Shown here in pieces: positions 1 through 64,000 of a stretch of DNA of 64,000 nt; the stretch's first letter is position 1; every line of letters starts with the position of its first letter. Made by a program: the position numbers and the translations under genes. Source of the DNA: Catenuloplanes indicus. GTDB taxonomy: Bacteria > Actinomycetota > Actinomycetes > Mycobacteriales > Micromonosporaceae. The notes beneath the pieces are model-generated. The model had not been told where the DNA came from. It searched no databases and worked only from the letters and a program-made list of their open reading frames with translations. Location: the NCBI RefSeq assembly GCF_030813715.1, contig NZ_JAUSUZ010000001.1, positions 2,046,001 to 2,110,000 of the forward strand, given 5' to 3'.

Positions 1-1
1 C

Positions 2-85
2 ACGGACGCGCGGCTGTCCCGCTTGGTCCTGCCGCCGGAGGTGGACCACGCCGTGCACCTGTTCCACCGGCGGGAGCCGGGATAG
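2..85 (+). CDS. C-terminal tail of an unidentified protein (5' end outside window)
   Basis: Only the last 27 codons and a TAG stop are in the window. Every readable sense codon ends in G or C, which is strong evidence for coding in this genome. The tail reads ...LPPEVDHAVHLFHRREPG. No domain can be recognised from this fragment. The next gene lies 115 bp downstream on the same strand with its own ribosome site, so the two are probably separate units. Confidence 0.55.
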   Translation, partial: TDARLSRLVLPPEVDHAVHLFHRREPG

Positions 86-200
86 ACATGTTCGTCCATG
101 TCCTTTTCTGATCGAGTCGGCACGGGCGATCGCGCGCCCGCCTGCCCGGATGAACACTGTGTTGCATCGGTGTTACGGGGTCATCAGGAAGGACACGACA

Positions 201-1196
201 GTGCCGAACCAGCTGCAACGCCTCCTCGCCGGCGCGCTCGCCGCGATGACGATGGTCCCGGCCGCCGCGGCGGCCAGCCAGTTCCGCGGCATGAACTGGG
301 CTGTGCTCGGTGACAACTTCAGCACCGGGCCGCTGGTGCTGCACGGCCTCAGCCAGTCCGACAGCAACGCGACCGGGCGGGCCAAGGCGAACGCGCTCTA
401 CGACGACATGGCCGCGATCGGTGTCAACACGGTCCGGCTGCCGATCAACACGCACACCGTCGGCACCACCTGGCGGAACGCCTACCGGGGCGCGATCGAC
501 GCGGCCACCGCGCGCGGCTTCAAGGTCATCCTCGCCTACTGGGAGGACGGCGCCGCGTCCGGCGGCCGGATCACGAACCTGGCCGCGTGGAACACCATGT
601 GGTCGAACGTGACCTACACCTACGGCGCTGACACCAACGTCTACTTCGAGCCGATGAACGAGCCGCACGGCTACACCTCGGCCGAGTGGCGCACGGTCGC
701 GGCGAACTGGATGAGCTACCACTACTCCGCGGTCCCGGCCCGCACGCTGATCGGCGGCACCGGCTACAGCCAGGACCTGCGGGACGTGTGCAACGACAGC
801 CGGTTCAGCGGCACGCTGCTGTCCTTCCACCACTACGCGTTCTTCTACAGCCCGATGACGTACGACGCGTTCCGCGGCCACGTGCAGACCCGGCTCGGCA
901 CCTGTGCGTCCCGCGCGGTCGTCACCGAGTACGGCGTGCCGATGTCCACCGGCCTCGACGACGCGGACGCCAACAGCACGGACAACTTCGTCCGGCACAT
1001 CCGCGCGGTCACCCAGGTCATGCGGGACAACCGGATGGGCGGTGTCTACTGGCCCGCGCTGGGCGGCAAGCCCACCGGCACGTCCGGCTTCGACCACTAC
1101 TCGATGTTCTCGCTCACCGGCAGCGGCACCGCCCTGGACCTGACCGTCCGCAACGCCTCCGGCCGGGACCGCATCCGGTACGGCTGGGGCCTCTGA
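201..1196 (+). CDS. Secreted glycoside hydrolase family 5 endoglucanase
   Basis: This is a 331-residue secreted cellulase of the GH5 (TIM-barrel) type, expected to cleave beta-1,4-glucan outside the cell. The GTG at 201 is chosen because AGGAAGGA lies just upstream and the product then begins with a typical signal peptide (hydrophobic stretch about residues 8-26, ending in an Ala run). An upstream ATG at 150 would spoil that signal. Visible family motifs are GVNTVRLPIN (about 74-83), the acid/base site MNEP with Glu154, His210-His211, and the nucleophile region VVTEYG with Glu243. No carbohydrate-binding module or linker is attached, so this is a catalytic-domain-only enzyme. It lies beside an esterase and a sugar importer, suggesting a plant-polymer locus. 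GH5 is clear; the subfamily and exact substrate are not. Confidence 0.88.
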   Translation: MPNQLQRLLAGALAAMTMVPAAAAASQFRGMNWAVLGDNFSTGPLVLHGLSQSDSNATGRAKANALYDDMAAIGVNTVRLPINTHTVGTTWRNAYRGAIDAATARGFKVILAYWEDGAASGGRITNLAAWNTMWSNVTYTYGADTNVYFEPMNEPHGYTSAEWRTVAANWMSYHYSAVPARTLIGGTGYSQDLRDVCNDSRFSGTLLSFHHYAFFYSPMTYDAFRGHVQTRLGTCASRAVVTEYGVPMSTGLDDADANSTDNFVRHIRAVTQVMRDNRMGGVYWPALGGKPTGTSGFDHYSMFSLTGSGTALDLTVRNASGRDRIRYGWGL

Positions 1197-1354
1197 CACC
1201 GCACGTCCAGGGCCGCCGCGATGCGTACGCGGACCCGCATGCCCACCTGCCTGCGGGGCGGGTCGCGCGCGTGGGCCCGGAGGCGGCGGGGACACCGACC
1301 GCCTCCGGGCCCGGCTTCGTCACGGCCCGGAAGACCAGCAAGGGTGCGAAGGGC

Positions 1355-3571
1355 TCATGGAGTGTCCGGGCGGAACAGTCGTGGGGCGAAATCGATGAGG
1401 TTCTTCTGCCAGGCGTCCCAGCCGTGCGGGCCCTGCGTGACCCCGGCGAACTCGTACCGGATGCCCAGGCGGTCGAACGCGGCCATCGTGGCCATCGTGA
1501 AGGGGTACACGAAGTCGGTCGCGTTGCCGACGTACACCCGGAGCAGTCGTGTGCCGTTGTTGATGGCCTCGGCGTCGTAGCCGGTGGGATCGACGCCGCC
1601 GCCCGGTGTGCCGATCGCCGAGGAGAAGGTGCCGATGTAGGCGAACTCGCCGGGGTGGTTCTTGAGAACGTCGTATGTCTGGAATCCGCCCATCGACAGA
1701 CCGGCGAGCGCCTGCCGTGCCGGATCGTCGGCGATGCGGTAAGCGGCGCGGGCCGCCGGAACGATGTTCTCCCGCAGCTCCCTCGTGAAGTCGGGAACGT
1801 TGCCGTTGCCCATCACGACCACCATCGGGACGATGTCGCCGTCCCGGAACTGGTTGTCGAGGATCTGCTTGGCACGGCCCATCTCGACCCAGTCGGTGTA
1901 GCTCTGGCCGCCGCCGTGCTGCAGATAGAGCACGGGGTACGCAGCCGGCCGGTGCGGATCGTAGCCCGGCGGCGTCCACACGTACGCCGAGCGTTGCTCT
2001 CCGGCCACGGTGCTGTGATAGGTGAGCGTCTCGACCGTGCCGCCCTGGCCGGGCGGGGCGTCGGTGAGCAGGCGTGCCCGCTCACCGGGGACGAGGAACG
2101 TGCTCCAGGTCGGCTCCGTGGTGATGCTCGCCGGGTTCGAGGTGTCCTTCTTCGAGACGCCGTCCACGAGGAATTGGTAGTAGTAGAACCATGGCTTGAG
2201 CGGTCCCACGGTTCCCCGCCACCGGTCACCGGCGCGGGTCAGCGGAACGTTGACCCAGCTGCCGCCGGGGGCCCAGTTGCCCCAGAGCGTGACCCGCTCC
2301 GCGCCGGTGAACTCGGTGCCGGTCTCGACCGTGACGAAGGTGTCGCCGTTGGCGAGTGTGGTGAGCCATGGAGTCGGAGTCGTCCCGGGCGCCGGGGGCG
2401 TGAATTCGTGCCGTAGGGGAAGGTGACCGTGGCTCGGGCCGTGGTCCGGCGCGGAGCGGAACAGCCGGGGCACGAAATCGGCCAAATTCTCCTGCCAGGC
2501 CGTCCAGTTGTGACCGGCGTCGGGGTTGACCCCGTCGAATTCGTGCCTGATGCCGGCCCGGTCGAGCCGGCGCAGCAACCGGTAGCTGGGGTTGTACGAC
2601 GGGTCGGTCACATTGCCGGTGTACAGCCGCAGCAAGCGGGTGCCCCTGTCGACCGACCGGGCGTCGGCGTGGAAGCCGTCCTCAGGGTAGGCACCGGCGA
2701 ACGACCCGACGTAGGCGAATTCGCCCGGGTGGGTCAGTGCGGTGCGCAGGGCGTGCGTGCCACCGGCCGACGCGCCGGCGAGTGCCCGGTGCCCCGAGTC
2801 GCGGGCGACGTGGTACCGGGCGTGCACCGCGCGCACGAGGTGCTTCAGCTCGTTGCGGAAGTCGGAGGTGCCGCTGCCGCCCATCACGACGACCATCGGC
2901 TCCATCCGGCCCTCGGCCGAGAGACGGTCCAGGATCTGCCGGGCGCGTCCAAGCTCGGTCCAGTCGGCGTGGCCGCCGCCCGCACCGGGCTGGAGGTACA
3001 ACACCGGGTACGGCCGGCTTCGGCGCGCGTCGTACCGCGGCGGGGTCCATACGTTCGCTGCCCGGCCCCGGTAGGTGATCGTCGTGATCGCCCCACCCCG
3101 GCCGGCGGGCACGTCGGTGAGGAACCGCGCGGAGTCACCCGGGATGAACACGGTGCGCCAGCTCGGATCCGAGGTGACGGTCGCGGTGTTCGTGGAATCC
3201 GCGAAGATCCTCGTGCCGTCGCCTCTGAGCCGGTAGTGGTACAGCCCGGCCGGCAGCGGCCCGATCACCGACGTCCAGGCATCACCGGAGCGGACCAGGC
3301 CGAGTTCCGACACGTTCGAGGACGGGCCGAAGTTCGCCTCGACCACGACCGACGACACGGTGCCGACGGCGCTCTGGACGTCGGCGGCCGGAACCCGGAA
3401 CGACACGAAACCCTCGGACACGGTGACCCAGGGCGCCGCCGCGGCGGACACCGGTTGCGTCCCGGTCAACGCGGACGCGCCGCATATGACAGCGGCGACG
3501 AGGACCGCGACGAACCGGCGGCGTACGGCGGAACGGCGCGATCGCCGCCGCGGACGGGAAGTGGGCGTCAT
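1355..3571 (-). CDS. Secreted tandem-domain CE1-like esterase
   Basis: This 738-residue protein carries two complete copies of an esterase module of the Esterase D/enterochelin esterase (CE1) family, each preceded by an Ig-like E-set domain. The ATG at 3571 has GGAGGAG upstream and is followed by an Arg-rich start and a hydrophobic signal segment (about residues 20-45). Copy 1 spans about 45-372, with nucleophile Ser268 in GASAG and His354. Copy 2 spans about 400-738, with Ser626 in GLSMG and a C-terminal GPHGWDAW histidine motif. Both copies keep VWTPP and YPVLYLQ. The family includes feruloyl and acetyl-xylan esterases, and with GH5 and a LacI/ABC set next door side-chain removal from hemicellulose is the likely role, by inference. 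The gene is divergent from lacI across 227 bp. Confidence 0.85.
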   Translation of the reverse strand: MTPTSRPRRRSRRSAVRRRFVAVLVAAVICGASALTGTQPVSAAAAPWVTVSEGFVSFRVPAADVQSAVGTVSSVVVEANFGPSSNVSELGLVRSGDAWTSVIGPLPAGLYHYRLRGDGTRIFADSTNTATVTSDPSWRTVFIPGDSARFLTDVPAGRGGAITTITYRGRAANVWTPPRYDARRSRPYPVLYLQPGAGGGHADWTELGRARQILDRLSAEGRMEPMVVVMGGSGTSDFRNELKHLVRAVHARYHVARDSGHRALAGASAGGTHALRTALTHPGEFAYVGSFAGAYPEDGFHADARSVDRGTRLLRLYTGNVTDPSYNPSYRLLRRLDRAGIRHEFDGVNPDAGHNWTAWQENLADFVPRLFRSAPDHGPSHGHLPLRHEFTPPAPGTTPTPWLTTLANGDTFVTVETGTEFTGAERVTLWGNWAPGGSWVNVPLTRAGDRWRGTVGPLKPWFYYYQFLVDGVSKKDTSNPASITTEPTWSTFLVPGERARLLTDAPPGQGGTVETLTYHSTVAGEQRSAYVWTPPGYDPHRPAAYPVLYLQHGGGQSYTDWVEMGRAKQILDNQFRDGDIVPMVVVMGNGNVPDFTRELRENIVPAARAAYRIADDPARQALAGLSMGGFQTYDVLKNHPGEFAYIGTFSSAIGTPGGGVDPTGYDAEAINNGTRLLRVYVGNATDFVYPFTMATMAAFDRLGIRYEFAGVTQGPHGWDAWQKNLIDFAPRLFRPDTP

Positions 3572-3740
3572 GTGGACTCCTCCTGGAAGGCGATCCGGCC
3601 CCTCAGGATTACATAGACGACAATAAATTTGCATGCCGCACCGGACGGCGCCGGGCTCTCGCGGGCCGTCACCCCGCCGGGCGAGGCGCGGCCGCCACCG
3701 CGAGCACTGTCGGGCCGGGCTGCGGGTCCGACTCGGTACA

Positions 3741-3760
3741 GTGCTTTCGCAAAAGCGCTT
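3741..3760. promoter_or_regulatory. Candidate LacI-family operator, site A
   Basis: The 20-bp sequence here matches a second site at 4840-4859 at 15 of 20 positions (consensus GTGCTTTnnnAnAAnCGCTT). It contains the small inverted repeat GCTTT-cgca-AAAGC. It sits about 40 bp before the lacI start and 170 bp before the divergent esterase start, fitting autoregulation and control of both. No binding data; inference from position and repetition. Confidence 0.5.
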
Positions 3761-3798
3761 CGGAGGGAATCCGGGCGGCACACCGGAATGGGGCGGAC

Positions 3799-4791
3799 GT
3801 GGCGGCGGATCAGCGGGTCACCATCTACCAGGTCGCCGACCGCGCTCAGGTGAGCATCTCCACGGTCTCCAACGTACTGAACAAGCCCGACCGGGTCAGC
3901 CCGGCCACCCGCGCCCGGGTGCTGGCGGCCGCCGACGAGCTGGGGTTCGTCCCCAAGGCGCAGGCGGTCAGCCTGGCCCGGCGGGCGGCCGGCCGGATCG
4001 GCGTGATGGCGCCGTTCACCTCGTACGGGTCGTACCTGCGCCGCCTGTCCGGGGTGCTGACGGCAGCGCGCGAACTGGAGATCGATGCCGTGGTCTTCGA
4101 CCACGTGTCGGCCGCCCTGGCATCGTCGCCGGTACTGGCCAGCATGCCGCTGCACGGCCGGCTCGACGGCCTGATCGTGATGGGCCTGCGCATCGAGGAC
4201 GCCATCGCGGACCGGCTCCGCGAGCGGGGCCTGCCGACGGTGGCCGTCGACGCGGACAGTTCGCTGTTCAGCCGCGTCGTGATCGACGATACCGACGGGG
4301 GCGGGCTGGCCGCCGCCCACCTGCGCGAGCGCGGGCATCGCCGGGTCGGGTACCTGCTGGAGCGGCAGGTGTCCGACTACGAGTCACAGGCGATCCGGCG
4401 GCTGTCCGGCTTCCGCCGGGTGATCGAGGCGGGCGGCGGCGAGGTGATCGTCGCGACCAGCGACAACTCCGTCGACGCGGCTCGACGCGCCGCTGCGGCG
4501 CTGCTCGATGCGGCGGACCGGCCGACGGCGATCATGGCGCATCACGACACGCTCGCCGTCGGCGTCCTGCTGGCCGCCCGCGATCGAGGGCTGCGGGTTC
4601 CGGCGGACGTGGCCGTGATGGGATTCGACGACGGCGAGACGGCGACGGCGGCCGATCTGACGACCGTCCGGCAGCCGTTCGAGGAGTCGGGCAGCATCGC
4701 GCTGTCGGTGTTGCTGGGTCACGTCGACGGCACCCGGCCCCGGTCCACCACCGTGCTCGACGTGCGGCTGGTGCAGCGCTCCACGACCTGA
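3799..4791 (+). CDS. LacI-family transcriptional regulator
   Basis: This is a 330-residue sugar-responsive repressor of normal family length. The N-terminal helix-turn-helix reads VTIYQVADRAQVSISTVSNV (from about residue 7), followed by the hinge helix around VLAAADELGFVPKAQA. The rest is a periplasmic-binding-protein-like effector domain with the usual VMGFDDGETA motif near the C-terminus. The GTG start is fixed by the position of the HTH. It lies between the divergent esterase and a sugar ABC operon, and near-identical 20-bp sites occur before both lacI and the ABC operon. It probably represses the locus until an oligosaccharide binds; the inducer is unknown. Confidence 0.92.
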   Translation: MAADQRVTIYQVADRAQVSISTVSNVLNKPDRVSPATRARVLAAADELGFVPKAQAVSLARRAAGRIGVMAPFTSYGSYLRRLSGVLTAARELEIDAVVFDHVSAALASSPVLASMPLHGRLDGLIVMGLRIEDAIADRLRERGLPTVAVDADSSLFSRVVIDDTDGGGLAAAHLRERGHRRVGYLLERQVSDYESQAIRRLSGFRRVIEAGGGEVIVATSDNSVDAARRAAAALLDAADRPTAIMAHHDTLAVGVLLAARDRGLRVPADVAVMGFDDGETATAADLTTVRQPFEESGSIALSVLLGHVDGTRPRSTTVLDVRLVQRSTT

Positions 4792-4839
4792 GAGACGCCC
4801 TGGTCGTCGGCGTCCTCCGGCGTCGCGCCGACAATAAAA

Positions 4840-4863
4840 GTGCTTTTATAGAAACGCTTGACA
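4840..4863 (+). promoter_or_regulatory. Candidate LacI operator (site B) overlapping a -35 box
   Basis: Positions 4840-4859 repeat the site upstream of lacI with 15 of 20 identities. Its right end runs into TTGACA (4858-4863), a consensus -35 hexamer for the downstream ABC importer operon. A good -10 is not obvious. A decamer CGACAATAAA at 4829-4838 also recurs at 3618-3627 beside the esterase start, adding to the similarity of the two control regions. Confidence 0.5.
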
Positions 4864-5073
4864 CGCCTGTCTCGATGCGGTTTCGTGCTTGTTACGCGAA
4901 CGCGGGACGGGCCGCCCGTCCGGCGTAGCGGGCCCCACCCCCTGATCCCAGCGCCGCCCGGCCCCCGGCGGCAGCCGCACGCCGGCCGGGGCGACGTACC
5001 GATAACCACGTCATCGCACGGCCGATGGTGATCTCCTCATCACCGGACGTTTCCGCGCTCCTGGAGGCCTCAC

Positions 5074-6426
5074 ATGGCTCACGGAACCACCAGCCGCTCA
5101 CTGTTGACCGCGATAATCCTGGCCGCCCTTGTCGCCACCACCGCGTGCAGCCCGCCCGGCGGCGACACCGGCAGCCCCGAACCGGGCACCAGCGCCGCAC
5201 CCGCCACCGCGACCTGCGGCACCGCCCCGGTCACGCTCAAGGCGTACTTCGAGACCGGCTTCCCGCTGCCGAAGAGCCTGGCCGACGAGTTCACCAAGCA
5301 GTACCCCAACGTCACCTGGGACATCCGTGAGGACCAGTTCGCGGTGATCACCCAGAACGCGCCGCGCGTGCTGGCCGACGACCCGCCGGACCTGATGCGC
5401 CTGCCGCAGGTCTCCGAGCTGGTCAAGGACGGCCTGCTGAAGAATCTCGACGGCTACGCCCAGACGCTCGGCTGGACCGGCTGGCCCGGCTCCCAGCTGC
5501 AACAGATGCGGGTCGGCGCCGACGGCGAGCGCGGCGACGGGCCGCTCTACGCGATGGGCCTCAACTTCAGCATGACCGGCGTCTTCTACAACAAGAAGCT
5601 CGCCGCACAGATCGGCATGACCGAGCCACCGGCCACCCTCGCCGACTTCGACACCGCCCTCCAGAAGGCCAAGGACGCCGGCATCACCCCGATCAACCAG
5701 TTCAACGGCGGCGCCACCGGCGGTCTGGCCTTCCCGCTGCAGAACCTGATGGCGGCGTACGGTGACGCGGGCGCCATCAACAACTGGATCTTCCAGCGGT
5801 CCGGCGCCACCATCGACACCCCGACGAACCTGCAGGCCACCCAGCACCTGCAGCGGTGGATCACGTCGGGCTTCTTCGCCCCGGACGTCAACTCCCAGGA
5901 CTACGCCACGATGATGAGCCGCTTCATCGAGGGCAAGAACCTGTTCATCTTCAACGGCGACTGGGAGTCCGGCAACCTCGACAAGCAGATGGCCGGCAAC
6001 GTCGGCTTCTTCCTGATGCCCCCGGCGCAGGCGGGCGGCAAGCGGGCCGCGATGTCCGCACCGCTGACCTACGGCATCGGCAGCAAGGCCAAGAACGCCG
6101 ACTGCGCCGCCTTCTTCCTGAACTGGGTCGCCACCGACCAGAAGGCCCGCGACATCGCGGTCACGGTCGGCGGCTCGCACCCGATGGGCCCGGCCGACGC
6201 CTACATGCCGGCCGTCCAGGAGGGCAGCGTCACCGCGGCCACCCTCGCCGCCGGCGCGGTCATCGGCCAGGACAACGGCGCGATGGACTTCATCGCCAAC
6301 GCCACGGGCGCCATCTACGCCAAGAGCTGGACCCCGCAGCTGCAGAAGCTGGTGGCCGGCCAGCAGAACCCGGAAGCCCTGCTCGACGAGGTGCAGAAGG
6401 ACTACGAAGACCAGGTCAAGAACTGA
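5074..6426 (+). CDS. ABC transporter sugar-binding lipoprotein
   Basis: This 450-residue protein is an extracellular solute-binding protein of family 1 (MalE/CebE type), the ligand-capturing part of a carbohydrate importer. It starts with a lipoprotein signal: a basic start, a hydrophobic run, then VATTAC with the lipidated Cys at 26 and a Gly/Pro/Ser-rich linker. The mature part has YNKKLAAQIGM and NQFNGGATGG stretches typical of the family. The stop codon overlaps the next start (TGATG), so it heads a tight operon with two permeases. A GGAGG lies upstream of the ATG. No ATP-binding gene is present, as is usual for actinomycete sugar importers that share a common MsiK-type ATPase. Confidence 0.92.
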   Translation: MAHGTTSRSLLTAIILAALVATTACSPPGGDTGSPEPGTSAAPATATCGTAPVTLKAYFETGFPLPKSLADEFTKQYPNVTWDIREDQFAVITQNAPRVLADDPPDLMRLPQVSELVKDGLLKNLDGYAQTLGWTGWPGSQLQQMRVGADGERGDGPLYAMGLNFSMTGVFYNKKLAAQIGMTEPPATLADFDTALQKAKDAGITPINQFNGGATGGLAFPLQNLMAAYGDAGAINNWIFQRSGATIDTPTNLQATQHLQRWITSGFFAPDVNSQDYATMMSRFIEGKNLFIFNGDWESGNLDKQMAGNVGFFLMPPAQAGGKRAAMSAPLTYGIGSKAKNADCAAFFLNWVATDQKARDIAVTVGGSHPMGPADAYMPAVQEGSVTAATLAAGAVIGQDNGAMDFIANATGAIYAKSWTPQLQKLVAGQQNPEALLDEVQKDYEDQVKN

Positions 6427-7334
6427 TGTCGGCACAGGTCGAGGGGCGGCGCGCAGGGCGTGCGCGCCGCCCCCGGGCGATCTGGCTCGGCTGGCTGTTC
6501 GCCGCGCCGGCCATCATCATGTACGCGACGTTCGTCATCCGGCCGCTGCTGCTGACCGTTCAGTACTCGCTGTACGACTGGAACGGCATCGGCGCCTCGA
6601 CCTGGGTGGGCCTGGACAACTACCGGAGGCTGCTCACCGACGAGGACCTGTTCTCCTCGATCGTCCACGCCTTCGAACTGATCGTCTTCTTCAGCGGCAT
6701 CCCGGTGCTGCTCGGCCTGTTCGTGGCCGCCACCATCCGCGACATCGCGGCCAGCCGGCTGGCCGTGATCGCCCGGACCGTGCTGTTCCTGCCCCAGGTC
6801 ATACCCCTGGTGGCCGCCGGCATCATGTGGAGCTGGCTGCTGTCCACCACCGGCACGGCCAACGAGCTGCTGTCCGCCGTCGGGCTCGGCGACCTCACCC
6901 GCGCCTGGCTCGGCGACTTCGACACCGCGCTGCCCGCCGTCGGCGTGATCGGCGCCTGGGTGCTGGTCGGCCTCTGCACCCTGCTGCTCCTGGCCGGGAT
7001 GAGCAAGATCGACCCTGCACTGTACGAGGCCGCCCGGCTCGACGGCGCCGGCCCGGTCCGGGAATTTTTGTCGATCACCCTGCCCAGCCTCCGGCAGGAG
7101 ATCGGGGTCTGCGTCACGGTGACCGTGATCGCGGCGCTGGCCAGTTTCGACATCGTCTACATCGCCACCCAGGGCGGTCCCGGCAACGCCACCATGGTGC
7201 CCGGCCTGGAGATCTACTACCTGGCCTTCTCCGAGCGCGAGGTCGGCATGGCGTCGGCCCTGGCCGTCACCCTCGTCGTCCTCGTCCTGGCCTGCGTCCT
7301 GCCCATCCAGCGCCTCACCCGGGACGGTTCGTGA
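6426..7334 (+). CDS. ABC sugar transporter permease (MalF type)
   Basis: This is a 302-residue inner-membrane permease. The ATG overlaps the binding-protein stop by one base, so it is translationally coupled. A short Arg-rich cytoplasmic start is followed by about six hydrophobic segments. The cytoplasmic coupling loop EAARLDGAGPVREF...LP (the EAA motif that contacts the ATPase) is clear at about residues 205-225. It pairs with the next gene to form the heterodimeric channel of a CUT1-class importer. Confidence 0.93.
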   Translation: MSAQVEGRRAGRARRPRAIWLGWLFAAPAIIMYATFVIRPLLLTVQYSLYDWNGIGASTWVGLDNYRRLLTDEDLFSSIVHAFELIVFFSGIPVLLGLFVAATIRDIAASRLAVIARTVLFLPQVIPLVAAGIMWSWLLSTTGTANELLSAVGLGDLTRAWLGDFDTALPAVGVIGAWVLVGLCTLLLLAGMSKIDPALYEAARLDGAGPVREFLSITLPSLRQEIGVCVTVTVIAALASFDIVYIATQGGPGNATMVPGLEIYYLAFSEREVGMASALAVTLVVLVLACVLPIQRLTRDGS

Positions 7335-8158
7335 TGACCACCATGCTGCGGGAGAACCTCACCGGGCGGATCCTGCTCGTCCTGCTGATGGCGATCACCA
7401 TCCTGCCGTTCGGCAGTCTGTTCGTCACCGCGCTGCACCCGTCCGGCACCTACCCGTCCGGGCTGTCCTGGCCGGACGATCCGCAGTGGGGCAACTTCCT
7501 CGACGCCTTCCAGGCTGCCGACATGGGCACCCTGCTGTACTCCAGCGTGCTCATCGTGGTCGGCGTGGTGCCCGCCTCACTGCTGTTCGGCACCATGGCG
7601 GGCTTCGCCTTCGGTCACCTCCGCATGCCCGGTCACCGCGCCGGCTTCCTGCTCTTCGTGCTCGGCCTGACCCTGCCGTTCGAGGGGATCATCACCCCGC
7701 TCTACTACCAGGTCCGCGACATGGGGCTGCTCAACACCCGATGGGCGATCATCCTGCCGCTCATCGGCCTGTTCATGCCCTTCTCCGTGCTCTGGATGCG
7801 GGCGCACTTCGTGACCATGCCCAGCGACCTCTCCGAGGCGGCCCGGGTCGACGGCGCGAGCACCTGGCAACTGTTCCGCCGGATCCACGTGCCGCTGGCC
7901 ATGCCCGCGCTCTCGTCCCTGGCGATCCTGCTGTTCCTCTGGACCTGGAACCAGTTCCTGCTGGCCATCGTGCTCGTCGACGAGCCCGCGAAACGCACCA
8001 TGGCCGGCGCCCTCGGCGCCTTCCAGGGGCAGTGGGGCACCGACATCCCGCTGCTGTGTGCCGGCGCCCTGCTGATCCTGGTGCCGACGCTCACCGTGTT
8101 CCTGATCTTCCAGCGCCGGTTCGTGGCGGCGCTGCTCCAGGGTTCGATCAAGGGCTGA
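7334..8158 (+). CDS. ABC sugar transporter permease (MalG type)
   Basis: This 274-residue permease starts on an ATG that overlaps the stop of the first permease. It has about six hydrophobic helices and the EAA loop EAARVDGASTWQLFRRIHVP near residue 170. It forms the second half of the channel with the preceding protein. The gene ends three bases before a small coupled reading frame and an SGNH hydrolase, which are probably in the same transcript. Confidence 0.93.
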   Translation: MTTMLRENLTGRILLVLLMAITILPFGSLFVTALHPSGTYPSGLSWPDDPQWGNFLDAFQAADMGTLLYSSVLIVVGVVPASLLFGTMAGFAFGHLRMPGHRAGFLLFVLGLTLPFEGIITPLYYQVRDMGLLNTRWAIILPLIGLFMPFSVLWMRAHFVTMPSDLSEAARVDGASTWQLFRRIHVPLAMPALSSLAILLFLWTWNQFLLAIVLVDEPAKRTMAGALGAFQGQWGTDIPLLCAGALLILVPTLTVFLIFQRRFVAALLQGSIKG

Positions 8159-8161
8159 GAC

Positions 8162-8281
8162 ATGCAATCACCACTCCTGATCGCCGGCGTCGGCCGGCGC
8201 GGCGGGCGCACCGCGATCCCGCGAACCACCGCCGAGGACGTGCCGGCGCGGTCCAGGATCACCGATCGGCGGCCGGCATGA
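8162..8281 (+). CDS. Small 39-residue reading frame coupled to the SGNH hydrolase
   Basis: An ATG three bases after the permease stop opens a 39-codon frame ending in an ATGA overlap with the next gene. Third positions are mostly G or C. The product starts MQSPLLIAGVGRRGG and becomes Arg-rich. It resembles no family I recognise. It may be a coupling leader peptide, or the remnant start of a larger lost gene (the first residues look like the beginning of a Rossmann-type fold). Its tight fit between two real genes is the main support. Confidence 0.4.
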   Translation: MQSPLLIAGVGRRGGRTAIPRTTAEDVPARSRITDRRPA

Positions 8282-9114
8282 ATCCGGCGCAGTCCTACAC
8301 CGACGACGAACGGCGCCACTTCCTGCGCTACACCCGGACCGCGAAGTGGCCGATGCTCCAGCGGTTCCCGATAGACGAGGACGGCCATCTCGGGTTGCTC
8401 GCCGGAATGCTGGCCACCGATCCGGGCACCGTCCGGTCGATGATCCACGACATGTGCGACGAGAACCGGGCCACCGCCGCGCGCATGCTCGCCGACGACC
8501 ACTACCGCAGCGCCGTCACCGGTCTGCCGTTCCGGCCGGGCGACCGCGTCGTCGCGATCGGCGACTCGATCACCGCCGACCGTCTGGGCTGGTTCGAGTT
8601 GCTGGCCGCCTCGGTGGACCCGGCCGCGGCCACCCTGGTCAACCTCGGGGTCAGCGGGGACACCACGGCCGACGTCCTCGAACGTTTCGACACACTGGAG
8701 GCGGCCCGGCCCAGCCACGTGCTGCTGATGATCGGCACGAACGACGCCCGCCTCCACGGCCGTGCCCACGCGTACCGGATGGCGACCGTCACGGAGACCG
8801 CACGCAACCTGGCGTCCCTGATCGACCTCATCACCCACCAGCTCGGCGCCGCGATCACCGTGATCACACCGCCCGCGGTCGACCAGGACCGCATCGACGC
8901 CCATTTCGCCACCGCACCCGTGGGCTGGACCGCCGAAGCCGTGGCCGAGATCGCCGGCGTGATCCGCACGATCGCACCACACGCCATCGACCTGCACGAG
9001 GCCACCCGGTGCCACGCCCCGCCCGGATTCCTGGAGGCCGACGGCGTTCACCCGACCCCCACCGGCCACCAGCTCATCCTGCGCCAGATCCTCCGCCGTC
9101 TCGGCCGCTGCTGA
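8278..9114 (+). CDS. SGNH/GDSL-family hydrolase (cytoplasmic)
   Basis: This 278-residue protein has all four SGNH blocks: VVAIGDSIT (Ser nucleophile, about residue 100), LGVSGDT (Gly), LLMIGTNDARL (Asn) and the C-terminal DGVHPTPTGH (Asp/His). No signal peptide is visible, so it probably acts inside the cell. An N-terminal 90-residue helical extension precedes the hydrolase. It is the last gene of the sugar-import operon, so it may remove acyl groups from imported oligosaccharides; the substrate is inferred from context only. Confidence 0.85.
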   Translation: MNPAQSYTDDERRHFLRYTRTAKWPMLQRFPIDEDGHLGLLAGMLATDPGTVRSMIHDMCDENRATAARMLADDHYRSAVTGLPFRPGDRVVAIGDSITADRLGWFELLAASVDPAAATLVNLGVSGDTTADVLERFDTLEAARPSHVLLMIGTNDARLHGRAHAYRMATVTETARNLASLIDLITHQLGAAITVITPPAVDQDRIDAHFATAPVGWTAEAVAEIAGVIRTIAPHAIDLHEATRCHAPPGFLEADGVHPTPTGHQLILRQILRRLGRC

Positions 9115-9225
9115 CCGTACGGCCGGCGGCGACGAACGACGCCTCGGCACCCGGACCACCGAGATGATCTGTTCCCTGCGACCCTGCTGACGGCCGGGTT
9201 GTTCCTACCGGCATGATGTGCCGCT

Positions 9226-10428
9226 GTGGAAACGTGTCCGCAGTGCGCCGCCGGCCTCGTCGCGCCCGGTGGCGGACCGCCGTGGTGCCCCGCCTGTGAG
9301 TGGAACCTCGACGCGTACGACGAGCGGCGGGTGCCGCAGCTCGGGTGGCGGGTGCTGGACCGGCGTGCGCACCGGCTCGCCTACCGGCTGACCATGGACC
9401 CGTCCCGGGCCGGCGGGCGCGCGCGGTGGCTGCTGCTGGCCGCGTCCGTGCTGCTCCTGGCCGTGATCGCGGGAATCGCCGGGCTCGGCGCCTGGATCGT
9501 CTACACGACCTGGCTCAGCTTCGCCACGGTGATAGGCGTGCTGTTGCTGCTCCTCGGGTACGTGTTGCGGCCGCGCCTGGGCCGGCTCGACCCGGACGCC
9601 GACCGCCTCGCACCGCAGAACGCGCCGGCGCTGTTCGCGCTGCTGCGCCGCGTCGCCGACGCCACCGGCGTGCCGATGCCGGACGTCGTCCTGGTGGACA
9701 GCCGGCTGAACGCCTCCGCGTCCGCGGTCGGGTTGCGGCGCACGAAGGTGCTGACCATCGGCCTGCCGCTGTGGGCGGTGCTCACGCCGCAGGAACGGGT
9801 CGCGCTGCTCGGGCACGAACTCGGCCACTTCGTCAACGGCGACGTCCGGCGCGGGCCGCTGACCGGCGTCGCCACCCGTACCCTCGGCGAACTGTCGTTG
9901 ATGTTCCGCCCCGCGGCGCCGAGCGGCGGCTCGCTGCTCATGATGGCCGCGGACCTGCTCGCACGGGCGGTGCTGCGCGTCGCCCACTCGGGCACGGTCG
10001 CGGCGTACGTGCTGCTGGTCTGGCTGAGCATGCGGGACAGCCGGCACGCCGAGTACCTCGCGGACGACCTCGCGGTCCGCGCCGCCGGCACCGAGGCCGC
10101 GGTCTCCTTCTTCGACCTGCTGGCCCGGTCCGAGACGCTGGACATGTACGTGCGGCGGGACGCCCGCGCCGGGCTGTCCCCGGCGGCGGCACGGGCCTCC
10201 GTGGCGGCGCTGCGGACCGCGGACCCGGTCGTGCGGCAGCGCTCGATCCGCGAGGAGGTGTCGATGTTCGCCAGCCATCCGCCGTCCGGGCTGCGAGCAC
10301 GCCGGATCGCCCAGCTTCCACCGGCGGCGCCCGCGGTGCTGCTCACGGACGCCGACGACATCGCGATCGACGCCGAACTGGACAAACGGTACGCCTCCGC
10401 CCGGCGCGAGATCGCGATCGGCGGCTGA
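9226..10428 (+). CDS. Membrane M48-family zinc peptidase with zinc-ribbon start (HtpX-like)
   Basis: This 400-residue protein begins with a CxxC...CxxC zinc ribbon (Cys4, 7, 21, 24), followed by two membrane segments (about 67-90 and 95-115). The catalytic HELGH is at 197-201 and the third zinc region is EYLADDLA (about 272). The family degrades or processes membrane proteins. The GTG start is supported because it is the only one that keeps the zinc ribbon. The zinc ribbon fused to an M48 domain is less common than plain HtpX. Neighbours give no substrate hint. A strong hairpin follows the stop directly. Confidence 0.87.
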   Translation: METCPQCAAGLVAPGGGPPWCPACEWNLDAYDERRVPQLGWRVLDRRAHRLAYRLTMDPSRAGGRARWLLLAASVLLLAVIAGIAGLGAWIVYTTWLSFATVIGVLLLLLGYVLRPRLGRLDPDADRLAPQNAPALFALLRRVADATGVPMPDVVLVDSRLNASASAVGLRRTKVLTIGLPLWAVLTPQERVALLGHELGHFVNGDVRRGPLTGVATRTLGELSLMFRPAAPSGGSLLMMAADLLARAVLRVAHSGTVAAYVLLVWLSMRDSRHAEYLADDLAVRAAGTEAAVSFFDLLARSETLDMYVRRDARAGLSPAAARASVAALRTADPVVRQRSIREEVSMFASHPPSGLRARRIAQLPPAAPAVLLTDADDIAIDAELDKRYASARREIAIGG

Positions 10429-10462
10429 ACGGCCAGGACGCCGCGGCGGCGTCCTGGCCGTT
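10428..10462 (+). terminator. Hairpin terminator after the M48 gene
   Basis: Two perfect 15-bp arms (AACGGCCAGGACGCC and its complement) surround a 5-nt loop. The structure starts on the last base of the stop codon. There is no long T run, which is common for actinomycete terminators. Confidence 0.8.
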
Positions 10463-10797
10463 CCACCGGGTGATGACGACGCCGGTCGCGCGGGCCTGCG
10501 CCGGCGGCGGGACAGGCCCGCGGTGTGGGTGGTCTTTCCGCCACGGGCCGGCGCGCAGGATGCGGCACGTCGGCTGTCGTCGTCGTGCAGTTCCTGGTCG
10601 CGACCCGGAACCGAGGTGACCGGGACGACTCGGCCGGCTCGCTCCAACGACCGACCATGACGGCCGGATGTCGCGAGCCCGGTGTTGTCGCCCGAACGGT
10701 GAACGGTGATTCACACTCACTCCTTCGGGCGGACTGTGCGGTGTGGAGGTGCGGGTTACCCTCACTCAGTCCATCCAGTTCGGTCACGGGGAGCGAC
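10463..10797. other. Intergenic region before the AraC gene
   Basis: These 335 bases hold no supported gene. Frames open through the region have out-of-frame composition. A short inverted repeat (GTGAA-6-TTCAC at 10699-10714) lies about 85 bp before the AraC start and may be a regulatory site. Nothing else was recognised. Confidence 0.5.
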
Positions 10798-11766
10798 GTG
10801 CACCTGTCACTGCGCACCGACGACCTCGACCAGGCGCGTGGCGCGGTCGTCGACGGCTACTACGGCTCACGGCTCGACGTGCTCGGCACGTCGGCACCGG
10901 TCGGCGCGGTGTTCGACCTGCTCATCAACAACGCCATGACGATCGGGCTGATGCGCTTCGGCGTGGACGTGCGCACCCGCACGCCCGAGCTCGGCTCGTA
11001 CCACGTGAACCTGCCGCTGAACGGCAGCATGACCTGGGAACAGCCGCACGCCGGGCGGCGGACCGCCACCCCGCAGGAGGCCGCGGTCTACCGGCCGCGG
11101 GGCTACACGCTGGTCGACCGCTGGCCGGCCGGCACCCGGCTGCTCGCGGTCAAGGTCGACCGGGACACGATGGAGCGCACGCTCGGCCGGATGATCGGCC
11201 GCCCGGTCGAGGAGCAGATTCTGCTCGGCCCGGCGATGAACGTGGCCGACGGCCCCGGCCACACCTGGACCGGCCTGGTCCGGCTGCTCGCCACCCAGTC
11301 CCGCGGCCCGGACGGGCTCGCCGGCCATCCGCTGCTCGGCCCGCAGATCGCCGAGGCCGCGGTACGCGCGCTGCTGCTGTCCGTGGACCACCAGTTCGCC
11401 GGCCTGCTGCACGACCCGTTCAGCCGGCCCGCCACCTCGGCGTCGATCCAGCGGGCGCTGGACGCGATCCACGACGCGCCGGAGCTGCCGTGGACGCTCG
11501 GCGAGCTGGCCCGCCGGGCCCGGGTCAGCACCCGCACGCTGCAGCTGGGGTTCCGGCGGCACTGCGGCGCGACGCCGACCGCGTACCTGCGCGACGTCCG
11601 GCTCACCCGTGCCCACCTGGAGCTGCGCGTCTCCGACCCGGCCGCCACCCGGGTCACCGAGGTCGCCAGCCGGTGGGGTTTCGTGCACATGGGACGGTTC
11701 GCCGCCAGCTACCGCGCCCGGTACGGCTGCCAGCCCTCGGACACGCTGCACGGCGCCGGCCCGTAG
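10798..11766 (+). CDS. AraC-family regulator with cupin-like sensor domain
   Basis: This is a 322-residue regulator. The N-terminal part (about 1-200) resembles the AraC-binding-like domain found in XylS/FeaR-type regulators. The C-terminal 100 residues carry two helix-turn-helix motifs, LGELARRARVSTRTLQLGFRRH and TEVASRWGFVHMGRFAASYR, with the family ending YGCQPSDTL. The GTG at 10798 has GGGGAG upstream. A longer frame upstream lacks a ribosome site and has poor coding character. It converges on the PucR gene with 6 bp between stops. The target is unknown. Confidence 0.88.
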   Translation: MHLSLRTDDLDQARGAVVDGYYGSRLDVLGTSAPVGAVFDLLINNAMTIGLMRFGVDVRTRTPELGSYHVNLPLNGSMTWEQPHAGRRTATPQEAAVYRPRGYTLVDRWPAGTRLLAVKVDRDTMERTLGRMIGRPVEEQILLGPAMNVADGPGHTWTGLVRLLATQSRGPDGLAGHPLLGPQIAEAAVRALLLSVDHQFAGLLHDPFSRPATSASIQRALDAIHDAPELPWTLGELARRARVSTRTLQLGFRRHCGATPTAYLRDVRLTRAHLELRVSDPAATRVTEVASRWGFVHMGRFAASYRARYGCQPSDTLHGAGP

Positions 11767-11772
11767 ACGGGC

Positions 11773-12915
11773 TCAGCCGGCGGCCAGTACCAGCTGCAGC
11801 TCGAAGCGGATCACCGGGTCGTCCAGGTCGTCGCCGAACGCGTCGCGCAGCCGGCCGAGACGGTAGCTGACCGTCTGCGGGTGCACGAACAGCTCCGCGG
11901 CCACGGCCGTGCGCGAGCCCCAGTGCCGCAGCCAGCTCTCCAGCGTGCGCAGCAGCTGGGCGCGACGGGCCTGGGTGAGCCCGTCCAGCGGTGCCAGCCG
12001 GCGGGCGCGCAGCGTGGACAGCGCGCCCGGCACGCCGCGCAGCACCAGCGCGGTCAGGTGGTCGTCGGCGAACACCGGGGCCGGGCCGGTGCCGGCCAGC
12101 GCGGCGGCCCGCTCGGTCAGCGCGACCGCCTCCGGCAGCACGGCCCAGGCGGCGGCCGGGCCGACCACGGCGTCCCGGCCGGTCAGCGCCTCGGTCAGGA
12201 CCGCCCGCTCGGCGCGCGGGCCGGTCCGGATCAACAGCACCGCGTCGGCCGCGCGCTCGGCGACCAGGCCGTCCCCGCCGAACCGGAAGCGCACGTCCCG
12301 CGCGTGCTCCAGTGGGAACAGCACCGGCACCAGCGTGTCCAGCGCCGGCCAGCCGATCGCGGCGGCCGCGTCCCGTACCGTGGTGGTCTGCCCGCCGCCA
12401 CGCAGCAGCAGGTCGGCGACCTGGCGTCGGCGGCGCTCCCCCTCACCGGCCTGTTCGCGCAGCTGGCGGGTCAGGCCGTCGGTGCAGGCCGCGGCCAGCT
12501 CGTCGACGTAGGCGCTGACCGCGTCGGTGAGGTCGATCAGCTCGTCGACGGTGACCGGCCGGAGTCCGGCGAGCGCTTCCGAGGCCAGGCGCAGCATCAG
12601 CCGGGACGCGGTGCGCAGCGCGCCGAGCAACAGCTCCGGGCCGCGGTTCTCGCGCGCCTCGGCCGCGCCGAGCGCCACGAACACCTCGCGGATCCGCGGC
12701 GGGAGTGCGGGCTCGTCCGTGCCGGCCAGGTCCGCGAACCGTTCCAGCGCGACCTGCACCGGGGCCCGCACGTCCCGGTCCAGGTACGTGCCGTCCGCGA
12801 ACGCCGGTGTGGTGGCCGCGACCGCGTCCGTGATCGTGCGCGCGGCCGAGGGCAGCCGGGGGCGCATCGCGGCGGCCAGATCGGCGGGCAGGCGATGCCA
12901 GGGAGTGGCGTCCAC
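11773..12915 (-). CDS. PucR/CdaR-family helix-turn-helix regulator
   Basis: This 380-residue protein ends with the PucR-type C-terminal HTH (LRTLESWLRHWGSRTAVAAE, then LFVHPQTVSYRLGRL). This family controls catabolic genes such as purine, sugar-acid and amino-acid degradation. The middle part contains a degenerate GGDEF-like region typical of CdaR relatives. The gene is divergent from the aldolase-aminotransferase/kinase operon with 128 bp between starts. A near-perfect 19-bp dyad lies immediately before its own start, so it very likely controls that operon and itself. Confidence 0.87.
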   Translation of the reverse strand: MDATPWHRLPADLAAAMRPRLPSAARTITDAVAATTPAFADGTYLDRDVRAPVQVALERFADLAGTDEPALPPRIREVFVALGAAEARENRGPELLLGALRTASRLMLRLASEALAGLRPVTVDELIDLTDAVSAYVDELAAACTDGLTRQLREQAGEGERRRRQVADLLLRGGGQTTTVRDAAAAIGWPALDTLVPVLFPLEHARDVRFRFGGDGLVAERAADAVLLIRTGPRAERAVLTEALTGRDAVVGPAAAWAVLPEAVALTERAAALAGTGPAPVFADDHLTALVLRGVPGALSTLRARRLAPLDGLTQARRAQLLRTLESWLRHWGSRTAVAAELFVHPQTVSYRLGRLRDAFGDDLDDPVIRFELQLVLAAG

Positions 12916-12923
12916 CCCGGCAT

Positions 12924-12942
12924 TTTGTCACCCGGTGATAAA
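12924..12942. promoter_or_regulatory. Candidate PucR-family operator dyad
   Basis: TTTGTCACC-C-GGTGATAAA: the 9-bp arms match at 8 of 9 positions around a single central base. It lies 9 bp upstream of the PucR-family start, in the divergent region shared with the catabolic operon. It is the only strong dyad in the region. Confidence 0.55.
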
Positions 12943-13043
12943 GCACGGCGGATATGTTGCTGTCATCGGGACGGTGCACTGCCCTGCGTACCGGCGCGAC
13001 CATGGGGTTGGACACGCCCGCCGACAGGCAAGGACCCGCGACT

Positions 13044-15251
13044 GTGAAACACCGGATGTCACGCCAGCACGTGGTCGACATGTGCCGGACCATGCTCGAC
13101 CGGGGCTACCTGAAGGCCACCGAGGGCAACGTCTCGGTGCGCGTGCCGGGCCACGACCTCTACGCGGTCACGCCCAGCAACTACGACTACGACCGGATGC
13201 GCGTCGAGGACGTCTGCATCGTCGACTTCGCCGGCAAGCACGTGCCGGACCCGGGCGGCGCCGGCGGCCTGGTCCCGTCGATCGAGTGCGGCATGCACGC
13301 CAACGTCTACCGCGAGCGGCCGGACGTCAACGCGATCGTGCACACCCATCAGCCGTACGCGTCCGCGCTGGCGTTCCTGCGCAAGGAGATCCCGGCGCTG
13401 ACCGACGAGCAGGTGCGCTTCCTCGGCAGGAAGGTCGCGATCATCGACTACGCGCCGTCCGGCACCGGCTTCCTCGCCAAGAACGTGCAGAAGAAGGTGG
13501 CCGGCGGCGACAACGCGTTCATCATCGCCAACCACGGCGTGGTCGCGCTCGGCACCGACCCGAGCCGTGCGGTGTTCAACATGGCGCTGCTGGAGAAGGT
13601 GTCGATCGCGTACCTCATGGCACTGGCCAGCGAGGCCGGCAAGGTCTACACGATCCCGGCGCCGATCCGGGAGATCGCGTTCGGCAAGCTGCGCAAGGAC
13701 GAGAAACGGATCGCCGCGCAGATCACCGAGGCCGTCGAGCCGGTGCGGATCGCCGACGACGAGGAACCGCCCAGCGTCGCGCAGACACCGGCGAAGCACG
13801 ACAGAGCCGGCTACATGATCAGTGAGTATCTCGACGTCGACGACACCATGCGCCGGCTGAAGGCACTGGTGGCGCAGCCGGTCCGCGGGCTGCGCCACGA
13901 CGCCATGCTGGACGTGCTCAACTACTTCGAGACCAAGTGCACGGCCAGCAAGGAGATCACCGAACGGGCCAAGCGGCGCATCCCCGGCGGCGTGCAGCAC
14001 AACCTGGCGTTCAACTACCCGTTCCCGCTGGCGATCGAGGCCGCGCACGGCGCACACCTGACCGACCGGGACGGCAACGTCTACATCGACTTCCTGCAGG
14101 CCGGTGGCCCGACCATCCTGGGCAGCAACTACGCGCCGGTCAACGAGCGCGTGGCCGAGGTGATCAAGGAGTCCGGGCCGGTCACCGGCCTGTTCCACGA
14201 GTACGAGCTGAAGCTCGCCGAGATCATCCACCGGTACATGCCGCACATCGAGATGTACCGCTCGCTCGGCTCCGGCACCGAGGCCGTGATGGCCGCGGTG
14301 CGCGCCGCACGCGCGCACACCGGCAAGAAGATGGTGATCAAGGTCGGTGGCGCCTACCACGGCTGGTCCGACACCATGGTCCTCGGCCTGCGCGTGCCCG
14401 GCACGTACCGGATGAACGCCAAGGGCATCCCGTTCGGCGCCACCGGCCGTACCCGCGAGGCCTTCCCGCATGATCTCGGCGTGCTCCGGCGCAAGCTGAT
14501 CGAGAACCGGGTACGCGGCGGCACCGCCGCGGTCGTGGTCGAGCCGTTCGGGCCGGAGTCCGGCACCCGCCCGGTGCCCAAGGACTACAACGCCGCGGTA
14601 CGCAAGCTCTGCGACGAGTTCGGTGCCCTGCTGATCTTCGACGAGGTGGTGACCGGCTTCCGGACCGGCCTCGGCGGCGCCGCCGGCTACTTCGGCGTCA
14701 CCCCCGACCTGACCGTGTTCGGCAAGGCGGTCTCCGGCGGCTACCCGATGGCCGGTGGTGTCGGCGGCCGGGCCGACGTGATGGCCGTGTTCGGCTCCGG
14801 TCTGGACGGCAAGAGCGGCGCGCACATCCAGGTCGGCGGCACGCTCTCGGCGAACCCGCTGTCCTGCGCGGCCGGCTACTTCGCGATCGAGGAGATGGCC
14901 CGCACCGACGCTCCGGTGATCGCCGGGCGAGCCGGTGACCGGCTCACCCACGGGCTGCGCAAGCTCATCGACACGTACGGCCTGCCGTACGTCGCCTACA
15001 ACCAGGGCTCGATCGTGCACCTGGAGTGCAGCGGCGTGATGCTGCTCGACATGCGCAACCCGGTCAAGCTGCTCAAGGAGAACAAGGCCCGCAAGCGCCT
15101 GATGGAGCAGATGGGCGCCGCCTACGCCGCACACGGCATCATCACGCTCGCCGGCTCCCGGATGTACACGTCGCTGGCCGACACCGACGACGTCATCGAC
15201 GACGCGCTCGCCCGCTTCGACCAGGTCTTCGCGCAGGTCGAGGGGGTGTAG
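13044..15251 (+). CDS. Fused class II aldolase / class III aminotransferase
   Basis: This 735-residue protein joins two enzymes. Residues about 5-230 are a class II (zinc) aldolase of the fuculose-phosphate/ribulose-phosphate type, with catalytic Glu81 in LVPSIECGMH, zinc ligands His100 and His102 (IVHTH) and His164 (ANHGVVALG). A linker (230-285) leads to a full class III PLP enzyme like glutamate-1-semialdehyde aminomutase: SGTEA (410-414), Asp533 in DEVVTGF and PLP-lysine Lys561 in VFGKAVSGGYP. Both active sites look intact. The GTG at 13044 has AAGGAC upstream; an ATG at 13056 is a second option. The kinase gene follows with no gap, so phosphorylation, aldol cleavage and amino transfer may act in sequence. 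The pathway is not one I can name. Confidence 0.88.
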   Translation: MKHRMSRQHVVDMCRTMLDRGYLKATEGNVSVRVPGHDLYAVTPSNYDYDRMRVEDVCIVDFAGKHVPDPGGAGGLVPSIECGMHANVYRERPDVNAIVHTHQPYASALAFLRKEIPALTDEQVRFLGRKVAIIDYAPSGTGFLAKNVQKKVAGGDNAFIIANHGVVALGTDPSRAVFNMALLEKVSIAYLMALASEAGKVYTIPAPIREIAFGKLRKDEKRIAAQITEAVEPVRIADDEEPPSVAQTPAKHDRAGYMISEYLDVDDTMRRLKALVAQPVRGLRHDAMLDVLNYFETKCTASKEITERAKRRIPGGVQHNLAFNYPFPLAIEAAHGAHLTDRDGNVYIDFLQAGGPTILGSNYAPVNERVAEVIKESGPVTGLFHEYELKLAEIIHRYMPHIEMYRSLGSGTEAVMAAVRAARAHTGKKMVIKVGGAYHGWSDTMVLGLRVPGTYRMNAKGIPFGATGRTREAFPHDLGVLRRKLIENRVRGGTAAVVVEPFGPESGTRPVPKDYNAAVRKLCDEFGALLIFDEVVTGFRTGLGGAAGYFGVTPDLTVFGKAVSGGYPMAGGVGGRADVMAVFGSGLDGKSGAHIQVGGTLSANPLSCAAGYFAIEEMARTDAPVIAGRAGDRLTHGLRKLIDTYGLPYVAYNQGSIVHLECSGVMLLDMRNPVKLLKENKARKRLMEQMGAAYAAHGIITLAGSRMYTSLADTDDVIDDALARFDQVFAQVEGV

Positions 15252-16838
15252 ATGGCCGTACCGCCGCAGGTCCTCGCCATCGATCTCGGCACCTCCGGGA
15301 TGAAGGCCGCGCTGGTCGCGGCGGACGGCACGATCACCGGCTGGGCCGACCGGCCGGTGCCGCTGCACGTGCTGCCCGGCGGCGGCGCCGAACAGGACCC
15401 GCACGCCTGGTGGGATGCGCTCGGCGAGGTCGTCGCGGACCTCGGCCGGGCGTTCCCGGAGCACCTGCGCGCGGTCACCACCATCTGCTCGTCGACCCAG
15501 GGCGAGGGCACTATCGCGGTCGACGCGTCCGGCGAGCCGCTGACCCGGTGCATCAGCTGGCTGGACATGCGCGGCGCCGAGCACCTGCGCCGGCAGTTCG
15601 GCGGCTTCCCCTCGTACGACGGGATGTCGGTGTTGAAGATCGCCCGCTGGCTGCGGCTGACCGGCGGCATGCCGTCCCCGACCGGCAAGGACCCGGCCGC
15701 GCACATGCTGCTCGTCCGGGACACCATGCCGGAGATCTACGCGAGGACGGCCGCGTTCCTGAACGTGCTCGACTGGATCAACCTCAAGCTGACCGGCCGG
15801 ATCGTGGCGACCGTCGACTCGATCCTCACCTCCTGGGTCACCGACAACCGCGACCCGGCCGCGATCCGCTACTCCCCCGCGCTCGTCTCCGCCAGCGGCA
15901 TCGACCGGGACAAGTTCCCGCCGATCGTCGCCTGCACCGAGGTGGTCGGCGACCTCTCCCCCCAGGCCGCAGACCACCTCGGGCTCCCCACGTCCGTACG
16001 GGTCGTCGCGGGTGCGATCGACAACACCGCGGCCGCGATCGGCGCCGGCACGGTCCGCGACGGCGACGCCCACCTCTACCTCGGCACGTCGTCCTGGATC
16101 GCCGCGCACGTACCGGCGAAGAAGACCGACGCGCTCACCGGCATCGCCGCGGTCCCGTGCGCGGTCCCCGGCCGCTACCTGATGACCGCGCTGCAGGCCA
16201 CCGCCGGGGCGAACCTCACCTGGCTGCGCGACAAGATCGTCGAGTACGACGACCCGCTGGTCGCCGCGGGTCACGTCAGCCGCGACGAGAACCGGATCTT
16301 CGACGCGTTCGACACGATCATCCCCACCGTGCCGCCCGGCGCCGACGGCGTGCTCTACATGCCCTGGCTGTACGGCGAACGCGTCCCGGTGGACAACCCG
16401 CACCTGCGCGCCGGCTTCCTCAACATCTCGCTGCACACCTGCCGCTCCGACCTGCTCCGCGCGGTCTTCGAGGGCGTCGCGCTGAACACCCGCTGGATGG
16501 CCGGGCCGGTCGGCAGGTTCCTCGGCGCACCGCTGTCCACCATCGTCATCACCGGCGGCGCGGCCCGCTCCCGTTCCTGGTGCCAGATCTTCGCCGACGT
16601 CCTCGACATCGAGGTCCGCCGGGACGCCGCACCGGTCGCGGTGAACGCGCGCGGGGCCGGCTGGATCGGCGCGGTCGGCACCGGGCAGCTGTCGTTCGCC
16701 GACATCCCGGGGCTGGCCCGCAACGACGAGGTGTTCACCCCGGGGCCGCAGCGGGCGGCCTACGACCAGATCTTCGACACGTACGCGTACGCGTACCGGC
16801 GGCTCGCACCGCTCTACAAGAGACTCAACGGCCGGTAA
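15252..16838 (+). CDS. FGGY-family carbohydrate kinase (xylulokinase-like)
   Basis: This 528-residue kinase has the N-terminal phosphate-binding AIDLGTSGMKAAL (about 9-21) and the second ATPase domain with YLGTSSWIAAH and VITGGAARSRSWCQIFADVL. It is close in layout to xylulokinase-type members that phosphorylate sugars or polyols. The ATG follows the previous stop directly (TAG-ATG), so the two are one operon. The product probably feeds the fused aldolase upstream. The actual substrate is not decidable from sequence. Confidence 0.9.
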   Translation: MAVPPQVLAIDLGTSGMKAALVAADGTITGWADRPVPLHVLPGGGAEQDPHAWWDALGEVVADLGRAFPEHLRAVTTICSSTQGEGTIAVDASGEPLTRCISWLDMRGAEHLRRQFGGFPSYDGMSVLKIARWLRLTGGMPSPTGKDPAAHMLLVRDTMPEIYARTAAFLNVLDWINLKLTGRIVATVDSILTSWVTDNRDPAAIRYSPALVSASGIDRDKFPPIVACTEVVGDLSPQAADHLGLPTSVRVVAGAIDNTAAAIGAGTVRDGDAHLYLGTSSWIAAHVPAKKTDALTGIAAVPCAVPGRYLMTALQATAGANLTWLRDKIVEYDDPLVAAGHVSRDENRIFDAFDTIIPTVPPGADGVLYMPWLYGERVPVDNPHLRAGFLNISLHTCRSDLLRAVFEGVALNTRWMAGPVGRFLGAPLSTIVITGGAARSRSWCQIFADVLDIEVRRDAAPVAVNARGAGWIGAVGTGQLSFADIPGLARNDEVFTPGPQRAAYDQIFDTYAYAYRRLAPLYKRLNGR

Positions 16839-16921
16839 CCGTCCGGGTGATACCCCCCAATTCATGCCAGCGTCGGCGGTGACGCGCGGCGCGCGGGTGG
16901 CGGCCGGTGAGAATTCCGGGC

Positions 16922-17620
16922 ATGACCATTCGGCGATACGCAGACATATCCGGCACGTCCTCGACCAAGGGCTCGTTGCGTCGGCGGGCCGTCACCGGCG
17001 TGCTGGGGGCGCTGCTGGTGGCGCTCCCGCTGTCCGCGTGCGCGAACGGCGGCGGCGTGGCCGGCGCGGGGCCGGGCACGCCGGTGCCGTCGACGGGGGC
17101 GTCCGCCTCGGGTGAGCGGATCGACGAGGCGACGCTGAAGGAATCGACGCTGACGCTGCCGGCCTGGACGAACACCGCGGCCGACTTCTGCCCGGCCGGG
17201 GAGTACACGTTCACCGACGGCCAGGCGCCGACCAAGGACACGATGACCGTGGACATCGAGGACGTCGCGTACGTCGACATCGACGCGGACGGCTCCGAGG
17301 AGACCGTGGCGATGCTCGTCTGCTACATCGGCCAGGCCGGTGAGTACCAGGTGATCGCGTTCGACCGGGACGGCACCGGCCCGATCGAGACGGTCGGCAC
17401 CGTGGTCATGGCGAAGCTGATGGACGAGCCGGACGGCAGCATCGTCAACATGGACGGCATCCGCGCGGACGGCAACGCGGTCGCGGTCCGGGTCGGCGAC
17501 CGGTACGTCTGCTGCGGCGGCGACCCCGACCTGATCAACTGGCAGTGGCGTTCGTACGGCTTCAGCAACGGCGCGTTCACCCAGGTCTCCGGCGACCGCG
17601 AGTTCCCGCCGAGCCGCTGA
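16922..17620 (+). CDS. Predicted lipoprotein, unknown function
   Basis: The product (232 residues from the ATG at 16922; a GTG at 16907 is possible) has a long basic start, a hydrophobic segment and a lipobox LSAC, then a Gly/Pro/Ser linker. The exported part is acidic and contains a VDIDADGSEETVAML stretch like a calcium-binding FG-GAP/VCBS fragment, and a vicinal Cys pair (VCCGGDPD). No family is recognised. It stands alone, ends before a bidirectional terminator, and is probably anchored at the cell surface. Confidence 0.7.
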   Translation: MTIRRYADISGTSSTKGSLRRRAVTGVLGALLVALPLSACANGGGVAGAGPGTPVPSTGASASGERIDEATLKESTLTLPAWTNTAADFCPAGEYTFTDGQAPTKDTMTVDIEDVAYVDIDADGSEETVAMLVCYIGQAGEYQVIAFDRDGTGPIETVGTVVMAKLMDEPDGSIVNMDGIRADGNAVAVRVGDRYVCCGGDPDLINWQWRSYGFSNGAFTQVSGDREFPPSR

Positions 17621-17635
17621 CCGCGGCTGCGCGTC

Positions 17636-17663
17636 GCCGCCCGGGCGGGTGCGCCCGGGCGGC
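17636..17663. terminator. Bidirectional hairpin terminator
   Basis: Perfect 12-bp arms (GCCGCCCGGGCG and complement) with a GGTG loop sit between the convergent lipoprotein and SnoaL-like genes. Confidence 0.75.
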
Positions 17664-17667
17664 CCGG

Positions 17668-18126
17668 CTACGCCGCGGTGGCGGCCGCGATCGCCGACCG
17701 GAAGTCGGGGGTCGCCCCGATCTGCGCGAGCAGCACGTTCGCCGCGTTGTAGCAGTCGAATCGTTCGATTTTCCCGTCGCGGAGATACCACAGGTCCGCA
17801 GTCGGTACGTCGATACGGTTTCCGGTCGGCGGGATCTCACCGGCCGGGGTCGGGAACGCGCCGAGATGCGTTCCCTGAATGCGTAGTTCGACGGCCACGA
17901 CGTCGCCGAGCGCATGCACCTCGAGAAGCTCACGGTGCACGTCGGGGAAGACGCCGGCGAACCCGGTCAGCGCCTGCGGGATCTGGTCGCCGCGGAAGGT
18001 CAGCGCATTCGGCATGTCGTTGAACGTCCCGTCCTCGGTGAACAGGTCGCGGAACCCGTTGCCGTCGAGAACGGCACCTTCCGCCAGCCGGTAAGCCTCG
18101 CGCACGACCTCTTCGTTGGTTCTCAT
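17668..18126 (-). CDS. SnoaL-like / NTF2-fold protein
   Basis: This 152-residue protein has the SnoaL-like (NTF2 superfamily) pattern: an N-terminal helix with EEVVREAYRLAEG, DLFTEDGTF, a central FPDVHRELLEVHALGDVVAVEL strand pair, and a C-terminal IERFDCYNAANVLLAQIG. Members are small ester/ketone cyclases or isomerases. The ATG at 18126 has GAGGGA upstream. It is divergent from a TetR gene with an operator between them, so it is probably its target. No polyketide genes are nearby, so a cyclase role in antibiotics is unlikely. Confidence 0.82.
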   Translation of the reverse strand: MRTNEEVVREAYRLAEGAVLDGNGFRDLFTEDGTFNDMPNALTFRGDQIPQALTGFAGVFPDVHRELLEVHALGDVVAVELRIQGTHLGAFPTPAGEIPPTGNRIDVPTADLWYLRDGKIERFDCYNAANVLLAQIGATPDFRSAIAAATAA

Positions 18127-18157
18127 GTCCGCTCCCTCGTCGATGCCCACCCGAACG

Positions 18158-18187
18158 ACGCTAGCAAGTTTTTGACCGAATGGTCAA
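18158..18187 (-). promoter_or_regulatory. Promoter of the SnoaL-like gene with embedded TetR operator
   Basis: On the minus strand TTGACC (18187-18182) is followed after 18 nt by TAGCGT (18163-18158), a fair actinomycete promoter. The palindrome TTGACC-GAAT-GGTCAA (18172-18187) covers the -35 box and lies 18 bp before the divergent TetR start, the standard position for TetR repression of both genes. Confidence 0.65.
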
Positions 18188-18205
18188 TAACGTAAGGTTG
18201 CTCAC

Positions 18206-18811
18206 ATGGCCCGCCCCCGCAAGTTCGTCGAGCGTGATGTCGTCAGCAACGCCAGCGAGGTGTTCGCGGTGCACGGCCTCGCCGCCGCGACGCTGGACGA
18301 CCTGGTACGGGCGACCGGGCTGGGGAAACAGAGCCTCTACAACGCGTTCGGCGGAAAGCGGGAACTGTTCCTCCGCGCGCTCTCCGAGGACCGGGAAGAG
18401 GCGACGCGCGCGGTCACCGAAGCGCTCGGACACGACGACGCGTCACCACTGGAACGCATTCGCGGCCACATGCTCTCGATGGCCATCGACTTCAGCAGCA
18501 GTGACCGGCGGGTCTCACTCGCCACGCGCGCACTGGTCGAATCGACCGGCGAGGAGGATCCACTGTCGACGGCCACGAAAGCCGGCATCGACGAGCTCGC
18601 CGGAGTCTACGCACAGTGCCTCGAACACGCGCGGGAGAACGGGGAACTGCCGGCGGACGCGAACGTGCAGTCGCTCGCGGTCTACTTCGTCGCCGTCACC
18701 CGGGGAATGGAACTGCTCGGCCGCGCCGGCGTCGGCCGCGCCACCCTCACCGCGGTCGCACTCGACGCACTCCGCACGCTGCACGGCCCGCGCACGAAGG
18801 ACAGCGACTGA
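18206..18811 (+). CDS. TetR-family regulator
   Basis: This is a 201-residue repressor. The N-terminal HTH is SEVFAVHGLAAATLDDLVRA followed by TGLGKQSLYNAFGGKRELF (about 15-55), and the rest is the helical ligand domain. It is divergent from the SnoaL-like gene and shares an operator with it. It resembles TetR members next to small oxidoreductase or cyclase genes. The ligand is unknown. Confidence 0.9.
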   Translation: MARPRKFVERDVVSNASEVFAVHGLAAATLDDLVRATGLGKQSLYNAFGGKRELFLRALSEDREEATRAVTEALGHDDASPLERIRGHMLSMAIDFSSSDRRVSLATRALVESTGEEDPLSTATKAGIDELAGVYAQCLEHARENGELPADANVQSLAVYFVAVTRGMELLGRAGVGRATLTAVALDALRTLHGPRTKDSD

Positions 18812-18823
18812 CGCCGCTAACCT

Positions 18824-19478
18824 GTGCCGGTGATCCGCGGAGCGGTGTTCTTCGACGTCGACGGCACGCTGGTCCCTCACACCAGCAGCGGGCAGCACCT
18901 GGCCGATTTCCTCGGGCACGCGGCGGCCGTCCGCGAGGCCGAGGCCGGCTACGCCGCGGGCACCCTGACCAACGAGCAGGTCTGCGACCTTGACGGCCGC
19001 GGCTGGGCGTCCCGGACCCCCACCGAGGTTTGCGGGTTCCTCGCATCGCTGCCGCTGCTGGACGGCATCGCCGAGACCGTCGGCTGGTGCCGCCGCCACC
19101 GGCTGGCGCCGCCCCTGGCCACGATCGCCTGGGACGCCGTGGGCGCCTACCTCTGCGACCGCTTCGGCTTCGACCGCTAGTGCGGACCCCGCCTGGAGGT
19201 GAAGGACGGCCGCTACACCGGCCGCGTCGCCGCCTACTTCGACGAGATCGGCAAGCGCGACTTCGCGCTCGCCGCGGCAGCCGACCTCGGCGCGGACCCG
19301 AAGCACTGCGCCGCCATCGGCGACAGCCGCTCCGACCTGCCGCTGTTCGCCGAGGTCGGCCTGGCCGTCGCCGTCAACGCCACCGCGGCCGCGCGCGGCC
19401 GCCCACGAGTCCGTCGACGGGAACGATCTGCGCGCCGTGCTACCGGCCCTGCACGCATGGCTGGAGGGTGCGCCCTGA
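18824..19478 (+). pseudogene. HAD-family phosphatase broken by a stop codon and a frameshift
   Basis: The first part starts VFFDVDGTLVPHTSSG (catalytic Asp motif of SerB-like HAD enzymes) and runs to an in-frame TAG at 19178-19180 (...CDRFGFDR-stop). The same frame continues at once as CGPRLEVKDGRYTGR...HCAAIGDSRSDLPLFAEVG (HAD motif IV). Near 19390-19400 the frame changes by +1, after which AAHESVDGNDLRAVLPALHAW reads to the TGA at 19476-19478. Two separate lesions in one otherwise complete gene indicate genuine decay rather than one sequencing slip. Function when intact: small-molecule phosphatase. Confidence 0.82.
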
Positions 19479-19483
19479 CCGCT

Positions 19484-20023
19484 TCAGTCCTCGTCCGGCG
19501 CGTGGTCGTTGTCGGTGAAGACGTGGTCGTTGTCGGTGAAGACGTAGTCGTTGTCGGTGAAGAAGTCGTGCAGTGCCTCGGTGACGGTGCCGACGTCGGA
19601 GCGGAAGTGGCTCTCCTGCTGGCGCACGAGGAACCAGGCCATGAACCCGAGGAGCAGGCCGCCGGGCACGCCGATCAGCAGCGGGCCCGGGTGCACGCCG
19701 TCGAACACCACGCTCGCGGTCGAGCAGACCAGCAGCAGCACGGCCGGGACGCCCATCAGCCACGGCCAGATCAGCCCGGTGGAGACCTTGTGGACCGTGG
19801 CGACGAGCACCGGCCCGGCGCCGTCGTCGATGACCCGGCCGGTGACGCGGGCCGGCGTGAGGAGGTGGCCGGCCGGGCCGCGGCGCCCGGTCACCTGCCC
19901 GTCGTCGGTGACGTCGAGCTCCAGCACCCCGTACGGACTGTCGTGCTCCCGGATCCACTCGATCGCCTCCGCGACCGACCCGGCCCCGGGTATCCGCACG
20001 GTCACCTCATGCTGTCGCGCCAC
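19484..20023 (-). CDS. Small two-helix membrane protein with acidic heptad-repeat tail
   Basis: From a GTG at 20023 the product is 179 residues: a soluble N-terminal part (VTVRIPGAGSVAEAIEWIRE, about 1-80), two hydrophobic segments (about 100-120 and 125-145), then a C-terminal tail with three copies of a seven-residue acidic unit (VFTDNDH/Y type). Family unknown. The longer upstream frame lacks coding character. The tail is encoded by a 21-bp tandem repeat and may vary in length. It converges on the HAD pseudogene. Confidence 0.65.
   Translation of the reverse strand: MARQHEVTVRIPGAGSVAEAIEWIREHDSPYGVLELDVTDDGQVTGRRGPAGHLLTPARVTGRVIDDGAGPVLVATVHKVSTGLIWPWLMGVPAVLLLVCSTASVVFDGVHPGPLLIGVPGGLLLGFMAWFLVRQQESHFRSDVGTVTEALHDFFTDNDYVFTDNDHVFTDNDHAPDED
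19502..19564. repeat. 21-bp tandem repeat, three copies, inside a coding region
   Basis: Three consecutive 21-bp units (19502-19522, 19523-19543, 19544-19564), the first two identical and the third with two changes, encode the C-terminal acidic heptads of the membrane protein. The unit is a multiple of three, so copy changes keep the frame. Confidence 0.9.
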
Positions 20024-20160
20024 CGCTCGCCCCCACACCGATCGACAAGATCCACAGGGTACGGCACGAGCCCCGCCGCGGCTGGACCGGCGGACGTACG
20101 ATGACGCGGAACTCATTGACCTGCGCAAGTACGTCCCGACGATTTCCAGCGGGTGATGCG

Positions 20161-20880
20161 ATGACAGCGGCGAACGGCGGCCGGCGCACACGAGCACGAC
20201 CGGGATGGCGAAGTCTCGGCTGGTGGAACTCGCTGGCCGGCATCTTCACCGCCGTCGCCACCCTGGCCGCGGTCGCGAGCGCGGTGGTGGCGACGCTCGC
20301 CTGGCTGGTGCCACGGCCGGCCGGTGACGGCTCCGCCGCCACGAGCGGGCAGGGCACCCGCGCCGGCGCGCTCGGAACGCTGCCCCGCACGCCGGTGCTG
20401 GGCCTGGAGTTCCACCAGGCCGGCGCCGCACGCGCGCTGACCGAGCAACGCGAACTCGTGCCCGGCGCACCCGCGCACCGCAACGATGTTCCGGTCATCC
20501 GGGTCGGGCTGGCACGGCAGCCGTTCGAGATGCTCTTCCCGAGGCAGTACTCACGCCCCGGCCTGCACATCTGCGCCTGGCGGGACTCGTCCATCTTCTC
20601 CGTCCACGACGGCGCGGATCGGGAGGACGTGCCGTTCTTCCGGTCCGGCACCGGGATGGCCGAGTACGAGTTCGGGAGCGGCACGCTCGAGCTGGGCAAC
20701 GACCGCCACAACTACAAGGCCGGCAACCGGATCGCGCGCCATTCGGAGACGCTGGACAAGATCGATGTCGCGTACCTGCCGCACGACGGCGACGTCTACC
20801 TGACCGTCTTCATCGACATGAATCAAAACTACGTCATCGACTACAACGAGTACGAGTTCCTGCTGCTGGCCATGGAGTGA
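20161..20880 (+). CDS. Membrane-anchored protein of unknown function
   Basis: This 239-residue protein has a basic start, one hydrophobic segment (about 25-52) and a 185-residue outer domain with many aromatic and charged residues, ending FIDMNQNYVIDYNEYEFLLL (an EF-hand-like DxNxNxxID loop). The ATG at 20161 follows a weak ribosome site. No family was recognised. The dense charged/aromatic C-terminus suggests a folded beta-rich domain. Convergent with the next gene (4 bp apart). Confidence 0.65.
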   Translation: MTAANGGRRTRARPGWRSLGWWNSLAGIFTAVATLAAVASAVVATLAWLVPRPAGDGSAATSGQGTRAGALGTLPRTPVLGLEFHQAGAARALTEQRELVPGAPAHRNDVPVIRVGLARQPFEMLFPRQYSRPGLHICAWRDSSIFSVHDGADREDVPFFRSGTGMAEYEFGSGTLELGNDRHNYKAGNRIARHSETLDKIDVAYLPHDGDVYLTVFIDMNQNYVIDYNEYEFLLLAME

Positions 20881-20884
20881 CCGG

Positions 20885-21343
20885 TCAGAGCGGCGCGGTG
20901 GAGCCGGCGGCGAGGGCGTCGCGGACGCGGACGAGCGCGTCACGGATCATGGCGCCGTAATCGTCGCCGGGGAGCGCGTCCAGGGCCGCGGTGGTCTCGG
21001 CCAGGTGGTGGCGGGCCAGGTCGGGGTGCCCGGCCCGCCGGTGCACGTCGGCCAGGTTGAGGTGCAGCGTCGGCAGGAACGCCCGCGCCCGCCAGGTGTC
21101 GTCGTAGGCACGGGTCCGCTCGTCGGTGAGATCGGGGAACGCGGCCAGCGCCCGCTCGTCCCAGCGCAGCTCGTCGGCCACCGTGTCCTGGAGATCGGCG
21201 AGGTAGTGCGCGACGCTGCACCGGTGCAGCGGGTCGCCGGCGGAGTCCCACAGACCTTCCAGCACGGTACGGGCACCGGCCCGGTCACCCGCCACGCTCA
21301 TCTCCTGAGCCCGCCGGATCTCGTCCATCACCACGTCGGTCAC
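20885..21343 (-). CDS. TPR-like helical protein (paralogue of 22304-22777)
   Basis: This 152-residue all-helical protein resembles tetratricopeptide-type repeats. It shares with the gene at 22304-22777 the pattern DPLHxCxxAHxxADxQD, WDERALAA, LHLNLADxHRR and DDYGxxIRD, so the two are clear paralogues. The GTG at 21343 has AGGAGGACGG upstream. No catalytic residues are visible, so a protein-protein interaction role is likely. Similar short proteins occur in actinomycetes, but their role is unknown to me. Confidence 0.72.
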   Translation of the reverse strand: MTDVVMDEIRRAQEMSVAGDRAGARTVLEGLWDSAGDPLHRCSVAHYLADLQDTVADELRWDERALAAFPDLTDERTRAYDDTWRARAFLPTLHLNLADVHRRAGHPDLARHHLAETTAALDALPGDDYGAMIRDALVRVRDALAAGSTAPL

Positions 21344-21436
21344 TGCCCGTCCTCCTGCATCACGTGTCGTCACGGCACCTGGGGACGAGCGTGGACCCTC
21401 GACCTGGTCGAGGGTCCAGCGCGTGGAGAGACGTGG

Positions 21437-21601
21437 TCAGCTCATCGGCGTGACGTCCGGGGCCGGGCGGCCACTGGGCTCGCTCGTGCCGCCGCCCGGG
21501 TCGTCCTCGGACGGGTCGGAACGGTCGCGTTCGGGCGTGTCGGTGAGGTCGATGGGGCGTTCGATGTCGGGCATTCCGTTCGGATCCGGAACCGTGGTCA
21601 T
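21437..21601 (-). CDS. Small acidic, disordered 54-residue protein
   Basis: An ATG at 21601 with AGGAGGATGCC directly upstream opens a 54-codon frame rich in Asp, Pro, Glu and Ser (MTTVPDPNGMPDIERPIDL start). It has no hydrophobic core and is probably unstructured. The excellent ribosome site is the main evidence. It lies between the helical-repeat protein and the PadR pair on the same strand. Function unknown. Confidence 0.55.
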   Translation of the reverse strand: MTTVPDPNGMPDIERPIDLTDTPERDRSDPSEDDPGGGTSEPSGRPAPDVTPMS

Positions 21602-21690
21602 GGCATCCTCCTGATCTCGCTCCCCGTCCGCGTACCCCCGGTAACGCACACCATGCGGCCGTTCTCGTCGATGGACGGCCGCGGTGGTGG

Positions 21691-21972
21691 TCAGTCGAGG
21701 TACCAGACACGTGCAGCTCGTGGCCGAACGCGGTGTGCATGACGACCACGACGGCGACGGCGAGCGCGGTCAGGACCGCGAGCGCGGCGGCGGGCAGTGC
21801 GGGCCGCGGCCAGCAGGTAGTCGCGGCGGACGGCCCGGTCCGCGGACAGTGTCAGCAGGTCGGCGGCCCACTCGCCGCGCTGGCGGTCGCGGAACCCGGC
21901 GGGCAGCAGCAGGCCGAGTGCCCAGAGCCAGCGCCGGTCGGCGGCGCGCAGGGCCGCGCGGGCGTCGCTCAC
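21691..21972 (-). pseudogene. PadR-linked membrane protein with a frameshift before its transmembrane helix
   Basis: The GTG at 21972 overlaps the PadR stop (GTGA). The first 60 residues (SDARAALRAADRRWLWALG..., ...YLLAAAR) look normal. The frame then turns Arg-rich (out-of-frame composition) and stops at 21691. In the +1 frame from about 21795 the DNA encodes LPAAALAVLTALAVAVVVVM then HTAFGHELHVSG, a clean membrane helix and short tail. One frameshift therefore separates the two halves. This may be a real lesion or a sequencing error in GC-rich DNA. PadR genes are often followed by such small membrane proteins. Confidence 0.6.
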
Positions 21973-22274
21973 CACGCGAATCCCTCCCGCACCTGCCGGG
22001 TGCCGCGGCGGCGCCGCGCGGCCCGGGACCACTGCGCGGCCTCGGCGACGCCGTCCGCGGTCAGCCGGTAGTAGCGGCGTCGGGGGCGGCCCTCGACGTG
22101 CGGGTCGATGTCGTCGTCGCGGCTGGTCAGCCAGCCCGCGTTCTCGAACGCGACCAGGATCGGGTAGATCGTGCCGGGTTCGAGGCCGGCGCGCTGGGCG
22201 AGCTCCAGGCCGTACCGCTCCCGGGCCGGGTCGTCGAGGAACGCCTGCACGGCGAGCAGCCGTGGCGTGGTCAT
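21969..22274 (-). CDS. PadR-family transcriptional regulator
   Basis: This 101-residue winged-helix protein shows the PadR pattern: LLAVQAFLDDPARERYGLEL, GLEPGTIYPILVAFENAGWL and the wing region GRPRRRYYRLTADG. The ATG at 22274 starts just after the helical-repeat gene. PadR proteins repress their own operon. The coupled membrane protein downstream is the likely target. An inverted repeat overlaps the region just upstream. Confidence 0.9.
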   Translation of the reverse strand: MTTPRLLAVQAFLDDPARERYGLELAQRAGLEPGTIYPILVAFENAGWLTSRDDDIDPHVEGRPRRRYYRLTADGVAEAAQWSRAARRRRGTRQVREGFAW

Positions 22275-22287
22275 CCGCAGAGCCGTG

Positions 22288-22319
22288 GCAGAACTCTATA
22301 TAGCTAGTCTTTGTTCTGC
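22288..22319. promoter_or_regulatory. Inverted repeat around the PadR promoter region
   Basis: GCAGAAC (22288-22294) and GTTCTGC (22313-22319) form perfect 7-bp arms around an AT-rich centre with the palindrome CTATATAG. It spans the end of the helical-repeat gene and the space before PadR, and could be an operator or a promoter element. Confidence 0.45.
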
Positions 22320-22777
22320 ATAGGGTCCAGTTGTGCGGTCAGCCGGGCCAGGCCGTCCCGGATCAGGTCGCCGTAGTCATCGTCGCCGAGCGCGCCGATC
22401 CGGGCCCGGGCCTGGTCGAGGTGCGCGCGGGCGGCGCCGAGTTCGCCGAGCCGGCGGTGGCAGTCGGCGAGGTTGAGGTGCAGCGACGGATACAGCCCGG
22501 CGACGGTCAGCGGCACGCCGGCCCGCGCCAGCCGGTCGTCGGTCAGCTCCGCGACCGCGGCCAGCGCGCGCTCGTCCCAGAGCAGTTCCTGCCGTACGTC
22601 GTCCTGCACGTCGGCCATCGAGTGCGCCAGCACGCAGACGTGCAGCGGATCGGCCCGCTCACCACCGATGTCCGCCCAGACCCGCGCGAACATCTCCCGG
22701 GCCTCGTCCCGCCGCCCCTGGCCGTGATGCAGAGCCACGGCCTCGCCGATCCGCGTCATCGTAGGATCACCGGTCAT
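22304..22777 (-). CDS. TPR-like helical protein (paralogue of 20885-21343)
   Basis: The product is 157 residues from the ATG at 22777, with GGAGGAGG upstream. It shares DPLHVCVLAHSMADVQDD, LLWDERALAA, LHLNLADCHRRLG and DDYGDLIRDGLARL with the other copy about 1 kb away. It is all helical with no enzyme motif. The two paralogues flank a PadR/membrane pair and an acidic peptide, so the block may have arisen by local duplication. The gene lies next to the hairpin-repeat region. Confidence 0.72.
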   Translation of the reverse strand: MTGDPTMTRIGEAVALHHGQGRRDEAREMFARVWADIGGERADPLHVCVLAHSMADVQDDVRQELLWDERALAAVAELTDDRLARAGVPLTVAGLYPSLHLNLADCHRRLGELGAARAHLDQARARIGALGDDDYGDLIRDGLARLTAQLDPMQNKD

Positions 22778-22852
22778 GTGCAACACCTCCTCCGCGGGCA
22801 TCGAACCATGGACACCTCGCGTGGTGGGGGCGGCGCCCGAACCCACGATGCA

Positions 22853-23053
22853 ACCGGCAGGGAGGAGCGTCGGCGACGACCGGCGCCCCATGCCACCTGG
22901 CTTAAGTTGATCACGGAATCTGACCTGGGTTTCACGAAGCACCCCACCGCGTCTGCTCCCTGCCCGCGGTACCGCACGGGACGGCATCTGCACCGGCCAG
23001 GGACTCGCGGCCCAACCGGGTCCGCTTCAAGATCAAAATAGGCCGGGTGGCAT
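22853..23053. repeat. 200-bp hairpin element, copy 1
   Basis: This block recurs at 24187-24385 with high identity by eye. Its ends pair with each other: 22890-22901 (ATGCCACCTGGC) is complementary to 23042-23053 with one T-G wobble, followed inward by TTGATC (22907-22912) pairing with GATCAA (23031-23036). No open frame with a ribosome site crosses it. It may be a MITE-like element or a structured RNA; the paired ends co-vary with copy 2. Confidence 0.75.
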
Positions 23054-23300
23054 GCGGCGCCGGCACTCCTCCCTGCCAGCCTGTGGGCGCAAGCCCTCCA
23101 CCGTCATCGCTTTGCGCTGCTTACCTGACCACCCGCCCTACCCAAACACCCACATTTGCCTTGCATCCGCTCACTTCCTGACAACCAGCCGAAATGCCTC
23201 GCAACCGCGCAAGGCCCCACCCCCTACGGCGCACAGCACGCCCCGCTCCGGAGACTCGGCCCGCGCGGAGACTCGGCCCGCGCGGAGACCCGACCCGGCC

Positions 23301-23498
23301 CGGAGGCGCGGCCCGGCCCGGAGGCGCGGCCCGGCCCGGAGGCGCAGCCCGGCCCGGAGGCGCAGCCCGGCCCGGAGGCGCAGCCCGGCCCGGAGGCGCA
23401 GCCCGGCCCGGAGGCGCAGCCCGGCCCGGAGGCGCAGCCCGGCCCGGAGGCGCAGCCCGGCCCGGAGGCGCAGCCCGGCCCGGAGGCGCGGCCCGGAT
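23301..23498. repeat. 18-bp minisatellite, about 11 copies
   Basis: Consecutive copies of CGGAGGCGCAGCCCGGCC (some with GCG for GCA) fill this region, with degenerate copies on both sides (about 23250-23300 and 23530-23575). The unit length is a multiple of three, so all frames stay open, but no start or ribosome site supports translation. There are no unique spacers, so it is not CRISPR. Confidence 0.9.
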
Positions 23499-23734
23499 AC
23501 CCGATCCGGCCGGAGTGCCGATTCGGCACGGAGGTACGGCCCGGCCCGGAGGCGCGACCCGGTCCGGCGCGGGAGCGCCGGGCACCACACGAACGCGCGA
23601 AGCGCAGCGTCGGGCCGCGCTGCGCGGCGCGGCGCAGTGGCTGCCTCGGAGCGCGTGCGAAGCCCGCGTCCGAAATATCGCCATATCTCGCGCCGCCGCC
23701 GAGCGTCCGTGTCCGCGGGAATCCCACCCGCCCG

Positions 23735-23817
23735 GCTGAGTGATCAATCAGTGGTACAAAATGGCGATCAACTTCGATATTTGATCTCCTTTTCGCACCA
23801 CTGATTGATCACTCAGC
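23735..23817. repeat. 21-bp perfect inverted repeat with nested dyad
   Basis: The arms at 23735-23755 and 23797-23817 are exact complements (outer part GCTGAGTGATCAATCAG). The 41-nt centre contains a second dyad, GATCAA and TTGATC, and flanking AAAA/TTTT. Farther out, CGAAATATCGC near 23674 and its complement near 23890 also pair imperfectly, so the whole stretch of about 220 bp can fold back. It is AT-rich compared with its surroundings. Confidence 0.85.
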
Positions 23818-24186
23818 GCTGGCGGCGTCGCCTTCGCGCCGGGGCGGCGGAGAACCGCCGGACGCCTCACCCCCCGATATCGCGATATTTCGGGCATGGG
23901 GTGCGGCGGCCACCGGCTCGGTGGTGCGGTGCGAGATCTGCACGCCGCTGCCGGCTGCCTCGATCCAGCGTGTGCCGGGTGAGCAGCGTCGGCACGCCGC
24001 GAAGCGGCCACCCCCACACCTCGGTCTTCGATCCACACGGATGGAAGATGATCCCGGGCATGTGACCCGCCTGCGGCGGCGAGCGAAGCGCACGGCCTGC
24101 ACCGCCGGCGTCGGCCCGGGACCGGTCGCGTGCGAAGCACGTGGATCGCGGGCGGTGCGGGTGTGCACTGCCGGTGTCGAGGCGGG

Positions 24187-24385
24187 ACCGGCAGGCAGGA
24201 GCGCCAGCGACGACCGGTACCCCATGCCACTCAGCTTAAGTTGATCACGGTCCTGACCTGGGGTTCACAAAGCACCCCACCGCGTCCGCTCCCCGCCCGC
24301 CGCACCGCACGAGACGGCATCTGCGCCGGCGAGGGACTCGCGGCTCACCAGGTCCGCATCAAGATCAAAACAAGCTGAGCGGCAT
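24187..24385. repeat. 200-bp hairpin element, copy 2
   Basis: This is a direct repeat of 22853-23053. The terminal stem is kept: 24224-24235 (ATGCCACTCAGC) pairs with 24374-24385 with one mismatch, and TTGATC (24241-24246) pairs with GATCAA. Two stem positions differ from copy 1 on both strands in a compensating way. It ends 80 bp after the stop of the TetR gene (24466-25098). Confidence 0.75.
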
Positions 24386-24397
24386 TGGACCGGCGCC

Positions 24398-24454
24398 CGC
24401 GGGAGCACGCCCGGCGCAACCACGCCGGAAGCGGGAAAGGACCGTGCTCCCGCG
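24398..24454 (-). terminator. Hairpin downstream of the TetR gene
   Basis: Perfect 12-bp arms (CGCGGGAGCACG and complement) with a 33-nt loop containing a small inner hairpin lie just after the stop of the minus-strand TetR gene. The loop and right arm resemble a sequence at 32021-32087 near the end of the nhaA gene. Confidence 0.65.
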
Positions 24455-24465
24455 AAGCGGGGTGG

Positions 24466-25098
24466 TCAGTGCTCGCGCAGGTGGGCGAGGGCCGCGATGA
24501 GGCGGTCCTCGATGTCGGCGGGCCAGGGGAAGGCGGCGGTGACGGCGCGCTGGTGGGCGAGGCCGTGCAGGCCGAGCCAGAGCGCGATCGCGTCGGCCGC
24601 GGGATCGGTGCCGGTGGAGAGACCGGCGGCGGCGCAGTCGGCGAGCGCACCGGCGATCAGGGCCAGGCTGTCCGCGCCGAGCGTGGCCAGGTCCTTCTCG
24701 GTGACCGAGGACTCGCCGAGCGCCGGGACCCAGAGGCCGCCGAACATCGTGCGGTAGCGCTGCGGGTGGGTGCGCGCGAAGTGCAGATAGGCGGCGCAGA
24801 TCGCGCGCAGGCGGCCGCGCGGGTCTCCGGCGGCCGGCGCTGCCGCGCGCAGTGCCGCGTCCAGCTCGGCGAACGCGCTGCGGACCACGGCCAGCATGAT
24901 GGCCGGCTGGTCCGGAAAGTGCGGATAGATCGACGGTGCCGCGATGCCGGCGCGGCGGGCGATCGAGCGGAGCGTGAGCGCGCGTTCGTCGCCGGTCTCG
25001 TCGAGCAGGTCCACGGCCGCTTTGACGATCTCGTCGCGCAGCAGTCCGCCCTGGCCGCGGCGGTTACGGGAGCGGGCGGGGGCCTCGGTGTCGGTCAT
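24466..25098 (-). CDS. TetR-family regulator
   Basis: This 210-residue protein has an N-terminal HTH (ALTLRSIARRAGIAAPSIYP then HFPDQPAIMLAVV, about 40-72) and a TetR C-terminal domain of the WHG type (Trp-His-Gly region read here as LWLGLHGLAHQRA). It is divergent from a zinc-free MDR oxidoreductase with perfect dyads in the 76-bp gap, so it probably represses that gene. Confidence 0.9.
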   Translation of the reverse strand: MTDTEAPARSRNRRGQGGLLRDEIVKAAVDLLDETGDERALTLRSIARRAGIAAPSIYPHFPDQPAIMLAVVRSAFAELDAALRAAAPAAGDPRGRLRAICAAYLHFARTHPQRYRTMFGGLWVPALGESSVTEKDLATLGADSLALIAGALADCAAAGLSTGTDPAADAIALWLGLHGLAHQRAVTAAFPWPADIEDRLIAALAHLREH

Positions 25099-25138
25099 GT
25101 GCCCAGCCTAACTTACGGCCGTTACCTTGCATGCGTTA

Positions 25139-25154
25139 GCTTACGTGTGTAAGC
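25139..25154. promoter_or_regulatory. Candidate TetR operator
   Basis: GCTTAC-GTGT-GTAAGC is a perfect 16-bp palindromic site in the divergent region, about 20 bp before the MDR start. A related TTAC-containing dyad (TAAC-8-GTTA) lies closer to the TetR gene, around 25110-25125. Confidence 0.6.
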
Positions 25155-25174
25155 ATATCGGCATGGAGGCACTC

Positions 25175-26215
25175 ATGAACGCCACGCACACCGTCACCGA
25201 GATCGTCATGCCCGGCCCGGTCGAGCCGGACGGGCTGCAGGTCCGCACCCGGCCGATGCCGGAACCGGCCGCCGGGCACGCGCTGCTGCGGATGGACGCG
25301 ACCGGCGTCAGCTTCGCCGAGCAGCAGATGCGCCGCGGCAAGTACTACGACCAGCCCGCGTTCCCGTTCGTCCCCGGCTACGACGTGGTCGGCACCGTGA
25401 TCGCGGTCGGCGCCGGCGTGGACCCCGCGATGATCGGCCACCGGTTCGCCGCGATCACCAAGATCGGCTCCTGGGCCAGCCACCTGGAGCTGCACGCCGG
25501 AGACCTGGTCGGCATCCCGGACGGGGTGGATCCGGCCGCGGCCGAGACCGTGGTGGTCAACGGCCTCACCGCCTGGCAGATGCTGCACCGTACGGCCAAG
25601 GTCCGGCGCGGCGGCACGATCGTGGTCCTGGGCGCCAACGGCGGTGTCGGCACCACGCTGGTGCAGCTGGCCCGGCACGCCGGCATCACCGTGATCGGCA
25701 CCGCGTCGCCGCGCCACCACGACATGCTCCGTGCGCTCGGCGTCACGCCGGTCGACTACCGCGACCCGGCGATGTACGACCGGATCCGCGAGGCCGCACC
25801 GGACGGCGTGGACGCGGTGTTCGACCACGTCGGCGGCCCCGGTCTGGAGCGCTCCTGGCAGCTGCTGCGGCACGGCGGGACGCTGGTCTCGTACGGTACC
25901 GCGGCCACCAAGGACGAGGCGGGCAACTCGCAGCTGCCGGTGCTGAAGCTGTTCGGCCGGCTCGCGCTGTGGAACTACGCCCCGAACGGCCGCGGCGCAC
26001 ACTTCTACAACCTGTGGGCCGGGCACCGGAACATCTCCGCGTACCGGGCCCGGATGCGCGAGGACCTCACCGCGGTGCTGCGCCTGCTCGCCGACGGCGT
26101 GCTCACCCCGCAGATCGCGGCGCGTTTCCCGCTCTCCGAGGCACCGGCCGCGCTCGCGCTCGCGGAGTCGCGCACGGTGGCCGGCAAGGTCGTGCTGGTC
26201 CCGGACGCGGCCTGA
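25175..26215 (+). CDS. MDR-superfamily NADPH:quinone oxidoreductase-like enzyme
   Basis: This 346-residue enzyme has an N-terminal GroES-like domain and the cofactor motif VVLGANGGVGTTLVQLARHA (about 153-172). The structural and catalytic zinc ligands of alcohol dehydrogenases are absent, as in quinone oxidoreductases. The ATG at 25175 has GGAGG upstream. It is probably induced when the divergent TetR binds an electrophile or quinone-like compound (inference). Confidence 0.88.
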   Translation: MNATHTVTEIVMPGPVEPDGLQVRTRPMPEPAAGHALLRMDATGVSFAEQQMRRGKYYDQPAFPFVPGYDVVGTVIAVGAGVDPAMIGHRFAAITKIGSWASHLELHAGDLVGIPDGVDPAAAETVVVNGLTAWQMLHRTAKVRRGGTIVVLGANGGVGTTLVQLARHAGITVIGTASPRHHDMLRALGVTPVDYRDPAMYDRIREAAPDGVDAVFDHVGGPGLERSWQLLRHGGTLVSYGTAATKDEAGNSQLPVLKLFGRLALWNYAPNGRGAHFYNLWAGHRNISAYRARMREDLTAVLRLLADGVLTPQIAARFPLSEAPAALALAESRTVAGKVVLVPDAA

Positions 26216-26284
26216 GCCGTGCACCGGCCGGCCGCACCCCGCACCGGCGCGGCCGGGCGGGACTGCCCGCGAGCGTCAGCGCCG

Positions 26285-26482
26285 TCAGCGCGTCCGGTCC
26301 CGGCCGGGCGGAGCCTGCTGAAGGCGGGCGGCCAGGCCGTCGGCCGCCCCGGCGGTGAGCCGGTCGCGCAGGTCCGTGGACAGGTGCAGAACCACCCGGC
26401 CGGCCGCGCCGCCGGCCCGGACGAGCGCGACCGCGCTGTCCGGGTCACCGTCCGGCACGCAGGGCAGCGGATCGATGCTCAT
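26285..26482 (-). CDS. Small 65-residue protein, unknown function
   Basis: An ATG at 26482 with GGGAGG upstream gives 65 residues (MSIDPLPCVPDGDPDSAVAL start). An alternative GTG at 26506 overlaps the upstream stop as GTGA. The product has a helical middle (LSTDLRDRLTAGAADGLAARLQ split by turns) and a basic end. It follows the membrane coiled-coil gene closely and is probably in its operon. Function unknown. Confidence 0.5.
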   Translation of the reverse strand: MSIDPLPCVPDGDPDSAVALVRAGGAAGRVVLHLSTDLRDRLTAGAADGLAARLQQAPPGRDRTR

Positions 26483-26502
26483 CACAGGGCCTCCCGGTCC
26501 GG

Positions 26503-26955
26503 TCACGAGTCGACGGCCTCCTCGGCCTCGGCACAGGCGGTGATGCCCATCTCCAGCGCGGTACCGAGATCGTCGTCGTCATCCCGGCGCAGCGCGTCGA
26601 AGATCTCCTGCGCGCGCCGCATGCACGGCAGCAGCGCGTCGCGTTCACCGGTGATCTCGGAGAGCTGGTCCTCGGTGTTGTTCAGCCGCGCGTCGAGGTC
26701 GTCGGCGCGGCTCTCGGTCTCGGTGATCGTGGTGTCCCGGTCGCGCAGCAGCGCCTCGGTCGCGTTGTGCCGGCGGCGCTCGTTGACATACAGGCCGAGC
26801 CCGATCCCGGCGAGCACGAGCAGCAGCAGGCAGACCACGCCGAGCACCAGCGTGGTGACCGGCAACTGCTGGCGTGCCGGTGGCGGCGTGGAATAGGCGG
26901 GACCGGCCGGCGCGGGATACGGCTGACCCTCCGGCCCGTACTGCGGGTACGACAT
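26503..26955 (-). CDS. Single-pass membrane protein with coiled coil
   Basis: From the ATG at 26955 the product is 150 residues: a Pro/Tyr-rich cytoplasmic start (MSYPQYGPEGQPYPAP), one hydrophobic helix (about 34-56), then a long charged coiled-coil region (NERRRHNATEALLRDRD onward) and an acidic end. Such proteins are common in actinomycetes but have no defined role. The Pro-rich start resembles cytoplasmic tails that contact other proteins. Confidence 0.7.
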   Translation of the reverse strand: MSYPQYGPEGQPYPAPAGPAYSTPPPARQQLPVTTLVLGVVCLLLLVLAGIGLGLYVNERRRHNATEALLRDRDTTITETESRADDLDARLNNTEDQLSEITGERDALLPCMRRAQEIFDALRRDDDDDLGTALEMGITACAEAEEAVDS

Positions 26956-27048
26956 GACGCCCCTTTCGGCTCTGCTGCGAGCGTATTGACCATGGGGAGT
27001 ACGCGGTGATGGTCGTTCGACCACCATCGCCATCGACGGGGATACGAT

Positions 27049-29289
27049 GTGCGCGTGCCGGGCGCGGTGGAGCAGAGGCTTCTCGACCAAGGGGTGACAT
27101 ACGCGCTCGGGTTGCGGATCGTCGTGATCGGACTGTCCAGTTCGGTCAGTCTGGCGCTCGCCGCGATGCCCGACCGGGCGGTGGCGGCCGTCATGGTGAC
27201 CGCGTTCAACGTGTGGAGCCTGCTCTACGCCCTCGTCATGGTGCGCGGCGGCGCACGTGCGCGTCAATGGCTGCCGGTCGCGGACGTGGCGGCGGTCTGC
27301 GGCATCTGCCTGAGCATGTCCTGGACCGTCACCCCGGATCCGCGCGGTGGCGCCACCTGGGTGCTGATCGCGCTGAACATGGTCGTGGTCACCTACCCGT
27401 GGCAGATCGGCGGCCGGGCGCTGGCCGTGGCGACCGCGGTGATCATCACGGTCTACTACGCCGGTGCGACGCTCGCCGATCCGGGCGGCTGGCTCGCCGA
27501 TCCCACGCTCGGGCCGTGGACCGCGGCCGAGGCCGCGCTCTCCTTCGGCCTGTACCGGTTCGTCCGGCGCAGCGCCCGTACCTCGGACCGGATCATCGCC
27601 CGGACCGCCGGCCTGCGCCGGGCCGCGGAGATCGCGGCCGCGCGCCGGTCCGGCGAGCGGGAGTACCTGGCGGCACTGCACGACACCGCGGCGGCCACGC
27701 TGCTGATGGTCGGCGAGGGTGTGGTCGCCCGCCCGGAGCCGTGGCTGTCCGCGCAGGCCCGGCGGGACCTGGCCGAGCTGCACCGGTCCAGCGGCGCGCA
27801 CGGCGAGGCCGACCTGATCCCGCTGCTGCGCGAGACGGTCCGGCACACGGCGCTGCGGGTCCGGTGGAGCGTGCCGGCCGCGGTGACGCTGCCGGCCGCG
27901 GACGCGGTCTCGCTCAGCCGCGGCGTGCGCGAGGCGCTGACCAACGTGGCCCGGCACGCGGGCACGGACACCGCCGAGATCCGGATACGTGACGACGGCG
28001 CGCTGGTCACGGCCGAGATCGTGGACACCGGCCGCGGCTTCGACCCGGCTCGGATCGACGCGGACCGCTACGGGCTGACCCGGTCGCTGATCGAGCGGAT
28101 GACACGCACCGGCGGCCGCGCCCGGATCGACAGCCGCCCCGGCCACGGCACCACGGTCACGCTGACCTGCCCACGTCCGGCCGAGGACGACCGCGGCGAC
28201 CGGGAGGTGATCACCGCGTCGTTCCAGCGGGGCCTGCGCTGGGCCGCGATCAGCATCACGCTGGCCGTCCTGACGCTGCTCGACCTGCCCCGGCTGCTGG
28301 CCGCCGGCGCCGCGTACACCGCGCTCTGGCCACAGCTGCTGGCCTGGTCCGGGCTGGTCGCGGTGACGCTCGTGGTGGCGGTCGCGACCTGGCGGGACCG
28401 GCCACCCGGCCGGTGGCGGTGGGCGCTGGTGGCGCTGGTGTTCGCGCTGTCCGCGCTGGCCACCGCGACGGTGCGCCCGGAGTTCCGGCTCGGCGCCGCG
28501 CACTGGTCCGAGGGTGACGCGGGCTGGCCGATCGTGCTGCTGCTGATGGGCGGGCGCGTCGGCGTGCTGATCGCCGTGTTGGCCGCGCAGTACCTGATGA
28601 CGTTCGGGCAGGCCGCGCTGGCCGGGGAGGCCGCGCTGAGCGTCGCCGGTGCGATCAGCGCCACCTGGGCCGTGCTGTCCTACCAGCTGGCGATCGCGAT
28701 GATCGCGGCGGTGCTGCGCGGCATGGCGGGCAGCACCGCGCGGGCGGTGCGCGCGGCCGAACGGGTGCGTACGTCCGAGGCGGTCGCCCGGCACCTGCAC
28801 GCCGACCGCACCGGCCGGATCGCCGCGCTGGCGGCCACGGCCGTACCGTTGCTGGCGGGTCTGGCCTCTGCGGAGCTGGACCCCGGCGACCCGGATGTGC
28901 GGCGGGCCTGCGCGGCCGAGGCGGCCCGGATGCGGCGGCTGATCGCCTCTGACGACGCCCACCCGGACGCGCTCGCCCACGAGCTGCGCGCGGCCGTCGA
29001 GCAGGCCGAGCGCGACGGCGTCGCGGTGACGTTCGCGGCGCACGGCACCCGCCCGGACCTGCCGCCCGGGGTACGCCGCCGGCTGGCGGCACCGGCCATC
29101 GCCGCGCTCGCCACCGCGACCGGCCGGGCCCGGCTCACCGTCACCAGCACCGGCGACACCGTCACCGTCAGCGTGGTCGCGGCCTGCGCGCCACCGCCAC
29201 CGGCCGCGGACGGCGACGGCGTCCGGCGGTCCGTGCTGGCCGACGGTGATCGACTGTGGATACAGGCGTCCTGGCAGGGAGAACGATGA
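27049..29289 (+). CDS. Large two-module sensor histidine kinase (NarL/LuxR-type system)
   Basis: This 746-residue membrane kinase has an unusual build. Helices at about 20-150 are followed by a HisKA_3-like dimer region with His211 in LAALHDTAAATLLM and an HATPase domain with REALTNVARHAG (N box, about 294) and VDTGRGFDP (G1, about 330). A second set of membrane helices (about 395-560) and a second, degenerate kinase-like region (about 575-735, no clear G boxes) follow. The GTG at 27049 (or 27055) is the start. The response-regulator gene overlaps the stop (ATGA). The duplicate arrangement suggests fusion or duplication of two kinases, with the second half perhaps a sensor or regulatory part. 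Confidence 0.85.
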   Translation: MRVPGAVEQRLLDQGVTYALGLRIVVIGLSSSVSLALAAMPDRAVAAVMVTAFNVWSLLYALVMVRGGARARQWLPVADVAAVCGICLSMSWTVTPDPRGGATWVLIALNMVVVTYPWQIGGRALAVATAVIITVYYAGATLADPGGWLADPTLGPWTAAEAALSFGLYRFVRRSARTSDRIIARTAGLRRAAEIAAARRSGEREYLAALHDTAAATLLMVGEGVVARPEPWLSAQARRDLAELHRSSGAHGEADLIPLLRETVRHTALRVRWSVPAAVTLPAADAVSLSRGVREALTNVARHAGTDTAEIRIRDDGALVTAEIVDTGRGFDPARIDADRYGLTRSLIERMTRTGGRARIDSRPGHGTTVTLTCPRPAEDDRGDREVITASFQRGLRWAAISITLAVLTLLDLPRLLAAGAAYTALWPQLLAWSGLVAVTLVVAVATWRDRPPGRWRWALVALVFALSALATATVRPEFRLGAAHWSEGDAGWPIVLLLMGGRVGVLIAVLAAQYLMTFGQAALAGEAALSVAGAISATWAVLSYQLAIAMIAAVLRGMAGSTARAVRAAERVRTSEAVARHLHADRTGRIAALAATAVPLLAGLASAELDPGDPDVRRACAAEAARMRRLIASDDAHPDALAHELRAAVEQAERDGVAVTFAAHGTRPDLPPGVRRRLAAPAIAALATATGRARLTVTSTGDTVTVSVVAACAPPPPAADGDGVRRSVLADGDRLWIQASWQGER

Positions 29290-29927
29290 TCACTGCGGTC
29301 GTGGTGGACGATCACCCGGTCGTCATCGCCGGGGTGCGGTCCTGGTGCGCGACGGCCGAGACGCCGATCGAGGTGGTCGCGGCCGGGCCGACCGTGGCCG
29401 CCGCGTGGCTGCCGCCGGGCGACCGCGCCGGCGTCGTCGTCCTCGATCTGCAGCTCGACCCGTCCGGCCCGGCCTACGGCGACCTGAAACGCCTGGTCGA
29501 CGCGGGACGGCAGGTCGTGGTCTACAGCATGCGCGCGGACCGGGAGACCGCGCTGACCGCGCTGGACATCGGCGCGTTCACCTACCTGACCAAGGCTGAG
29601 GGCGAGGAGCACCTGGTCGCGGCGATCGTCGCGGCCGCGCGCAACACGCCGTACACGCCGCCGACGCTGTCCGGTGCGTTCGGCACGGACGACCGGCCGC
29701 ACCGGCCGCGGCTGTCCCCGCGCGAGCACCAGATCCTGATCGAGTGGTTCCACTCCGAGTCCAAGGAGATGGTCGCGCGCCGCCTGGACATCACCGTCCA
29801 CCGGGTCAACTCCGGCCTGGAGCGGGTCCGGGTGAAGTACGCCAACGTCGGCCGGGAGGCGCCGACCAAGGCCGCGCTCGTCGCCCGCGCGCTCCAGGAC
29901 GGCCTGATCACGACCGACGAGCTGTGA
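29286..29927 (+). CDS. LuxR/NarL-family response regulator
   Basis: The 213-residue protein has a receiver domain with VVVDDHP (acidic pocket), phospho-acceptor Asp in VVVLDLQLDPSG (about residue 57), Thr/Ser and Lys in YSMRADRETA and YLTKAEG. The C-terminal HTH has an atypical start (LSPREHQILIEWFHSESKEM then VARRLDITVHRVNSGLERVR), in which the usual TNKEIA-like helix is replaced. It is translated in an ATGA overlap from the kinase gene and is its partner. Confidence 0.88.
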   Translation: MITAVVVDDHPVVIAGVRSWCATAETPIEVVAAGPTVAAAWLPPGDRAGVVVLDLQLDPSGPAYGDLKRLVDAGRQVVVYSMRADRETALTALDIGAFTYLTKAEGEEHLVAAIVAAARNTPYTPPTLSGAFGTDDRPHRPRLSPREHQILIEWFHSESKEMVARRLDITVHRVNSGLERVRVKYANVGREAPTKAALVARALQDGLITTDEL

Positions 29928-30023
29928 CGATTTCACGCACCGACAAGATCAAATTCGCCCGGTGTACGTACGGTGCCGTCAGCATGGCCGCGACCTCGAT
30001 CGCCCGCCAGCTGGAGTCAATTC

Positions 30024-31862
30024 ATGATCGTCAGCCGCCGCACGCTGCTGCGCGCCACCGCCGCCGGCCTCGCCGCCCCGACCGCGGCCGGACTGCTCAC
30101 CGGCTCACCCGCGTCGGCCGCGGCCACACTGCCCGGCGTCGAGTCGTTCGTGGCGACCTACAAGACCAACGTCAGCACCGACCTGACCGTGGCCGGCAAC
30201 GCCGCGGTACGCATCCTCTCCGGCATGCGGCGGCTGTGGCGCACCGGCGCGGAGTGGAACACCGGCACGGTCCTCGACCACGCGGTACTGCGCGCCAACA
30301 TCCGCCACGTCGCGAAGGTCACCCGGGCCCGCACGCCGCAGCAGGCCGCCCGCGCGTTCATCCAGGACCGGCAGCACCAGAGCTACGCCGCGGCCGCCGG
30401 GCTCGGCCCGCTCACCGCGCTCTACCGGGAGGGCGCGCTCGCGGTCACCGGCATCACCACCGCGCCGGACGGCACGCCGCCCACCAAGATCGACGACGCG
30501 GTCCCGGCCGGTGCCCCCGCCGGTGCGGCGCTCGGCGCGGGCTCCGTCACGTCCGCGCTCGGCGCGGTCGTCACGCTGGTCAACACACTGCGCGGCCCGT
30601 TCTCCTCCGGCAACCCGGCCAAGACCGCCTACCAGTACCCGCGGCCATGGCGGATGACCGAGTCCAACCGGGTCGTCGACACCGGCACGGTCGACGCGCT
30701 CGGCTACCCGGTGTACGACTCGCCGGTCACGGTCGCGGCGCAGCTGCTCCGCCAGCGCAGCACCACCCCGGCCGAGGACGGCGGCCTGCCCAGCGGGCAC
30801 ACCAACGCGTTCCACCTGGCCGCGCTCGCCTACGCGTACGCGATCCCGGAACGCTTCCAGGAACTCATCACCGCGGCGCTGGACCTCAGCGACACTCGCA
30901 TCGTCTCCGGCATGCACTCCCCGATCGACGTGATCGGCGGCCGGATCCTGGCCACCGCGCTCGCCGCCGCGATCCTCAACGACCCGGCTAACGCGCAGCT
31001 CAAGGCGCAGGCCCGGGAGCAGGCTCGGACCTACCTGACCGCGCGGGCCGGCGGCGACCTGTTCGCGTTCGCGCACAACGGCACCGGCGACGACTACCGC
31101 GACCGGGCCGCGAACGCCCGGCTGGCACTGCCGAAGCTGACCTACGACCTGCCGCGGACCGGCGCGCGCGGCGTGCCGATGATGGTCCCGGCCGGGGCGG
31201 AGGTGCTGTTGGAGACGCGCCTGCCGTACCTGACCGCGGAACAGCGCCGTGAGGTCCTGCGCACCACGGCGCTGGAGTCCGGTCACCCACTGCTGGACGG
31301 CCCGGAGTTCTGGGGACGGCTCAACCTGTTCGCCGCCGCGGACGGCTACGGCGCGTTCGACCGTACCGTGCAGGTGGTCATGGACGCGGCGGCCGGCGGT
31401 TTCGCGGCCGCGGACACCTGGCGCAACGACATCGGCGGCCGCGGCGGCCTGGTCAAGTCCGGCTCCGGCACACTCACGCTGACCGGCGGCAACGACTACC
31501 GCGGCGGCACCCGGCTGCGCGCGGGCACGCTGGTCGCGGGCACGGTCGACGCGCTCGGCCGCGGCGACGTCGAGGTGACCGGCGGCGAACTGCGGGTGCC
31601 GGGCGCGCTGCGGGTACGCGGCCGCTACGACCAGCGGGCCGGTGCGCTCGCGGTCACGGCCCCGGCGCGCGGCGCGGCCGTCACGGTGGAGGACGAGGCG
31701 GTACTGGCCGGCACGCTGACCGTGGACGGCCGCGGCGGCGAGGCCACCGTGCTGCGGGCGCGGCGGGTGCGTGGCCGCTTCGCCAGGGTCGTCGCCACCG
31801 GCGGCCGCCGCGCCACGGTCACCTACACCCGCACCGAGGTCCGGATCCGCCTGCACGGCTGA
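30024..31862 (+). CDS. Tat-exported PAP2-type phosphatase with autotransporter-like beta repeat
   Basis: This 612-residue exported protein starts with a twin-arginine signal (SRRTLLRATAAG, residues 4-15). The PAP2/haloperoxidase active site is present: GLPSGHTNAF (PSGH 256-259), Arg292 and GMHSPIDVIGG (His298, Asp302). The N-terminal motif is around Lys200/Arg210. Residues about 474-502 (GGLVKSGSGTLTLTGGNDY...LRAGTL) match the autotransporter-associated beta-strand (PATR) repeat, followed by a beta-rich tail. PATR repeats are known from passenger domains of Gram-negative secreted proteins. The ATG at 30024 has GGAG upstream. Substrate: a phosphomonoester or diphosphate at the cell surface. 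Confidence 0.82.
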   Translation: MIVSRRTLLRATAAGLAAPTAAGLLTGSPASAAATLPGVESFVATYKTNVSTDLTVAGNAAVRILSGMRRLWRTGAEWNTGTVLDHAVLRANIRHVAKVTRARTPQQAARAFIQDRQHQSYAAAAGLGPLTALYREGALAVTGITTAPDGTPPTKIDDAVPAGAPAGAALGAGSVTSALGAVVTLVNTLRGPFSSGNPAKTAYQYPRPWRMTESNRVVDTGTVDALGYPVYDSPVTVAAQLLRQRSTTPAEDGGLPSGHTNAFHLAALAYAYAIPERFQELITAALDLSDTRIVSGMHSPIDVIGGRILATALAAAILNDPANAQLKAQAREQARTYLTARAGGDLFAFAHNGTGDDYRDRAANARLALPKLTYDLPRTGARGVPMMVPAGAEVLLETRLPYLTAEQRREVLRTTALESGHPLLDGPEFWGRLNLFAAADGYGAFDRTVQVVMDAAAGGFAAADTWRNDIGGRGGLVKSGSGTLTLTGGNDYRGGTRLRAGTLVAGTVDALGRGDVEVTGGELRVPGALRVRGRYDQRAGALAVTAPARGAAVTVEDEAVLAGTLTVDGRGGEATVLRARRVRGRFARVVATGGRRATVTYTRTEVRIRLHG

Positions 31863-31867
31863 CCACC

Positions 31868-31899
31868 CGGCGTGCCCACGCCCCGTCGTGGGCACGCCG
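31868..31899 (+). terminator. Hairpin terminator after the PAP2 gene
   Basis: Perfect 13-bp arms (CGGCGTGCCCACG and complement) with a 6-nt loop begin 5 bp after the stop codon. Confidence 0.8.
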
Positions 31900-32020
31900 C
31901 GTCATCGCCTGGTGGCGACGCCGGCTCCGGCGGCACCGAGGCGCCGATGCACCTGTCGTGATGTCCCGGGCGCGGCGTGCCCGGACGCCGGCCTTCCGCA
32001 CGTATGAGCGGCCGGAGTGG

Positions 32021-32087
32021 CATGGGCCCCGGTGCCCGCGGAAGCACCGGGGACGTGCCCACGCCGGAAGCGGAAGGGCCGGGGTGC
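32021..32087. repeat. Partial copy of a sequence seen at 24383-24449
   Basis: This stretch, lying after the 3' end of nhaA, resembles the region around the TetR terminator: both contain GCCCGCGG, then ACGCCGGAAGCGG and a following GGCCGG/GGACCG. It holds the small hairpin CCCCGGTG-10-CACCGGGG (32027-32052). The 31900-32099 gap contains nothing else recognisable. Confidence 0.5.
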
Positions 32088-32099
32088 GAAAGCGCGTCG

Positions 32100-33395
32100 C
32101 TATCTCTGGTAGACGTCCGGGATGCCGTCCGCGTCCGCGTCGCGGGTCTCCGCGATGGCGAGGCGTTTGTAGTGACGGTTGCGCAGGCGCAGGACCACGG
32201 TGGCCAGTAGTGCGGAGATCAGCGACCCGGTGAGAATGCCGATCCGGGCGTGGTCGTCCTTCTCGCTGCCGACGCCGAAGGCCAGCTCGCCGATCAGCAG
32301 CGACACGGTGAAGCCGATGCCGGCCAGCAGGGACAGGCCGAGCACGTCCCACCAGCCGATCTCGTCGCCGAGTGAGGCGCGGGTGAAGCGCTGCACCAGC
32401 CACGTCGTGCCGAGCACGCCGAGGCACTTACCGGCGACCAGGCCGAGGATGATGCCGATGGTGACCGGGTCGCGCAGCGTGGCACCGAGCCCGCCGGCAC
32501 CGGCGACGGAGACACCGGCGGCGAAGAACGCGAAGACCGGTACGGCCACGCCGGCGGACAGCGGCCGCCACCGGTGCTCGAAGTGCTCGGCCAGGCCCGG
32601 TCCCGGGCCCTCGGATCTCCGCACGACCGGGACCATGAAGCCGAGCAGGACGCCGGCGACGGTGGCGTGGATGCCGGATGCGTGCACCAGGCCCCAGGTG
32701 AGCGCGGCCAGCGGCAGCAACAGCCACCATGAGCGGACCCGTTTCTGCACCAGGAACGCGAACAGGCCGAGCGGGACCAGCGCGGCCAGCAGCGGCAGCA
32801 CGGCCAGCGAGCCGGTGTAGAACACCGCGATGATCACGATGGCCAGCAGGTCGTCGACGACCGCGAGCGTGAGCAGGAACGTACGCAGCGCGGACGGCAG
32901 GTGGGTGGAGATCACGCCGAGCACGGCGAGCGCGAACGCGATGTCGGTCGCGGTCGGCACCGCCCAGCCGGACAGCGCGCCCTGCGCCGAGGTCGCGTTG
33001 ACCGTGGTGTAGATCAGCGCCGGTACGGCCATGCCACCGGCCGCGGCCGCGATCGGCATCACCGCCCGCCGTGGGTCCCGCAGGTCACCGGCGACGAACT
33101 CGCGCTTGAGCTCCAGCCCGGCGACGAAGAAGAAGACGGCCAGCAGCCCGTCCGCGGCCCACTGCGCCAGTGTCAGGTCCAGGTGCAGCGCATGCGGGCC
33201 GACCCGGAACGCGCCCAGCTGCTGGTACGCGGCGGACCACGGCGAGTTCGCCCAGATCAGTGCCGCGACGGCGGCGGCCAGCAGGAGTATGCCGCCGACG
33301 GTCTCCGCGCGCAGGATGTCCGCGATCCGGCTGACCTCGGGCCAGCTGCCGCGGCCGAACAGGTGGCGGGCGGGGCGGGTCGGGGCACCGGACAC
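32100..33395 (-). CDS. nhaA: Na+/H+ antiporter NhaA
   Basis: This 431-residue membrane antiporter has the NhaA signatures: [15 protein letters not shown] (about 146-160) and the ion-binding Asp181-Asp182 in [13 protein letters not shown], plus about twelve hydrophobic segments. The GTG at 33395 has GAGGAG upstream. A longer frame starts at 33449 but lacks a ribosome site. It exchanges sodium for protons to control pH and sodium. The C-terminus ends in DADADGIPD, a calcium-loop-like motif that is odd for NhaA. A DUF389 membrane gene is upstream on the same strand, 103 bp away. Confidence 0.93.
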
Positions 33396-33498
33396 GGGAC
33401 TCCTCTGGGCAGACTGCGGCTGGGACTCGCCGACCAGTCTTCCCGGCACACCTGGGTTCGAACCTACCGTGCCCGGCCGCCCGGCACAGCGTCGCAGG

Positions 33499-34428
33499 TC
33501 ACGAGCGGCGGGCCGCGACCTTCCAGGCGACCTGCTGGACCAGCAGCGTCAGCACGCCGGCGAGCACGATCGCCACCAGGTTGATCACCAGCTGGAGCGC
33601 GGAGCCCCAGGCCTCATTGCCGACGCCGTAGGCGATCGCCACCGCCGCGTTGGCCGCGGCCGGGACCGTGGTGACCGAGATCAGCACGCCGACCAGCGTG
33701 CCGGCCTTGGACGAGGTCAGCGACAGTATCCCGGCGACACCGGCGAGGAACCCGACCACCCAGGACAGCGCGTCCGGCCGCCAGATGAAGTCGGTCAGCG
33801 GCCGCTCGGCCACCAGCATCGACGCGTCGAACAGGCCGAACGCGGTCAGCAGCCAGGTGGCCAGCACGGTCACCGCCATCCCCACCGGGAAGCCGATCAC
33901 CAGCGCGAGCACGGACCGGCGCAGCAGGTCACCGCGCCGCTGGACCAGCCCGACGCACAGCGCGGCCAGCGGCCCGAACTCCGGGCCGACGACCATCGAA
34001 CCGACGATCAGGATCGGCTGGTCGAGCAGTACGCCGATGCCCGCGATCACGCAGGCCACCGACATGAACGCGAGGAACGACGCGGACAGCGCGGTCTCCT
34101 CGCCGGTCTTGTGCTCGATCTCGTGCCAGACGACCGCGTCGACGCCCAGACCGGGGGTACGGTCGGCCGCGCGCTCCGCCGCACCGGAGATCGCCAGATC
34201 GACGCTCTCCACCGAGATGGCGCCACGCTCGTCGACGCCGAGCCCGCGCAGCGCGTCCAGCACACCGCTGGCGCCCTCCCGCACCACGTCGAACTCGATC
34301 AGGTCACCGCGCGGCGACCGGGCCGCGCCCGCGACCACGGTCAGGTGCGTGACCGCCTGGTCGGCCAGCAGCATCTGCTCGACCTTCGCGGTCATCGACT
34401 CCGGCGAGATAACCCGAATATGCAGCAC
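33499..34428 (-). CDS. DUF389-family membrane protein
   Basis: This 309-residue protein has an N-terminal cytoplasmic alpha/beta domain ([20 protein letters not shown], about 1-90) and then about six hydrophobic segments with the family pattern [14 protein letters not shown] and [14 protein letters not shown]. The function of the family is unknown. It lies 9 bp after the TetR gene, so the two are probably co-transcribed. Its place beside nhaA hints at ion or envelope physiology, but this is inference only. Confidence 0.88.
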
Positions 34429-34437
34429 GACGGCAGT

Positions 34438-35058
34438 TTAGAGGCGCTTGAGCCGCCTGCGGCCGGCGGTCAGCACCTCGTCGGCGAGGCCGGGGTCGGC
34501 CCCGGCGACGGCGCGGGCGATCACCATCGCGCCGACCATCTGGGAGAACAGCGCCACCGCCTGCTCGCGGGCCTCCGCCGGGGTCGTCCGGGTGCCGGAC
34601 TGGCGCGCGCGGTCCTGGACCATCTCGGTGATGGCGCCGAGGTATCCCTCGAGCCCGTGCCGGTACTCGGCCTGTGCGGCGGCACCGTGGCGTCCGGCGT
34701 CGGCGGCCAGCGCGGCCGAGGGGCAGCCGGTCTCCGGGTGGTCGCGGTGCTCGGCCGTCAGGTAGCCGTCGACCATGTCGTGCAGGGCCGCCCGGGCGGA
34801 ACGGGGGTGCGCCTCGCGGATGGCGGCCAGCGCGGCGAGTGAGTCGGCGAACCCCTGGCGGTAGACCTCGAGGGCGAGGTCCTCCTTCGAGGAGAAGTGG
34901 TTGTAGAACCCGCCGTGTGTCATCCCGGCGGCCTTCATCAGCTCCTCGATGCCGATGCCGCCGACGCCGCGCAGCCGGAACCCCTCGCCCGCGGCCTGCA
35001 CGATCTTCTCTCGGTTGCGCTTCTTCTGCTCCTGGGTGATGCGTGGCACCTCGGGCAC
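34438..35058 (-). CDS. TetR-family regulator (AcrR-like)
   Basis: The 206-residue protein has an HTH with IGIEELMKAAGMTHGGFYNH and FSSKEDLALEVYRQGFA (about 35-70), and a TetR C-terminal domain with ETGCPSAALAADA, the pattern of repressors that sense lipophilic or electrophilic compounds. It is divergent from an NADPH-quinone oxidoreductase-like gene with a strong dyad between them. Confidence 0.9.
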   Translation of the reverse strand: MPEVPRITQEQKKRNREKIVQAAGEGFRLRGVGGIGIEELMKAAGMTHGGFYNHFSSKEDLALEVYRQGFADSLAALAAIREAHPRSARAALHDMVDGYLTAEHRDHPETGCPSAALAADAGRHGAAAQAEYRHGLEGYLGAITEMVQDRARQSGTRTTPAEAREQAVALFSQMVGAMVIARAVAGADPGLADEVLTAGRRRLKRL

Positions 35059-35081
35059 CTCCTCCGCCGACGATGATATCC

Positions 35082-35156
35082 GACATCAAAGTGCTCCTCG
35101 CTTGACAGTTTACGATGTCGGTCATCATCATTTTTTGATGTTGCATGACATCAAAA
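35082..35156. promoter_or_regulatory. TetR operators and promoter of the oxidoreductase gene
   Basis: TTTTGATGT-6-ACATCAAAA (35133-35156) is a 9-bp perfect dyad. Its half-site GACATCAAA also occurs at 35082-35090. TTGACA (35102-35107) with CATCAT after 18 nt (35126-35131) is a good promoter for the plus-strand gene, and the dyad covers the region just after the -10. Confidence 0.65.
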
Positions 35157-35187
35157 TTGTGCGGAAGCACCGGGAACGGAGACGTAC

Positions 35188-36183
35188 GTGAAAGCCCTCG
35201 CCTATGAGAAGGCCCACTCGCTGGACGCGTTCGCGATCGAGCTCGTCGACACCGCGGAGCCACGGATGCGCGACACGGACCTGCTCGTGTCGGTCCGCGC
35301 CGTGGGCATCAACCCGGGTGAGGCGGCGATCCGGCGGACGCGCAGCGCCGCACCGGGCGGGCGCGTCATCCTCGGTTTCGAGTTCGCCGGCGTGGTGAAG
35401 GCGGCCGGGCCGCGGGCACCCGGTTTCGCGGCCGGTGATCGCGTGCTGGGCACCGGCGACTGGTCGCGGGACGGCGCCTGGGCCGAGCGGGTCGCGGTCG
35501 ACCACCGCGTGGTGGCGCGGATCCCGGACCGGCTGTCCTTCGTCGACGCGGCCTCCCTGCCCATCGGCGGCCTCACCGCCTGGGAGGCGGTGTTCCGCGA
35601 TCGGGACGGCCTGGCGGCCGGCATCGACCGGGTGCTGATCGTCGGCGGCGCGGGCGGCGTGGGGACGATGGCGGCGCAACTGCTGAAGACCCGGACCTCG
35701 GCCGTGGTGGTGAGCACGGCGTCGCGTCCCGAGTCCCGCGAGTGGTGCACGGCGGCGGGTGCGGACCTGGTCGTCGACCACACCGGGGACGTACCCGCCC
35801 AGCTGCGCGACGCCGGCCTCGATCGGGTCGACCTGGTGCTGTCCACGGCCGGGACGGCCCACAACCTCGGCTGGATCGCGGCGGCGCTGCGGCCGTTCGG
35901 TCACCTCGCGGCCGTCGACCTGAACGGCCCCGTCGATCTCGGGCCGCTCATCGACAGGTCCGTGTCGCTGCACACCGAGACCGTCTTCAGCCGGATCACG
36001 GCCGGCGGTGACGCCGCCGCCCAGGGCGCCGTCCTCGCCGAGCTGGCGGCGGACGCAGCGGCGGGCCGGCTGCGCCCGATCGTCACGACGGTGCTCGACG
36101 GCCTGCGGGTGGAGACCATGCGAGCGGCGCACGAGCTGGCCGAGAGCGGCCGGACGATCGGGAAGACGGTCATCGCCGTCTGA
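35188..36183 (+). CDS. NADPH-dependent MDR oxidoreductase (quinone reductase-like)
   Basis: This 331-residue enzyme has a GroES-like N-terminal domain and the cofactor motif LIVGGAGGVGTMAAQLLK (about 150-167). Zinc ligands are absent. The GTG at 35188 has GGGAACGGAG upstream. It is divergent from, and presumably repressed by, the TetR gene. It resembles the zeta-crystallin-like group that reduces quinones or enones. Confidence 0.87.
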   Translation: MKALAYEKAHSLDAFAIELVDTAEPRMRDTDLLVSVRAVGINPGEAAIRRTRSAAPGGRVILGFEFAGVVKAAGPRAPGFAAGDRVLGTGDWSRDGAWAERVAVDHRVVARIPDRLSFVDAASLPIGGLTAWEAVFRDRDGLAAGIDRVLIVGGAGGVGTMAAQLLKTRTSAVVVSTASRPESREWCTAAGADLVVDHTGDVPAQLRDAGLDRVDLVLSTAGTAHNLGWIAAALRPFGHLAAVDLNGPVDLGPLIDRSVSLHTETVFSRITAGGDAAAQGAVLAELAADAAAGRLRPIVTTVLDGLRVETMRAAHELAESGRTIGKTVIAV

Positions 36184-36244
36184 GACGCGTCAGCCGGGCC
36201 GCCCAGCGGGTGCGATCAAGGGCAGGGCGGGGTAGACCGTCGAT

Positions 36245-38302
36245 ATGACACCGGTGCTGCCCGTGCTGTTGATGACCACGATCGGACTGGTGCCGGTGGG
36301 CCCGGCGCCCGGCGCGCCCGGCGTCGACCAGCAGTATCTTCCGGCGGACAAGTCGGGCCTGCTGACCTCGCGCACGCCGCAGAGCCTGGTCTGGGCGACC
36401 GTGCAGCGCGAGGGCGGGCTCGGCGAGATCTTCTATCCGACGATCGGCGGGCCGAGTGCCCGGTCGCTGACGTTCGCGGTGACCGCGCGCGGCGGCCTGG
36501 CCGAGGCCACCTCGGTACGCACGGAGCAGCGCGACGGGCTGCGCTTCCGGCAGGTCCTCGACGGCCGCGGGTGGCGGCTGACCGCCGACTACACCACCGA
36601 CCCCGCCAGGTCGTCCGTGCTGGTCGACCTGGACTTCGCGGCGCCGCGCGGCCACGAGCTGTTCGCGATCTACGACCCGGCGCTGGGCAACTCCCGGGGC
36701 GGCGACGCGGGCCGGACCGTCGACGGCGCGCTGACCGCCACGGACGGGGACGTGTCCAGCGCGCTGGCCGGTGCGTTCACGGCCACGTCCAGCGGGTTCG
36801 CCGGGGTCAGCGACGGGCCGGCCGACCTGCGCGACGGGCGGATGGACTGGCGTCACCCGTCGGCCGAGGCCGGTTACCTGGTGCAGACCGCGGCATTGCG
36901 CACCGGGCGCAGCACGCTCGCGCTCGGCTTCGGCGGCACCGAGAAGGAGGCGCTGGACACCGCGAGAACGTCGCTGCGCACCGGTTTCGACCGGGTCGCA
37001 CGCGCGTACGCGTACGGCTGGCAGGGTTACCTGAAGGGGTTGAGCGCGCCGCCACGGGTCGCTTCGCGGCAGCTGTGGGAGACGTCCGCGATGGTCCTGG
37101 CGGCGCTGGAGGACAAGACCCACCCCGGCGCGTACGTGGCCGCGCCGGCCTCGCCGTGGGCGTTCGGCACGGACGATCCCTCCGGTCCGTACCATCTGGT
37201 CTGGTCCCGTGATCTCTATCAGATCGCCACCGGCTTGCTCGCGGCCGGGGACCGCGCCGGCGCGAACCGCGCGCTCGACTTCCTGTTCGGCGTGCAGCAG
37301 AGGCCGGACGGCTCGTTCCCACAGAACTCGCAGGTCGACGGCACCCCGGTGTGGGGCGGGCTGCAACTGGACGAGGTGGCGCTGCCGATCGTGCTGGCCT
37401 ACCAGCTCGGCCGCGCGGACACCTGGCCGGCGGTCAGACGCGCGGCGGACTTCCTGGCCGGCTACCCCGGTGCGCCGTTCACGCCGCAGGAACGCTGGGA
37501 GAACCAGTCCGGCTACTCCCCCAACACGATCGCCACCGCGATCGCCGGGCTGGTGTGCGCGGCCTCGGTCGCACAGGGCCACGGCGATGCCGCCGCGGCC
37601 GGGCGCTATCTGTCCGTCGCCGACGACTGGCGTGCCCGGGTCAAGGCGTGGACCGTGACCACGACCGGCCCGTACTCGGACGAGCCGTACTTCCTGCGCC
37701 TGACGAAGGACGGCAACCCGGACGCGGGTACGGCGTACGACATCGGCGACGGCGGGCCGGCCGGCGTGGACCAGCGCACCGTGGTCGACCCGAGCTTCAT
37801 CGAGCTGGTCCGGCTCGGCGTGCTGCCACCGTCGGACGCGGACGTGCGCAACAGCCTCGCGGTCGTCGACGCGCAGCTCGGCGTGGCCACCCCGCGCGGG
37901 TTCTTCTGGCACCGCGCGTCGTTCGACGGGTTCGGCGAGCAACTCGACGGCAGCCAGTGGGAGTACGACGAGCCGCCGGGCTCGCGCGTCTCCCGGGGCC
38001 GGGCCTGGCCGCTGCTCAGCGGCGAACGCGGCGAGTACGAGATCGCGGCGGGTGATCTCCGGTCGGCGCGCACCCGGCTGGACGCGATGGCCCGCGCGAC
38101 CGGGCCCGGCGGCATGTTGCCCGAGCAGGTCTGGGACCGCACTCCCCCGGCCGGGCGACCCGGCTTCGCGCCCGGCACGCCGACGTTCTCCGCGACGCCG
38201 CTGGCCTGGACGCACGCGGAGTACCTGCGGCTGGCCCGCAATCTCGCGGCGGGCCGGATCGTGGAGACCCCGGCGGCGGTCACCGACCGGTACGGCCGCT
38301 GA
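36245..38302 (+). CDS. Secreted GH15-like glucoamylase/glucodextranase
   Basis: This 685-residue protein has a signal peptide (hydrophobic about 3-22), an N-terminal beta-sandwich domain (about 25-270) and an alpha/alpha-barrel domain of family GH15. Visible motifs are HLVWSRDLYQIATGLLAAGD (about 317-336), ENQSGYSPNTIATAIAG, GRAWPLLSGERGEYEI and MLPEQVWD (catalytic Glu). The family removes glucose from the ends of starch or dextran. An AraC regulator follows 85 bp downstream with its own ribosome site and may control it. It is far from the cellulase genes. Confidence 0.85.
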   Translation: MTPVLPVLLMTTIGLVPVGPAPGAPGVDQQYLPADKSGLLTSRTPQSLVWATVQREGGLGEIFYPTIGGPSARSLTFAVTARGGLAEATSVRTEQRDGLRFRQVLDGRGWRLTADYTTDPARSSVLVDLDFAAPRGHELFAIYDPALGNSRGGDAGRTVDGALTATDGDVSSALAGAFTATSSGFAGVSDGPADLRDGRMDWRHPSAEAGYLVQTAALRTGRSTLALGFGGTEKEALDTARTSLRTGFDRVARAYAYGWQGYLKGLSAPPRVASRQLWETSAMVLAALEDKTHPGAYVAAPASPWAFGTDDPSGPYHLVWSRDLYQIATGLLAAGDRAGANRALDFLFGVQQRPDGSFPQNSQVDGTPVWGGLQLDEVALPIVLAYQLGRADTWPAVRRAADFLAGYPGAPFTPQERWENQSGYSPNTIATAIAGLVCAASVAQGHGDAAAAGRYLSVADDWRARVKAWTVTTTGPYSDEPYFLRLTKDGNPDAGTAYDIGDGGPAGVDQRTVVDPSFIELVRLGVLPPSDADVRNSLAVVDAQLGVATPRGFFWHRASFDGFGEQLDGSQWEYDEPPGSRVSRGRAWPLLSGERGEYEIAAGDLRSARTRLDAMARATGPGGMLPEQVWDRTPPAGRPGFAPGTPTFSATPLAWTHAEYLRLARNLAAGRIVETPAAVTDRYGR

Positions 38303-38387
38303 TCGGTCGATCCCGGACGAGTGACGCTCTGCGACTGCCCGCCGACCGCGGGTACCGTGACGAAGGCTGTCGCTGTCGGGAGGAGAC

Positions 38388-39359
38388 ATGCCTGAGCCCG
38401 TCCGCCGGTCGTCGTTCTCGTCCAACGACGACGGCGAGATCATCGAGTTCATCCGGCGGACCTACGCGGACAATCGATCACGGTTCGCACCGATCCGCGA
38501 CGGCGCCCGGTTCTCCGCGCTGACCCACGACGTCCCGGCGCTCGGCGCGGACCGGGTGCGCACCTCAATCGACTACGCCGGCACCAGCGCCGAGGGTTTC
38601 CAGGACTACGTGTTCTTCGTCGTGCACGCGGGCAGCGTGCAGATCGGCAGCCGGGCCGGCGGCACCGTCGCCACCCGCGGGGACGTCTCGTTCTACCCGC
38701 TGCGGGTCCCGATCGAGTTCAGCATGCGCGGCTTCGACGTGACCACGCTGCGGCTGCCGGCCGACCGGATCCAGCGGGCCGCCGAGGACACGGCCGGGGT
38801 GCCCGCGGCGGCGGTGCGCTTCCACGGCGTCACCCCGGTCTCGGCGCCCATGCGCCGCTACTGGCACTCCCTGATCGCGTCCGCCGCCGGCGCGCTGATG
38901 GATCATCCGGCGTCACCGCTGAGTTCGCCGCTGCTGGCCGAGGATCTGGCCCGCACCGTCGCGACCGCCGCGCTGCACGTCTTCCCGAACACGACGCTGG
39001 ACCAGCACCGCACACCGGGCCCCGGTGACGTCGCACCGGCCGCGATCCGGCGTGCCGTCGCCCACATCGACGCCAACGCCCACCTGCCGATACAGCTGAG
39101 CGAGATCGCGGCGGCGGCCGGCATCAGCGCCCGCGCGCTGCAGTACGGCTTCCGCCGGCACCTGGACATGACACCGCTGGAGTATCTGCGCCGGGTGCGG
39201 CTGGACCTGGCCCGGCGGGACCTGCAACGCGCCGATCCGGCCCGCGGCGCCACCGTGCGGGCGATCGCGGTGCGGTGGGGCTTCGGCAACACCGGCCGTT
39301 TCGCCGCCGACTACCGCGCCGCCTACGGCGTGCTACCCGGCGAGACCCTGCGGAGCTGA
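38388..39359 (+). CDS. AraC-family regulator
   Basis: This 323-residue protein has an N-terminal AraC-binding-like domain (about 1-190) and a C-terminal double HTH with QLSEIAAAAGISARALQYGF and VRAIAVRWGFGNTGRFAADY, ending YGVLPGETLRS. It is similar in layout to the regulator at 10798-11766. The ATG at 38388 follows GGGAGGAG. Target unknown; the adjacent glucoamylase gene is a candidate. Confidence 0.89.
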   Translation: MPEPVRRSSFSSNDDGEIIEFIRRTYADNRSRFAPIRDGARFSALTHDVPALGADRVRTSIDYAGTSAEGFQDYVFFVVHAGSVQIGSRAGGTVATRGDVSFYPLRVPIEFSMRGFDVTTLRLPADRIQRAAEDTAGVPAAAVRFHGVTPVSAPMRRYWHSLIASAAGALMDHPASPLSSPLLAEDLARTVATAALHVFPNTTLDQHRTPGPGDVAPAAIRRAVAHIDANAHLPIQLSEIAAAAGISARALQYGFRRHLDMTPLEYLRRVRLDLARRDLQRADPARGATVRAIAVRWGFGNTGRFAADYRAAYGVLPGETLRS

Positions 39360-39687
39360 ACCCCGGATTCGCCGCCCGGGGGCCGCGCGGCCGCGTCCGC
39401 GGCGAACCGGTCGGCGCGTTTCACCGCGCCTTTCCTGAATGCCGTATGTGCGCGGCGTAACGGGACGGTGTGATCTACCTATCCATTTTCGCGCGCGGAA
39501 ATGGCAACCGGTTCCCCGGTCACGGACTCTGCCTGATCGGGGGCCCGATGAAACACCCAGCCCGGCGAGGTATCAATGGAGCGTTCATGATCTCCTGATC
39601 GCCGCACGACGACCGCAAAAGATAACCGCGCGCATTTCGAATAGCACGGTGCGTGCCCATCACCATCGACGAGGGGTTCTTCGCGTA
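39360..39687 (+). other. Non-coding leader region before the penicillin-binding protein gene
   Basis: The 328 bases hold no supported gene. Two small hairpins are visible: CCATTTTC-GCGC...GGAAATGG (39483-39504) and ACCGG-ttcc-CCGGT just after. AT-rich pieces (around 39610-39640) may hold the promoter. I do not recognise a known riboswitch class here. Confidence 0.4.
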
Positions 39688-41913
39688 ATGCAGGAATCGG
39701 CGACACCGCTGGTCCCGGGGACCGAAAAGGCCGAACCGACCGACCGCTCGAAAGCGACCATCGGCCGCAAGGTGCTCACACTGGTGCTGCTCGGCGTGAT
39801 CGTCGGCGGCGTCATCGCGGGCGCCACGCTGCCGGTGAGCGCCGGCGTCGGCATGGCGGCGAAGCTGGCCGGTGACTCGTTCGAGGACCTGCCCAGCGAC
39901 CTGCAGACGCCACCGACCCCGCAGGCGTCGTACATCTACGCCAGCGACGGCAAGACCCAGATCACCCAGTTCTGGGAGGAGAACCGCACCGACGTCGGCA
40001 TCGACGACATCGCCACGGTGATGAAGGACGCGATCGTCGCGGCCGAGGACACCCGCTTCTACCAGCACGGCGGCGTGGACGTGAAGGGCCTGATGCGCGC
40101 GTTCGTGTCGAACACGCAGGGCGGTGAGGTGTCCGGCGCGTCCACGCTGACCATGCAGTACGTCCGCAACGTGCTGAAGAACGACCAGACCGCCTCGGAC
40201 GAGGAGCGCCAGGCCGCGACCGAGCTGAGCACCGGCCGGAAGCTGCAGGAGATCCGGTACGCGGTCACCATCGAGGACGAGCTGGACAAGGAGGAGATCC
40301 TCCGCCGCTACCTCAACATCGCGTATTTCGGCAACAAGGCGTACGGCATCTCCGCGGCCGCCCGCGCCTACTTCTCCACCACGCCGGACAAGCTCACGCT
40401 CGGCCAGGCCGCCATGATCGCCGGGCTGGTGAAGTCACCGGACGCGTACGACCCGGTGAACAACAAGGAGGACCAAGCGGTCGGACGCCGCGACTACGTG
40501 CTGAACGCGATGGTCGGCACCGGCGCGATCACGCAGGCGGAGGCGGACGCGGCGATCGCGGAGCCGCTGAACCTCAAGCCGACCACGGCCACCAGCAACT
40601 GCACCGCGGTCCCGAACACGCACAACAGCTGGGGCTTCTTCTGCGACTACTTCCTGTCCTGGTGGAAGCAGCAGGAGGAGTTCGGCGCCACCCCGGAGGA
40701 CCGCGAGGAGCTGCTGAAGAAGGGCGGCCTGCGGATCGTCACGTCGATGGACCCGGCGCTGCAGGACAAGGCGGCCGCGGAGGCGGTGCGCATCTACCCG
40801 GTGGACAACCCCCGCGCGGCGCCGCTGGCCGCGGTCGAGCCGGGCACCGGCAAGGTGAAGGCGCTGGCGATCAACCGGCGGTTCAGCATCGAGCCGAACC
40901 CGGGCGGCGGCAACTACCCGAACACGGTCAACCAGTTCATCGCGGGCAGTGAGGACTCGGCCGGTTACCAGTTCGGCTCCACGTTCAAGGTCTTCGTGAT
41001 GCTGGCCGCGCTGGAGAACGGCTTCTCGCTGGACACCGGCTACACCACCAAGAGCCCGTTCAAGACGATCTACCCGGACGGCAGCGCGACCGCGTGCGGC
41101 GGGTTCTGGTGCCCGAGCAACGCGGACAAGACCTACCAGGACGGCTACCAGAACATGTGGACCGGGTTCGGCAAGTCGTCGAACACGTACTTCATCAAGT
41201 TGCAGCAGGAGGTCGGCGTCACCAAGGCCGTGGAGATGGCCAAGCGGCTCGGCATCCAGTTCCGCAACCAGCAGGACGCGGCCCTGGCGGCCGACCCGAG
41301 CGGCTGGGGGTCGTTCACGCTCGGCGTCTCCGCGACCACGCCGCTGGACATGGCCAACGCGTACGCCACGCTGGCCGCGGACGGCAAGTTCTGCAAGCCG
41401 ACCCCGGTCGTGTCGATCACCGATTCCACCGGCACGGTCAGCGACGCCGCGGCCAAGGTGGCGCAGCCGGAGTGCACGCAGGCACTGGACAAGGACGTGG
41501 CCCGGGCCGCGGCCGACGCCGGCCGTTGCGTGGTCGGCCAGGCGCCGGCCTACGGCAGCTGCAACAGCGGTACGTCCACGGAGGTGAACGACATGGTCGG
41601 CCGTCCGGTCTCCGGCAAGTCCGGCAGCTCGGACAACTACTCCACCGAGTCGTTCGTCGGCGTCACGCCGCAGCTGGCGATCGCCGGGATCGCGGCGAAC
41701 CCGGACAACCCGGCCGACCTGGTCGGCTCGGCCATCCAGGAAGAGGTGATCCGCTCGGTCGCCACGCTGCTGCGCGACGGCCTGGAGGGCCAGCCGGTGA
41801 AGGACTTCCCGAACCCGAGCGAGACGATCGCGTTCAAGTCCGGCTCCGCGTCCAGCCAACAGCAGGCGCCGTCGCCGTCCACGACGAAGCCGCCGTCGTC
41901 CGAGGACGACTGA
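39688..41913 (+). CDS. Class A penicillin-binding protein (transglycosylase/transpeptidase)
   Basis: The 741-residue protein has a cytoplasmic start, one membrane segment (about 29-50), a GT51 glycosyltransferase domain with the EDTRFYQHGGVD and STLTMQYVRN motifs, and a transpeptidase domain with SxxK in GSTFKVFVML, SxN in SSNTYF and KSG in SGKSGSSDNY in place of the usual KTG. The C-terminal tail is rich in Ser, Pro and Gln. It builds and cross-links peptidoglycan outside the membrane. The ATG at 39688 has GAGGGG upstream; the longer upstream frame is not supported. A strong terminator follows. Confidence 0.93.
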   Translation: MQESATPLVPGTEKAEPTDRSKATIGRKVLTLVLLGVIVGGVIAGATLPVSAGVGMAAKLAGDSFEDLPSDLQTPPTPQASYIYASDGKTQITQFWEENRTDVGIDDIATVMKDAIVAAEDTRFYQHGGVDVKGLMRAFVSNTQGGEVSGASTLTMQYVRNVLKNDQTASDEERQAATELSTGRKLQEIRYAVTIEDELDKEEILRRYLNIAYFGNKAYGISAAARAYFSTTPDKLTLGQAAMIAGLVKSPDAYDPVNNKEDQAVGRRDYVLNAMVGTGAITQAEADAAIAEPLNLKPTTATSNCTAVPNTHNSWGFFCDYFLSWWKQQEEFGATPEDREELLKKGGLRIVTSMDPALQDKAAAEAVRIYPVDNPRAAPLAAVEPGTGKVKALAINRRFSIEPNPGGGNYPNTVNQFIAGSEDSAGYQFGSTFKVFVMLAALENGFSLDTGYTTKSPFKTIYPDGSATACGGFWCPSNADKTYQDGYQNMWTGFGKSSNTYFIKLQQEVGVTKAVEMAKRLGIQFRNQQDAALAADPSGWGSFTLGVSATTPLDMANAYATLAADGKFCKPTPVVSITDSTGTVSDAAAKVAQPECTQALDKDVARAAADAGRCVVGQAPAYGSCNSGTSTEVNDMVGRPVSGKSGSSDNYSTESFVGVTPQLAIAGIAANPDNPADLVGSAIQEEVIRSVATLLRDGLEGQPVKDFPNPSETIAFKSGSASSQQQAPSPSTTKPPSSEDD

Positions 41914-41930
41914 CCGGCAGCACACCGATC

Positions 41931-41962
41931 GGGGCGCCCCTCACCGAGGGGCGCCCCTTTTT
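41931..41962 (+). terminator. Intrinsic terminator after the PBP gene
   Basis: Perfect 12-bp arms (GGGGCGCCCCTC and complement) with a 3-nt loop followed by TTTTT. This is a textbook Rho-independent terminator. It may also serve the convergent aminotransferase gene. Confidence 0.95.
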
Positions 41963-41979
41963 CGTCCGGTGGGTCTGCC

Positions 41980-43275
41980 TCAGGAACGGCGGCTGAGCGC
42001 GCCGTCCAGCATGCCCAGCGCGGCGGTCACGTCCTCGTCGGCGACATTGCACGGGGGTACCAGGTGCAGCCGGTTCGCCGTGCTGAACGGCAGCAGCCCG
42101 GCCCGCTTGCACGCGGCCACCACCTCGGCCGTGGCCGCGGCCGGCAGCGGTTCGCGCGTGTCCCGGCCGGCGACCAGCTCCACCGCCCAGAAGACGCCCA
42201 CGCCGCGCACGTCACCGACGACCGCGTGCTTGCCGGCCAGCTCACGCAGGCCGGGACCGAGCAGGTCACGGCCGAGCCGGTCGGCGTTGGCGACCGTACC
42301 CTCGCCGGTCATCGCCTCGATGGTGGCGACCGCGGCCGCGGTCGCCAGCGGATGCCCGGAGTAGGTCAGGCCGCCCGGGTACGCGGTGTGCGCGAACGTG
42401 CCCGCGATCGCGTCGCTGATCACCACGCCGCCGAGCGGGACGTAGCCGGAGTTGACGCCCTTGGCGAACGTGATCAGGTCGGGACGCACGTCGTAGCGGT
42501 CCAGCGCGAACCAGGCACCGGCCCGGCCGAACCCGGCCATCACCTCGTCCAGGATCAGCACGATGCCGAACCGGTCGCACAGCGCGCGCACGCCGGGCAG
42601 GTAACCGGGCGGCGGCGGCATGATCCCGGCCGTACCCGGAATGGTCTCCAGGATGATCGCGGCGATCGTGGCCGGCCCCTCCGCCTCGATCGTGCGCCGC
42701 AGGTGCGCCAGCGCCCGCTCGCACTCCTGCTCCTCGGTCACCGCGTGGAACTCCGACCGGTACCGGAACGGGCCGAAGAAGTGCACCACGCCGGCCGTAC
42801 CGGTGTCGCTGGGCCAGCGGCGCGGGTCGCCGGTCACGTTCACCGCGGTCTGCGTGCCGCCGTGGTACGACCGGTAGGCGGCGAGCACCTTCGGGCGGCC
42901 GGTGTGCAGGCGTGCCATCCGGATCGCGTGCTCGTTCGCGTCCGCGCCGCCGTTGGTGAAGAACACCTTGTTCAGCCCGTCCGGCGCCAGGCCGGCGATC
43001 AGCCGCGCGGCCTCGGACCGGGCCTCGGTGGCGTGCTGCGGCGCGATCGTGCACAGCCGCGCGGCCTGCTCCTGGATCGCGGCCACGACGCGCGGGTGGC
43101 CGTGGCCCAGGTTCGTGAAGACCAGTTGCGAGGAGAAGTCCAGATACTCCGTACCGGCCTCGTCCCGGACCCGGGAACCCCACGCCTCCGTGATCACCAT
43201 CGGGTCGATCTCGGCCTGCGCGGACCAGGAGTGGAAGACGTGCGCGCGGTCCAGCTCGTACGTGCGTGAAGTCAT
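41980..43275 (-). CDS. Class III PLP aminotransferase (omega-amino acid type)
   Basis: This 431-residue enzyme has the fold of aspartate-aminotransferase family class III. It shows FTNGGADANEHAIRMA (phosphate binding), LILDEVMAGFGRAGAWFA (Asp for PLP) and the PLP-lysine in LITFAKGVNSGYVPLGG. Members move amino groups from omega-amines or diamines to keto acids. The ATG at 43275 begins MTSRTYELDRAHVFHSWSAQ, the family's usual start, so longer upstream frames are rejected. It lies downstream of the glycosyltransferase pair behind a terminator, so it has its own transcript. Confidence 0.88.
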   Translation of the reverse strand: MTSRTYELDRAHVFHSWSAQAEIDPMVITEAWGSRVRDEAGTEYLDFSSQLVFTNLGHGHPRVVAAIQEQAARLCTIAPQHATEARSEAARLIAGLAPDGLNKVFFTNGGADANEHAIRMARLHTGRPKVLAAYRSYHGGTQTAVNVTGDPRRWPSDTGTAGVVHFFGPFRYRSEFHAVTEEQECERALAHLRRTIEAEGPATIAAIILETIPGTAGIMPPPPGYLPGVRALCDRFGIVLILDEVMAGFGRAGAWFALDRYDVRPDLITFAKGVNSGYVPLGGVVISDAIAGTFAHTAYPGGLTYSGHPLATAAAVATIEAMTGEGTVANADRLGRDLLGPGLRELAGKHAVVGDVRGVGVFWAVELVAGRDTREPLPAAATAEVVAACKRAGLLPFSTANRLHLVPPCNVADEDVTAALGMLDGALSRRS

Positions 43276-43287
43276 CGCTGCCCAGCC

Positions 43288-43318
43288 TACGGGGGTCCCG
43301 TGCGACGGGACCCCCGTA
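43288..43318 (-). terminator. Hairpin terminator of the glycosyltransferase operon
   Basis: Perfect 13-bp arms (TACGGGGGTCCCG and complement) with a 5-nt loop lie just after the stop of the minus-strand glycosyltransferase gene. Confidence 0.85.
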
Positions 43319-43322
43319 CCGC

Positions 43323-44426
43323 TCAGGGTGTGAGCATCCGCTCGTACAGCTGGGCGTAGCCGGCTGCCATCACGGCCGGGGTGAAGCGGCGGGCCGCCTC
43401 GGCCCGGCACTCCGACTCGGTCAGGCCGCCGACCGCGTGCATCAGCTCGCCCAGCTCGTCCTCGTCCGTGGTGAGCAGGCCGGTGCGGCCGTGCTCGATC
43501 AGCTCGGGCAGGCATCCGCGGGCGATGCCGACCACCGGCGTGCCGAGCGCCAGCGACTCCACCACCGCGGTGCCGCCCGGCTCGTTCCAGCGCAGCGGGA
43601 ACAGCGCGGCGCGGGCACCGGCGACCAGGTCGTCACGTTCCTGGCCGGCGACCGTGCCGACCCACCGGACCCGGACGCCGTCGACGTGCGGGGCGACCTG
43701 CTCGTGCCAGAAGCGCACGTCGGGGTTCTGCGGGTCGGCCGCGGCCAGCGCCTCCGGCGAGTGGTACGGGCCGACCGGGCCGGCCAGCACCAGGTCGAAG
43801 CCGTGCCGGTGGGCCAGCCGGGCCGCGAGGTCCTGGCCCTTGCCGGGGTTGATCCGGCCGAGCACCACGGCGTACCCGTGCTTCTCGGTCTTCTGCCGCT
43901 TGTCCGCGTCGATCGCGAGCGGCGTGGCCAGGTGCACGTGCCCGATCGCGTGGGCGCGCAACGCCGCCGGCGCGTGGGTGAGCTGGTCGGCGGAGACGCC
44001 GTTGACCCGGACCCGGGCGCCGCCGTCGAACGTGCCGTAGAGGTCGGGGTGTTTGCGCAGGTCCCAATGCAGCGTGTGCAGTCCGGGGAGATCCAGCGCC
44101 GCCAGCATGGCCAGCCCGGCCGCCTCCACGTGGTCGTGGATGAGGTCGATGTCACCGGCCGCGACCCGGCGCAGCACCGCGGCCTGGTGCGCCGGCACCA
44201 CGCCGCACGCCTGGTTGTACGGGCGCTGCAGCATCGCGAACTGCCCGGTGCCGAACGCGTGCACGTGCTCGTCGGCCGGCAGCGTGCTCTCCCCGACCGT
44301 GGCCAGCACCACCTCGATGCCGAGCGCGCGCAGCTCCGGGACCAGCGTGGCGACGATGTTCTCGATGCCGCCGTAGCCGTGCGGTGGTACCGGCAGCCAG
44401 GGTCCCGCGTTCATCAGGACCTTCAC
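43323..44426 (-). CDS. GT4-family glycosyltransferase
   Basis: The 367-residue protein has a GT-B fold: an N-terminal MNAGPWLPVPPHGYGGIENI acceptor loop, and a C-terminal donor domain with VVLGRINPGKGQDLAARLA and the ExxxE-type sequence EPGGTAVVESLALGTPVVG. The GTG at 44426 overlaps the stop of the GpgS-like gene (GTGA), so the two are coupled. Together they may make a glucosylglycerate- or mannosylglucosylglycerate-type solute. The second sugar is not determinable. Confidence 0.88.
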   Translation of the reverse strand: MKVLMNAGPWLPVPPHGYGGIENIVATLVPELRALGIEVVLATVGESTLPADEHVHAFGTGQFAMLQRPYNQACGVVPAHQAAVLRRVAAGDIDLIHDHVEAAGLAMLAALDLPGLHTLHWDLRKHPDLYGTFDGGARVRVNGVSADQLTHAPAALRAHAIGHVHLATPLAIDADKRQKTEKHGYAVVLGRINPGKGQDLAARLAHRHGFDLVLAGPVGPYHSPEALAAADPQNPDVRFWHEQVAPHVDGVRVRWVGTVAGQERDDLVAGARAALFPLRWNEPGGTAVVESLALGTPVVGIARGCLPELIEHGRTGLLTTDEDELGELMHAVGGLTESECRAEAARRFTPAVMAAGYAQLYERMLTP

Positions 44427-45421
44427 GAGGCCACCAGCCCGGGTACGCGGCGCAGCGAGGCGAGCGGCGGGCGCTCGGTCACGCCGACCTCGTGCGTGAC
44501 GATCTCCCGGTCCAGGCGCGGCAACCCACCGTCGTGGCCGCGGCGGAACTGCGTCATCAGCGTGGACGGCGGCAGTTCCTCGGTGACCATCCCGGCGCGG
44601 TGCAGCCGGCCCCACGCGGTCACCATGATCTGCGCGGACATCCGGCCGAGCGCCTCGGTGCTCTGGTGCCGGTGGTGGCGCACCCCGAGGTCGACCTGGG
44701 CCAGCGCGTCCAGCCCGGCCTCGGCCAGCAGGTCGATCAGCATGGCGATCTCCACGCCGTAGCCGGAGACGAACGGGATCCGCTCCAGTACCCGGCGGCG
44801 GCCCGCGTACTCCCCGGCCAGTGGCTGCACGACGCCGGCCAGCTCCGGCCAGAACAGGTTGATCAGCGGGCGCGCGGCCAGCTCGGTGACCCGGCCGCCG
44901 CCGTCCGGCTCGACGCCGGTGGCCCGGTGCAGCGGCCGGTGGTAGAAGCCCTTGACGAACTCGACCGACGCGTCGGTCAGCAGCGGGCCGAGCAGCCCGG
45001 TCACGAAGTGCGCGGAGAAGTCCTCCAGGTCGCCGTCGACGAACGCGACCACGTCTCCGGTGCTGGCCGCCAGCCCGGCCCAGAGCGCGTCGCCCTTGCC
45101 CTCCATCCGGGGCAGGCCGCGGGTCACGTCGTCCTGACCGACCACGCGCGCACCGGCCGCCTCCGCGATCAGCGCGGTGTCGTCGGTGGACCGGGAGTCG
45201 ACCACGAGGATCTCGTCGACCAGTGGTATCTCGTCCATCAGCCGCTCGCGGATCGTGGTGACGATCGCGCCGATGGTGGCCTGTTCGTTGCGGGCGGGGA
45301 TGACCACGCTGACGCGGTCCTCCCCCTTGGCCCGGACCAGTTCCGCGTCCGACCACTCGGTGTAGGTGAAGGTGCGGGACGAGGCCCAGGCCTCAAGGAC
45401 GGGAGAGACATCGTGCGTCAT
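44423..45421 (-). CDS. Glucosyl-3-phosphoglycerate synthase-like GT81 glycosyltransferase
   Basis: The 332-residue protein fits the GpgS pattern: VSVVIPARNEQATIGAIV (nucleotide-sugar fold), VDSRSTDDTALIA, the metal-binding VDGDLEDF motif, GYGVEIAMLIDLL, and a C-terminal TEALGRMSAQIM. GpgS joins UDP- or NDP-glucose to 3-phosphoglycerate, the first step to glucosylglycerate and methylglucose lipopolysaccharide. It is the first gene of a pair with a GT4 enzyme and is divergent from a Gfo/Idh-MDR pair across 169 bp. A phosphatase (GpgP) is not adjacent. Confidence 0.85.
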   Translation of the reverse strand: MTHDVSPVLEAWASSRTFTYTEWSDAELVRAKGEDRVSVVIPARNEQATIGAIVTTIRERLMDEIPLVDEILVVDSRSTDDTALIAEAAGARVVGQDDVTRGLPRMEGKGDALWAGLAASTGDVVAFVDGDLEDFSAHFVTGLLGPLLTDASVEFVKGFYHRPLHRATGVEPDGGGRVTELAARPLINLFWPELAGVVQPLAGEYAGRRRVLERIPFVSGYGVEIAMLIDLLAEAGLDALAQVDLGVRHHRHQSTEALGRMSAQIMVTAWGRLHRAGMVTEELPPSTLMTQFRRGHDGGLPRLDREIVTHEVGVTERPPLASLRRVPGLVAS

Positions 45422-45590
45422 GCGTACCCCCGGGTAGTTGATCTTCTCGCCTGTCGTCCCTCACTTCCCGCCCGGCGGGATTTCCAAGCGCATCTGTGAC
45501 GTGAACATTTGTCATCCGGCAAGAGTTTGCGGAGGGCGTCCACCGAGCAGTGCAACGGCGACACCACCGCCGAGAAGCGAGGAGACGCCG

Positions 45591-46544
45591 GTGACGAGAG
45601 TGGGACTGGTCGGTGCGGGAGGCGTGGCCCAGCGCCACGCACGGGTACTGTCGAGCCTGCCGGACGTGCAGGTCACGGCCGTGACGGACGTGGTGCCGGA
45701 GGCGGCGGCCGCGCTCGCCGGACCGCACGGCGCGCGGGTCGCGCCGGACGTGGCGGCACTGCTGAACGAACCGCTGGACGCGGTCTACATCTGCGTTCCG
45801 CCGTTCGCGCACGGGCCCGCGGAACGCGCCGTGATCGAGGCCGGATTGCCGCTGTTCGTGGAGAAACCCATTTCCGTCGATATCACCACGGCACAGGACA
45901 TCGCGGACACGGTCGCGGAGCGCGGGCTGCTCACCGCGGTCGGCCACCACTGGCGGTACCTCGCGGTCGTCGAGGAGGCGCGCAAGCTGCTGGCGGACCG
46001 CCCGGTGCGGCTGGTCACCGGCGCCTGGCTGGACAAGGTGCCACCGGTCGGCTGGTGGCCGCTGCGCGAGAAGTCCGGCGGGCCGATCGTCGAACAGGCC
46101 GCGCACGTGCTCGACCTGGCCCGGCACCTGGCCGGCGAGGTCACGTCGGTGACCGCGGCCGGTAACGGCACGCCGCCGGCCGGCGACGGCGCCGACATCG
46201 ACGGCGCGACCGCCGCCGTGCTCCGCTTCGCGAACGGTGCCGTCGGCACGCTCGCCGCGACCTGCGTGCTCGGCTGGAAGGAGCGCGCCGGGCTGGAGAT
46301 CTACGCGGACGGGCTGGCGCTGCACGTCTCCGAGACCGGGCTGACCGTCCGCGACGCCGACGGCGAGCGCACCGTGGACAGCGATCCGGAATCGGCGCGC
46401 GTCGCGGTCGACCGCGCGTTCATCGCCGCGGTCCGGGGCGAGGAGCAGGACATCCGCGTGCCGTACGCGGAGGCGCTGCGCACCCACGCGCTCGCGCTCG
46501 CGGTCGCCGCCTCCGCCGCGACCGGGGAGACGCGCGATGTCTGA
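45591..46544 (+). CDS. Gfo/Idh/MocA-family oxidoreductase
   Basis: This 317-residue enzyme has the N-terminal NAD(P) motif VGLVGAGGVAQRHARVL and the EKPIS signature (FVEKPISVDITTAQDIAD, about 87-104), with catalytic residues in VGHHWRYL. The GTG at 45591 has GAGGAG upstream. The end overlaps the MDR gene start by 8 bp. The family oxidises sugar or inositol hydroxyls. Pairing with an MDR dehydrogenase in overlap suggests a two-step sugar modification or epimerisation. Substrate unknown. Confidence 0.87.
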   Translation: MTRVGLVGAGGVAQRHARVLSSLPDVQVTAVTDVVPEAAAALAGPHGARVAPDVAALLNEPLDAVYICVPPFAHGPAERAVIEAGLPLFVEKPISVDITTAQDIADTVAERGLLTAVGHHWRYLAVVEEARKLLADRPVRLVTGAWLDKVPPVGWWPLREKSGGPIVEQAAHVLDLARHLAGEVTSVTAAGNGTPPAGDGADIDGATAAVLRFANGAVGTLAATCVLGWKERAGLEIYADGLALHVSETGLTVRDADGERTVDSDPESARVAVDRAFIAAVRGEEQDIRVPYAEALRTHALALAVAASAATGETRDV

Positions 46545-47616
46545 CCGCAACCTGATCGTCAGCGCGCCCGGGAAGCTGGAGATCGTCGAGGAGGAGGTCG
46601 CGCCCGGCCCGTTCCGGGTGCGCACGCTGTTCAGCGGCGTCTCGGCCGGCACCGAGCTGAGCTTCGTGAAGAACACCAATCCCGCGCTGCACCACGGCTT
46701 CGACGCCGAACTGGGCCTGTTCGGCGGGCCGGCGGACGACGCCTATCCGGTCACCCGGCTCGGCTACATGGAGGTCGGCGTCGTCACCGAGAGCAGCACG
46801 CCCGCGGTGACCACCGGCACGACCGTGGCCATGACGTACGGCCACCGGACCGGCTGGACCGGCGACCCGCTGCGCGACCGGATCGTGCCACTGCCGGACG
46901 ACCTCGACCCGATGCTCGGCATCTACGCCGCGCACATGGGCCCGATCTGCGCGAACGGCCTGCTGCACGCGTCCTCGGACGCGGCCGGGCCGGCCGCGCG
47001 CGGACTCGGCGACGGCGTGGCCGGCCGCCGGGTCGCGGTCACCGGCGCCGGCGTGGTCGGGCTGCTCACCGCGCTCTTCGCCCGCGCTCACGGCGCCGCC
47101 TCGGTCGTCGTGGTCGACCCGTCCGCGGAGCGCCGCGCCGTCGCGGAGTCGCTCGGGCTGGACACACTGGACAGCGGCAGCCCGGACGACCCCGCGGTGC
47201 TGCTCAAGACCGCGTGGCGGCACTGGCCCGGCGACCGCGGCGCGGACGTCGTCTTCCAGTGCCGCGGCCAGGCGTCCGCGCTGCAACTGGCGCTGCGGCT
47301 GCTCCGGCCGCAGGGCACCGTGATCGACCTCGCGTTCTACCAGGGCGGCGCGGACGAGGTACGGCTCGGCGAGGAGTTCCACCACAACGGGCTGCGCCTG
47401 GTCTGCGCGCAGATCGGCCGGGTGCCGCGCGGCCTGGCCGGCACCTGGGACCGGGAACGGCTCTCCGCCGCCACCGTCGACCTGCTGCGCCGCGACGGCG
47501 ACGCGATCCGCCGCCACGTGATCACCGCGGTCGTCCCGTTCGACGAGGCGCCCACGCTGCTCGACGACCTGGCCGCGCGCCGGCGCCAGGAGGTGCAGTC
47601 GGTCCTGACCTTCTGA
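46537..47616 (+). CDS. MDR-superfamily dehydrogenase partner of the Gfo/Idh enzyme
   Basis: This 359-residue protein has an MDR layout with VAVTGAGVVGLLTALFARAHGA as cofactor motif (about 167-188). Its N-terminal part resembles the alcohol-dehydrogenase-like proteins often paired with Gfo/Idh enzymes (LFSGVSAGTELSFVKN). The classical Cys-His zinc ligands are not clear. The start ATG overlaps the upstream stop by 8 bp. The two are one operon, perhaps adding or removing a group on a sugar linked to the divergent glycosyltransferases (inference). Confidence 0.83.
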   Translation: MSDRNLIVSAPGKLEIVEEEVAPGPFRVRTLFSGVSAGTELSFVKNTNPALHHGFDAELGLFGGPADDAYPVTRLGYMEVGVVTESSTPAVTTGTTVAMTYGHRTGWTGDPLRDRIVPLPDDLDPMLGIYAAHMGPICANGLLHASSDAAGPAARGLGDGVAGRRVAVTGAGVVGLLTALFARAHGAASVVVVDPSAERRAVAESLGLDTLDSGSPDDPAVLLKTAWRHWPGDRGADVVFQCRGQASALQLALRLLRPQGTVIDLAFYQGGADEVRLGEEFHHNGLRLVCAQIGRVPRGLAGTWDRERLSAATVDLLRRDGDAIRRHVITAVVPFDEAPTLLDDLAARRRQEVQSVLTF

Positions 47617-47623
47617 TCTTCTT

Positions 47624-47649
47624 GATATGCAAGCATTGACTTGCCTATC
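47624..47649. promoter_or_regulatory. ArsR-type operator dyad
   Basis: GATATGCAAG-6-CTTGCCTATC is an imperfect dyad (9 of 10 pairs) that ends 8 bp before the ArsR start, as expected for auto-repression. Confidence 0.65.
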
Positions 47650-47657
47650 ATCGTCGC

Positions 47658-47948
47658 GTGGACGATGACCGCGTCTTCAAGGCCCTGGCCGACCCGACCC
47701 GCCGGAAAATACTGGACGAACTGGCGGATCGGGACGGCCAGACCCTGTTCGAGATCTGCGCGCGGCTGAGTTCCAAGCACCGGCTCGGCTCGTCCCGCCA
47801 GGCCGTCTCCCAGCACCTCGAGGTGCTGGCCGCGGCCGGCCTCGTGCACAGCCGTCGTGACGGACGCCACAAGTTCCACCATCTCGACACCGGCCCACTG
47901 GAGCACCTCACCGACCGGTGGCGGCACCGCGACACCGAGGAGATCTGA
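47658..47948 (+). CDS. ArsR-family winged-helix regulator
   Basis: The 96-residue protein has the ArsR pattern VFKALADPTRRKILDEL, then SSRQAVSQHLEVLAAAGLVH and the wing SRRDGRHKFHHLD. No metal-binding cysteine cluster (CxC) is present, so metal sensing is unlikely; this is the small-molecule or redox type often coupled to a VOC protein. The start GTG is directly after a dyad. The stop overlaps the next ATG. Confidence 0.9.
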   Translation: MDDDRVFKALADPTRRKILDELADRDGQTLFEICARLSSKHRLGSSRQAVSQHLEVLAAAGLVHSRRDGRHKFHHLDTGPLEHLTDRWRHRDTEEI

Positions 47949-48337
47949 TGCGCATCACCATCACCAGCGTGCTCGTCCACGACCAGGCCGTGGCGGAGAG
48001 GTTCTACACCGAGGTCCTCGGCTTCGTGAAGAAGCACGACGTCCCGATGGGCGGCGGCGCCCGCTGGCTCACCGTGGTCTCCCCGGACCACCCGGACGGC
48101 ACCGAGCTGCTGCTCGAACCGGACGCCCACCCGGCCGCCAAGCCGTGGAAGGAGGCGCTGGCCGGCGACGGCATCCCGTACACCCAGTTCGCGGTCGACG
48201 ACGTCCGGGCCGAGTTCGCGCGGCTGAGCGGGCTGGGGGTCCGCTTCACCCAGGAACCGGCCGACATGGGCGCCTTCACCACCGCGGTCTTCGACGACTC
48301 CTGCGGCAACCTCATCCAGATCATCCAGACTCACTGA
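47948..48337 (+). CDS. VOC-superfamily (glyoxalase-like) protein
   Basis: This 129-residue protein has the paired beta-alpha-beta-beta-beta layout of VOC proteins: VLVHDQAVAERFYTEVLGF, WLTVVSPDHPDGTELLLEP and FDDSCGNLIQIIQ. Start ATG overlaps the ArsR stop (TGATG). Gene pairs ArsR-VOC are frequent in actinomycetes and may handle antibiotics or reactive aldehydes; no substrate is shown. Confidence 0.88.
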   Translation: MRITITSVLVHDQAVAERFYTEVLGFVKKHDVPMGGGARWLTVVSPDHPDGTELLLEPDAHPAAKPWKEALAGDGIPYTQFAVDDVRAEFARLSGLGVRFTQEPADMGAFTTAVFDDSCGNLIQIIQTH

Positions 48338-48355
48338 TGGCATAGGATGGTGGGC

Positions 48356-49021
48356 GTGCGGGAGATAGTGGACGGGGTCTTCGAGGTCAATATCGGGTTC
48401 GTGCACGCGCACCTGGTGGTGACGGACGACGGTGTGGTGCTGGTCGACACGGGGCTGCCCGGCCGGTCCGGGCGGGTCGGTGCCGCGCTGCGGGAGTTGC
48501 GCCGCGAGATCGGGGACATCACCGCGATCCTCGTCACGCACCGCCACGCCGACCACGTCGGCGGGCTGGCCGCGCTGCGTCGCGAATCCGGGGCGCGGGT
48601 GGTCGCGCACGAGCGGGACGCGCCGTCGATCGACGGCACGCGGCCGGTGCCGCTGACCCGGCTGCAGCGGTTCATCAGCACGGTGACCGGCACGGCGGAG
48701 GTGGTGCCGGTCGACGAGACGCTGTCCGCGGACGGCGCGATCTCGGTGCCCGGCTTCTCGGCGGTGCATACGCCCGGTCACACCGACGGGCACGTCTCGT
48801 ACCTGCTCGACCGCGCCGGTGGCGTGCTCTTCGCCGGTGACGCCGCGTCCGGCGGCCGGCGCGGGGTGCAGCGGTCACCGAAGATCATGAGCGATGATCC
48901 GGCACGGGCCGAGGAGAGCCTGCGCCGCCTGGCCGCACTCGACTTCGAGACGGTCGTCTTCGGCCACGGCACCGCGGTCACGGCCGGTGCGGCGGACCGG
49001 TTCCGGGCGCTGATCGCCTGA
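48356..49021 (+). CDS. Metallo-beta-lactamase-fold hydrolase
   Basis: This protein (221 residues from GTG 48356; an ATG at 48347 is also possible) has the metal-binding HxHxDH motif THRHADHVGG (about 60-69), later His in AVHTPGHTDGHVS, the bridging Asp in LLFAGDAASGG-like LFAGDAAS and the last His in VVFGHGTAV. All ligands are present, so it should be active. It may act on thioesters, lactones or phosphodiesters. It ends next to a pseudogene on the other strand. Confidence 0.87.
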   Translation: MREIVDGVFEVNIGFVHAHLVVTDDGVVLVDTGLPGRSGRVGAALRELRREIGDITAILVTHRHADHVGGLAALRRESGARVVAHERDAPSIDGTRPVPLTRLQRFISTVTGTAEVVPVDETLSADGAISVPGFSAVHTPGHTDGHVSYLLDRAGGVLFAGDAASGGRRGVQRSPKIMSDDPARAEESLRRLAALDFETVVFGHGTAVTAGAADRFRALIA

Positions 49022-49430
49022 TCAGCCGCGGCCGGTGACGGACAGCGTGAACGCCTCGGCCGCGGACAGGACCGCGGCGTGGACCATGACCTCGTCGACC
49101 GCGCCGCGCCAGCGACCGGGCGGGAACCGGCACCGATCCGCAGCGGACCCTCGACGTGCCGGGAGCGGCCCGGCAGCTCGATACCTTCGGTGACGGCGTT
49201 GACGTAGAGGACCACCCGGCGCAGGGCGGCGTCGTGCACCGCGGCCAGATGCGTCCACGACCGCGGGTGCGGCACGCGCGCGGACGAGACGGTCCACGGC
49301 TTGCCGTCCTGGATGACCGAGAACGCCCAGCGGTCCGCGCCCGCGTCGACGACAGCGACGGCCAGGCGACCAGCGCGTGCACGGCCAGGAACAGCACGAT
49401 CGCGGCCACGGCCAGTCGCAGGAAGGACAT
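49022..49430 (-). pseudogene. Broken LamG/concanavalin-like domain protein
   Basis: Three frames read in order make one protein: a signal/membrane start MSFLRLAVAAIVLFLAVHAL from 49430, then a LamG core in the next frame (VVDAGADRWAFSVIQDG, ...WTHLAAVHDAALRRVVLYVN..., about 49370-49110), then RGAVDEVMVHAAVLSAAEAF in the third frame to the stop at 49022. At least two frame changes and a shortened domain show that it is not functional as it stands. It resembles Laminin_G_3 domains of exported proteins. Confidence 0.72.
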
Positions 49431-49702
49431 TCCCCGGGTACGCCGTGGGCCCGCCGCGGCAGCGCCCGGCGGATCCGTGGGCTCGGACGACGCGGCCGGA
49501 CCGGTTCTTCAGCATCCGCAGGTGTCCGGCGAACGCGACCGATCGTCCTCTCCGGACATTCCCGGCCCCTTTCGCCGCCGTCCCACGCCCGTCCCGTCCC
49601 GGCGCCATTGTGGCAGGCCAGCGACCCATGATCCGTCCCGTCGTCCCGAATTCTTGACCGGTGCGGAACGCGCGGCCGAAGCTGTCGTCGCCGGTCACGG
49701 CC
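49431..49702. other. Gap without a supported gene, between the LamG pseudogene and the sulfite-oxidase gene
   Basis: No start with a ribosome site and good third-position bias is seen here. A weak continuation of the LamG frame extends through part of the region (positions 49430-49698), which may be remnants of its lost N-terminal part. Nothing else was recognised. Confidence 0.4.
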
Positions 49703-49740
49703 GCCGGGTGCCCGGCCCTCGGGGAGACCGGGCACCCGGC
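49703..49740 (-). terminator. Hairpin terminator of the sulfite-oxidase-like gene
   Basis: Perfect 13-bp arms (GCCGGGTGCCCGG and complement) with a 12-nt loop lie just after the stop of the minus-strand gene. Confidence 0.75.
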
Positions 49741-49749
49741 CCTCGCCGG

Positions 49750-50976
49750 TCAGGCGACCGTCACCGGGTGCCGGACCTGCGCGCCGAACAGGTAGCCCAG
49801 CGCGTTGTGCGGCACCGTGGCCGGCTGGCTCGCGCCGGTCACGTCGGTGGCGCGGGCGATCAGCGTGTGCGCACCGGCTGCGGCCGGAGTCCAGTCGATC
49901 CGCCAGCGCTGCCAGGCGCTCGGCAGGTTCGGGCCGGTGCTGTGCGCGCGCCGCCAGCTGGTGCCGCCGTCCGTGCTCACGTCGACGTGCCGGATCGGGC
50001 CGTTCGCCGACCACGAGCGGCCGGTGAGCGTGGTGCGGGCCAGCGGCAGGGAGGCGCCCCAGGCCAGCTCGAACGCGCTCTTCACCACCTGCTCGTCGAT
50101 CAGCGTGCCGCCGGGCGGGTGGTCCGCGCCGAACAGCCGGTAGAACTGCGTGTTCCACGGCGAGAACAGCGGCTCCGCGGCCACCTCGATCGCGCCCACC
50201 CACTTGATCGACGCGATGCCGATCCAGGACGGCACGACCACGCGCAGCGGCGCACCGTGGTCCGGCGGCAGCGGCGCGCCGTTGAGGTCCCAGGCGAGCA
50301 GCACGTCGTCCAGCGCCTTGCCGACCGGCAGCGGCCGGCGCACCGGCCCGAGGTCGACACCGCCACTGACGAAGTGCGCGTCCAGGCCCTGCGGCTGCAC
50401 GTCGACTGCCTCCCGGCGCAGCCCGGCCGCGCGCAGTACGGTGCCGAGCCGCACACCGTGCCAGCGGCCGACACCGATCGCGCCGAGCTTCCACGCCGTA
50501 CCGCTGACCGTCTGGCCCTGCTGTGTGGTGAAGAAGCTGCGCGCGTTGCCGGCGCACTCGACCGCCGCCGTGATCGTCTCCCGGGGCAGCCGTTTGAGCT
50601 GGTCCAGGCTGAACTCCGCGGGCGCGCGAAGCCCGCTGCCGAAGAGCCTCAGCCGGTACGCCGCCGGATCGATGATCGGCGTGCTGGTGTGGTTGCGTAC
50701 GAAGAACCGGTCCACCGGCACCAGGTAGCCGGTGTCCCGCAGCGCCTCCCACCTGGTCTCCGCGTTCGTCCCGAAGACCGTGAACAGCTCCGGCGGCAGC
50801 GGCTTCACGATCGGCCCGTCCGCCGCCCGCGCGGTCCCGCCCGCGGCGCCGACCGCACCCCCGGCGCCGACCGCGGCGGCCAGCCGCATCAGATCCCGCC
50901 GCGTGAACCCGCGACCGCTCGCCCGCCCGTCCCGCCACTGTTCCAGCCGCAGCCGGTCATACGTCATCTCGTCCAT
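49750..50976 (-). CDS. Tat-exported molybdopterin sulfite-oxidase-like enzyme
   Basis: This 408-residue protein (ATG 50976) carries a twin-arginine signal (RRDLM near 26-30) and the sulfite-oxidase fold: FFVRNHTSTPII, Cys141 in AVECAGNARSFF as molybdenum ligand, WKLGAIGVGRWHGVRL, and a C-terminal Mo-co dimerisation domain with RHVDVSTDGGTSWRRA. It probably oxidises sulfite or reduces methionine sulfoxide-type groups at the cell surface; it has no heme domain, so it needs a separate electron partner. A TTG start 12 bp upstream is less likely. Confidence 0.87.
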   Translation of the reverse strand: MDEMTYDRLRLEQWRDGRASGRGFTRRDLMRLAAAVGAGGAVGAAGGTARAADGPIVKPLPPELFTVFGTNAETRWEALRDTGYLVPVDRFFVRNHTSTPIIDPAAYRLRLFGSGLRAPAEFSLDQLKRLPRETITAAVECAGNARSFFTTQQGQTVSGTAWKLGAIGVGRWHGVRLGTVLRAAGLRREAVDVQPQGLDAHFVSGGVDLGPVRRPLPVGKALDDVLLAWDLNGAPLPPDHGAPLRVVVPSWIGIASIKWVGAIEVAAEPLFSPWNTQFYRLFGADHPPGGTLIDEQVVKSAFELAWGASLPLARTTLTGRSWSANGPIRHVDVSTDGGTSWRRAHSTGPNLPSAWQRWRIDWTPAAAGAHTLIARATDVTGASQPATVPHNALGYLFGAQVRHPVTVA

Positions 50977-50993
50977 CGATACAGCCAACCATA

Positions 50994-51010
50994 CCTATCG
51001 GCGTGATAGG
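50994..51010. promoter_or_regulatory. Small inverted repeat before the sulfite-oxidase gene
   Basis: CCTATC-5-GATAGG lies 18 bp upstream of the ATG in the short region shared with the plus-strand roadblock gene, and may be an operator. Confidence 0.4.
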
Positions 51011-51257
51011 AATAAGCGACGCCGCGCAACGGCGGGAACCATCCAGTACCAGACGATGTCTTTGCTGGGTATCGGCCGTTTCGATGGTTCGGCCGGCCGT
51101 TGTCCGAACTTCAGGGTACGGGCGGCCAATTCTCGCCGCTCGATTTCGATCCCCGTGGGCGCCGTGCAAGGCTGCGCTGAGCCGTCCCAAGATCGACTCA
51201 CGGACGGTAGTCGCATGGAAGCGAAATGGCAACAGTACCGAGCGGGGAAGAAGACGT

Positions 51258-51629
51258 ATGGCCAGCATCGACATCGCACTGAAGGAAGCCATGACGATCG
51301 ACGGCGCCATCGGCGTCGCGCTCGTCGACTACACCAGCGGCCTGACGCTCGGCGTGCTGGGCGGCGGCACCATCGACATGACGGTCGCCGCGGCCGGCAA
51401 CACCGACGTGGTGCGTGCCAAGCTGCGCACCCTCGAGATGCTGGGTCTTTCCGACGGCATCGAGGACCTGCTGATCACACTCGACACCCAGTACCACCTG
51501 ATCCGGCTGATGCAGCCGCGGCGCCCGGGTGAGGCGCTGCTGCTCTACATGGTGCTGGACCGCAGCCGGGCCAACCTCGGCCTGGCCCGGCACCGCCTGC
51601 GCCGCGTCGAGGCGGAACTCGAGGTCTGA
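51258..51629 (+). CDS. Roadblock/LC7-domain protein
   Basis: The 123-residue protein starts MASIDIALKEAMTIDGAIGV and has the roadblock pattern (ALVDYTSGLTLGVLGGG then VAAAGNTDVVRAKLRTL and DLLITLDTQYHLIRL). Such proteins act with small GTPases of the MglA/CvnD type in actinomycetes, but no partner GTPase gene is adjacent. The ATG at 51258 has GGGAAG upstream. Confidence 0.82.
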   Translation: MASIDIALKEAMTIDGAIGVALVDYTSGLTLGVLGGGTIDMTVAAAGNTDVVRAKLRTLEMLGLSDGIEDLLITLDTQYHLIRLMQPRRPGEALLLYMVLDRSRANLGLARHRLRRVEAELEV

Positions 51630-51684
51630 CCGGCACCGCGGGGGCGGGCGTGCCGCAGATCACGCGAGCGCGCCCGCCGGCGCA

Positions 51685-51748
51685 TTGACAATCCACAGTG
51701 GCACGCCGAGTATTTCCTGGTTCACGGTCGACGCCGTCGGACACCAGG
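51685..51748 (+). promoter_or_regulatory. Promoter and structured leader upstream of the Pro/Ala-rich protein
   Basis: TTGACA (51685-51690) and GAGTAT (51708-51713) are spaced by 17 nt. Directly after, CCTGGT (51716-51721) pairs with ACCAGG (51743-51748), with an inner ACGG/CCGT stem. The transcript would carry a leader of about 220 nt before the next start at 51942. The rest of 51630-51941 contains a GC-rich hairpin after the roadblock gene and no gene. Confidence 0.5.
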
Positions 51749-51941
51749 TCGTTTATCGACGTGGATGGCCGGGCTGCGGCGAGGCCCGGGCGCCGTCTGG
51801 CCGCACGTCGCAAAAGCCCACACACAACACCGGTATGAGGGCTTCCGCGCCGCACACCCGGACGACAACTGGACCACGCCTCGCTCCGACCCCCACTTCG
51901 ATACACGACTAGACGCTGCTGAGCGACGCCGGAGGCGTTCG

Positions 51942-53228
51942 GTGACCGAACCGGGAAAGAACCCCGCGGAGCAGGAGGCCGACCGTCGTCCGCCGCTCCA
52001 GCGGGCCATCCCACTGCGCGGCCTGACCTCGCCGGACGCGCCGGAACCACAGTCCGAGGACTCCGGCTCCTGGGGCACGCCGAAGCTCCCTTCCTGGCCC
52101 GCGCAGCCGGTGCCGGCCCCGAGCGACGGCCCGGTGCCGCCCGCGGGCGCCGCACCGGCTACCTTCGCGCCGCCGTCGCCCGCGACCTCCGCGGGCGGGC
52201 CGACGGTGGCCACGTCACCGGCCGCCGCCGTATCGCCGCCCGCCGTCGAGGTCGCTGCGGCGTCCGCCGACAGTGGATTGCCGACGGTGGCGGCGTCGCC
52301 GGAGGCATTCCGCGATCACCCCTCCGGGAAGCGGGCGGCTTCCCACGGCGACGCGGCCCGGGAGCCGGCGGCTTTCCACGGCGACGCGGCCCGGGGACCG
52401 GAGGCTTTCCGCGGTGACTCGGCGCGGGAGAGCGCGGAGACCACCGCCGGGCTGGCCGTGACCGGGACATCGGCCACGGCAGCGGAGGCCGGCCCGGCCG
52501 CCGGCGCCCGGCCCGCACCGCGTCCGCGGCTGTGGCTGGTGCCGCTGGTCCTGATCGGCGCCATCGTGATCACCGCGGCCGCGCTCGCCGGCCGCGGCCT
52601 GGACCCCGACGGCGCGGACCGGCCGGTCGCGGTCCCGCCGGCCACGTTCGGCGCACCCGCGACCGGCCAGGTCACCATCATCACGCCGTCCGCCGGGCCG
52701 ACGTCCGCCGTACCGTCGGCCGGCGCCACGCCGTCGTCCCCCGCACCGAGCCGGACCGCGTCGCCCACCCCCGCACCGGCCCGCACCACCGCGGCCGCCG
52801 CGGCCCAGGCCCCGCCACCGGCCACCCGGGCACCGGTGGCGAGCGGCCCGATCACCGGCTACTCCGCGTGCACCACCGGCAGCGCCGTGGTCCTCGCCGT
52901 GACGTTCACGAAGCCGTTCGACTGGCACCACGCCTACCTCGACGTCGACGGCAACGCCTCGACCGGCTACGACGTACCCGACATCGGCGGCCGGCTCGGC
53001 GCCGACTACATGGTGGAGAACGACGGCCTGTTCCGGGCGAACGACACCGAGTGGGACTGGTCCGAGGTCGAGAGCAGCGGCCTGCAGACCGCCCGCACCG
53101 GCACCACGTTCCGCTGGCAGGTGCCTCGCTCCGCCCTGAGCCCCACCACCACGCTCCGCGTCGTCTTCAACGGTTCCGGCAACACACCGGACACCAACAC
53201 CCCCGTCCTCACCGCCGGCCCCTGCTGA
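51942..53228 (+). CDS. Pro/Ala-rich single-pass membrane protein with beta-sandwich C-terminal domain
   Basis: From GTG 51942 (GGAGGCGTTCG just upstream) the product is 428 residues: a long disordered Pro/Ala/Ser-rich region with four 11-residue repeats (about 122-165), a membrane helix (about 192-212), a Ser/Thr/Pro linker, and an outer domain (about 305-428) rich in Trp/Tyr/Asp (WHHAYLDVDGNASTGYDVP, TEWDWSEVESSG). This resembles a beta-sandwich sugar- or calcium-binding fold. The topology is intracellular tail to outside domain, similar to anti-sigma-type or cell-surface receptors. Family unknown. Confidence 0.72.
   Translation: MTEPGKNPAEQEADRRPPLQRAIPLRGLTSPDAPEPQSEDSGSWGTPKLPSWPAQPVPAPSDGPVPPAGAAPATFAPPSPATSAGGPTVATSPAAAVSPPAVEVAAASADSGLPTVAASPEAFRDHPSGKRAASHGDAAREPAAFHGDAARGPEAFRGDSARESAETTAGLAVTGTSATAAEAGPAAGARPAPRPRLWLVPLVLIGAIVITAAALAGRGLDPDGADRPVAVPPATFGAPATGQVTIITPSAGPTSAVPSAGATPSSPAPSRTASPTPAPARTTAAAAAQAPPPATRAPVASGPITGYSACTTGSAVVLAVTFTKPFDWHHAYLDVDGNASTGYDVPDIGGRLGADYMVENDGLFRANDTEWDWSEVESSGLQTARTGTTFRWQVPRSALSPTTTLRVVFNGSGNTPDTNTPVLTAGPC
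52305..52436. repeat. 33-bp tandem repeat, four units, inside the preceding gene
   Basis: Units at 52305, 52338, 52371 and 52404 (33 bp each) encode AFRGDSAR/AFHGDAAR-like 11-residue repeats. The last three are the most similar. The length keeps the frame, so the repeat number can vary without loss. Confidence 0.85.
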
Positions 53229-53247
53229 GACCGGCGGTCCGCCGGTC
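53229..53247 (+). terminator. Short hairpin terminator
   Basis: GACCGGCG-gtc-CGCCGGTC directly follows the stop of the membrane-protein gene and is followed by a short C run. Confidence 0.6.
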
Positions 53248-53307
53248 CCCCGATCATGCGACGACGGTGGGATTCTCCGATGTGGGGTGTCGTCGGAAGG
53301 GGCGGTC

Positions 53308-53697
53308 GTGGCGGGGCAGTCAGCGCATCTGGACAACGCGGGGTTCGAGAAGTTGTATGCGGAGCACACGGCGGAGAAGCCGGCCGTGTCGTGGGATCTC
53401 GGGGCGCCGCAGCCGGTGGTGGTGGTGGAGCTGGCCGGGCGCGGGGCGTTCGGCGGTGACGTGCTGGAGGTGGGGTGCGGGTTCGGGGAGAACGCCATGT
53501 TCCTCGCCGGGCGAGGGTTGCGGGTGACCGGGGTCGACGGTGCGCCGTCGGCGATCGCGCGAGCGCGGGAGACCGCCGCGGAGCGCGGGGTCGACGTCAC
53601 GTTCGGGGTGGCGGACGCGCTGGTGGCTGACCGCGGACGAGGCGGGACACGTCCTGCTGCCGATGTGGCGCCTCAGCGACACCGCCGGCCGGCCTGA
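53308..53697 (+). pseudogene. Truncated SAM-dependent methyltransferase
   Basis: The start GTG (GGAAGGGG upstream) leads into FEKLYAEHTAEKPAVSWDLG and the SAM-binding motif VLEVGCGFGENAMFLA, then VTGVDGAPSAIARARETAAE. After VTFGVADAL the frame becomes Arg/Pro-rich and stops at 53697. In another frame the same DNA reads LTADEAGHVLLPMWRLSD, which looks like a proper C-terminal end. Most of the second half of the domain is missing, so this is a deletion remnant. Confidence 0.65.
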
Positions 53698-53738
53698 GCA
53701 CGGAGCCGCAGACCGGCCTGGACAAGACGTCGCGTGGC

Positions 53739-54755
53739 CTACGGAGCGGCGGTGGCCAGCGCCTCCTTGACCGCCGCCGCCACGCGGGCGTCCTCGCGCG
53801 CCTTCCGGCGGCGGCGCAGCCACACGGCGAGCGCCACGAGACCGAGCAGGACCACGAGACCGAGCAGGAGCAGCCACGGTACGGCCCACGCCGTCGCCTC
53901 CGCGGAGACCGGTGCCAGCATCGAGCGGGAGCCGGACGGGTCGACGATCAGCGGGGTCACCGTGGCGGTGCCGGTCAGCAGCAGCGCCGCGGGGACGTCC
54001 GCGACCGGCACCGTGACCGGCCAGGATTCGCCGGGCAGCAGCTCCGGTGGAGCCGGCACGTCGCCGGAGGACGCGCGGAACCAGCCGAACGGGCCGGCCA
54101 CGGACGCGACCTGGGTCGCGGACAGCCGGGTGTTGCCGGTGTTCTCGATCGTGTACGACACCGTGGCCGCGCCGCCCGCGAACGGATTCCACGTTCCGTC
54201 GTAGGTGACGCGCAGCCCGGAGACCGCGAGCGACGGCGCCAGTTCACCGCCGACGCGCAGCGTGATCCGGATGCCGAGGCGGCGCTCCACGTTGACCTGC
54301 TGGGTGGTGTCCGGACTGGTCAGGGACGTGACGATGCCACCGACGTAGTCGCCTGGCGTGGCGTCGGCCGGGACCGCGACGGTGAACGGTACGTCCGCGG
54401 TCCGGCCCGGCGCGACGGTCACCGTGCCGCCGGCGGTGGCCCACGCACCGACGCCGGTCTGTGCCACGGTCCGGTTGCGCAGGTCCAGGCCGCCCTCGCC
54501 GGTGGTGAAGCCGTCCGCGGCGTACACGGCCAGGGTCAGTGGGGCGGTGCCGCGGTTGGCGACGACCATGGCGTCGGAGACCGTACCGCCGGGGTTGATG
54601 GCGTAGCTGTAGCTGGACCGGTCGGCGCCGAGGCTGTTCGAGGCGGTCCGCACCGTCCAGGTCACGTCGCCCTCCTCGGCCATCGCCGGGGTGGCCCACA
54701 GGCCGGCCGAGACGGCGGCCGCGAGCACGGCCAGGACGGTGTTCTTCCAACGCAT
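53739..54755 (-). CDS. Membrane-anchored DUF916-like (WxL-associated) protein
   Basis: The 338-residue protein has a signal peptide (about 5-26), a domain like DUF916/WxL-interacting proteins (VTWTVRTASNSLGADRSSYSY, INPGGTVSDAMVVANRGTAP; about 28-160), a second beta domain with VSYTIENTGNTRLSATQV (about 165-280) and a C-terminal membrane helix with an Arg-rich tail. In Firmicutes such proteins hold WxL-domain proteins at the cell wall. The upstream gene ends in a WxL-like tail, so they may form a surface complex. The ATG at 54755 has AAGGAA upstream. Confidence 0.82.
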   Translation of the reverse strand: MRWKNTVLAVLAAAVSAGLWATPAMAEEGDVTWTVRTASNSLGADRSSYSYAINPGGTVSDAMVVANRGTAPLTLAVYAADGFTTGEGGLDLRNRTVAQTGVGAWATAGGTVTVAPGRTADVPFTVAVPADATPGDYVGGIVTSLTSPDTTQQVNVERRLGIRITLRVGGELAPSLAVSGLRVTYDGTWNPFAGGAATVSYTIENTGNTRLSATQVASVAGPFGWFRASSGDVPAPPELLPGESWPVTVPVADVPAALLLTGTATVTPLIVDPSGSRSMLAPVSAEATAWAVPWLLLLGLVVLLGLVALAVWLRRRRKAREDARVAAAVKEALATAAP

Positions 54756-54820
54756 GACGGGTTTCCTTAACCAGAGGTGGAGCGAGCCCGAGGCCCGCCC
54801 CACCGACTTCCGGAATGCGA

Positions 54821-56734
54821 TCAGCTGCTCAGCGCGGTGATCGTCAGGGTGGTGCGGTACGAGCCCTTGTCGACCTCGCCCGGGATCTTCAGGTCCAGGT
54901 CGGCGCCGACCTTCGCGGAGCCACGCGCGTGGCCCTGCGCCGCCGAGGCCAGGCCGCGCGAGACGGACAGGCCGTCGCCACCGGCGGTGTACGCGGACGG
55001 CGCCACCGGCCCGGCCACGGCACCCGCGCCGGCGGTGATCACCTTCGGCGCCCAGCCGAGGTAGGCGCCCGAGAACGACTTGTCGCCGTCCACGAAGTCG
55101 CCCACGCCGGCCGACACCGACCACGGCGCCAGCGAGCGCCGCGTGTCCGTCACCAGGATCGGGTTGATCTGACCGGACGCGGCGAAGTAGGTCGTGTCGA
55201 CCTCCGTCGCCGTGCCCAGGTCGACCAGGCCGTTGTAGCCGTCGATCGTCCACCCGAACTCGCCGGGCGCCGCCGTCGGCACGTTGACCTGGATCTCCTG
55301 GTTGTCGCCGTGGAACGGGCGGACCGTCACGGAGTCGACCAACGAGCCGACCGGGGCGTCGCCCTTGGCCTGACTGCGCACGGTCTCGACGACCAGTTCG
55401 TCGTTGCGCACCTTCACCTTCGTGTAGCTGCGCACCTTCTCCTGGCTCTGGACCGAGTTGTACCAGTAGTTCTCCGGCTTCAGCGGGTCCGGCCCGTTGG
55501 TACCGGAGGCGTCCGGCTTGGTGATGTCGTAGTACTTCGAGCCCGAGGCCGAGTTCGAGGTCACGTAGATGACACCACCGGGGCCGGGGAAGACCTCAGC
55601 GGCGTTCGGCTGCTCGTCGGGGTTCTCCTTGACGCCGTTCTTGATCGAGTAGCTGCGCGAGTACGCGTGGTCGTGGCCCTGGAGCACCAGGTCGACGCCG
55701 AGGTTGGAGAAGGCGGTCGGGAAGTCGTTCCGCCGGACCTTGGCGTCGCCGTCCTTGGCGTGCGCCGCGGGCGAGTAGATGGCGTGGTGGTAGACCAGCA
55801 CCGTCCACTTCGCCTTGGCGCCGTGCTGCCGGATCGTCTCGGCCACGTACTGCAGGTGCGCCGCGTCACCGCCGCCACCCTGCGAGGTGGCGTAGGAGTT
55901 GCTGTTCAGGTCGATGAACAGCGTGTCCTTGTAGATGAACCAGTAGTCGCCACCGGAGGTGTTCGACGCCGGGTTGCCGTTGGCGTAGTACTTGCCCGAG
56001 TAGTCCGTGTTCGGGGTGAACATGTGCTGCTCGTACGCCTTGGAACCGACGTCGTGGTTGCCGATGGTGGCGGCCCACGGGTAGGAGCGCAGGCCGTCCG
56101 GCGCGAGGAACGCCGACCACTGCGCCTCGTTGCCCGCGGTCTCGACCTGGTCGCCGCCGGACACCAGAAGCTCGGCGCCCGGGTTGGCGGCCAGCGACAC
56201 GTTCATCGTGTCCACCCAGCCGGCCTGGTCGTTGGCCAGGTTGCCGGAGGCCCCGATCTGCGGGTCGCCGTAGAACAGGAAGTCGTAGTCGCCCTCGAAG
56301 TCCTGCGTCCTGAACGAGTACGCCGGGGACCAGTTCCCCTCCGCACCCACCCGGTACGAGTACGCGGTGTGCTCCGCGAGCCCGGTGATGGTCGCGTGCC
56401 GGTTGAAGCCGCCGCTGGCCGCGACGTTCGCTCCGCCGATCGCCGCGATCGTCGCCGCGTCCGCCGGGAACTGCCCGTCCTTCACCTGCGCGGCCGGCGC
56501 GAGCTGGATGGACTGCGCCGTGTCCGCGGACGAGTACCAGGTCACGATGCGCTGGGTCTCGTCCGCGCCCACCCCGAGGATGATGCCGCTCAGCGTGGCG
56601 GCATCGGCCGCGAACACGGGGTTGCCGAGTCCGCTGCCGAGGGCCCCGGCGAGGCCCACGAACGCCGCGGCGAACCCTGCGGTCGCCCGGCGCCCCGCGG
56701 GGCCGGGGCCCCACGAGAGGTTGCTGTTTCTCAT
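54821..56734 (-). CDS. Secreted purple acid phosphatase-like metallophosphoesterase with WxL-like C-terminus
   Basis: This 637-residue exported protein has a signal peptide, a fibronectin-III-like domain (about 45-145, NRHATITGLAEHTAYSYRVG), and a metallophosphoesterase core with DPQIGA, GGDQVE, TIGNHDVG, YHHAIYS and GHDHAYSR metal motifs. All are intact. The C-terminal 200 residues form another beta domain ending DLDLKIPGEVDKGSYRTTLT then ITALSS, the ending typical of WxL-type wall domains. The ATG at 56734 has GAGGAAG upstream. The next gene downstream (DUF916-like) is the probable partner. Activity: phosphomonoesters, perhaps phytate-like. Confidence 0.85.
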   Translation of the reverse strand: MRNSNLSWGPGPAGRRATAGFAAAFVGLAGALGSGLGNPVFAADAATLSGIILGVGADETQRIVTWYSSADTAQSIQLAPAAQVKDGQFPADAATIAAIGGANVAASGGFNRHATITGLAEHTAYSYRVGAEGNWSPAYSFRTQDFEGDYDFLFYGDPQIGASGNLANDQAGWVDTMNVSLAANPGAELLVSGGDQVETAGNEAQWSAFLAPDGLRSYPWAATIGNHDVGSKAYEQHMFTPNTDYSGKYYANGNPASNTSGGDYWFIYKDTLFIDLNSNSYATSQGGGGDAAHLQYVAETIRQHGAKAKWTVLVYHHAIYSPAAHAKDGDAKVRRNDFPTAFSNLGVDLVLQGHDHAYSRSYSIKNGVKENPDEQPNAAEVFPGPGGVIYVTSNSASGSKYYDITKPDASGTNGPDPLKPENYWYNSVQSQEKVRSYTKVKVRNDELVVETVRSQAKGDAPVGSLVDSVTVRPFHGDNQEIQVNVPTAAPGEFGWTIDGYNGLVDLGTATEVDTTYFAASGQINPILVTDTRRSLAPWSVSAGVGDFVDGDKSFSGAYLGWAPKVITAGAGAVAGPVAPSAYTAGGDGLSVSRGLASAAQGHARGSAKVGADLDLKIPGEVDKGSYRTTLTITALSS

Positions 56735-56787
56735 CGGCTGTTTCTTCCTCATTTCCAGATGAGAGTGTGGTGCTGAAAAAGCGTTGA

Positions 56788-57534
56788 TCAACTTGGTGGT
56801 ACGTCGTGAACCGCTCGTGAACCGGGCCGGGCGGAACGGTGGCGTACCCAGGAAGAGCTGGCCGTCTGTGACGCGGGCGACGTGCCCCGGCGGCGCAGGA
56901 CCAGCAGCACCAGGGCCACCGCCACGGCGAGTAGGCCCGCATGCACCCACGGGTTACGCCACCACCGCGTACCGGTGGAGAACTCCGGCGCGGCCCCGGT
57001 CAGCACGACGCTGCCGCCGCGGCCGTCGAGTGTGTACGTGACCCGCGTCGTCGTGTCCCGCACGTATCCCTCGTCGTCCGGGAACAGCTCGCTGCGGATC
57101 GCGTGGCCGCCTCCGGCCGGGCAGTTCCAGGTCAACGGCAGCACCGCGTACGGCACGCCCTCCTGCTCGGCCATGGTGATCGCACCGGCGTCCGCCGCGG
57201 TGCACGCGCGCCCACCGGCGGTGACCGTGAAACGCTCCGACACGTACCCGATGACCGTGTCCCTGTGGTCGTTGACCGCCGCGGCCCGGGCCACGGTGTC
57301 CCCGGCCTTCAACGCCGCGTCCCCCGCGCGGAACAGCGGGTCGTCCGCCATGTAGTCGGCCGCGGACACGAACAGCAGGTCGTACTCGAGCTGCAGGGTG
57401 GTGGCGACCCGGTCCCGGTCCGCGGTCACGTCGACGTAGACGGTCGAGGTGAACCCGTGTGCCTGCGCCGGTGCGGCGGCGAGCACGGCGAGCGCCGCCG
57501 CGGTGAGGCCGAGAGCGGCTGCGCGTCTGAACAT
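56788..57534 (-). CDS. Exported membrane protein like the N-terminal part of HupE/UreJ proteins
   Basis: The 248-residue protein starts with a signal peptide ending AQAHGF, then has an Ig-like domain (TSTVYVDVTADRDRVATTLQ onward, about 27-190), one membrane helix (about 200-222) and an Arg/Ser-rich tail. Its exported part resembles the first domain of actinobacterial HupE/UreJ-type proteins, but the multi-helix HupE part is absent. It is the first gene of the phosphatase/DUF916 set and may anchor or present it. Confidence 0.72.
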   Translation of the reverse strand: MFRRAAALGLTAAALAVLAAAPAQAHGFTSTVYVDVTADRDRVATTLQLEYDLLFVSAADYMADDPLFRAGDAALKAGDTVARAAAVNDHRDTVIGYVSERFTVTAGGRACTAADAGAITMAEQEGVPYAVLPLTWNCPAGGGHAIRSELFPDDEGYVRDTTTRVTYTLDGRGGSVVLTGAAPEFSTGTRWWRNPWVHAGLLAVAVALVLLVLRRRGTSPASQTASSSWVRHRSARPGSRAVHDVPPS

Positions 57535-57650
57535 GAGAGTGCACGCTGCACCCCGCGGATTAACAAGATCCAGATCGGGGACGAACGGTTGGCGACAAGC
57601 CTTCCAGGTCACACCGCACCCGGAGTAGTAAGGACGCGCACCTGCCCCCT

Positions 57651-57677
57651 GCCCGCCTGCCCGCCTGCCCGCCTGCC
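57651..57677. repeat. 8-bp simple repeat in the leader of a lipoprotein gene
   Basis: GCCCGCCT is repeated about three and a half times directly before the ribosome site of the lipoprotein gene at 57690. Because the unit is not a multiple of three and lies outside coding DNA, changes would affect leader length or spacing, not frame. Confidence 0.85.
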
Positions 57678-57689
57678 CGAGGAAAATCC

Positions 57690-58352
57690 GTGCGACTCCG
57701 GTCATTGGCCATGCTCACCGCGGTGATCATCACCGCCTCCGGCTGCGCTGGCGGTGACGACTGGGCCGCGGGACCGCACCCGTCCCCGGCCCCGATCGGC
57801 GCGCTCGGCCCCGGCTTCACCGACCCGTCCGCACCGCCCACCCCGGCCGGTACGGTCACGCCGTCGCCCGGCTCGTGGTCCCGGGTGCGCCCGTCCGAGG
57901 GCTACCGGGTCGTGCTGCTCACCGCCGGCCCGGACGCACCGGCGCAGGCGGTGATCGACGCGGTCGAGGAGTGGGCCGGCGCGGAGCACGTCGACCTGCG
58001 CACGGTCGACGCGGCCGCGCACCACGTGGACGGCATCGTCGCGGCGATCGAGATGCGCCCGGACCTGATCGTCAGCGCCGGCAACGACTTGATCGACGCG
58101 CTCGCCGTGGTCACCGCCAGCCACCTCGACCAGCAGTTCCTGGTCGTCGGCGCGGAACTGCCCGAACCCACCGGCAACGTCACCTCGGTCGGCTGGACCG
58201 GCGCGTCGTTCCGCGGCACCGGCAACGGCGCGGCCACCGTCTTCGACCCGGCCTCGTTCACCGCCGGCCGCTGTGCCGCCGCCGTCCGCGCCGGCGTCGC
58301 CGCGGTCCTGCACGGCGTGACCGGCGTCGTCATCTGGATGGACACGTTCTGA
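57690..58352 (+). CDS. Predicted lipoprotein with periplasmic-binding-like fragment
   Basis: The GTG at 57690 follows GAGGAAAA. The 220-residue product has a lipobox ASGC and Pro/Ser/Thr-rich linker, then an alpha/beta domain (YRVVLLTAGPDAPAQAVIDA, then MRPDLIVSAGNDLIDALAVV, and FLVVGAELPEP) that resembles half of a Med/BMP-type ligand-binding fold. Function unknown. It converges on the SpoIIE-type gene (6 bp apart). Confidence 0.72.
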   Translation: MRLRSLAMLTAVIITASGCAGGDDWAAGPHPSPAPIGALGPGFTDPSAPPTPAGTVTPSPGSWSRVRPSEGYRVVLLTAGPDAPAQAVIDAVEEWAGAEHVDLRTVDAAAHHVDGIVAAIEMRPDLIVSAGNDLIDALAVVTASHLDQQFLVVGAELPEPTGNVTSVGWTGASFRGTGNGAATVFDPASFTAGRCAAAVRAGVAAVLHGVTGVVIWMDTF

Positions 58353-58358
58353 CCGAGG

Positions 58359-59897
58359 TCACCGCACCACGGTCAGCGCTATGTCGTCCTCCGCGTGCCC
58401 GGTGTAGCGGTCCAGCAACAGGTCACAGATCTGCTCGGCGTCGAGGTCCGCCCGGCCGGTGAGCGTCTCCGTGAGGTCCCGCAGCGACTCGTCCAAGGCA
58501 ACACCGCGACGCTCGATCAGGCCGTCGGTGTAGAGGACGACGGCGGCGCCGGGCGCCAGCTCGATCTCATGGTCCGTCCGCGCCGGCGGATCGGCCACAC
58601 CGAGCAGGATCTCCGACGGCCGGCGCAGCAGTTCCGCCCGCCCGTCCGGGTGCAGCAGCACCGGCGGTGGATGACCCGCGTTCGCCCAGCGGAACGTGCG
58701 CCGGCCCGGCTCGTCACGGAACTGGCCGAGCACCACCGTCACGAACCGGTCCACCCCCAGCCCGAGCATCGCGTCGTTCAGCGCGTCGAGCAGCTGCGAC
58801 GGCGGCCGCTCGACCGTGTACGCGATGCCGCGCAACATGTTCCGGATCTGCGCCATCACGGCCGCGGCGTCCCGGTCGTGCCCGGTCACGTCGCCGACCA
58901 CCACCGTGTGCAGGCCGTTCACCAGCTGGAATGCGTCGTACCAGTCGCCGCCGATGTGCGCCTGCGCGATCGACGTGCGATAGCGGACCGCGACCCGCAG
59001 ATTGTCCGGCTGCGCCGCGTGAGTGAGCAGGCTGTCCTGCAGCGCCTCGGACATCGCCCGCTCCATCGACGTCAGCAGCCGCTCCGCCTGCCGGGCCTGG
59101 AGCCGGTCCAGCACCTGGGAGAGCGCGCCGCCGATCAGCCGCAGAAAGCCGAGGTACCGCTCGTCGACCGGCAGGTGCGGGCTGAGCGTCGCGGTGAGCA
59201 GACCCGCGCCGCCGCCGAGCCGGACCCGGGCGACCGCGCCGTCCACGGTCACCTCGGCCGGTGCCGGCTCCCAGGGCTCCGGAATCCACGGATTCGGCAC
59301 GGTCAGCGTGACACCGGTCAGGTCCTCGGGCGCGGAACGCAGCACCGGCAGCGCCCGGCCGAGCAGCGCGGCCGGGTCCTCCACGTCCGCCAGCCGGTCG
59401 GCGAGGCGGTGCAGCAGCGCCAGCCGGCGGTTGCCGATCACCTGCCCGGTCGTCTCGGACGCAATGTCGATCACGCCTTCGACCACGCCGTCCGGGTTCG
59501 CGACCGCGGAGTAGGAGAACGTGAAGAACGTCTCCTCGAGGTAGCCGTGCCGGTCCATCAGCAGCCGCAGGTCACTGACCCAGGTGGCCCGCTCCCCCGC
59601 GGCCTTGTCCAGCATCGGGCCGATCGTGCCCCAGATCTCCGGGAAGACGTCCCGGGCCGGACGGCCGAGCGCGGCCGGGTGCTTGTCCGCGATCATCTGC
59701 ACGTACGCCTCGTTGTAGACCAGCACGTACTCCGGTCCCCACAACAGCGTGACCGCGAATCGGGTCCGCAGCGCCATCCGCACCGTGGCGATCAGCGTCG
59801 GACTCCACGACGAGACCGGCCCGAGCGGCGTCGCCGCCCAGTCCACCGCGGCATACGCCTCGCGCAGCGACCCGGCCGACTCGAAAACATCATCCAC
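58359..59897 (-). CDS. PAS-SpoIIE-type PP2C serine phosphatase
   Basis: The product is 512 residues from a GTG at 59897: a PAS-like N-terminal domain (SSWSPTLIATVRMALRTRFA, then NEAYVQMIADKHPAALGRPA), a central GAF-like region (about 185-285), and a C-terminal SpoIIE phosphatase domain with IGGDWYDAFQL, VVGDVTGHDRDAA, NAGHPPPVLL, VLYTDGLIERRG and AEDDIALTVVR. Metal-binding Asp residues are present, so it should be active. It probably dephosphorylates an anti-anti-sigma factor in a stress pathway; no sigma factor gene is next to it. Confidence 0.88.
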   Translation of the reverse strand: MDDVFESAGSLREAYAAVDWAATPLGPVSSWSPTLIATVRMALRTRFAVTLLWGPEYVLVYNEAYVQMIADKHPAALGRPARDVFPEIWGTIGPMLDKAAGERATWVSDLRLLMDRHGYLEETFFTFSYSAVANPDGVVEGVIDIASETTGQVIGNRRLALLHRLADRLADVEDPAALLGRALPVLRSAPEDLTGVTLTVPNPWIPEPWEPAPAEVTVDGAVARVRLGGGAGLLTATLSPHLPVDERYLGFLRLIGGALSQVLDRLQARQAERLLTSMERAMSEALQDSLLTHAAQPDNLRVAVRYRTSIAQAHIGGDWYDAFQLVNGLHTVVVGDVTGHDRDAAAVMAQIRNMLRGIAYTVERPPSQLLDALNDAMLGLGVDRFVTVVLGQFRDEPGRRTFRWANAGHPPPVLLHPDGRAELLRRPSEILLGVADPPARTDHEIELAPGAAVVLYTDGLIERRGVALDESLRDLTETLTGRADLDAEQICDLLLDRYTGHAEDDIALTVVR

Positions 59898-59995
59898 CAG
59901 GAGAAAATAGCCTCCGGCCGGCACACCGGGCGTCGGTGCGGGCCGGACATCGACGGAATACCATGCCGGTACGTCCGTCGATGGGGGACCTGAGG

Positions 59996-60763
59996 ATGAC
60001 CGACGCGCTGGAGTTCGGTGTGCTGGAGTTCGGTGTGCTGGGGCCGTTGCGGATGTGGCCGCCGGGTGCCGATGCCACGCTGACCGCACCGAGGCTGCGC
60101 GGGCTGCTGACGCTGCTGCTGGTGGAGGCGGAGCCGGTGCCGGCCGGGCAGGCCGCGGCCGCGTGCGGCGGACGGGGCACGGCCGGGCCGGTGCACGTGG
60201 CGATCCACCGGCTGCGGCGCTGGCTGGGCGAGCACGGCGGGCCGCGGCTGGACCTGACCCCGGCCGGCTACCGGCTGGACGTACCCGTGGAGGCGGTGGA
60301 CGTGGGCCGGTTCCGGCGGCTGGTCGCGGACGGGCGAGCCCGGCGGGACACCGGCACGCTGATCGAGGCGCTGGAACTGTGGCGCGGCCCGGTCGCGGCC
60401 GACGCGCCGCACACGCTGCGCCAGCGGTACGCGGTGCGCACGCTGGACCGGGTGCGCCGCGAGGTGACCACGGAGGTCGCGGCCGCCTGCCTGGCCGACG
60501 GCACCGCGCACCGGTCGCTGCCGCTGGTCGAGCGGATGGCCGAGTCCGCACCGCTGGACGAGCTGGCCCAGTCGCTGCGCGCGCTCACGCTCGCCGCGTG
60601 CGGCCTGCAGGCGGAGGCGCTGGACGTGATCGCCCGGACCACCCGGCTGCTCGCCGAGGAACTGGGCGTGGACGCGGGCGCGCACCTGGCGGAGGCCCGG
60701 CTCCGGGTCCTCCGCCAGGATTTCGCCGTGGGTCAGTTGCCGTTGATCAGCCACATGGCGTAG
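59996..60763 (+). CDS. Free-standing BTAD-domain regulator (SARP-like)
   Basis: The 255-residue protein has a winged-helix-like N-terminus (FGVLGPLRMWPPGADATLTA then PRLRGLLTLLLVEAEPVP) and a bacterial transcriptional activation domain (about 100-245, VDVGRFRRLVADGRARRD, then LIEALELWRGPVAADAPH). It lacks the ATPase part of AfsR. A 15-bp duplication near the start repeats LEFGV. Its 3' end overlaps the convergent cellulase gene by 31 bp. SARP proteins activate antibiotic clusters, but no cluster lies here. Confidence 0.82.
   Translation: MTDALEFGVLEFGVLGPLRMWPPGADATLTAPRLRGLLTLLLVEAEPVPAGQAAAACGGRGTAGPVHVAIHRLRRWLGEHGGPRLDLTPAGYRLDVPVEAVDVGRFRRLVADGRARRDTGTLIEALELWRGPVAADAPHTLRQRYAVRTLDRVRREVTTEVAAACLADGTAHRSLPLVERMAESAPLDELAQSLRALTLAACGLQAEALDVIARTTRLLAEELGVDAGAHLAEARLRVLRQDFAVGQLPLISHMA
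60008..60037. repeat. 15-bp tandem duplication at the start of the BTAD gene
   Basis: CTGGAGTTCGGTGTG occurs twice in a row, adding a second LEFGV to the N-terminus. Related proteins start once with this motif, so this is a recent slippage event. Confidence 0.85.
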
Positions 60764-63700
60764 TCGGGGCTGAACGTACCGGCCGGAAGACCCTGGATCC
60801 GGCCGCAATCCGCCCCGTCGGAGTCACCCGGCACCTTCAGCCACAGCAGCATCTCCGCGCCGGACGCGTTGACCCGCGAGGTGTCGCCGAGTTTCACGCC
60901 GGCCGGGTTGCACCAGTCGCCCTTGTGCCCGTTGCCGTTCCGGCTGGTGTCGATCACGAACGGCTTCGCCGTGGTCAGGCCCGCGTTGATCGCGTTCGCG
61001 TAGGTGGTCGAGTCCGCGGTGGGCCAGAAGTTCGCGGTGTTCACCGCGAAACCGTGCGCGTTCGCGATCCCGGCCGCCGTCAGCCGGGTCGCCATCTCGT
61101 CCGCCGCGATCCAGCCGGCGTTGCCCGCGTCCAGGTACGTCCACGCCTGCCCGCTGAACGCGTTGATCGCGTGCGAGACCAGCCCGTACCGCTCGGTGAT
61201 CTGGGTCTGGCTCAGGCAGTCGATCTGGGTGACCGCGTCCGGTTCCAGGACCACGATCGCCGGCCGCCCGGCCACGCCCGCGGCGAACTCGGTGATCCAC
61301 GTCCGGTACGCGGCCGCGTTCGCCGCGCCGCCGGCGGACTGACCGTCGCAGTCACGCTTCGGGATGTTGTACGCGACCAGGATCGGCACCTTCCCGGCCG
61401 CGGTCGCGCCGTCGACGTAGGCGTCGGTCGCGGCCCGGACGTCCCCGCTCCAGTCACCGAACCAGCGCGCGCCCGGCTTCGACGCGAGGTTCGTGCGGAT
61501 CGCGGCGATCCGGGAGTCGTTCGGGTTGGCCGCGACCCACTGCTGCGGGTTGGAGTCCGGGTCGACGTAGAAGCCGTTCTTGACCGCGAGCTCCTTCGGC
61601 GTCTGCCCGGTGGCCGGCGGGGTGGCCGGGTCGTCCCGCACCCAGTCGCCGGCCAGCGGCCGGTCGCCGTTCTGGCCGAAGGTGAACTCGGCGTAGTCGG
61701 CGTTGCCCGACGCGTTGGTGTCCTTCAGGAACCAGCTGTTCGGGGCGCGGAACACGCCGACGGTGTCGGTGCCGTCGCCGTTCCAGTCGCCGACCACCGG
61801 TTTGTCGCCGACGCTGCCGTAGACGAACGGGGACTCCGAACCCGTGTTCGCCAGTTCGTTGCGCAGCCAGAACCGGCGCTCGGCGGCCCGGTGGTAACCG
61901 AGGCTGTCCTTGCCGTCGCCGTCCCAGTCACCGACCAGGATGGTGTCGCCGACCGCACCGATCTTCACGCTCTGCTGCGCGGCGCCGGCTTGGTGGTCGT
62001 TGCGGATCCGCACCGTCTGGTCGCCGGGCCGCCAGGTGGCCACCGTGTCGATGCCGTCGCCGTCCCAGTCGCCGACGAGCGGCACGTCGGAAGCCGCCGC
62101 GTAGGACGCCACGAAGTCATGAACGGTGACCGGCTTCACGATGGTATTGCTCAGCCCGACCCTTCTCGTGGACGGTCGCCAGATACCGACGCCGTCCACG
62201 CCGTCACCGTCCCAGTCACCGACCAGCGCTACATCGCCGGCGATGTTGAAACCGACCCGGACGTCCGCGACTCCGGTCGACAGGCTGTTGCGGAAGTACA
62301 CCCTGGGCTCCGCCGGCCGGAAGACGGCGATGGTGTCCTTCTTGCGCTGCGGCTCGGGCTCCGGGTCCGGGCCGGTGCCGCCACCGCCGCCCTTGCCGAG
62401 CAGCGCGAACGCCAGCAGCCCGGTGGCCGTGAAGTCGATGGCCGGCTCCGCGCTCATCCACGCGTCCACGTCGTCCATGAATCGGGCGCCCTGGCCGGTG
62501 AACGCCGCGTACCGGTCGACGCCGTCGGCCGGGCAGGTACCGCTGTCGTAGAGGCCGTCGAACAGATCCTCGCCGTTCGGCCCGTTGACCGCGGCGCCGG
62601 TCAGGATGTTGCCGGTGCCGGTCAGGCTGCCGGCCAGGTTCGCCACCTGGTGGTGCGGGCACCTCGGGAACGTGCTGCCGACGCCGATGATCAGCGAGAC
62701 GCCCCACGGGTTGCCGCCCAGCGCCCAGTTCGCCTGGGACTGCGCGAACGCGCCGTACGTGTTCGTCACGCTGACCTCGTCGTAGCGGCGCGCCTGCGCG
62801 ATCAGGCCGAGCGTGTACGAGGTCGAGTCGTAGTTCGTGTACTCCGCGCCCGCCCCGAACCGGTCGCTGTTCGCGCGCTGCACGGCCGCGTCCAGCTTCG
62901 CCCGCTGGTGGGCCAGGATCGCGTCCGGTGTGACCGCGAGCCCGGTCTGCCCGGTCTCGATCAGCTCCTCGGCCAGGTCCGGCAGCGCGACGCCGCCCAC
63001 GTCGTACAGGTTGAGCGTGCTGCCCTCGCCGCCGTCGATGTAGTTCTTCGCCCACAGCGCGGCCTGACTGAGCCAGGTGATGGCGCGGGTGTCGCCGAGC
63101 GCGCGGGCGGCCCGGGCCAGCTCGGTCGCACCGTAGGCCATGTCGTCGTGCCAGAGCGTCTCCGGGTAGAAGTCCCACGGGTACGCGGTGACCAGCTGGC
63201 CGATCGTGCCGGTGGTCTTCGCCTTGCCGTAGATCGCGGCGGCGGTGGTGAGGTCCCGCTGCGCGCGCGCCGGGTCGCTGGTCGCGTGCAGCTGCGCGGA
63301 GAGCGCGAACGCGGCGGAGACCCGGCCGGCCAGGTTCGGGCTGATCTGCGCGCCGGGCGCGTTCGCCCGCAGCACCGGCCGGTAGCGCAGGTAGTACCCG
63401 CCGGTCCCGGCCGCGTCGGTGATGGTGTCGTCCGCCTGCGGCAGCCGCCAGCGGTCGTGGTCACCCTCGAACGTGCCGTTGCCGCCGCCCAGGCCGACCT
63501 GGACGTAGAGCACGCCGTTGCTCTCGTCCCACATCTTGTCCAGCCAGGTCATCGCGTGGTCGATCTCCGCGGCGCGGGCCGGGTCGGCGCTGCCGGAGCG
63601 CTGCGCGATCTGCAGTGCGCCGGCCGCGTACGCGGTGGTGTGGGTGAACTTGAGGTAGTCACCGGCGTCGAACCAGCCGCCGGACACGTCGACCTTCGGC

Positions 63701-64000
63701 ACGCCGCTGATCGCCCGCAGGTTGCCGACGATCGCGTCGCCGCCCTCCTCGAACGTGGGCACGTTGTAGACGGTCGCGGACGAGTCCGCCAGGTGCGCGG
63801 GCTGCCGGTTCAGCGAGCCGGGGACGACGTCCGTACCGTCGCGCTGGGTCTGGAAGAACGTGGTCATCGTCGCCGCGACCGGCGCGTAGAGGTCGGCTCC
63901 GCTGCCGACCGTGAACGCCGGTGACGTGGTCACGCCGGCGATCTGGATCGTGTACGTGCCCGGCGTGGTGACCGCCGAGAAGTCGATCGCGGACACGCCG
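60733..64000 (-). CDS. Multi-catalytic cellulase: GH9 - VCBS repeats - GH6 (N-terminus outside window)
   Basis: The gene runs off the right edge; about 1088 residues are visible. N- to C-terminal order is a CelD-type Ig domain, a GH9 domain (SGGWFDAGDYLKFTH with catalytic Asp pair, CPHHQVANLAG), a Gly/Pro linker, four to five FG-GAP/VCBS repeats (VGDWDGDG at about 45-residue intervals), and a GH6 domain (WFGDWSG, VLEPDAV, NTANFWPT, GNGHKGDWCNP, DADC-like region SDGADCGRIQG). GH9 endo- and GH6 exo-/endo-cellulases joined by calcium-binding repeats would act together on cellulose. Overlaps the BTAD gene end by 31 bp. Confidence 0.88.
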   Translation of the reverse strand, partial: GVSAIDFSAVTTPGTYTIQIAGVTTSPAFTVGSGADLYAPVAATMTTFFQTQRDGTDVVPGSLNRQPAHLADSSATVYNVPTFEEGGDAIVGNLRAISGVPKVDVSGGWFDAGDYLKFTHTTAYAAGALQIAQRSGSADPARAAEIDHAMTWLDKMWDESNGVLYVQVGLGGGNGTFEGDHDRWRLPQADDTITDAAGTGGYYLRYRPVLRANAPGAQISPNLAGRVSAAFALSAQLHATSDPARAQRDLTTAAAIYGKAKTTGTIGQLVTAYPWDFYPETLWHDDMAYGATELARAARALGDTRAITWLSQAALWAKNYIDGGEGSTLNLYDVGGVALPDLAEELIETGQTGLAVTPDAILAHQRAKLDAAVQRANSDRFGAGAEYTNYDSTSYTLGLIAQARRYDEVSVTNTYGAFAQSQANWALGGNPWGVSLIIGVGSTFPRCPHHQVANLAGSLTGTGNILTGAAVNGPNGEDLFDGLYDSGTCPADGVDRYAAFTGQGARFMDDVDAWMSAEPAIDFTATGLLAFALLGKGGGGGTGPDPEPEPQRKKDTIAVFRPAEPRVYFRNSLSTGVADVRVGFNIAGDVALVGDWDGDGVDGVGIWRPSTRRVGLSNTIVKPVTVHDFVASYAAASDVPLVGDWDGDGIDTVATWRPGDQTVRIRNDHQAGAAQQSVKIGAVGDTILVGDWDGDGKDSLGYHRAAERRFWLRNELANTGSESPFVYGSVGDKPVVGDWNGDGTDTVGVFRAPNSWFLKDTNASGNADYAEFTFGQNGDRPLAGDWVRDDPATPPATGQTPKELAVKNGFYVDPDSNPQQWVAANPNDSRIAAIRTNLASKPGARWFGDWSGDVRAATDAYVDGATAAGKVPILVAYNIPKRDCDGQSAGGAANAAAYRTWITEFAAGVAGRPAIVVLEPDAVTQIDCLSQTQITERYGLVSHAINAFSGQAWTYLDAGNAGWIAADEMATRLTAAGIANAHGFAVNTANFWPTADSTTYANAINAGLTTAKPFVIDTSRNGNGHKGDWCNPAGVKLGDTSRVNASGAEMLLWLKVPGDSDGADCGRIQGLPAGTFSPDYAMWLINGN

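Follow-up and report, generated by a model that had tools for sequence, protein, structure and literature searches.

MITEs, MITE-bounded composites (TIME-COMPs) and IS elements that use a dispersed repeat as their target are already known. MIC231 is a non-autonomous derivative of the IS4 family that carries a passenger gene. Within this family it belongs, as a mobile insertion cassette, to the IS231 branch (cited in PMC2266710). The hallmarks of subgroup IS4 are: i) ends of the form -AATR--------WTW----; ii) a length of 1400-1650 bp; and iii) direct repeats of 10-13 bp (PMC2266710; De Palmenaer et al. 2008), together with a marked conservation of the left and right arms of the target (PMC2266710). 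TIMEs and TIME-COMPs consist of paired miniature elements, in the same or in opposite orientation, that move the DNA between them; TIMEs are derived from the Tn3 family and produce 5-bp duplications, and TIME-COMPs carry genes (PMC4133298, PMC13367494). ISRm22, finally, is an IS4-family element that inserts in the REP sequences of S. meliloti and is flanked by 6-bp repeats (PMC1525189).

The feature that we analyzed lies in a stretch of 64,000 nucleotides of the Catenuloplanes indicus genome (the window). It is, with high confidence, a non-autonomous transposable element that is made up of a pair of MITEs with IS4-type ends and a gene-less core, together forming the composite 22888-24387. Like a TIME-COMP, the unit is bounded by two miniature elements with matching outer target duplications, but its ends are of the IS4 type, its duplications measure 10 bp and its core is without genes. 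Membership of the Tn3-derived TIMEs was considered and rejected on account of the IS4-type ends and the 10-bp duplication; the unit is TIME-COMP-like in its working only. It can be likened by description to MIC231, as both are non-autonomous and of the IS4 family, although the unit in the window lacks a passenger gene. Less usual is that the composite carries, just inside each of its ends, a half-site of its own target, the two being inverted.

The two MITEs have the same orientation and constitute the left (copy 1, 22888-23055, + strand, 168 bp) and the right end (copy 2, 24222-24387, + strand, 166 bp) of the composite. The MITE is thus 166-168 bp long, which falls within the 50-500 bp of bacterial MITEs, with ends CAATGCC...GGCATTG and a core bounded by CAATGCCACTYAGCTTA...TAAGCTRAGTGGCATTG; it has terminal inverted repeats, and neither a transposase gene nor a conserved ORF was found in it, in line with the initial annotation, which had described a hairpin element and not a protein gene. 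That description gave two copies with some four fifths or more of their bases alike, and we found ~86% identity over 201 bp; the intervals then assigned do contain the hairpin element, but their first ~35 bases belong to the target repeat and lie outside the MITE. Nor is the element limited to two copies: in the genome to which the window belongs (one chromosome of 9.18 Mb and a small second contig) we recovered ~18 copies of the ~166-bp MITE core, 13 of them complete and the others truncated or split, and the ends and inverted repeats of copy 1 are common to the ~17 other copies and to an IS4-family element. Identity of the MITEs to the query consensus ranges between 82% and 94%, and they are therefore old. 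Among the congeners, G003 has two full copies and G002 has one, the flanks of which match those of a copy in Catenuloplanes japonicus NRRL B-16061 (L085).

The same ends also terminate an IS4-family insertion sequence of 1550 bp that is present in six copies in the genome, with 0-2 nt differences; the near-identity of these copies implies that the IS is recent here. Its ends are perfectly inverted over a length of 28 bp (CAATGCCACTTAGCTTATTTTGATCTTG), and the first 17 bp of the MITE are nearly identical to the IS end. The transposase carries the YREK signature Y(2)R(3)E(6)K (as YHLRWEHETANDQLK), matches the profiles Nterm_IS4 and DDE_Tnp_1 (PF13006, PF01609) and passes the NCBIfam IS4 model NF033592 with 173 bits (cut-off 115). 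The IS resembles subgroup IS4 in the YREK signature, the length of 1550 bp, the -AATR ends (CAATG), the direct repeats of ~10 bp and the conserved target arms, whereas the WTW positions of the ends fit in part, and the MITE differs in that it has no transposase. All six copies, and the two copies in congener G001, share one insertion point, identical to the base, in a single kind of repeat and are flanked by exact direct repeats of 10 bp, being GACCGGTGCC or its complement and in one copy GACTGGTGCC. With the IS end placed at CAATGCC the duplication is 10 bp at every IS copy, and readings of 8 bp and 9 bp were dropped. In Actinoplanes, Kitasatospora, Acrocarpospora and others there are related ISs that have these ends and 10-bp repeats as well, but in other targets. 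The plasmid records contained distant IS4 transposases only and not the whole IS. Both inverted repeats of the genome's IS have ATTTTGATC, whereas the left end of the MITE has AAGTTGATC, a form typical of Actinoplanes and other relatives, and therefore the MITE may have its true origin in a relative of this IS that is now lost here. In the simplest inference the mobilising transposase would be that of the 1550-bp IS or of a close relative.

The target is a dispersed, intergenic repeat of ~75 bp, with consensus GGCAGGGAGGAGCGCCAGCGACGACCGGTGCCCGCGGGAGCATGCGG...CGCCGGAAGCGGGAA. Intact copies were found at 116 genomic sites (≤ 3 mismatches in 25 bases), against none for a reversed control pattern. 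The position of insertion within it is fixed, GCGAC|GACCGGTGCC|CGCGGG. A dispersed palindromic repeat that is interrupted at one and the same point by every copy has also been described for ISRm22 (PMC1525189), although the direct repeats are here 10 bp long and the ~75-bp actinobacterial repeat is unrelated. At the window locus the outer left half of the repeat (A half, 22856-22887, + strand) matches the consensus GGCAGGGAGGAGCGCCAGCGACGACCGGTGCC of the intact genomic sites, and the outer right half (B half, 24398-24437, + strand) reads CGCGGGAGCA...GCCGGAAGCGGGAA. The repeat was also considered as a structured RNA and rejected as such, the RNAalifold folds being weak and inconsistent on both strands. 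Within ten loci with intact target sites the Rfam search returned only an unrelated c-di-AMP riboswitch (ydaO/yuaA; L140 2622-2752, 92 bits).

That the composite 22888-24387 (1500 bp) entered the locus in a single event follows from its matching outer repeats and from an orthologous site without the unit. The outer repeats are the 10-bp target-site duplications of the whole unit, GACCGGCGCC at 22878-22887 and, identically, at 24388-24397; flanking duplications, which the initial annotation had named as a means to recognise a mobile element, are thus found with 10 out of 10 bases outside the composite unit. The variant GACCGGCGCC does not occur among the 100 intact target sites listed. Outer repeats are identical over all 10 positions in each of the three composites with two MITEs, the other two, with a MITE at each end, being 8557237/8558147 (outer repeats GGCCCCGGTC) and 1431664/1432655 (outer repeats GACCGGTGCC). 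For complete single MITEs that lie between an A and a B half, 8-9 of the 10 direct-repeat bases match wherever indels have not shifted the ends; both these single MITEs (8-9/10) and the composites (10/10) thus show a target duplication of the length found in the parent family. In the congener G004, a sister species, the locus with the same neighbouring genes (L210) has a single CCGACCGGTGCCCGCGGGAGCACGCCCGG exactly at the position of the unit, which is absent: the target is uninterrupted and its 10-bp sequence GACCGGTGCC is present in single copy. When the window flanks are joined, 262 of the 317 aligned bases match this site, with the 10-bp target once. The composite unit is likewise absent from the corresponding locus in G003 (L209). 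The orthologous intergenic region adjoins a TetR-type gene (24466-25098 in the window), the orthologue of which in G001 (L211) has one in-frame TGA.

The best surviving alternative, that two MITEs inserted independently 1.1 kb apart and do not form one composite, we consider improbable. Single insertions of this kind do occur, since other composites have a lone MITE or IS at an inner target site (8072726, 8313515, 4789242), and the own flanks of copy 2 match at 8 of 10 positions. The own flanks of copy 1, however, match in inverted (8/10) and not in direct orientation (4/10), the left flank of copy 1 and the right flank of copy 2 agree over all 10 bases of a rare variant, and it is the whole 1.5 kb, core included, that is missing in G004 and G003. 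Some six MITEs are flanked by A and A' halves. For those that are part of a two-MITE composite the matching outer repeats provide the explanation, and copy 1 has A and A' flanks because it is the end of a composite and not because it entered a palindromic target; an empty A-A' palindrome (GACGACCGG N0-20 CCGGTCGTC) was searched for and does not exist in the genome. In other MITEs with such flanks (e.g. 6904613, 8149781, 7357310) the far ends are missing or degraded. In Actinoplanes rectilineatus (L083 4927-5582) we observed a 656-bp unit that is bounded by two oppositely oriented miniature elements and has an outer repeat, GGCCACCCTC, that matches 10/10, which suggests that MITE-bounded composites occur in another genus. 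Actinoplanes palleronii has non-autonomous elements with the same ends, at L075 2243-2913 (671 bp) and L098 3753-4347 (595 bp), that have direct repeats of 10/10 or 9/10. For Actinoplanes and Catenuloplanes no paper on elements of this kind was found in the literature.

Returning to the composite, the segment between the two copies has the module order A'-ext-mid-81-bp palindrome-mid-ext2-A. Inverted target half-sites are thus located just inside both MITE ends: according to the module map, A' (23056-23077, - strand), the reverse complement of A, follows copy 1 and A (24190-24221, + strand) precedes copy 2. The gene-less core (23078-24186) is a dispersed block with 17 recognisable genomic loci, and in 15 of these 17, which were recovered with just the core as query, a MITE or IS is present at one or both ends. 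The core includes a tandem array of 18-bp units (GCCCGGCCCGGAGGCGCA; 23275-23570) and a near-perfect palindrome of 81 bp (GCTGAGTGATCAATCAGTGG...CCACTGATTGATCACTCAGC; 23736-23817). The palindrome is an independent dispersed repeat with many other places in the genome, where the remainder of the composite is often lacking. It is surrounded by an inverted repeat, CGAAATATCGCCATATC/GATATCGCGATATTTCGG, that pairs 23658-23687 with 23876-23905. The larger dispersed unit of ~230 bp around the palindrome (positions 611-842 of the core-search query) may represent a second MITE family. Tentatively, and with doubt on our own side, the composite could be seen as a gene-less platform of a self-nesting kind, which would take up more copies of its own mobilising family and so grow into mosaics. 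We know of no such mode of spread that has been described for MITEs of the IS4 type. Two facing pairs of intact targets, 0.5-1.1 kb apart and without MITEs, were observed at 7190080/7190634 (L196) and 1002514/1003607 (L197), and these are possibly empty platforms of the same composite.

The movement of the unit can be pictured as follows. An IS4-type DDE transposase, supplied most simply by the six-copy 1550-bp IS or by a close relative, would bind in trans to the outermost inverted repeats of the MITE pair; the whole 1.5-kb segment would then be moved as one piece, as with pairs of IS elements and of TIMEs (PMC4133298, PMC13367494), and would enter the target GCGAC|GACCGGTGCC|CGCGGG at a staggered cut of 10 bp. 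Shared ends, 10-bp direct repeats, a fixed target position and an empty orthologous site are the observations behind this scheme, and from these we infer the action of the transposase in trans.

It is very improbable that the element is a conserved structured non-coding RNA, the terminal stem of which is kept by compensatory mutation. The initial annotation left the choice between a structured RNA and a mobile hairpin (MITE), on the basis of base pairs that differ between the two copies, and these bases are as was stated: C22897-G23046 in copy 1 versus T24231-A24378 in copy 2, the wobble T22898-G23045 versus C24232-G24377, and G22899-C23044 versus A24233-T24376; the inner helix TTGATC/GATCAA is present as well. 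Moreover, the predicted folds of both copies are more stable than those of shuffled sequences (z -6.8 and -3.3), but the inverted repeats in any DNA would give the same result. The two double changes (C-G/T-A and G-C/A-T; columns 18 and 20 of alignment A1) are confined to copy 1, and the covariation that the initial annotation had proposed to look for did not exceed that of shuffles when 16 aligned copies were analyzed: the stem pairs in 89.4% of the cells versus 89.5% with partners shuffled among the sequences, both sides changed in 3 pairs versus 2.2 expected, and the covariation score was reached in 143 of 500 shuffles. The RNAalifold covariation term was about zero (0.28). An RNA on either strand would favour one type of mismatch, so that the near-equal counts of GT (20) and AC (18) mismatches in the stem argue against an RNA signal and fit a DNA symmetry. 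No family was matched in an Rfam search of the window, and the 10-bp duplications and the empty orthologous site mark an insertion. What stood of the earlier choice is therefore the MITE, by virtue of its IS4 ends, 10-bp duplications and empty site, and what did not is the RNA, given the null covariation and the lack of an Rfam match. The hairpin is the inverted-repeat symmetry required by the transposase and not an RNA fold; both ends are read by the transposase, which accounts for the conservation of the inverted repeats. There is next to no chance that the copies are REP/REPIN-type palindromic repeats maintained by a RAYT (Y1) transposase, for although they are dispersed, intergenic and palindromic, the genome gave no match to Y1_Tnp (PF01797) in a search that detected its controls, 10-bp duplications are a DDE feature, and the ends match an IS4-family IS.

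For genome scans these results hold a caution, in that pairs which seem compensatory in two copies can reflect inverted-repeat symmetry combined with one divergent copy. What appeared to be an orphan RNA becomes a mobile element for which a partner transposase, a target and a history of insertion can be named. For the Actinobacteria the locus documents a strict dispersed target of 116 sites for elements with IS4-type ends, and adds MITE-bounded composites that have such ends.
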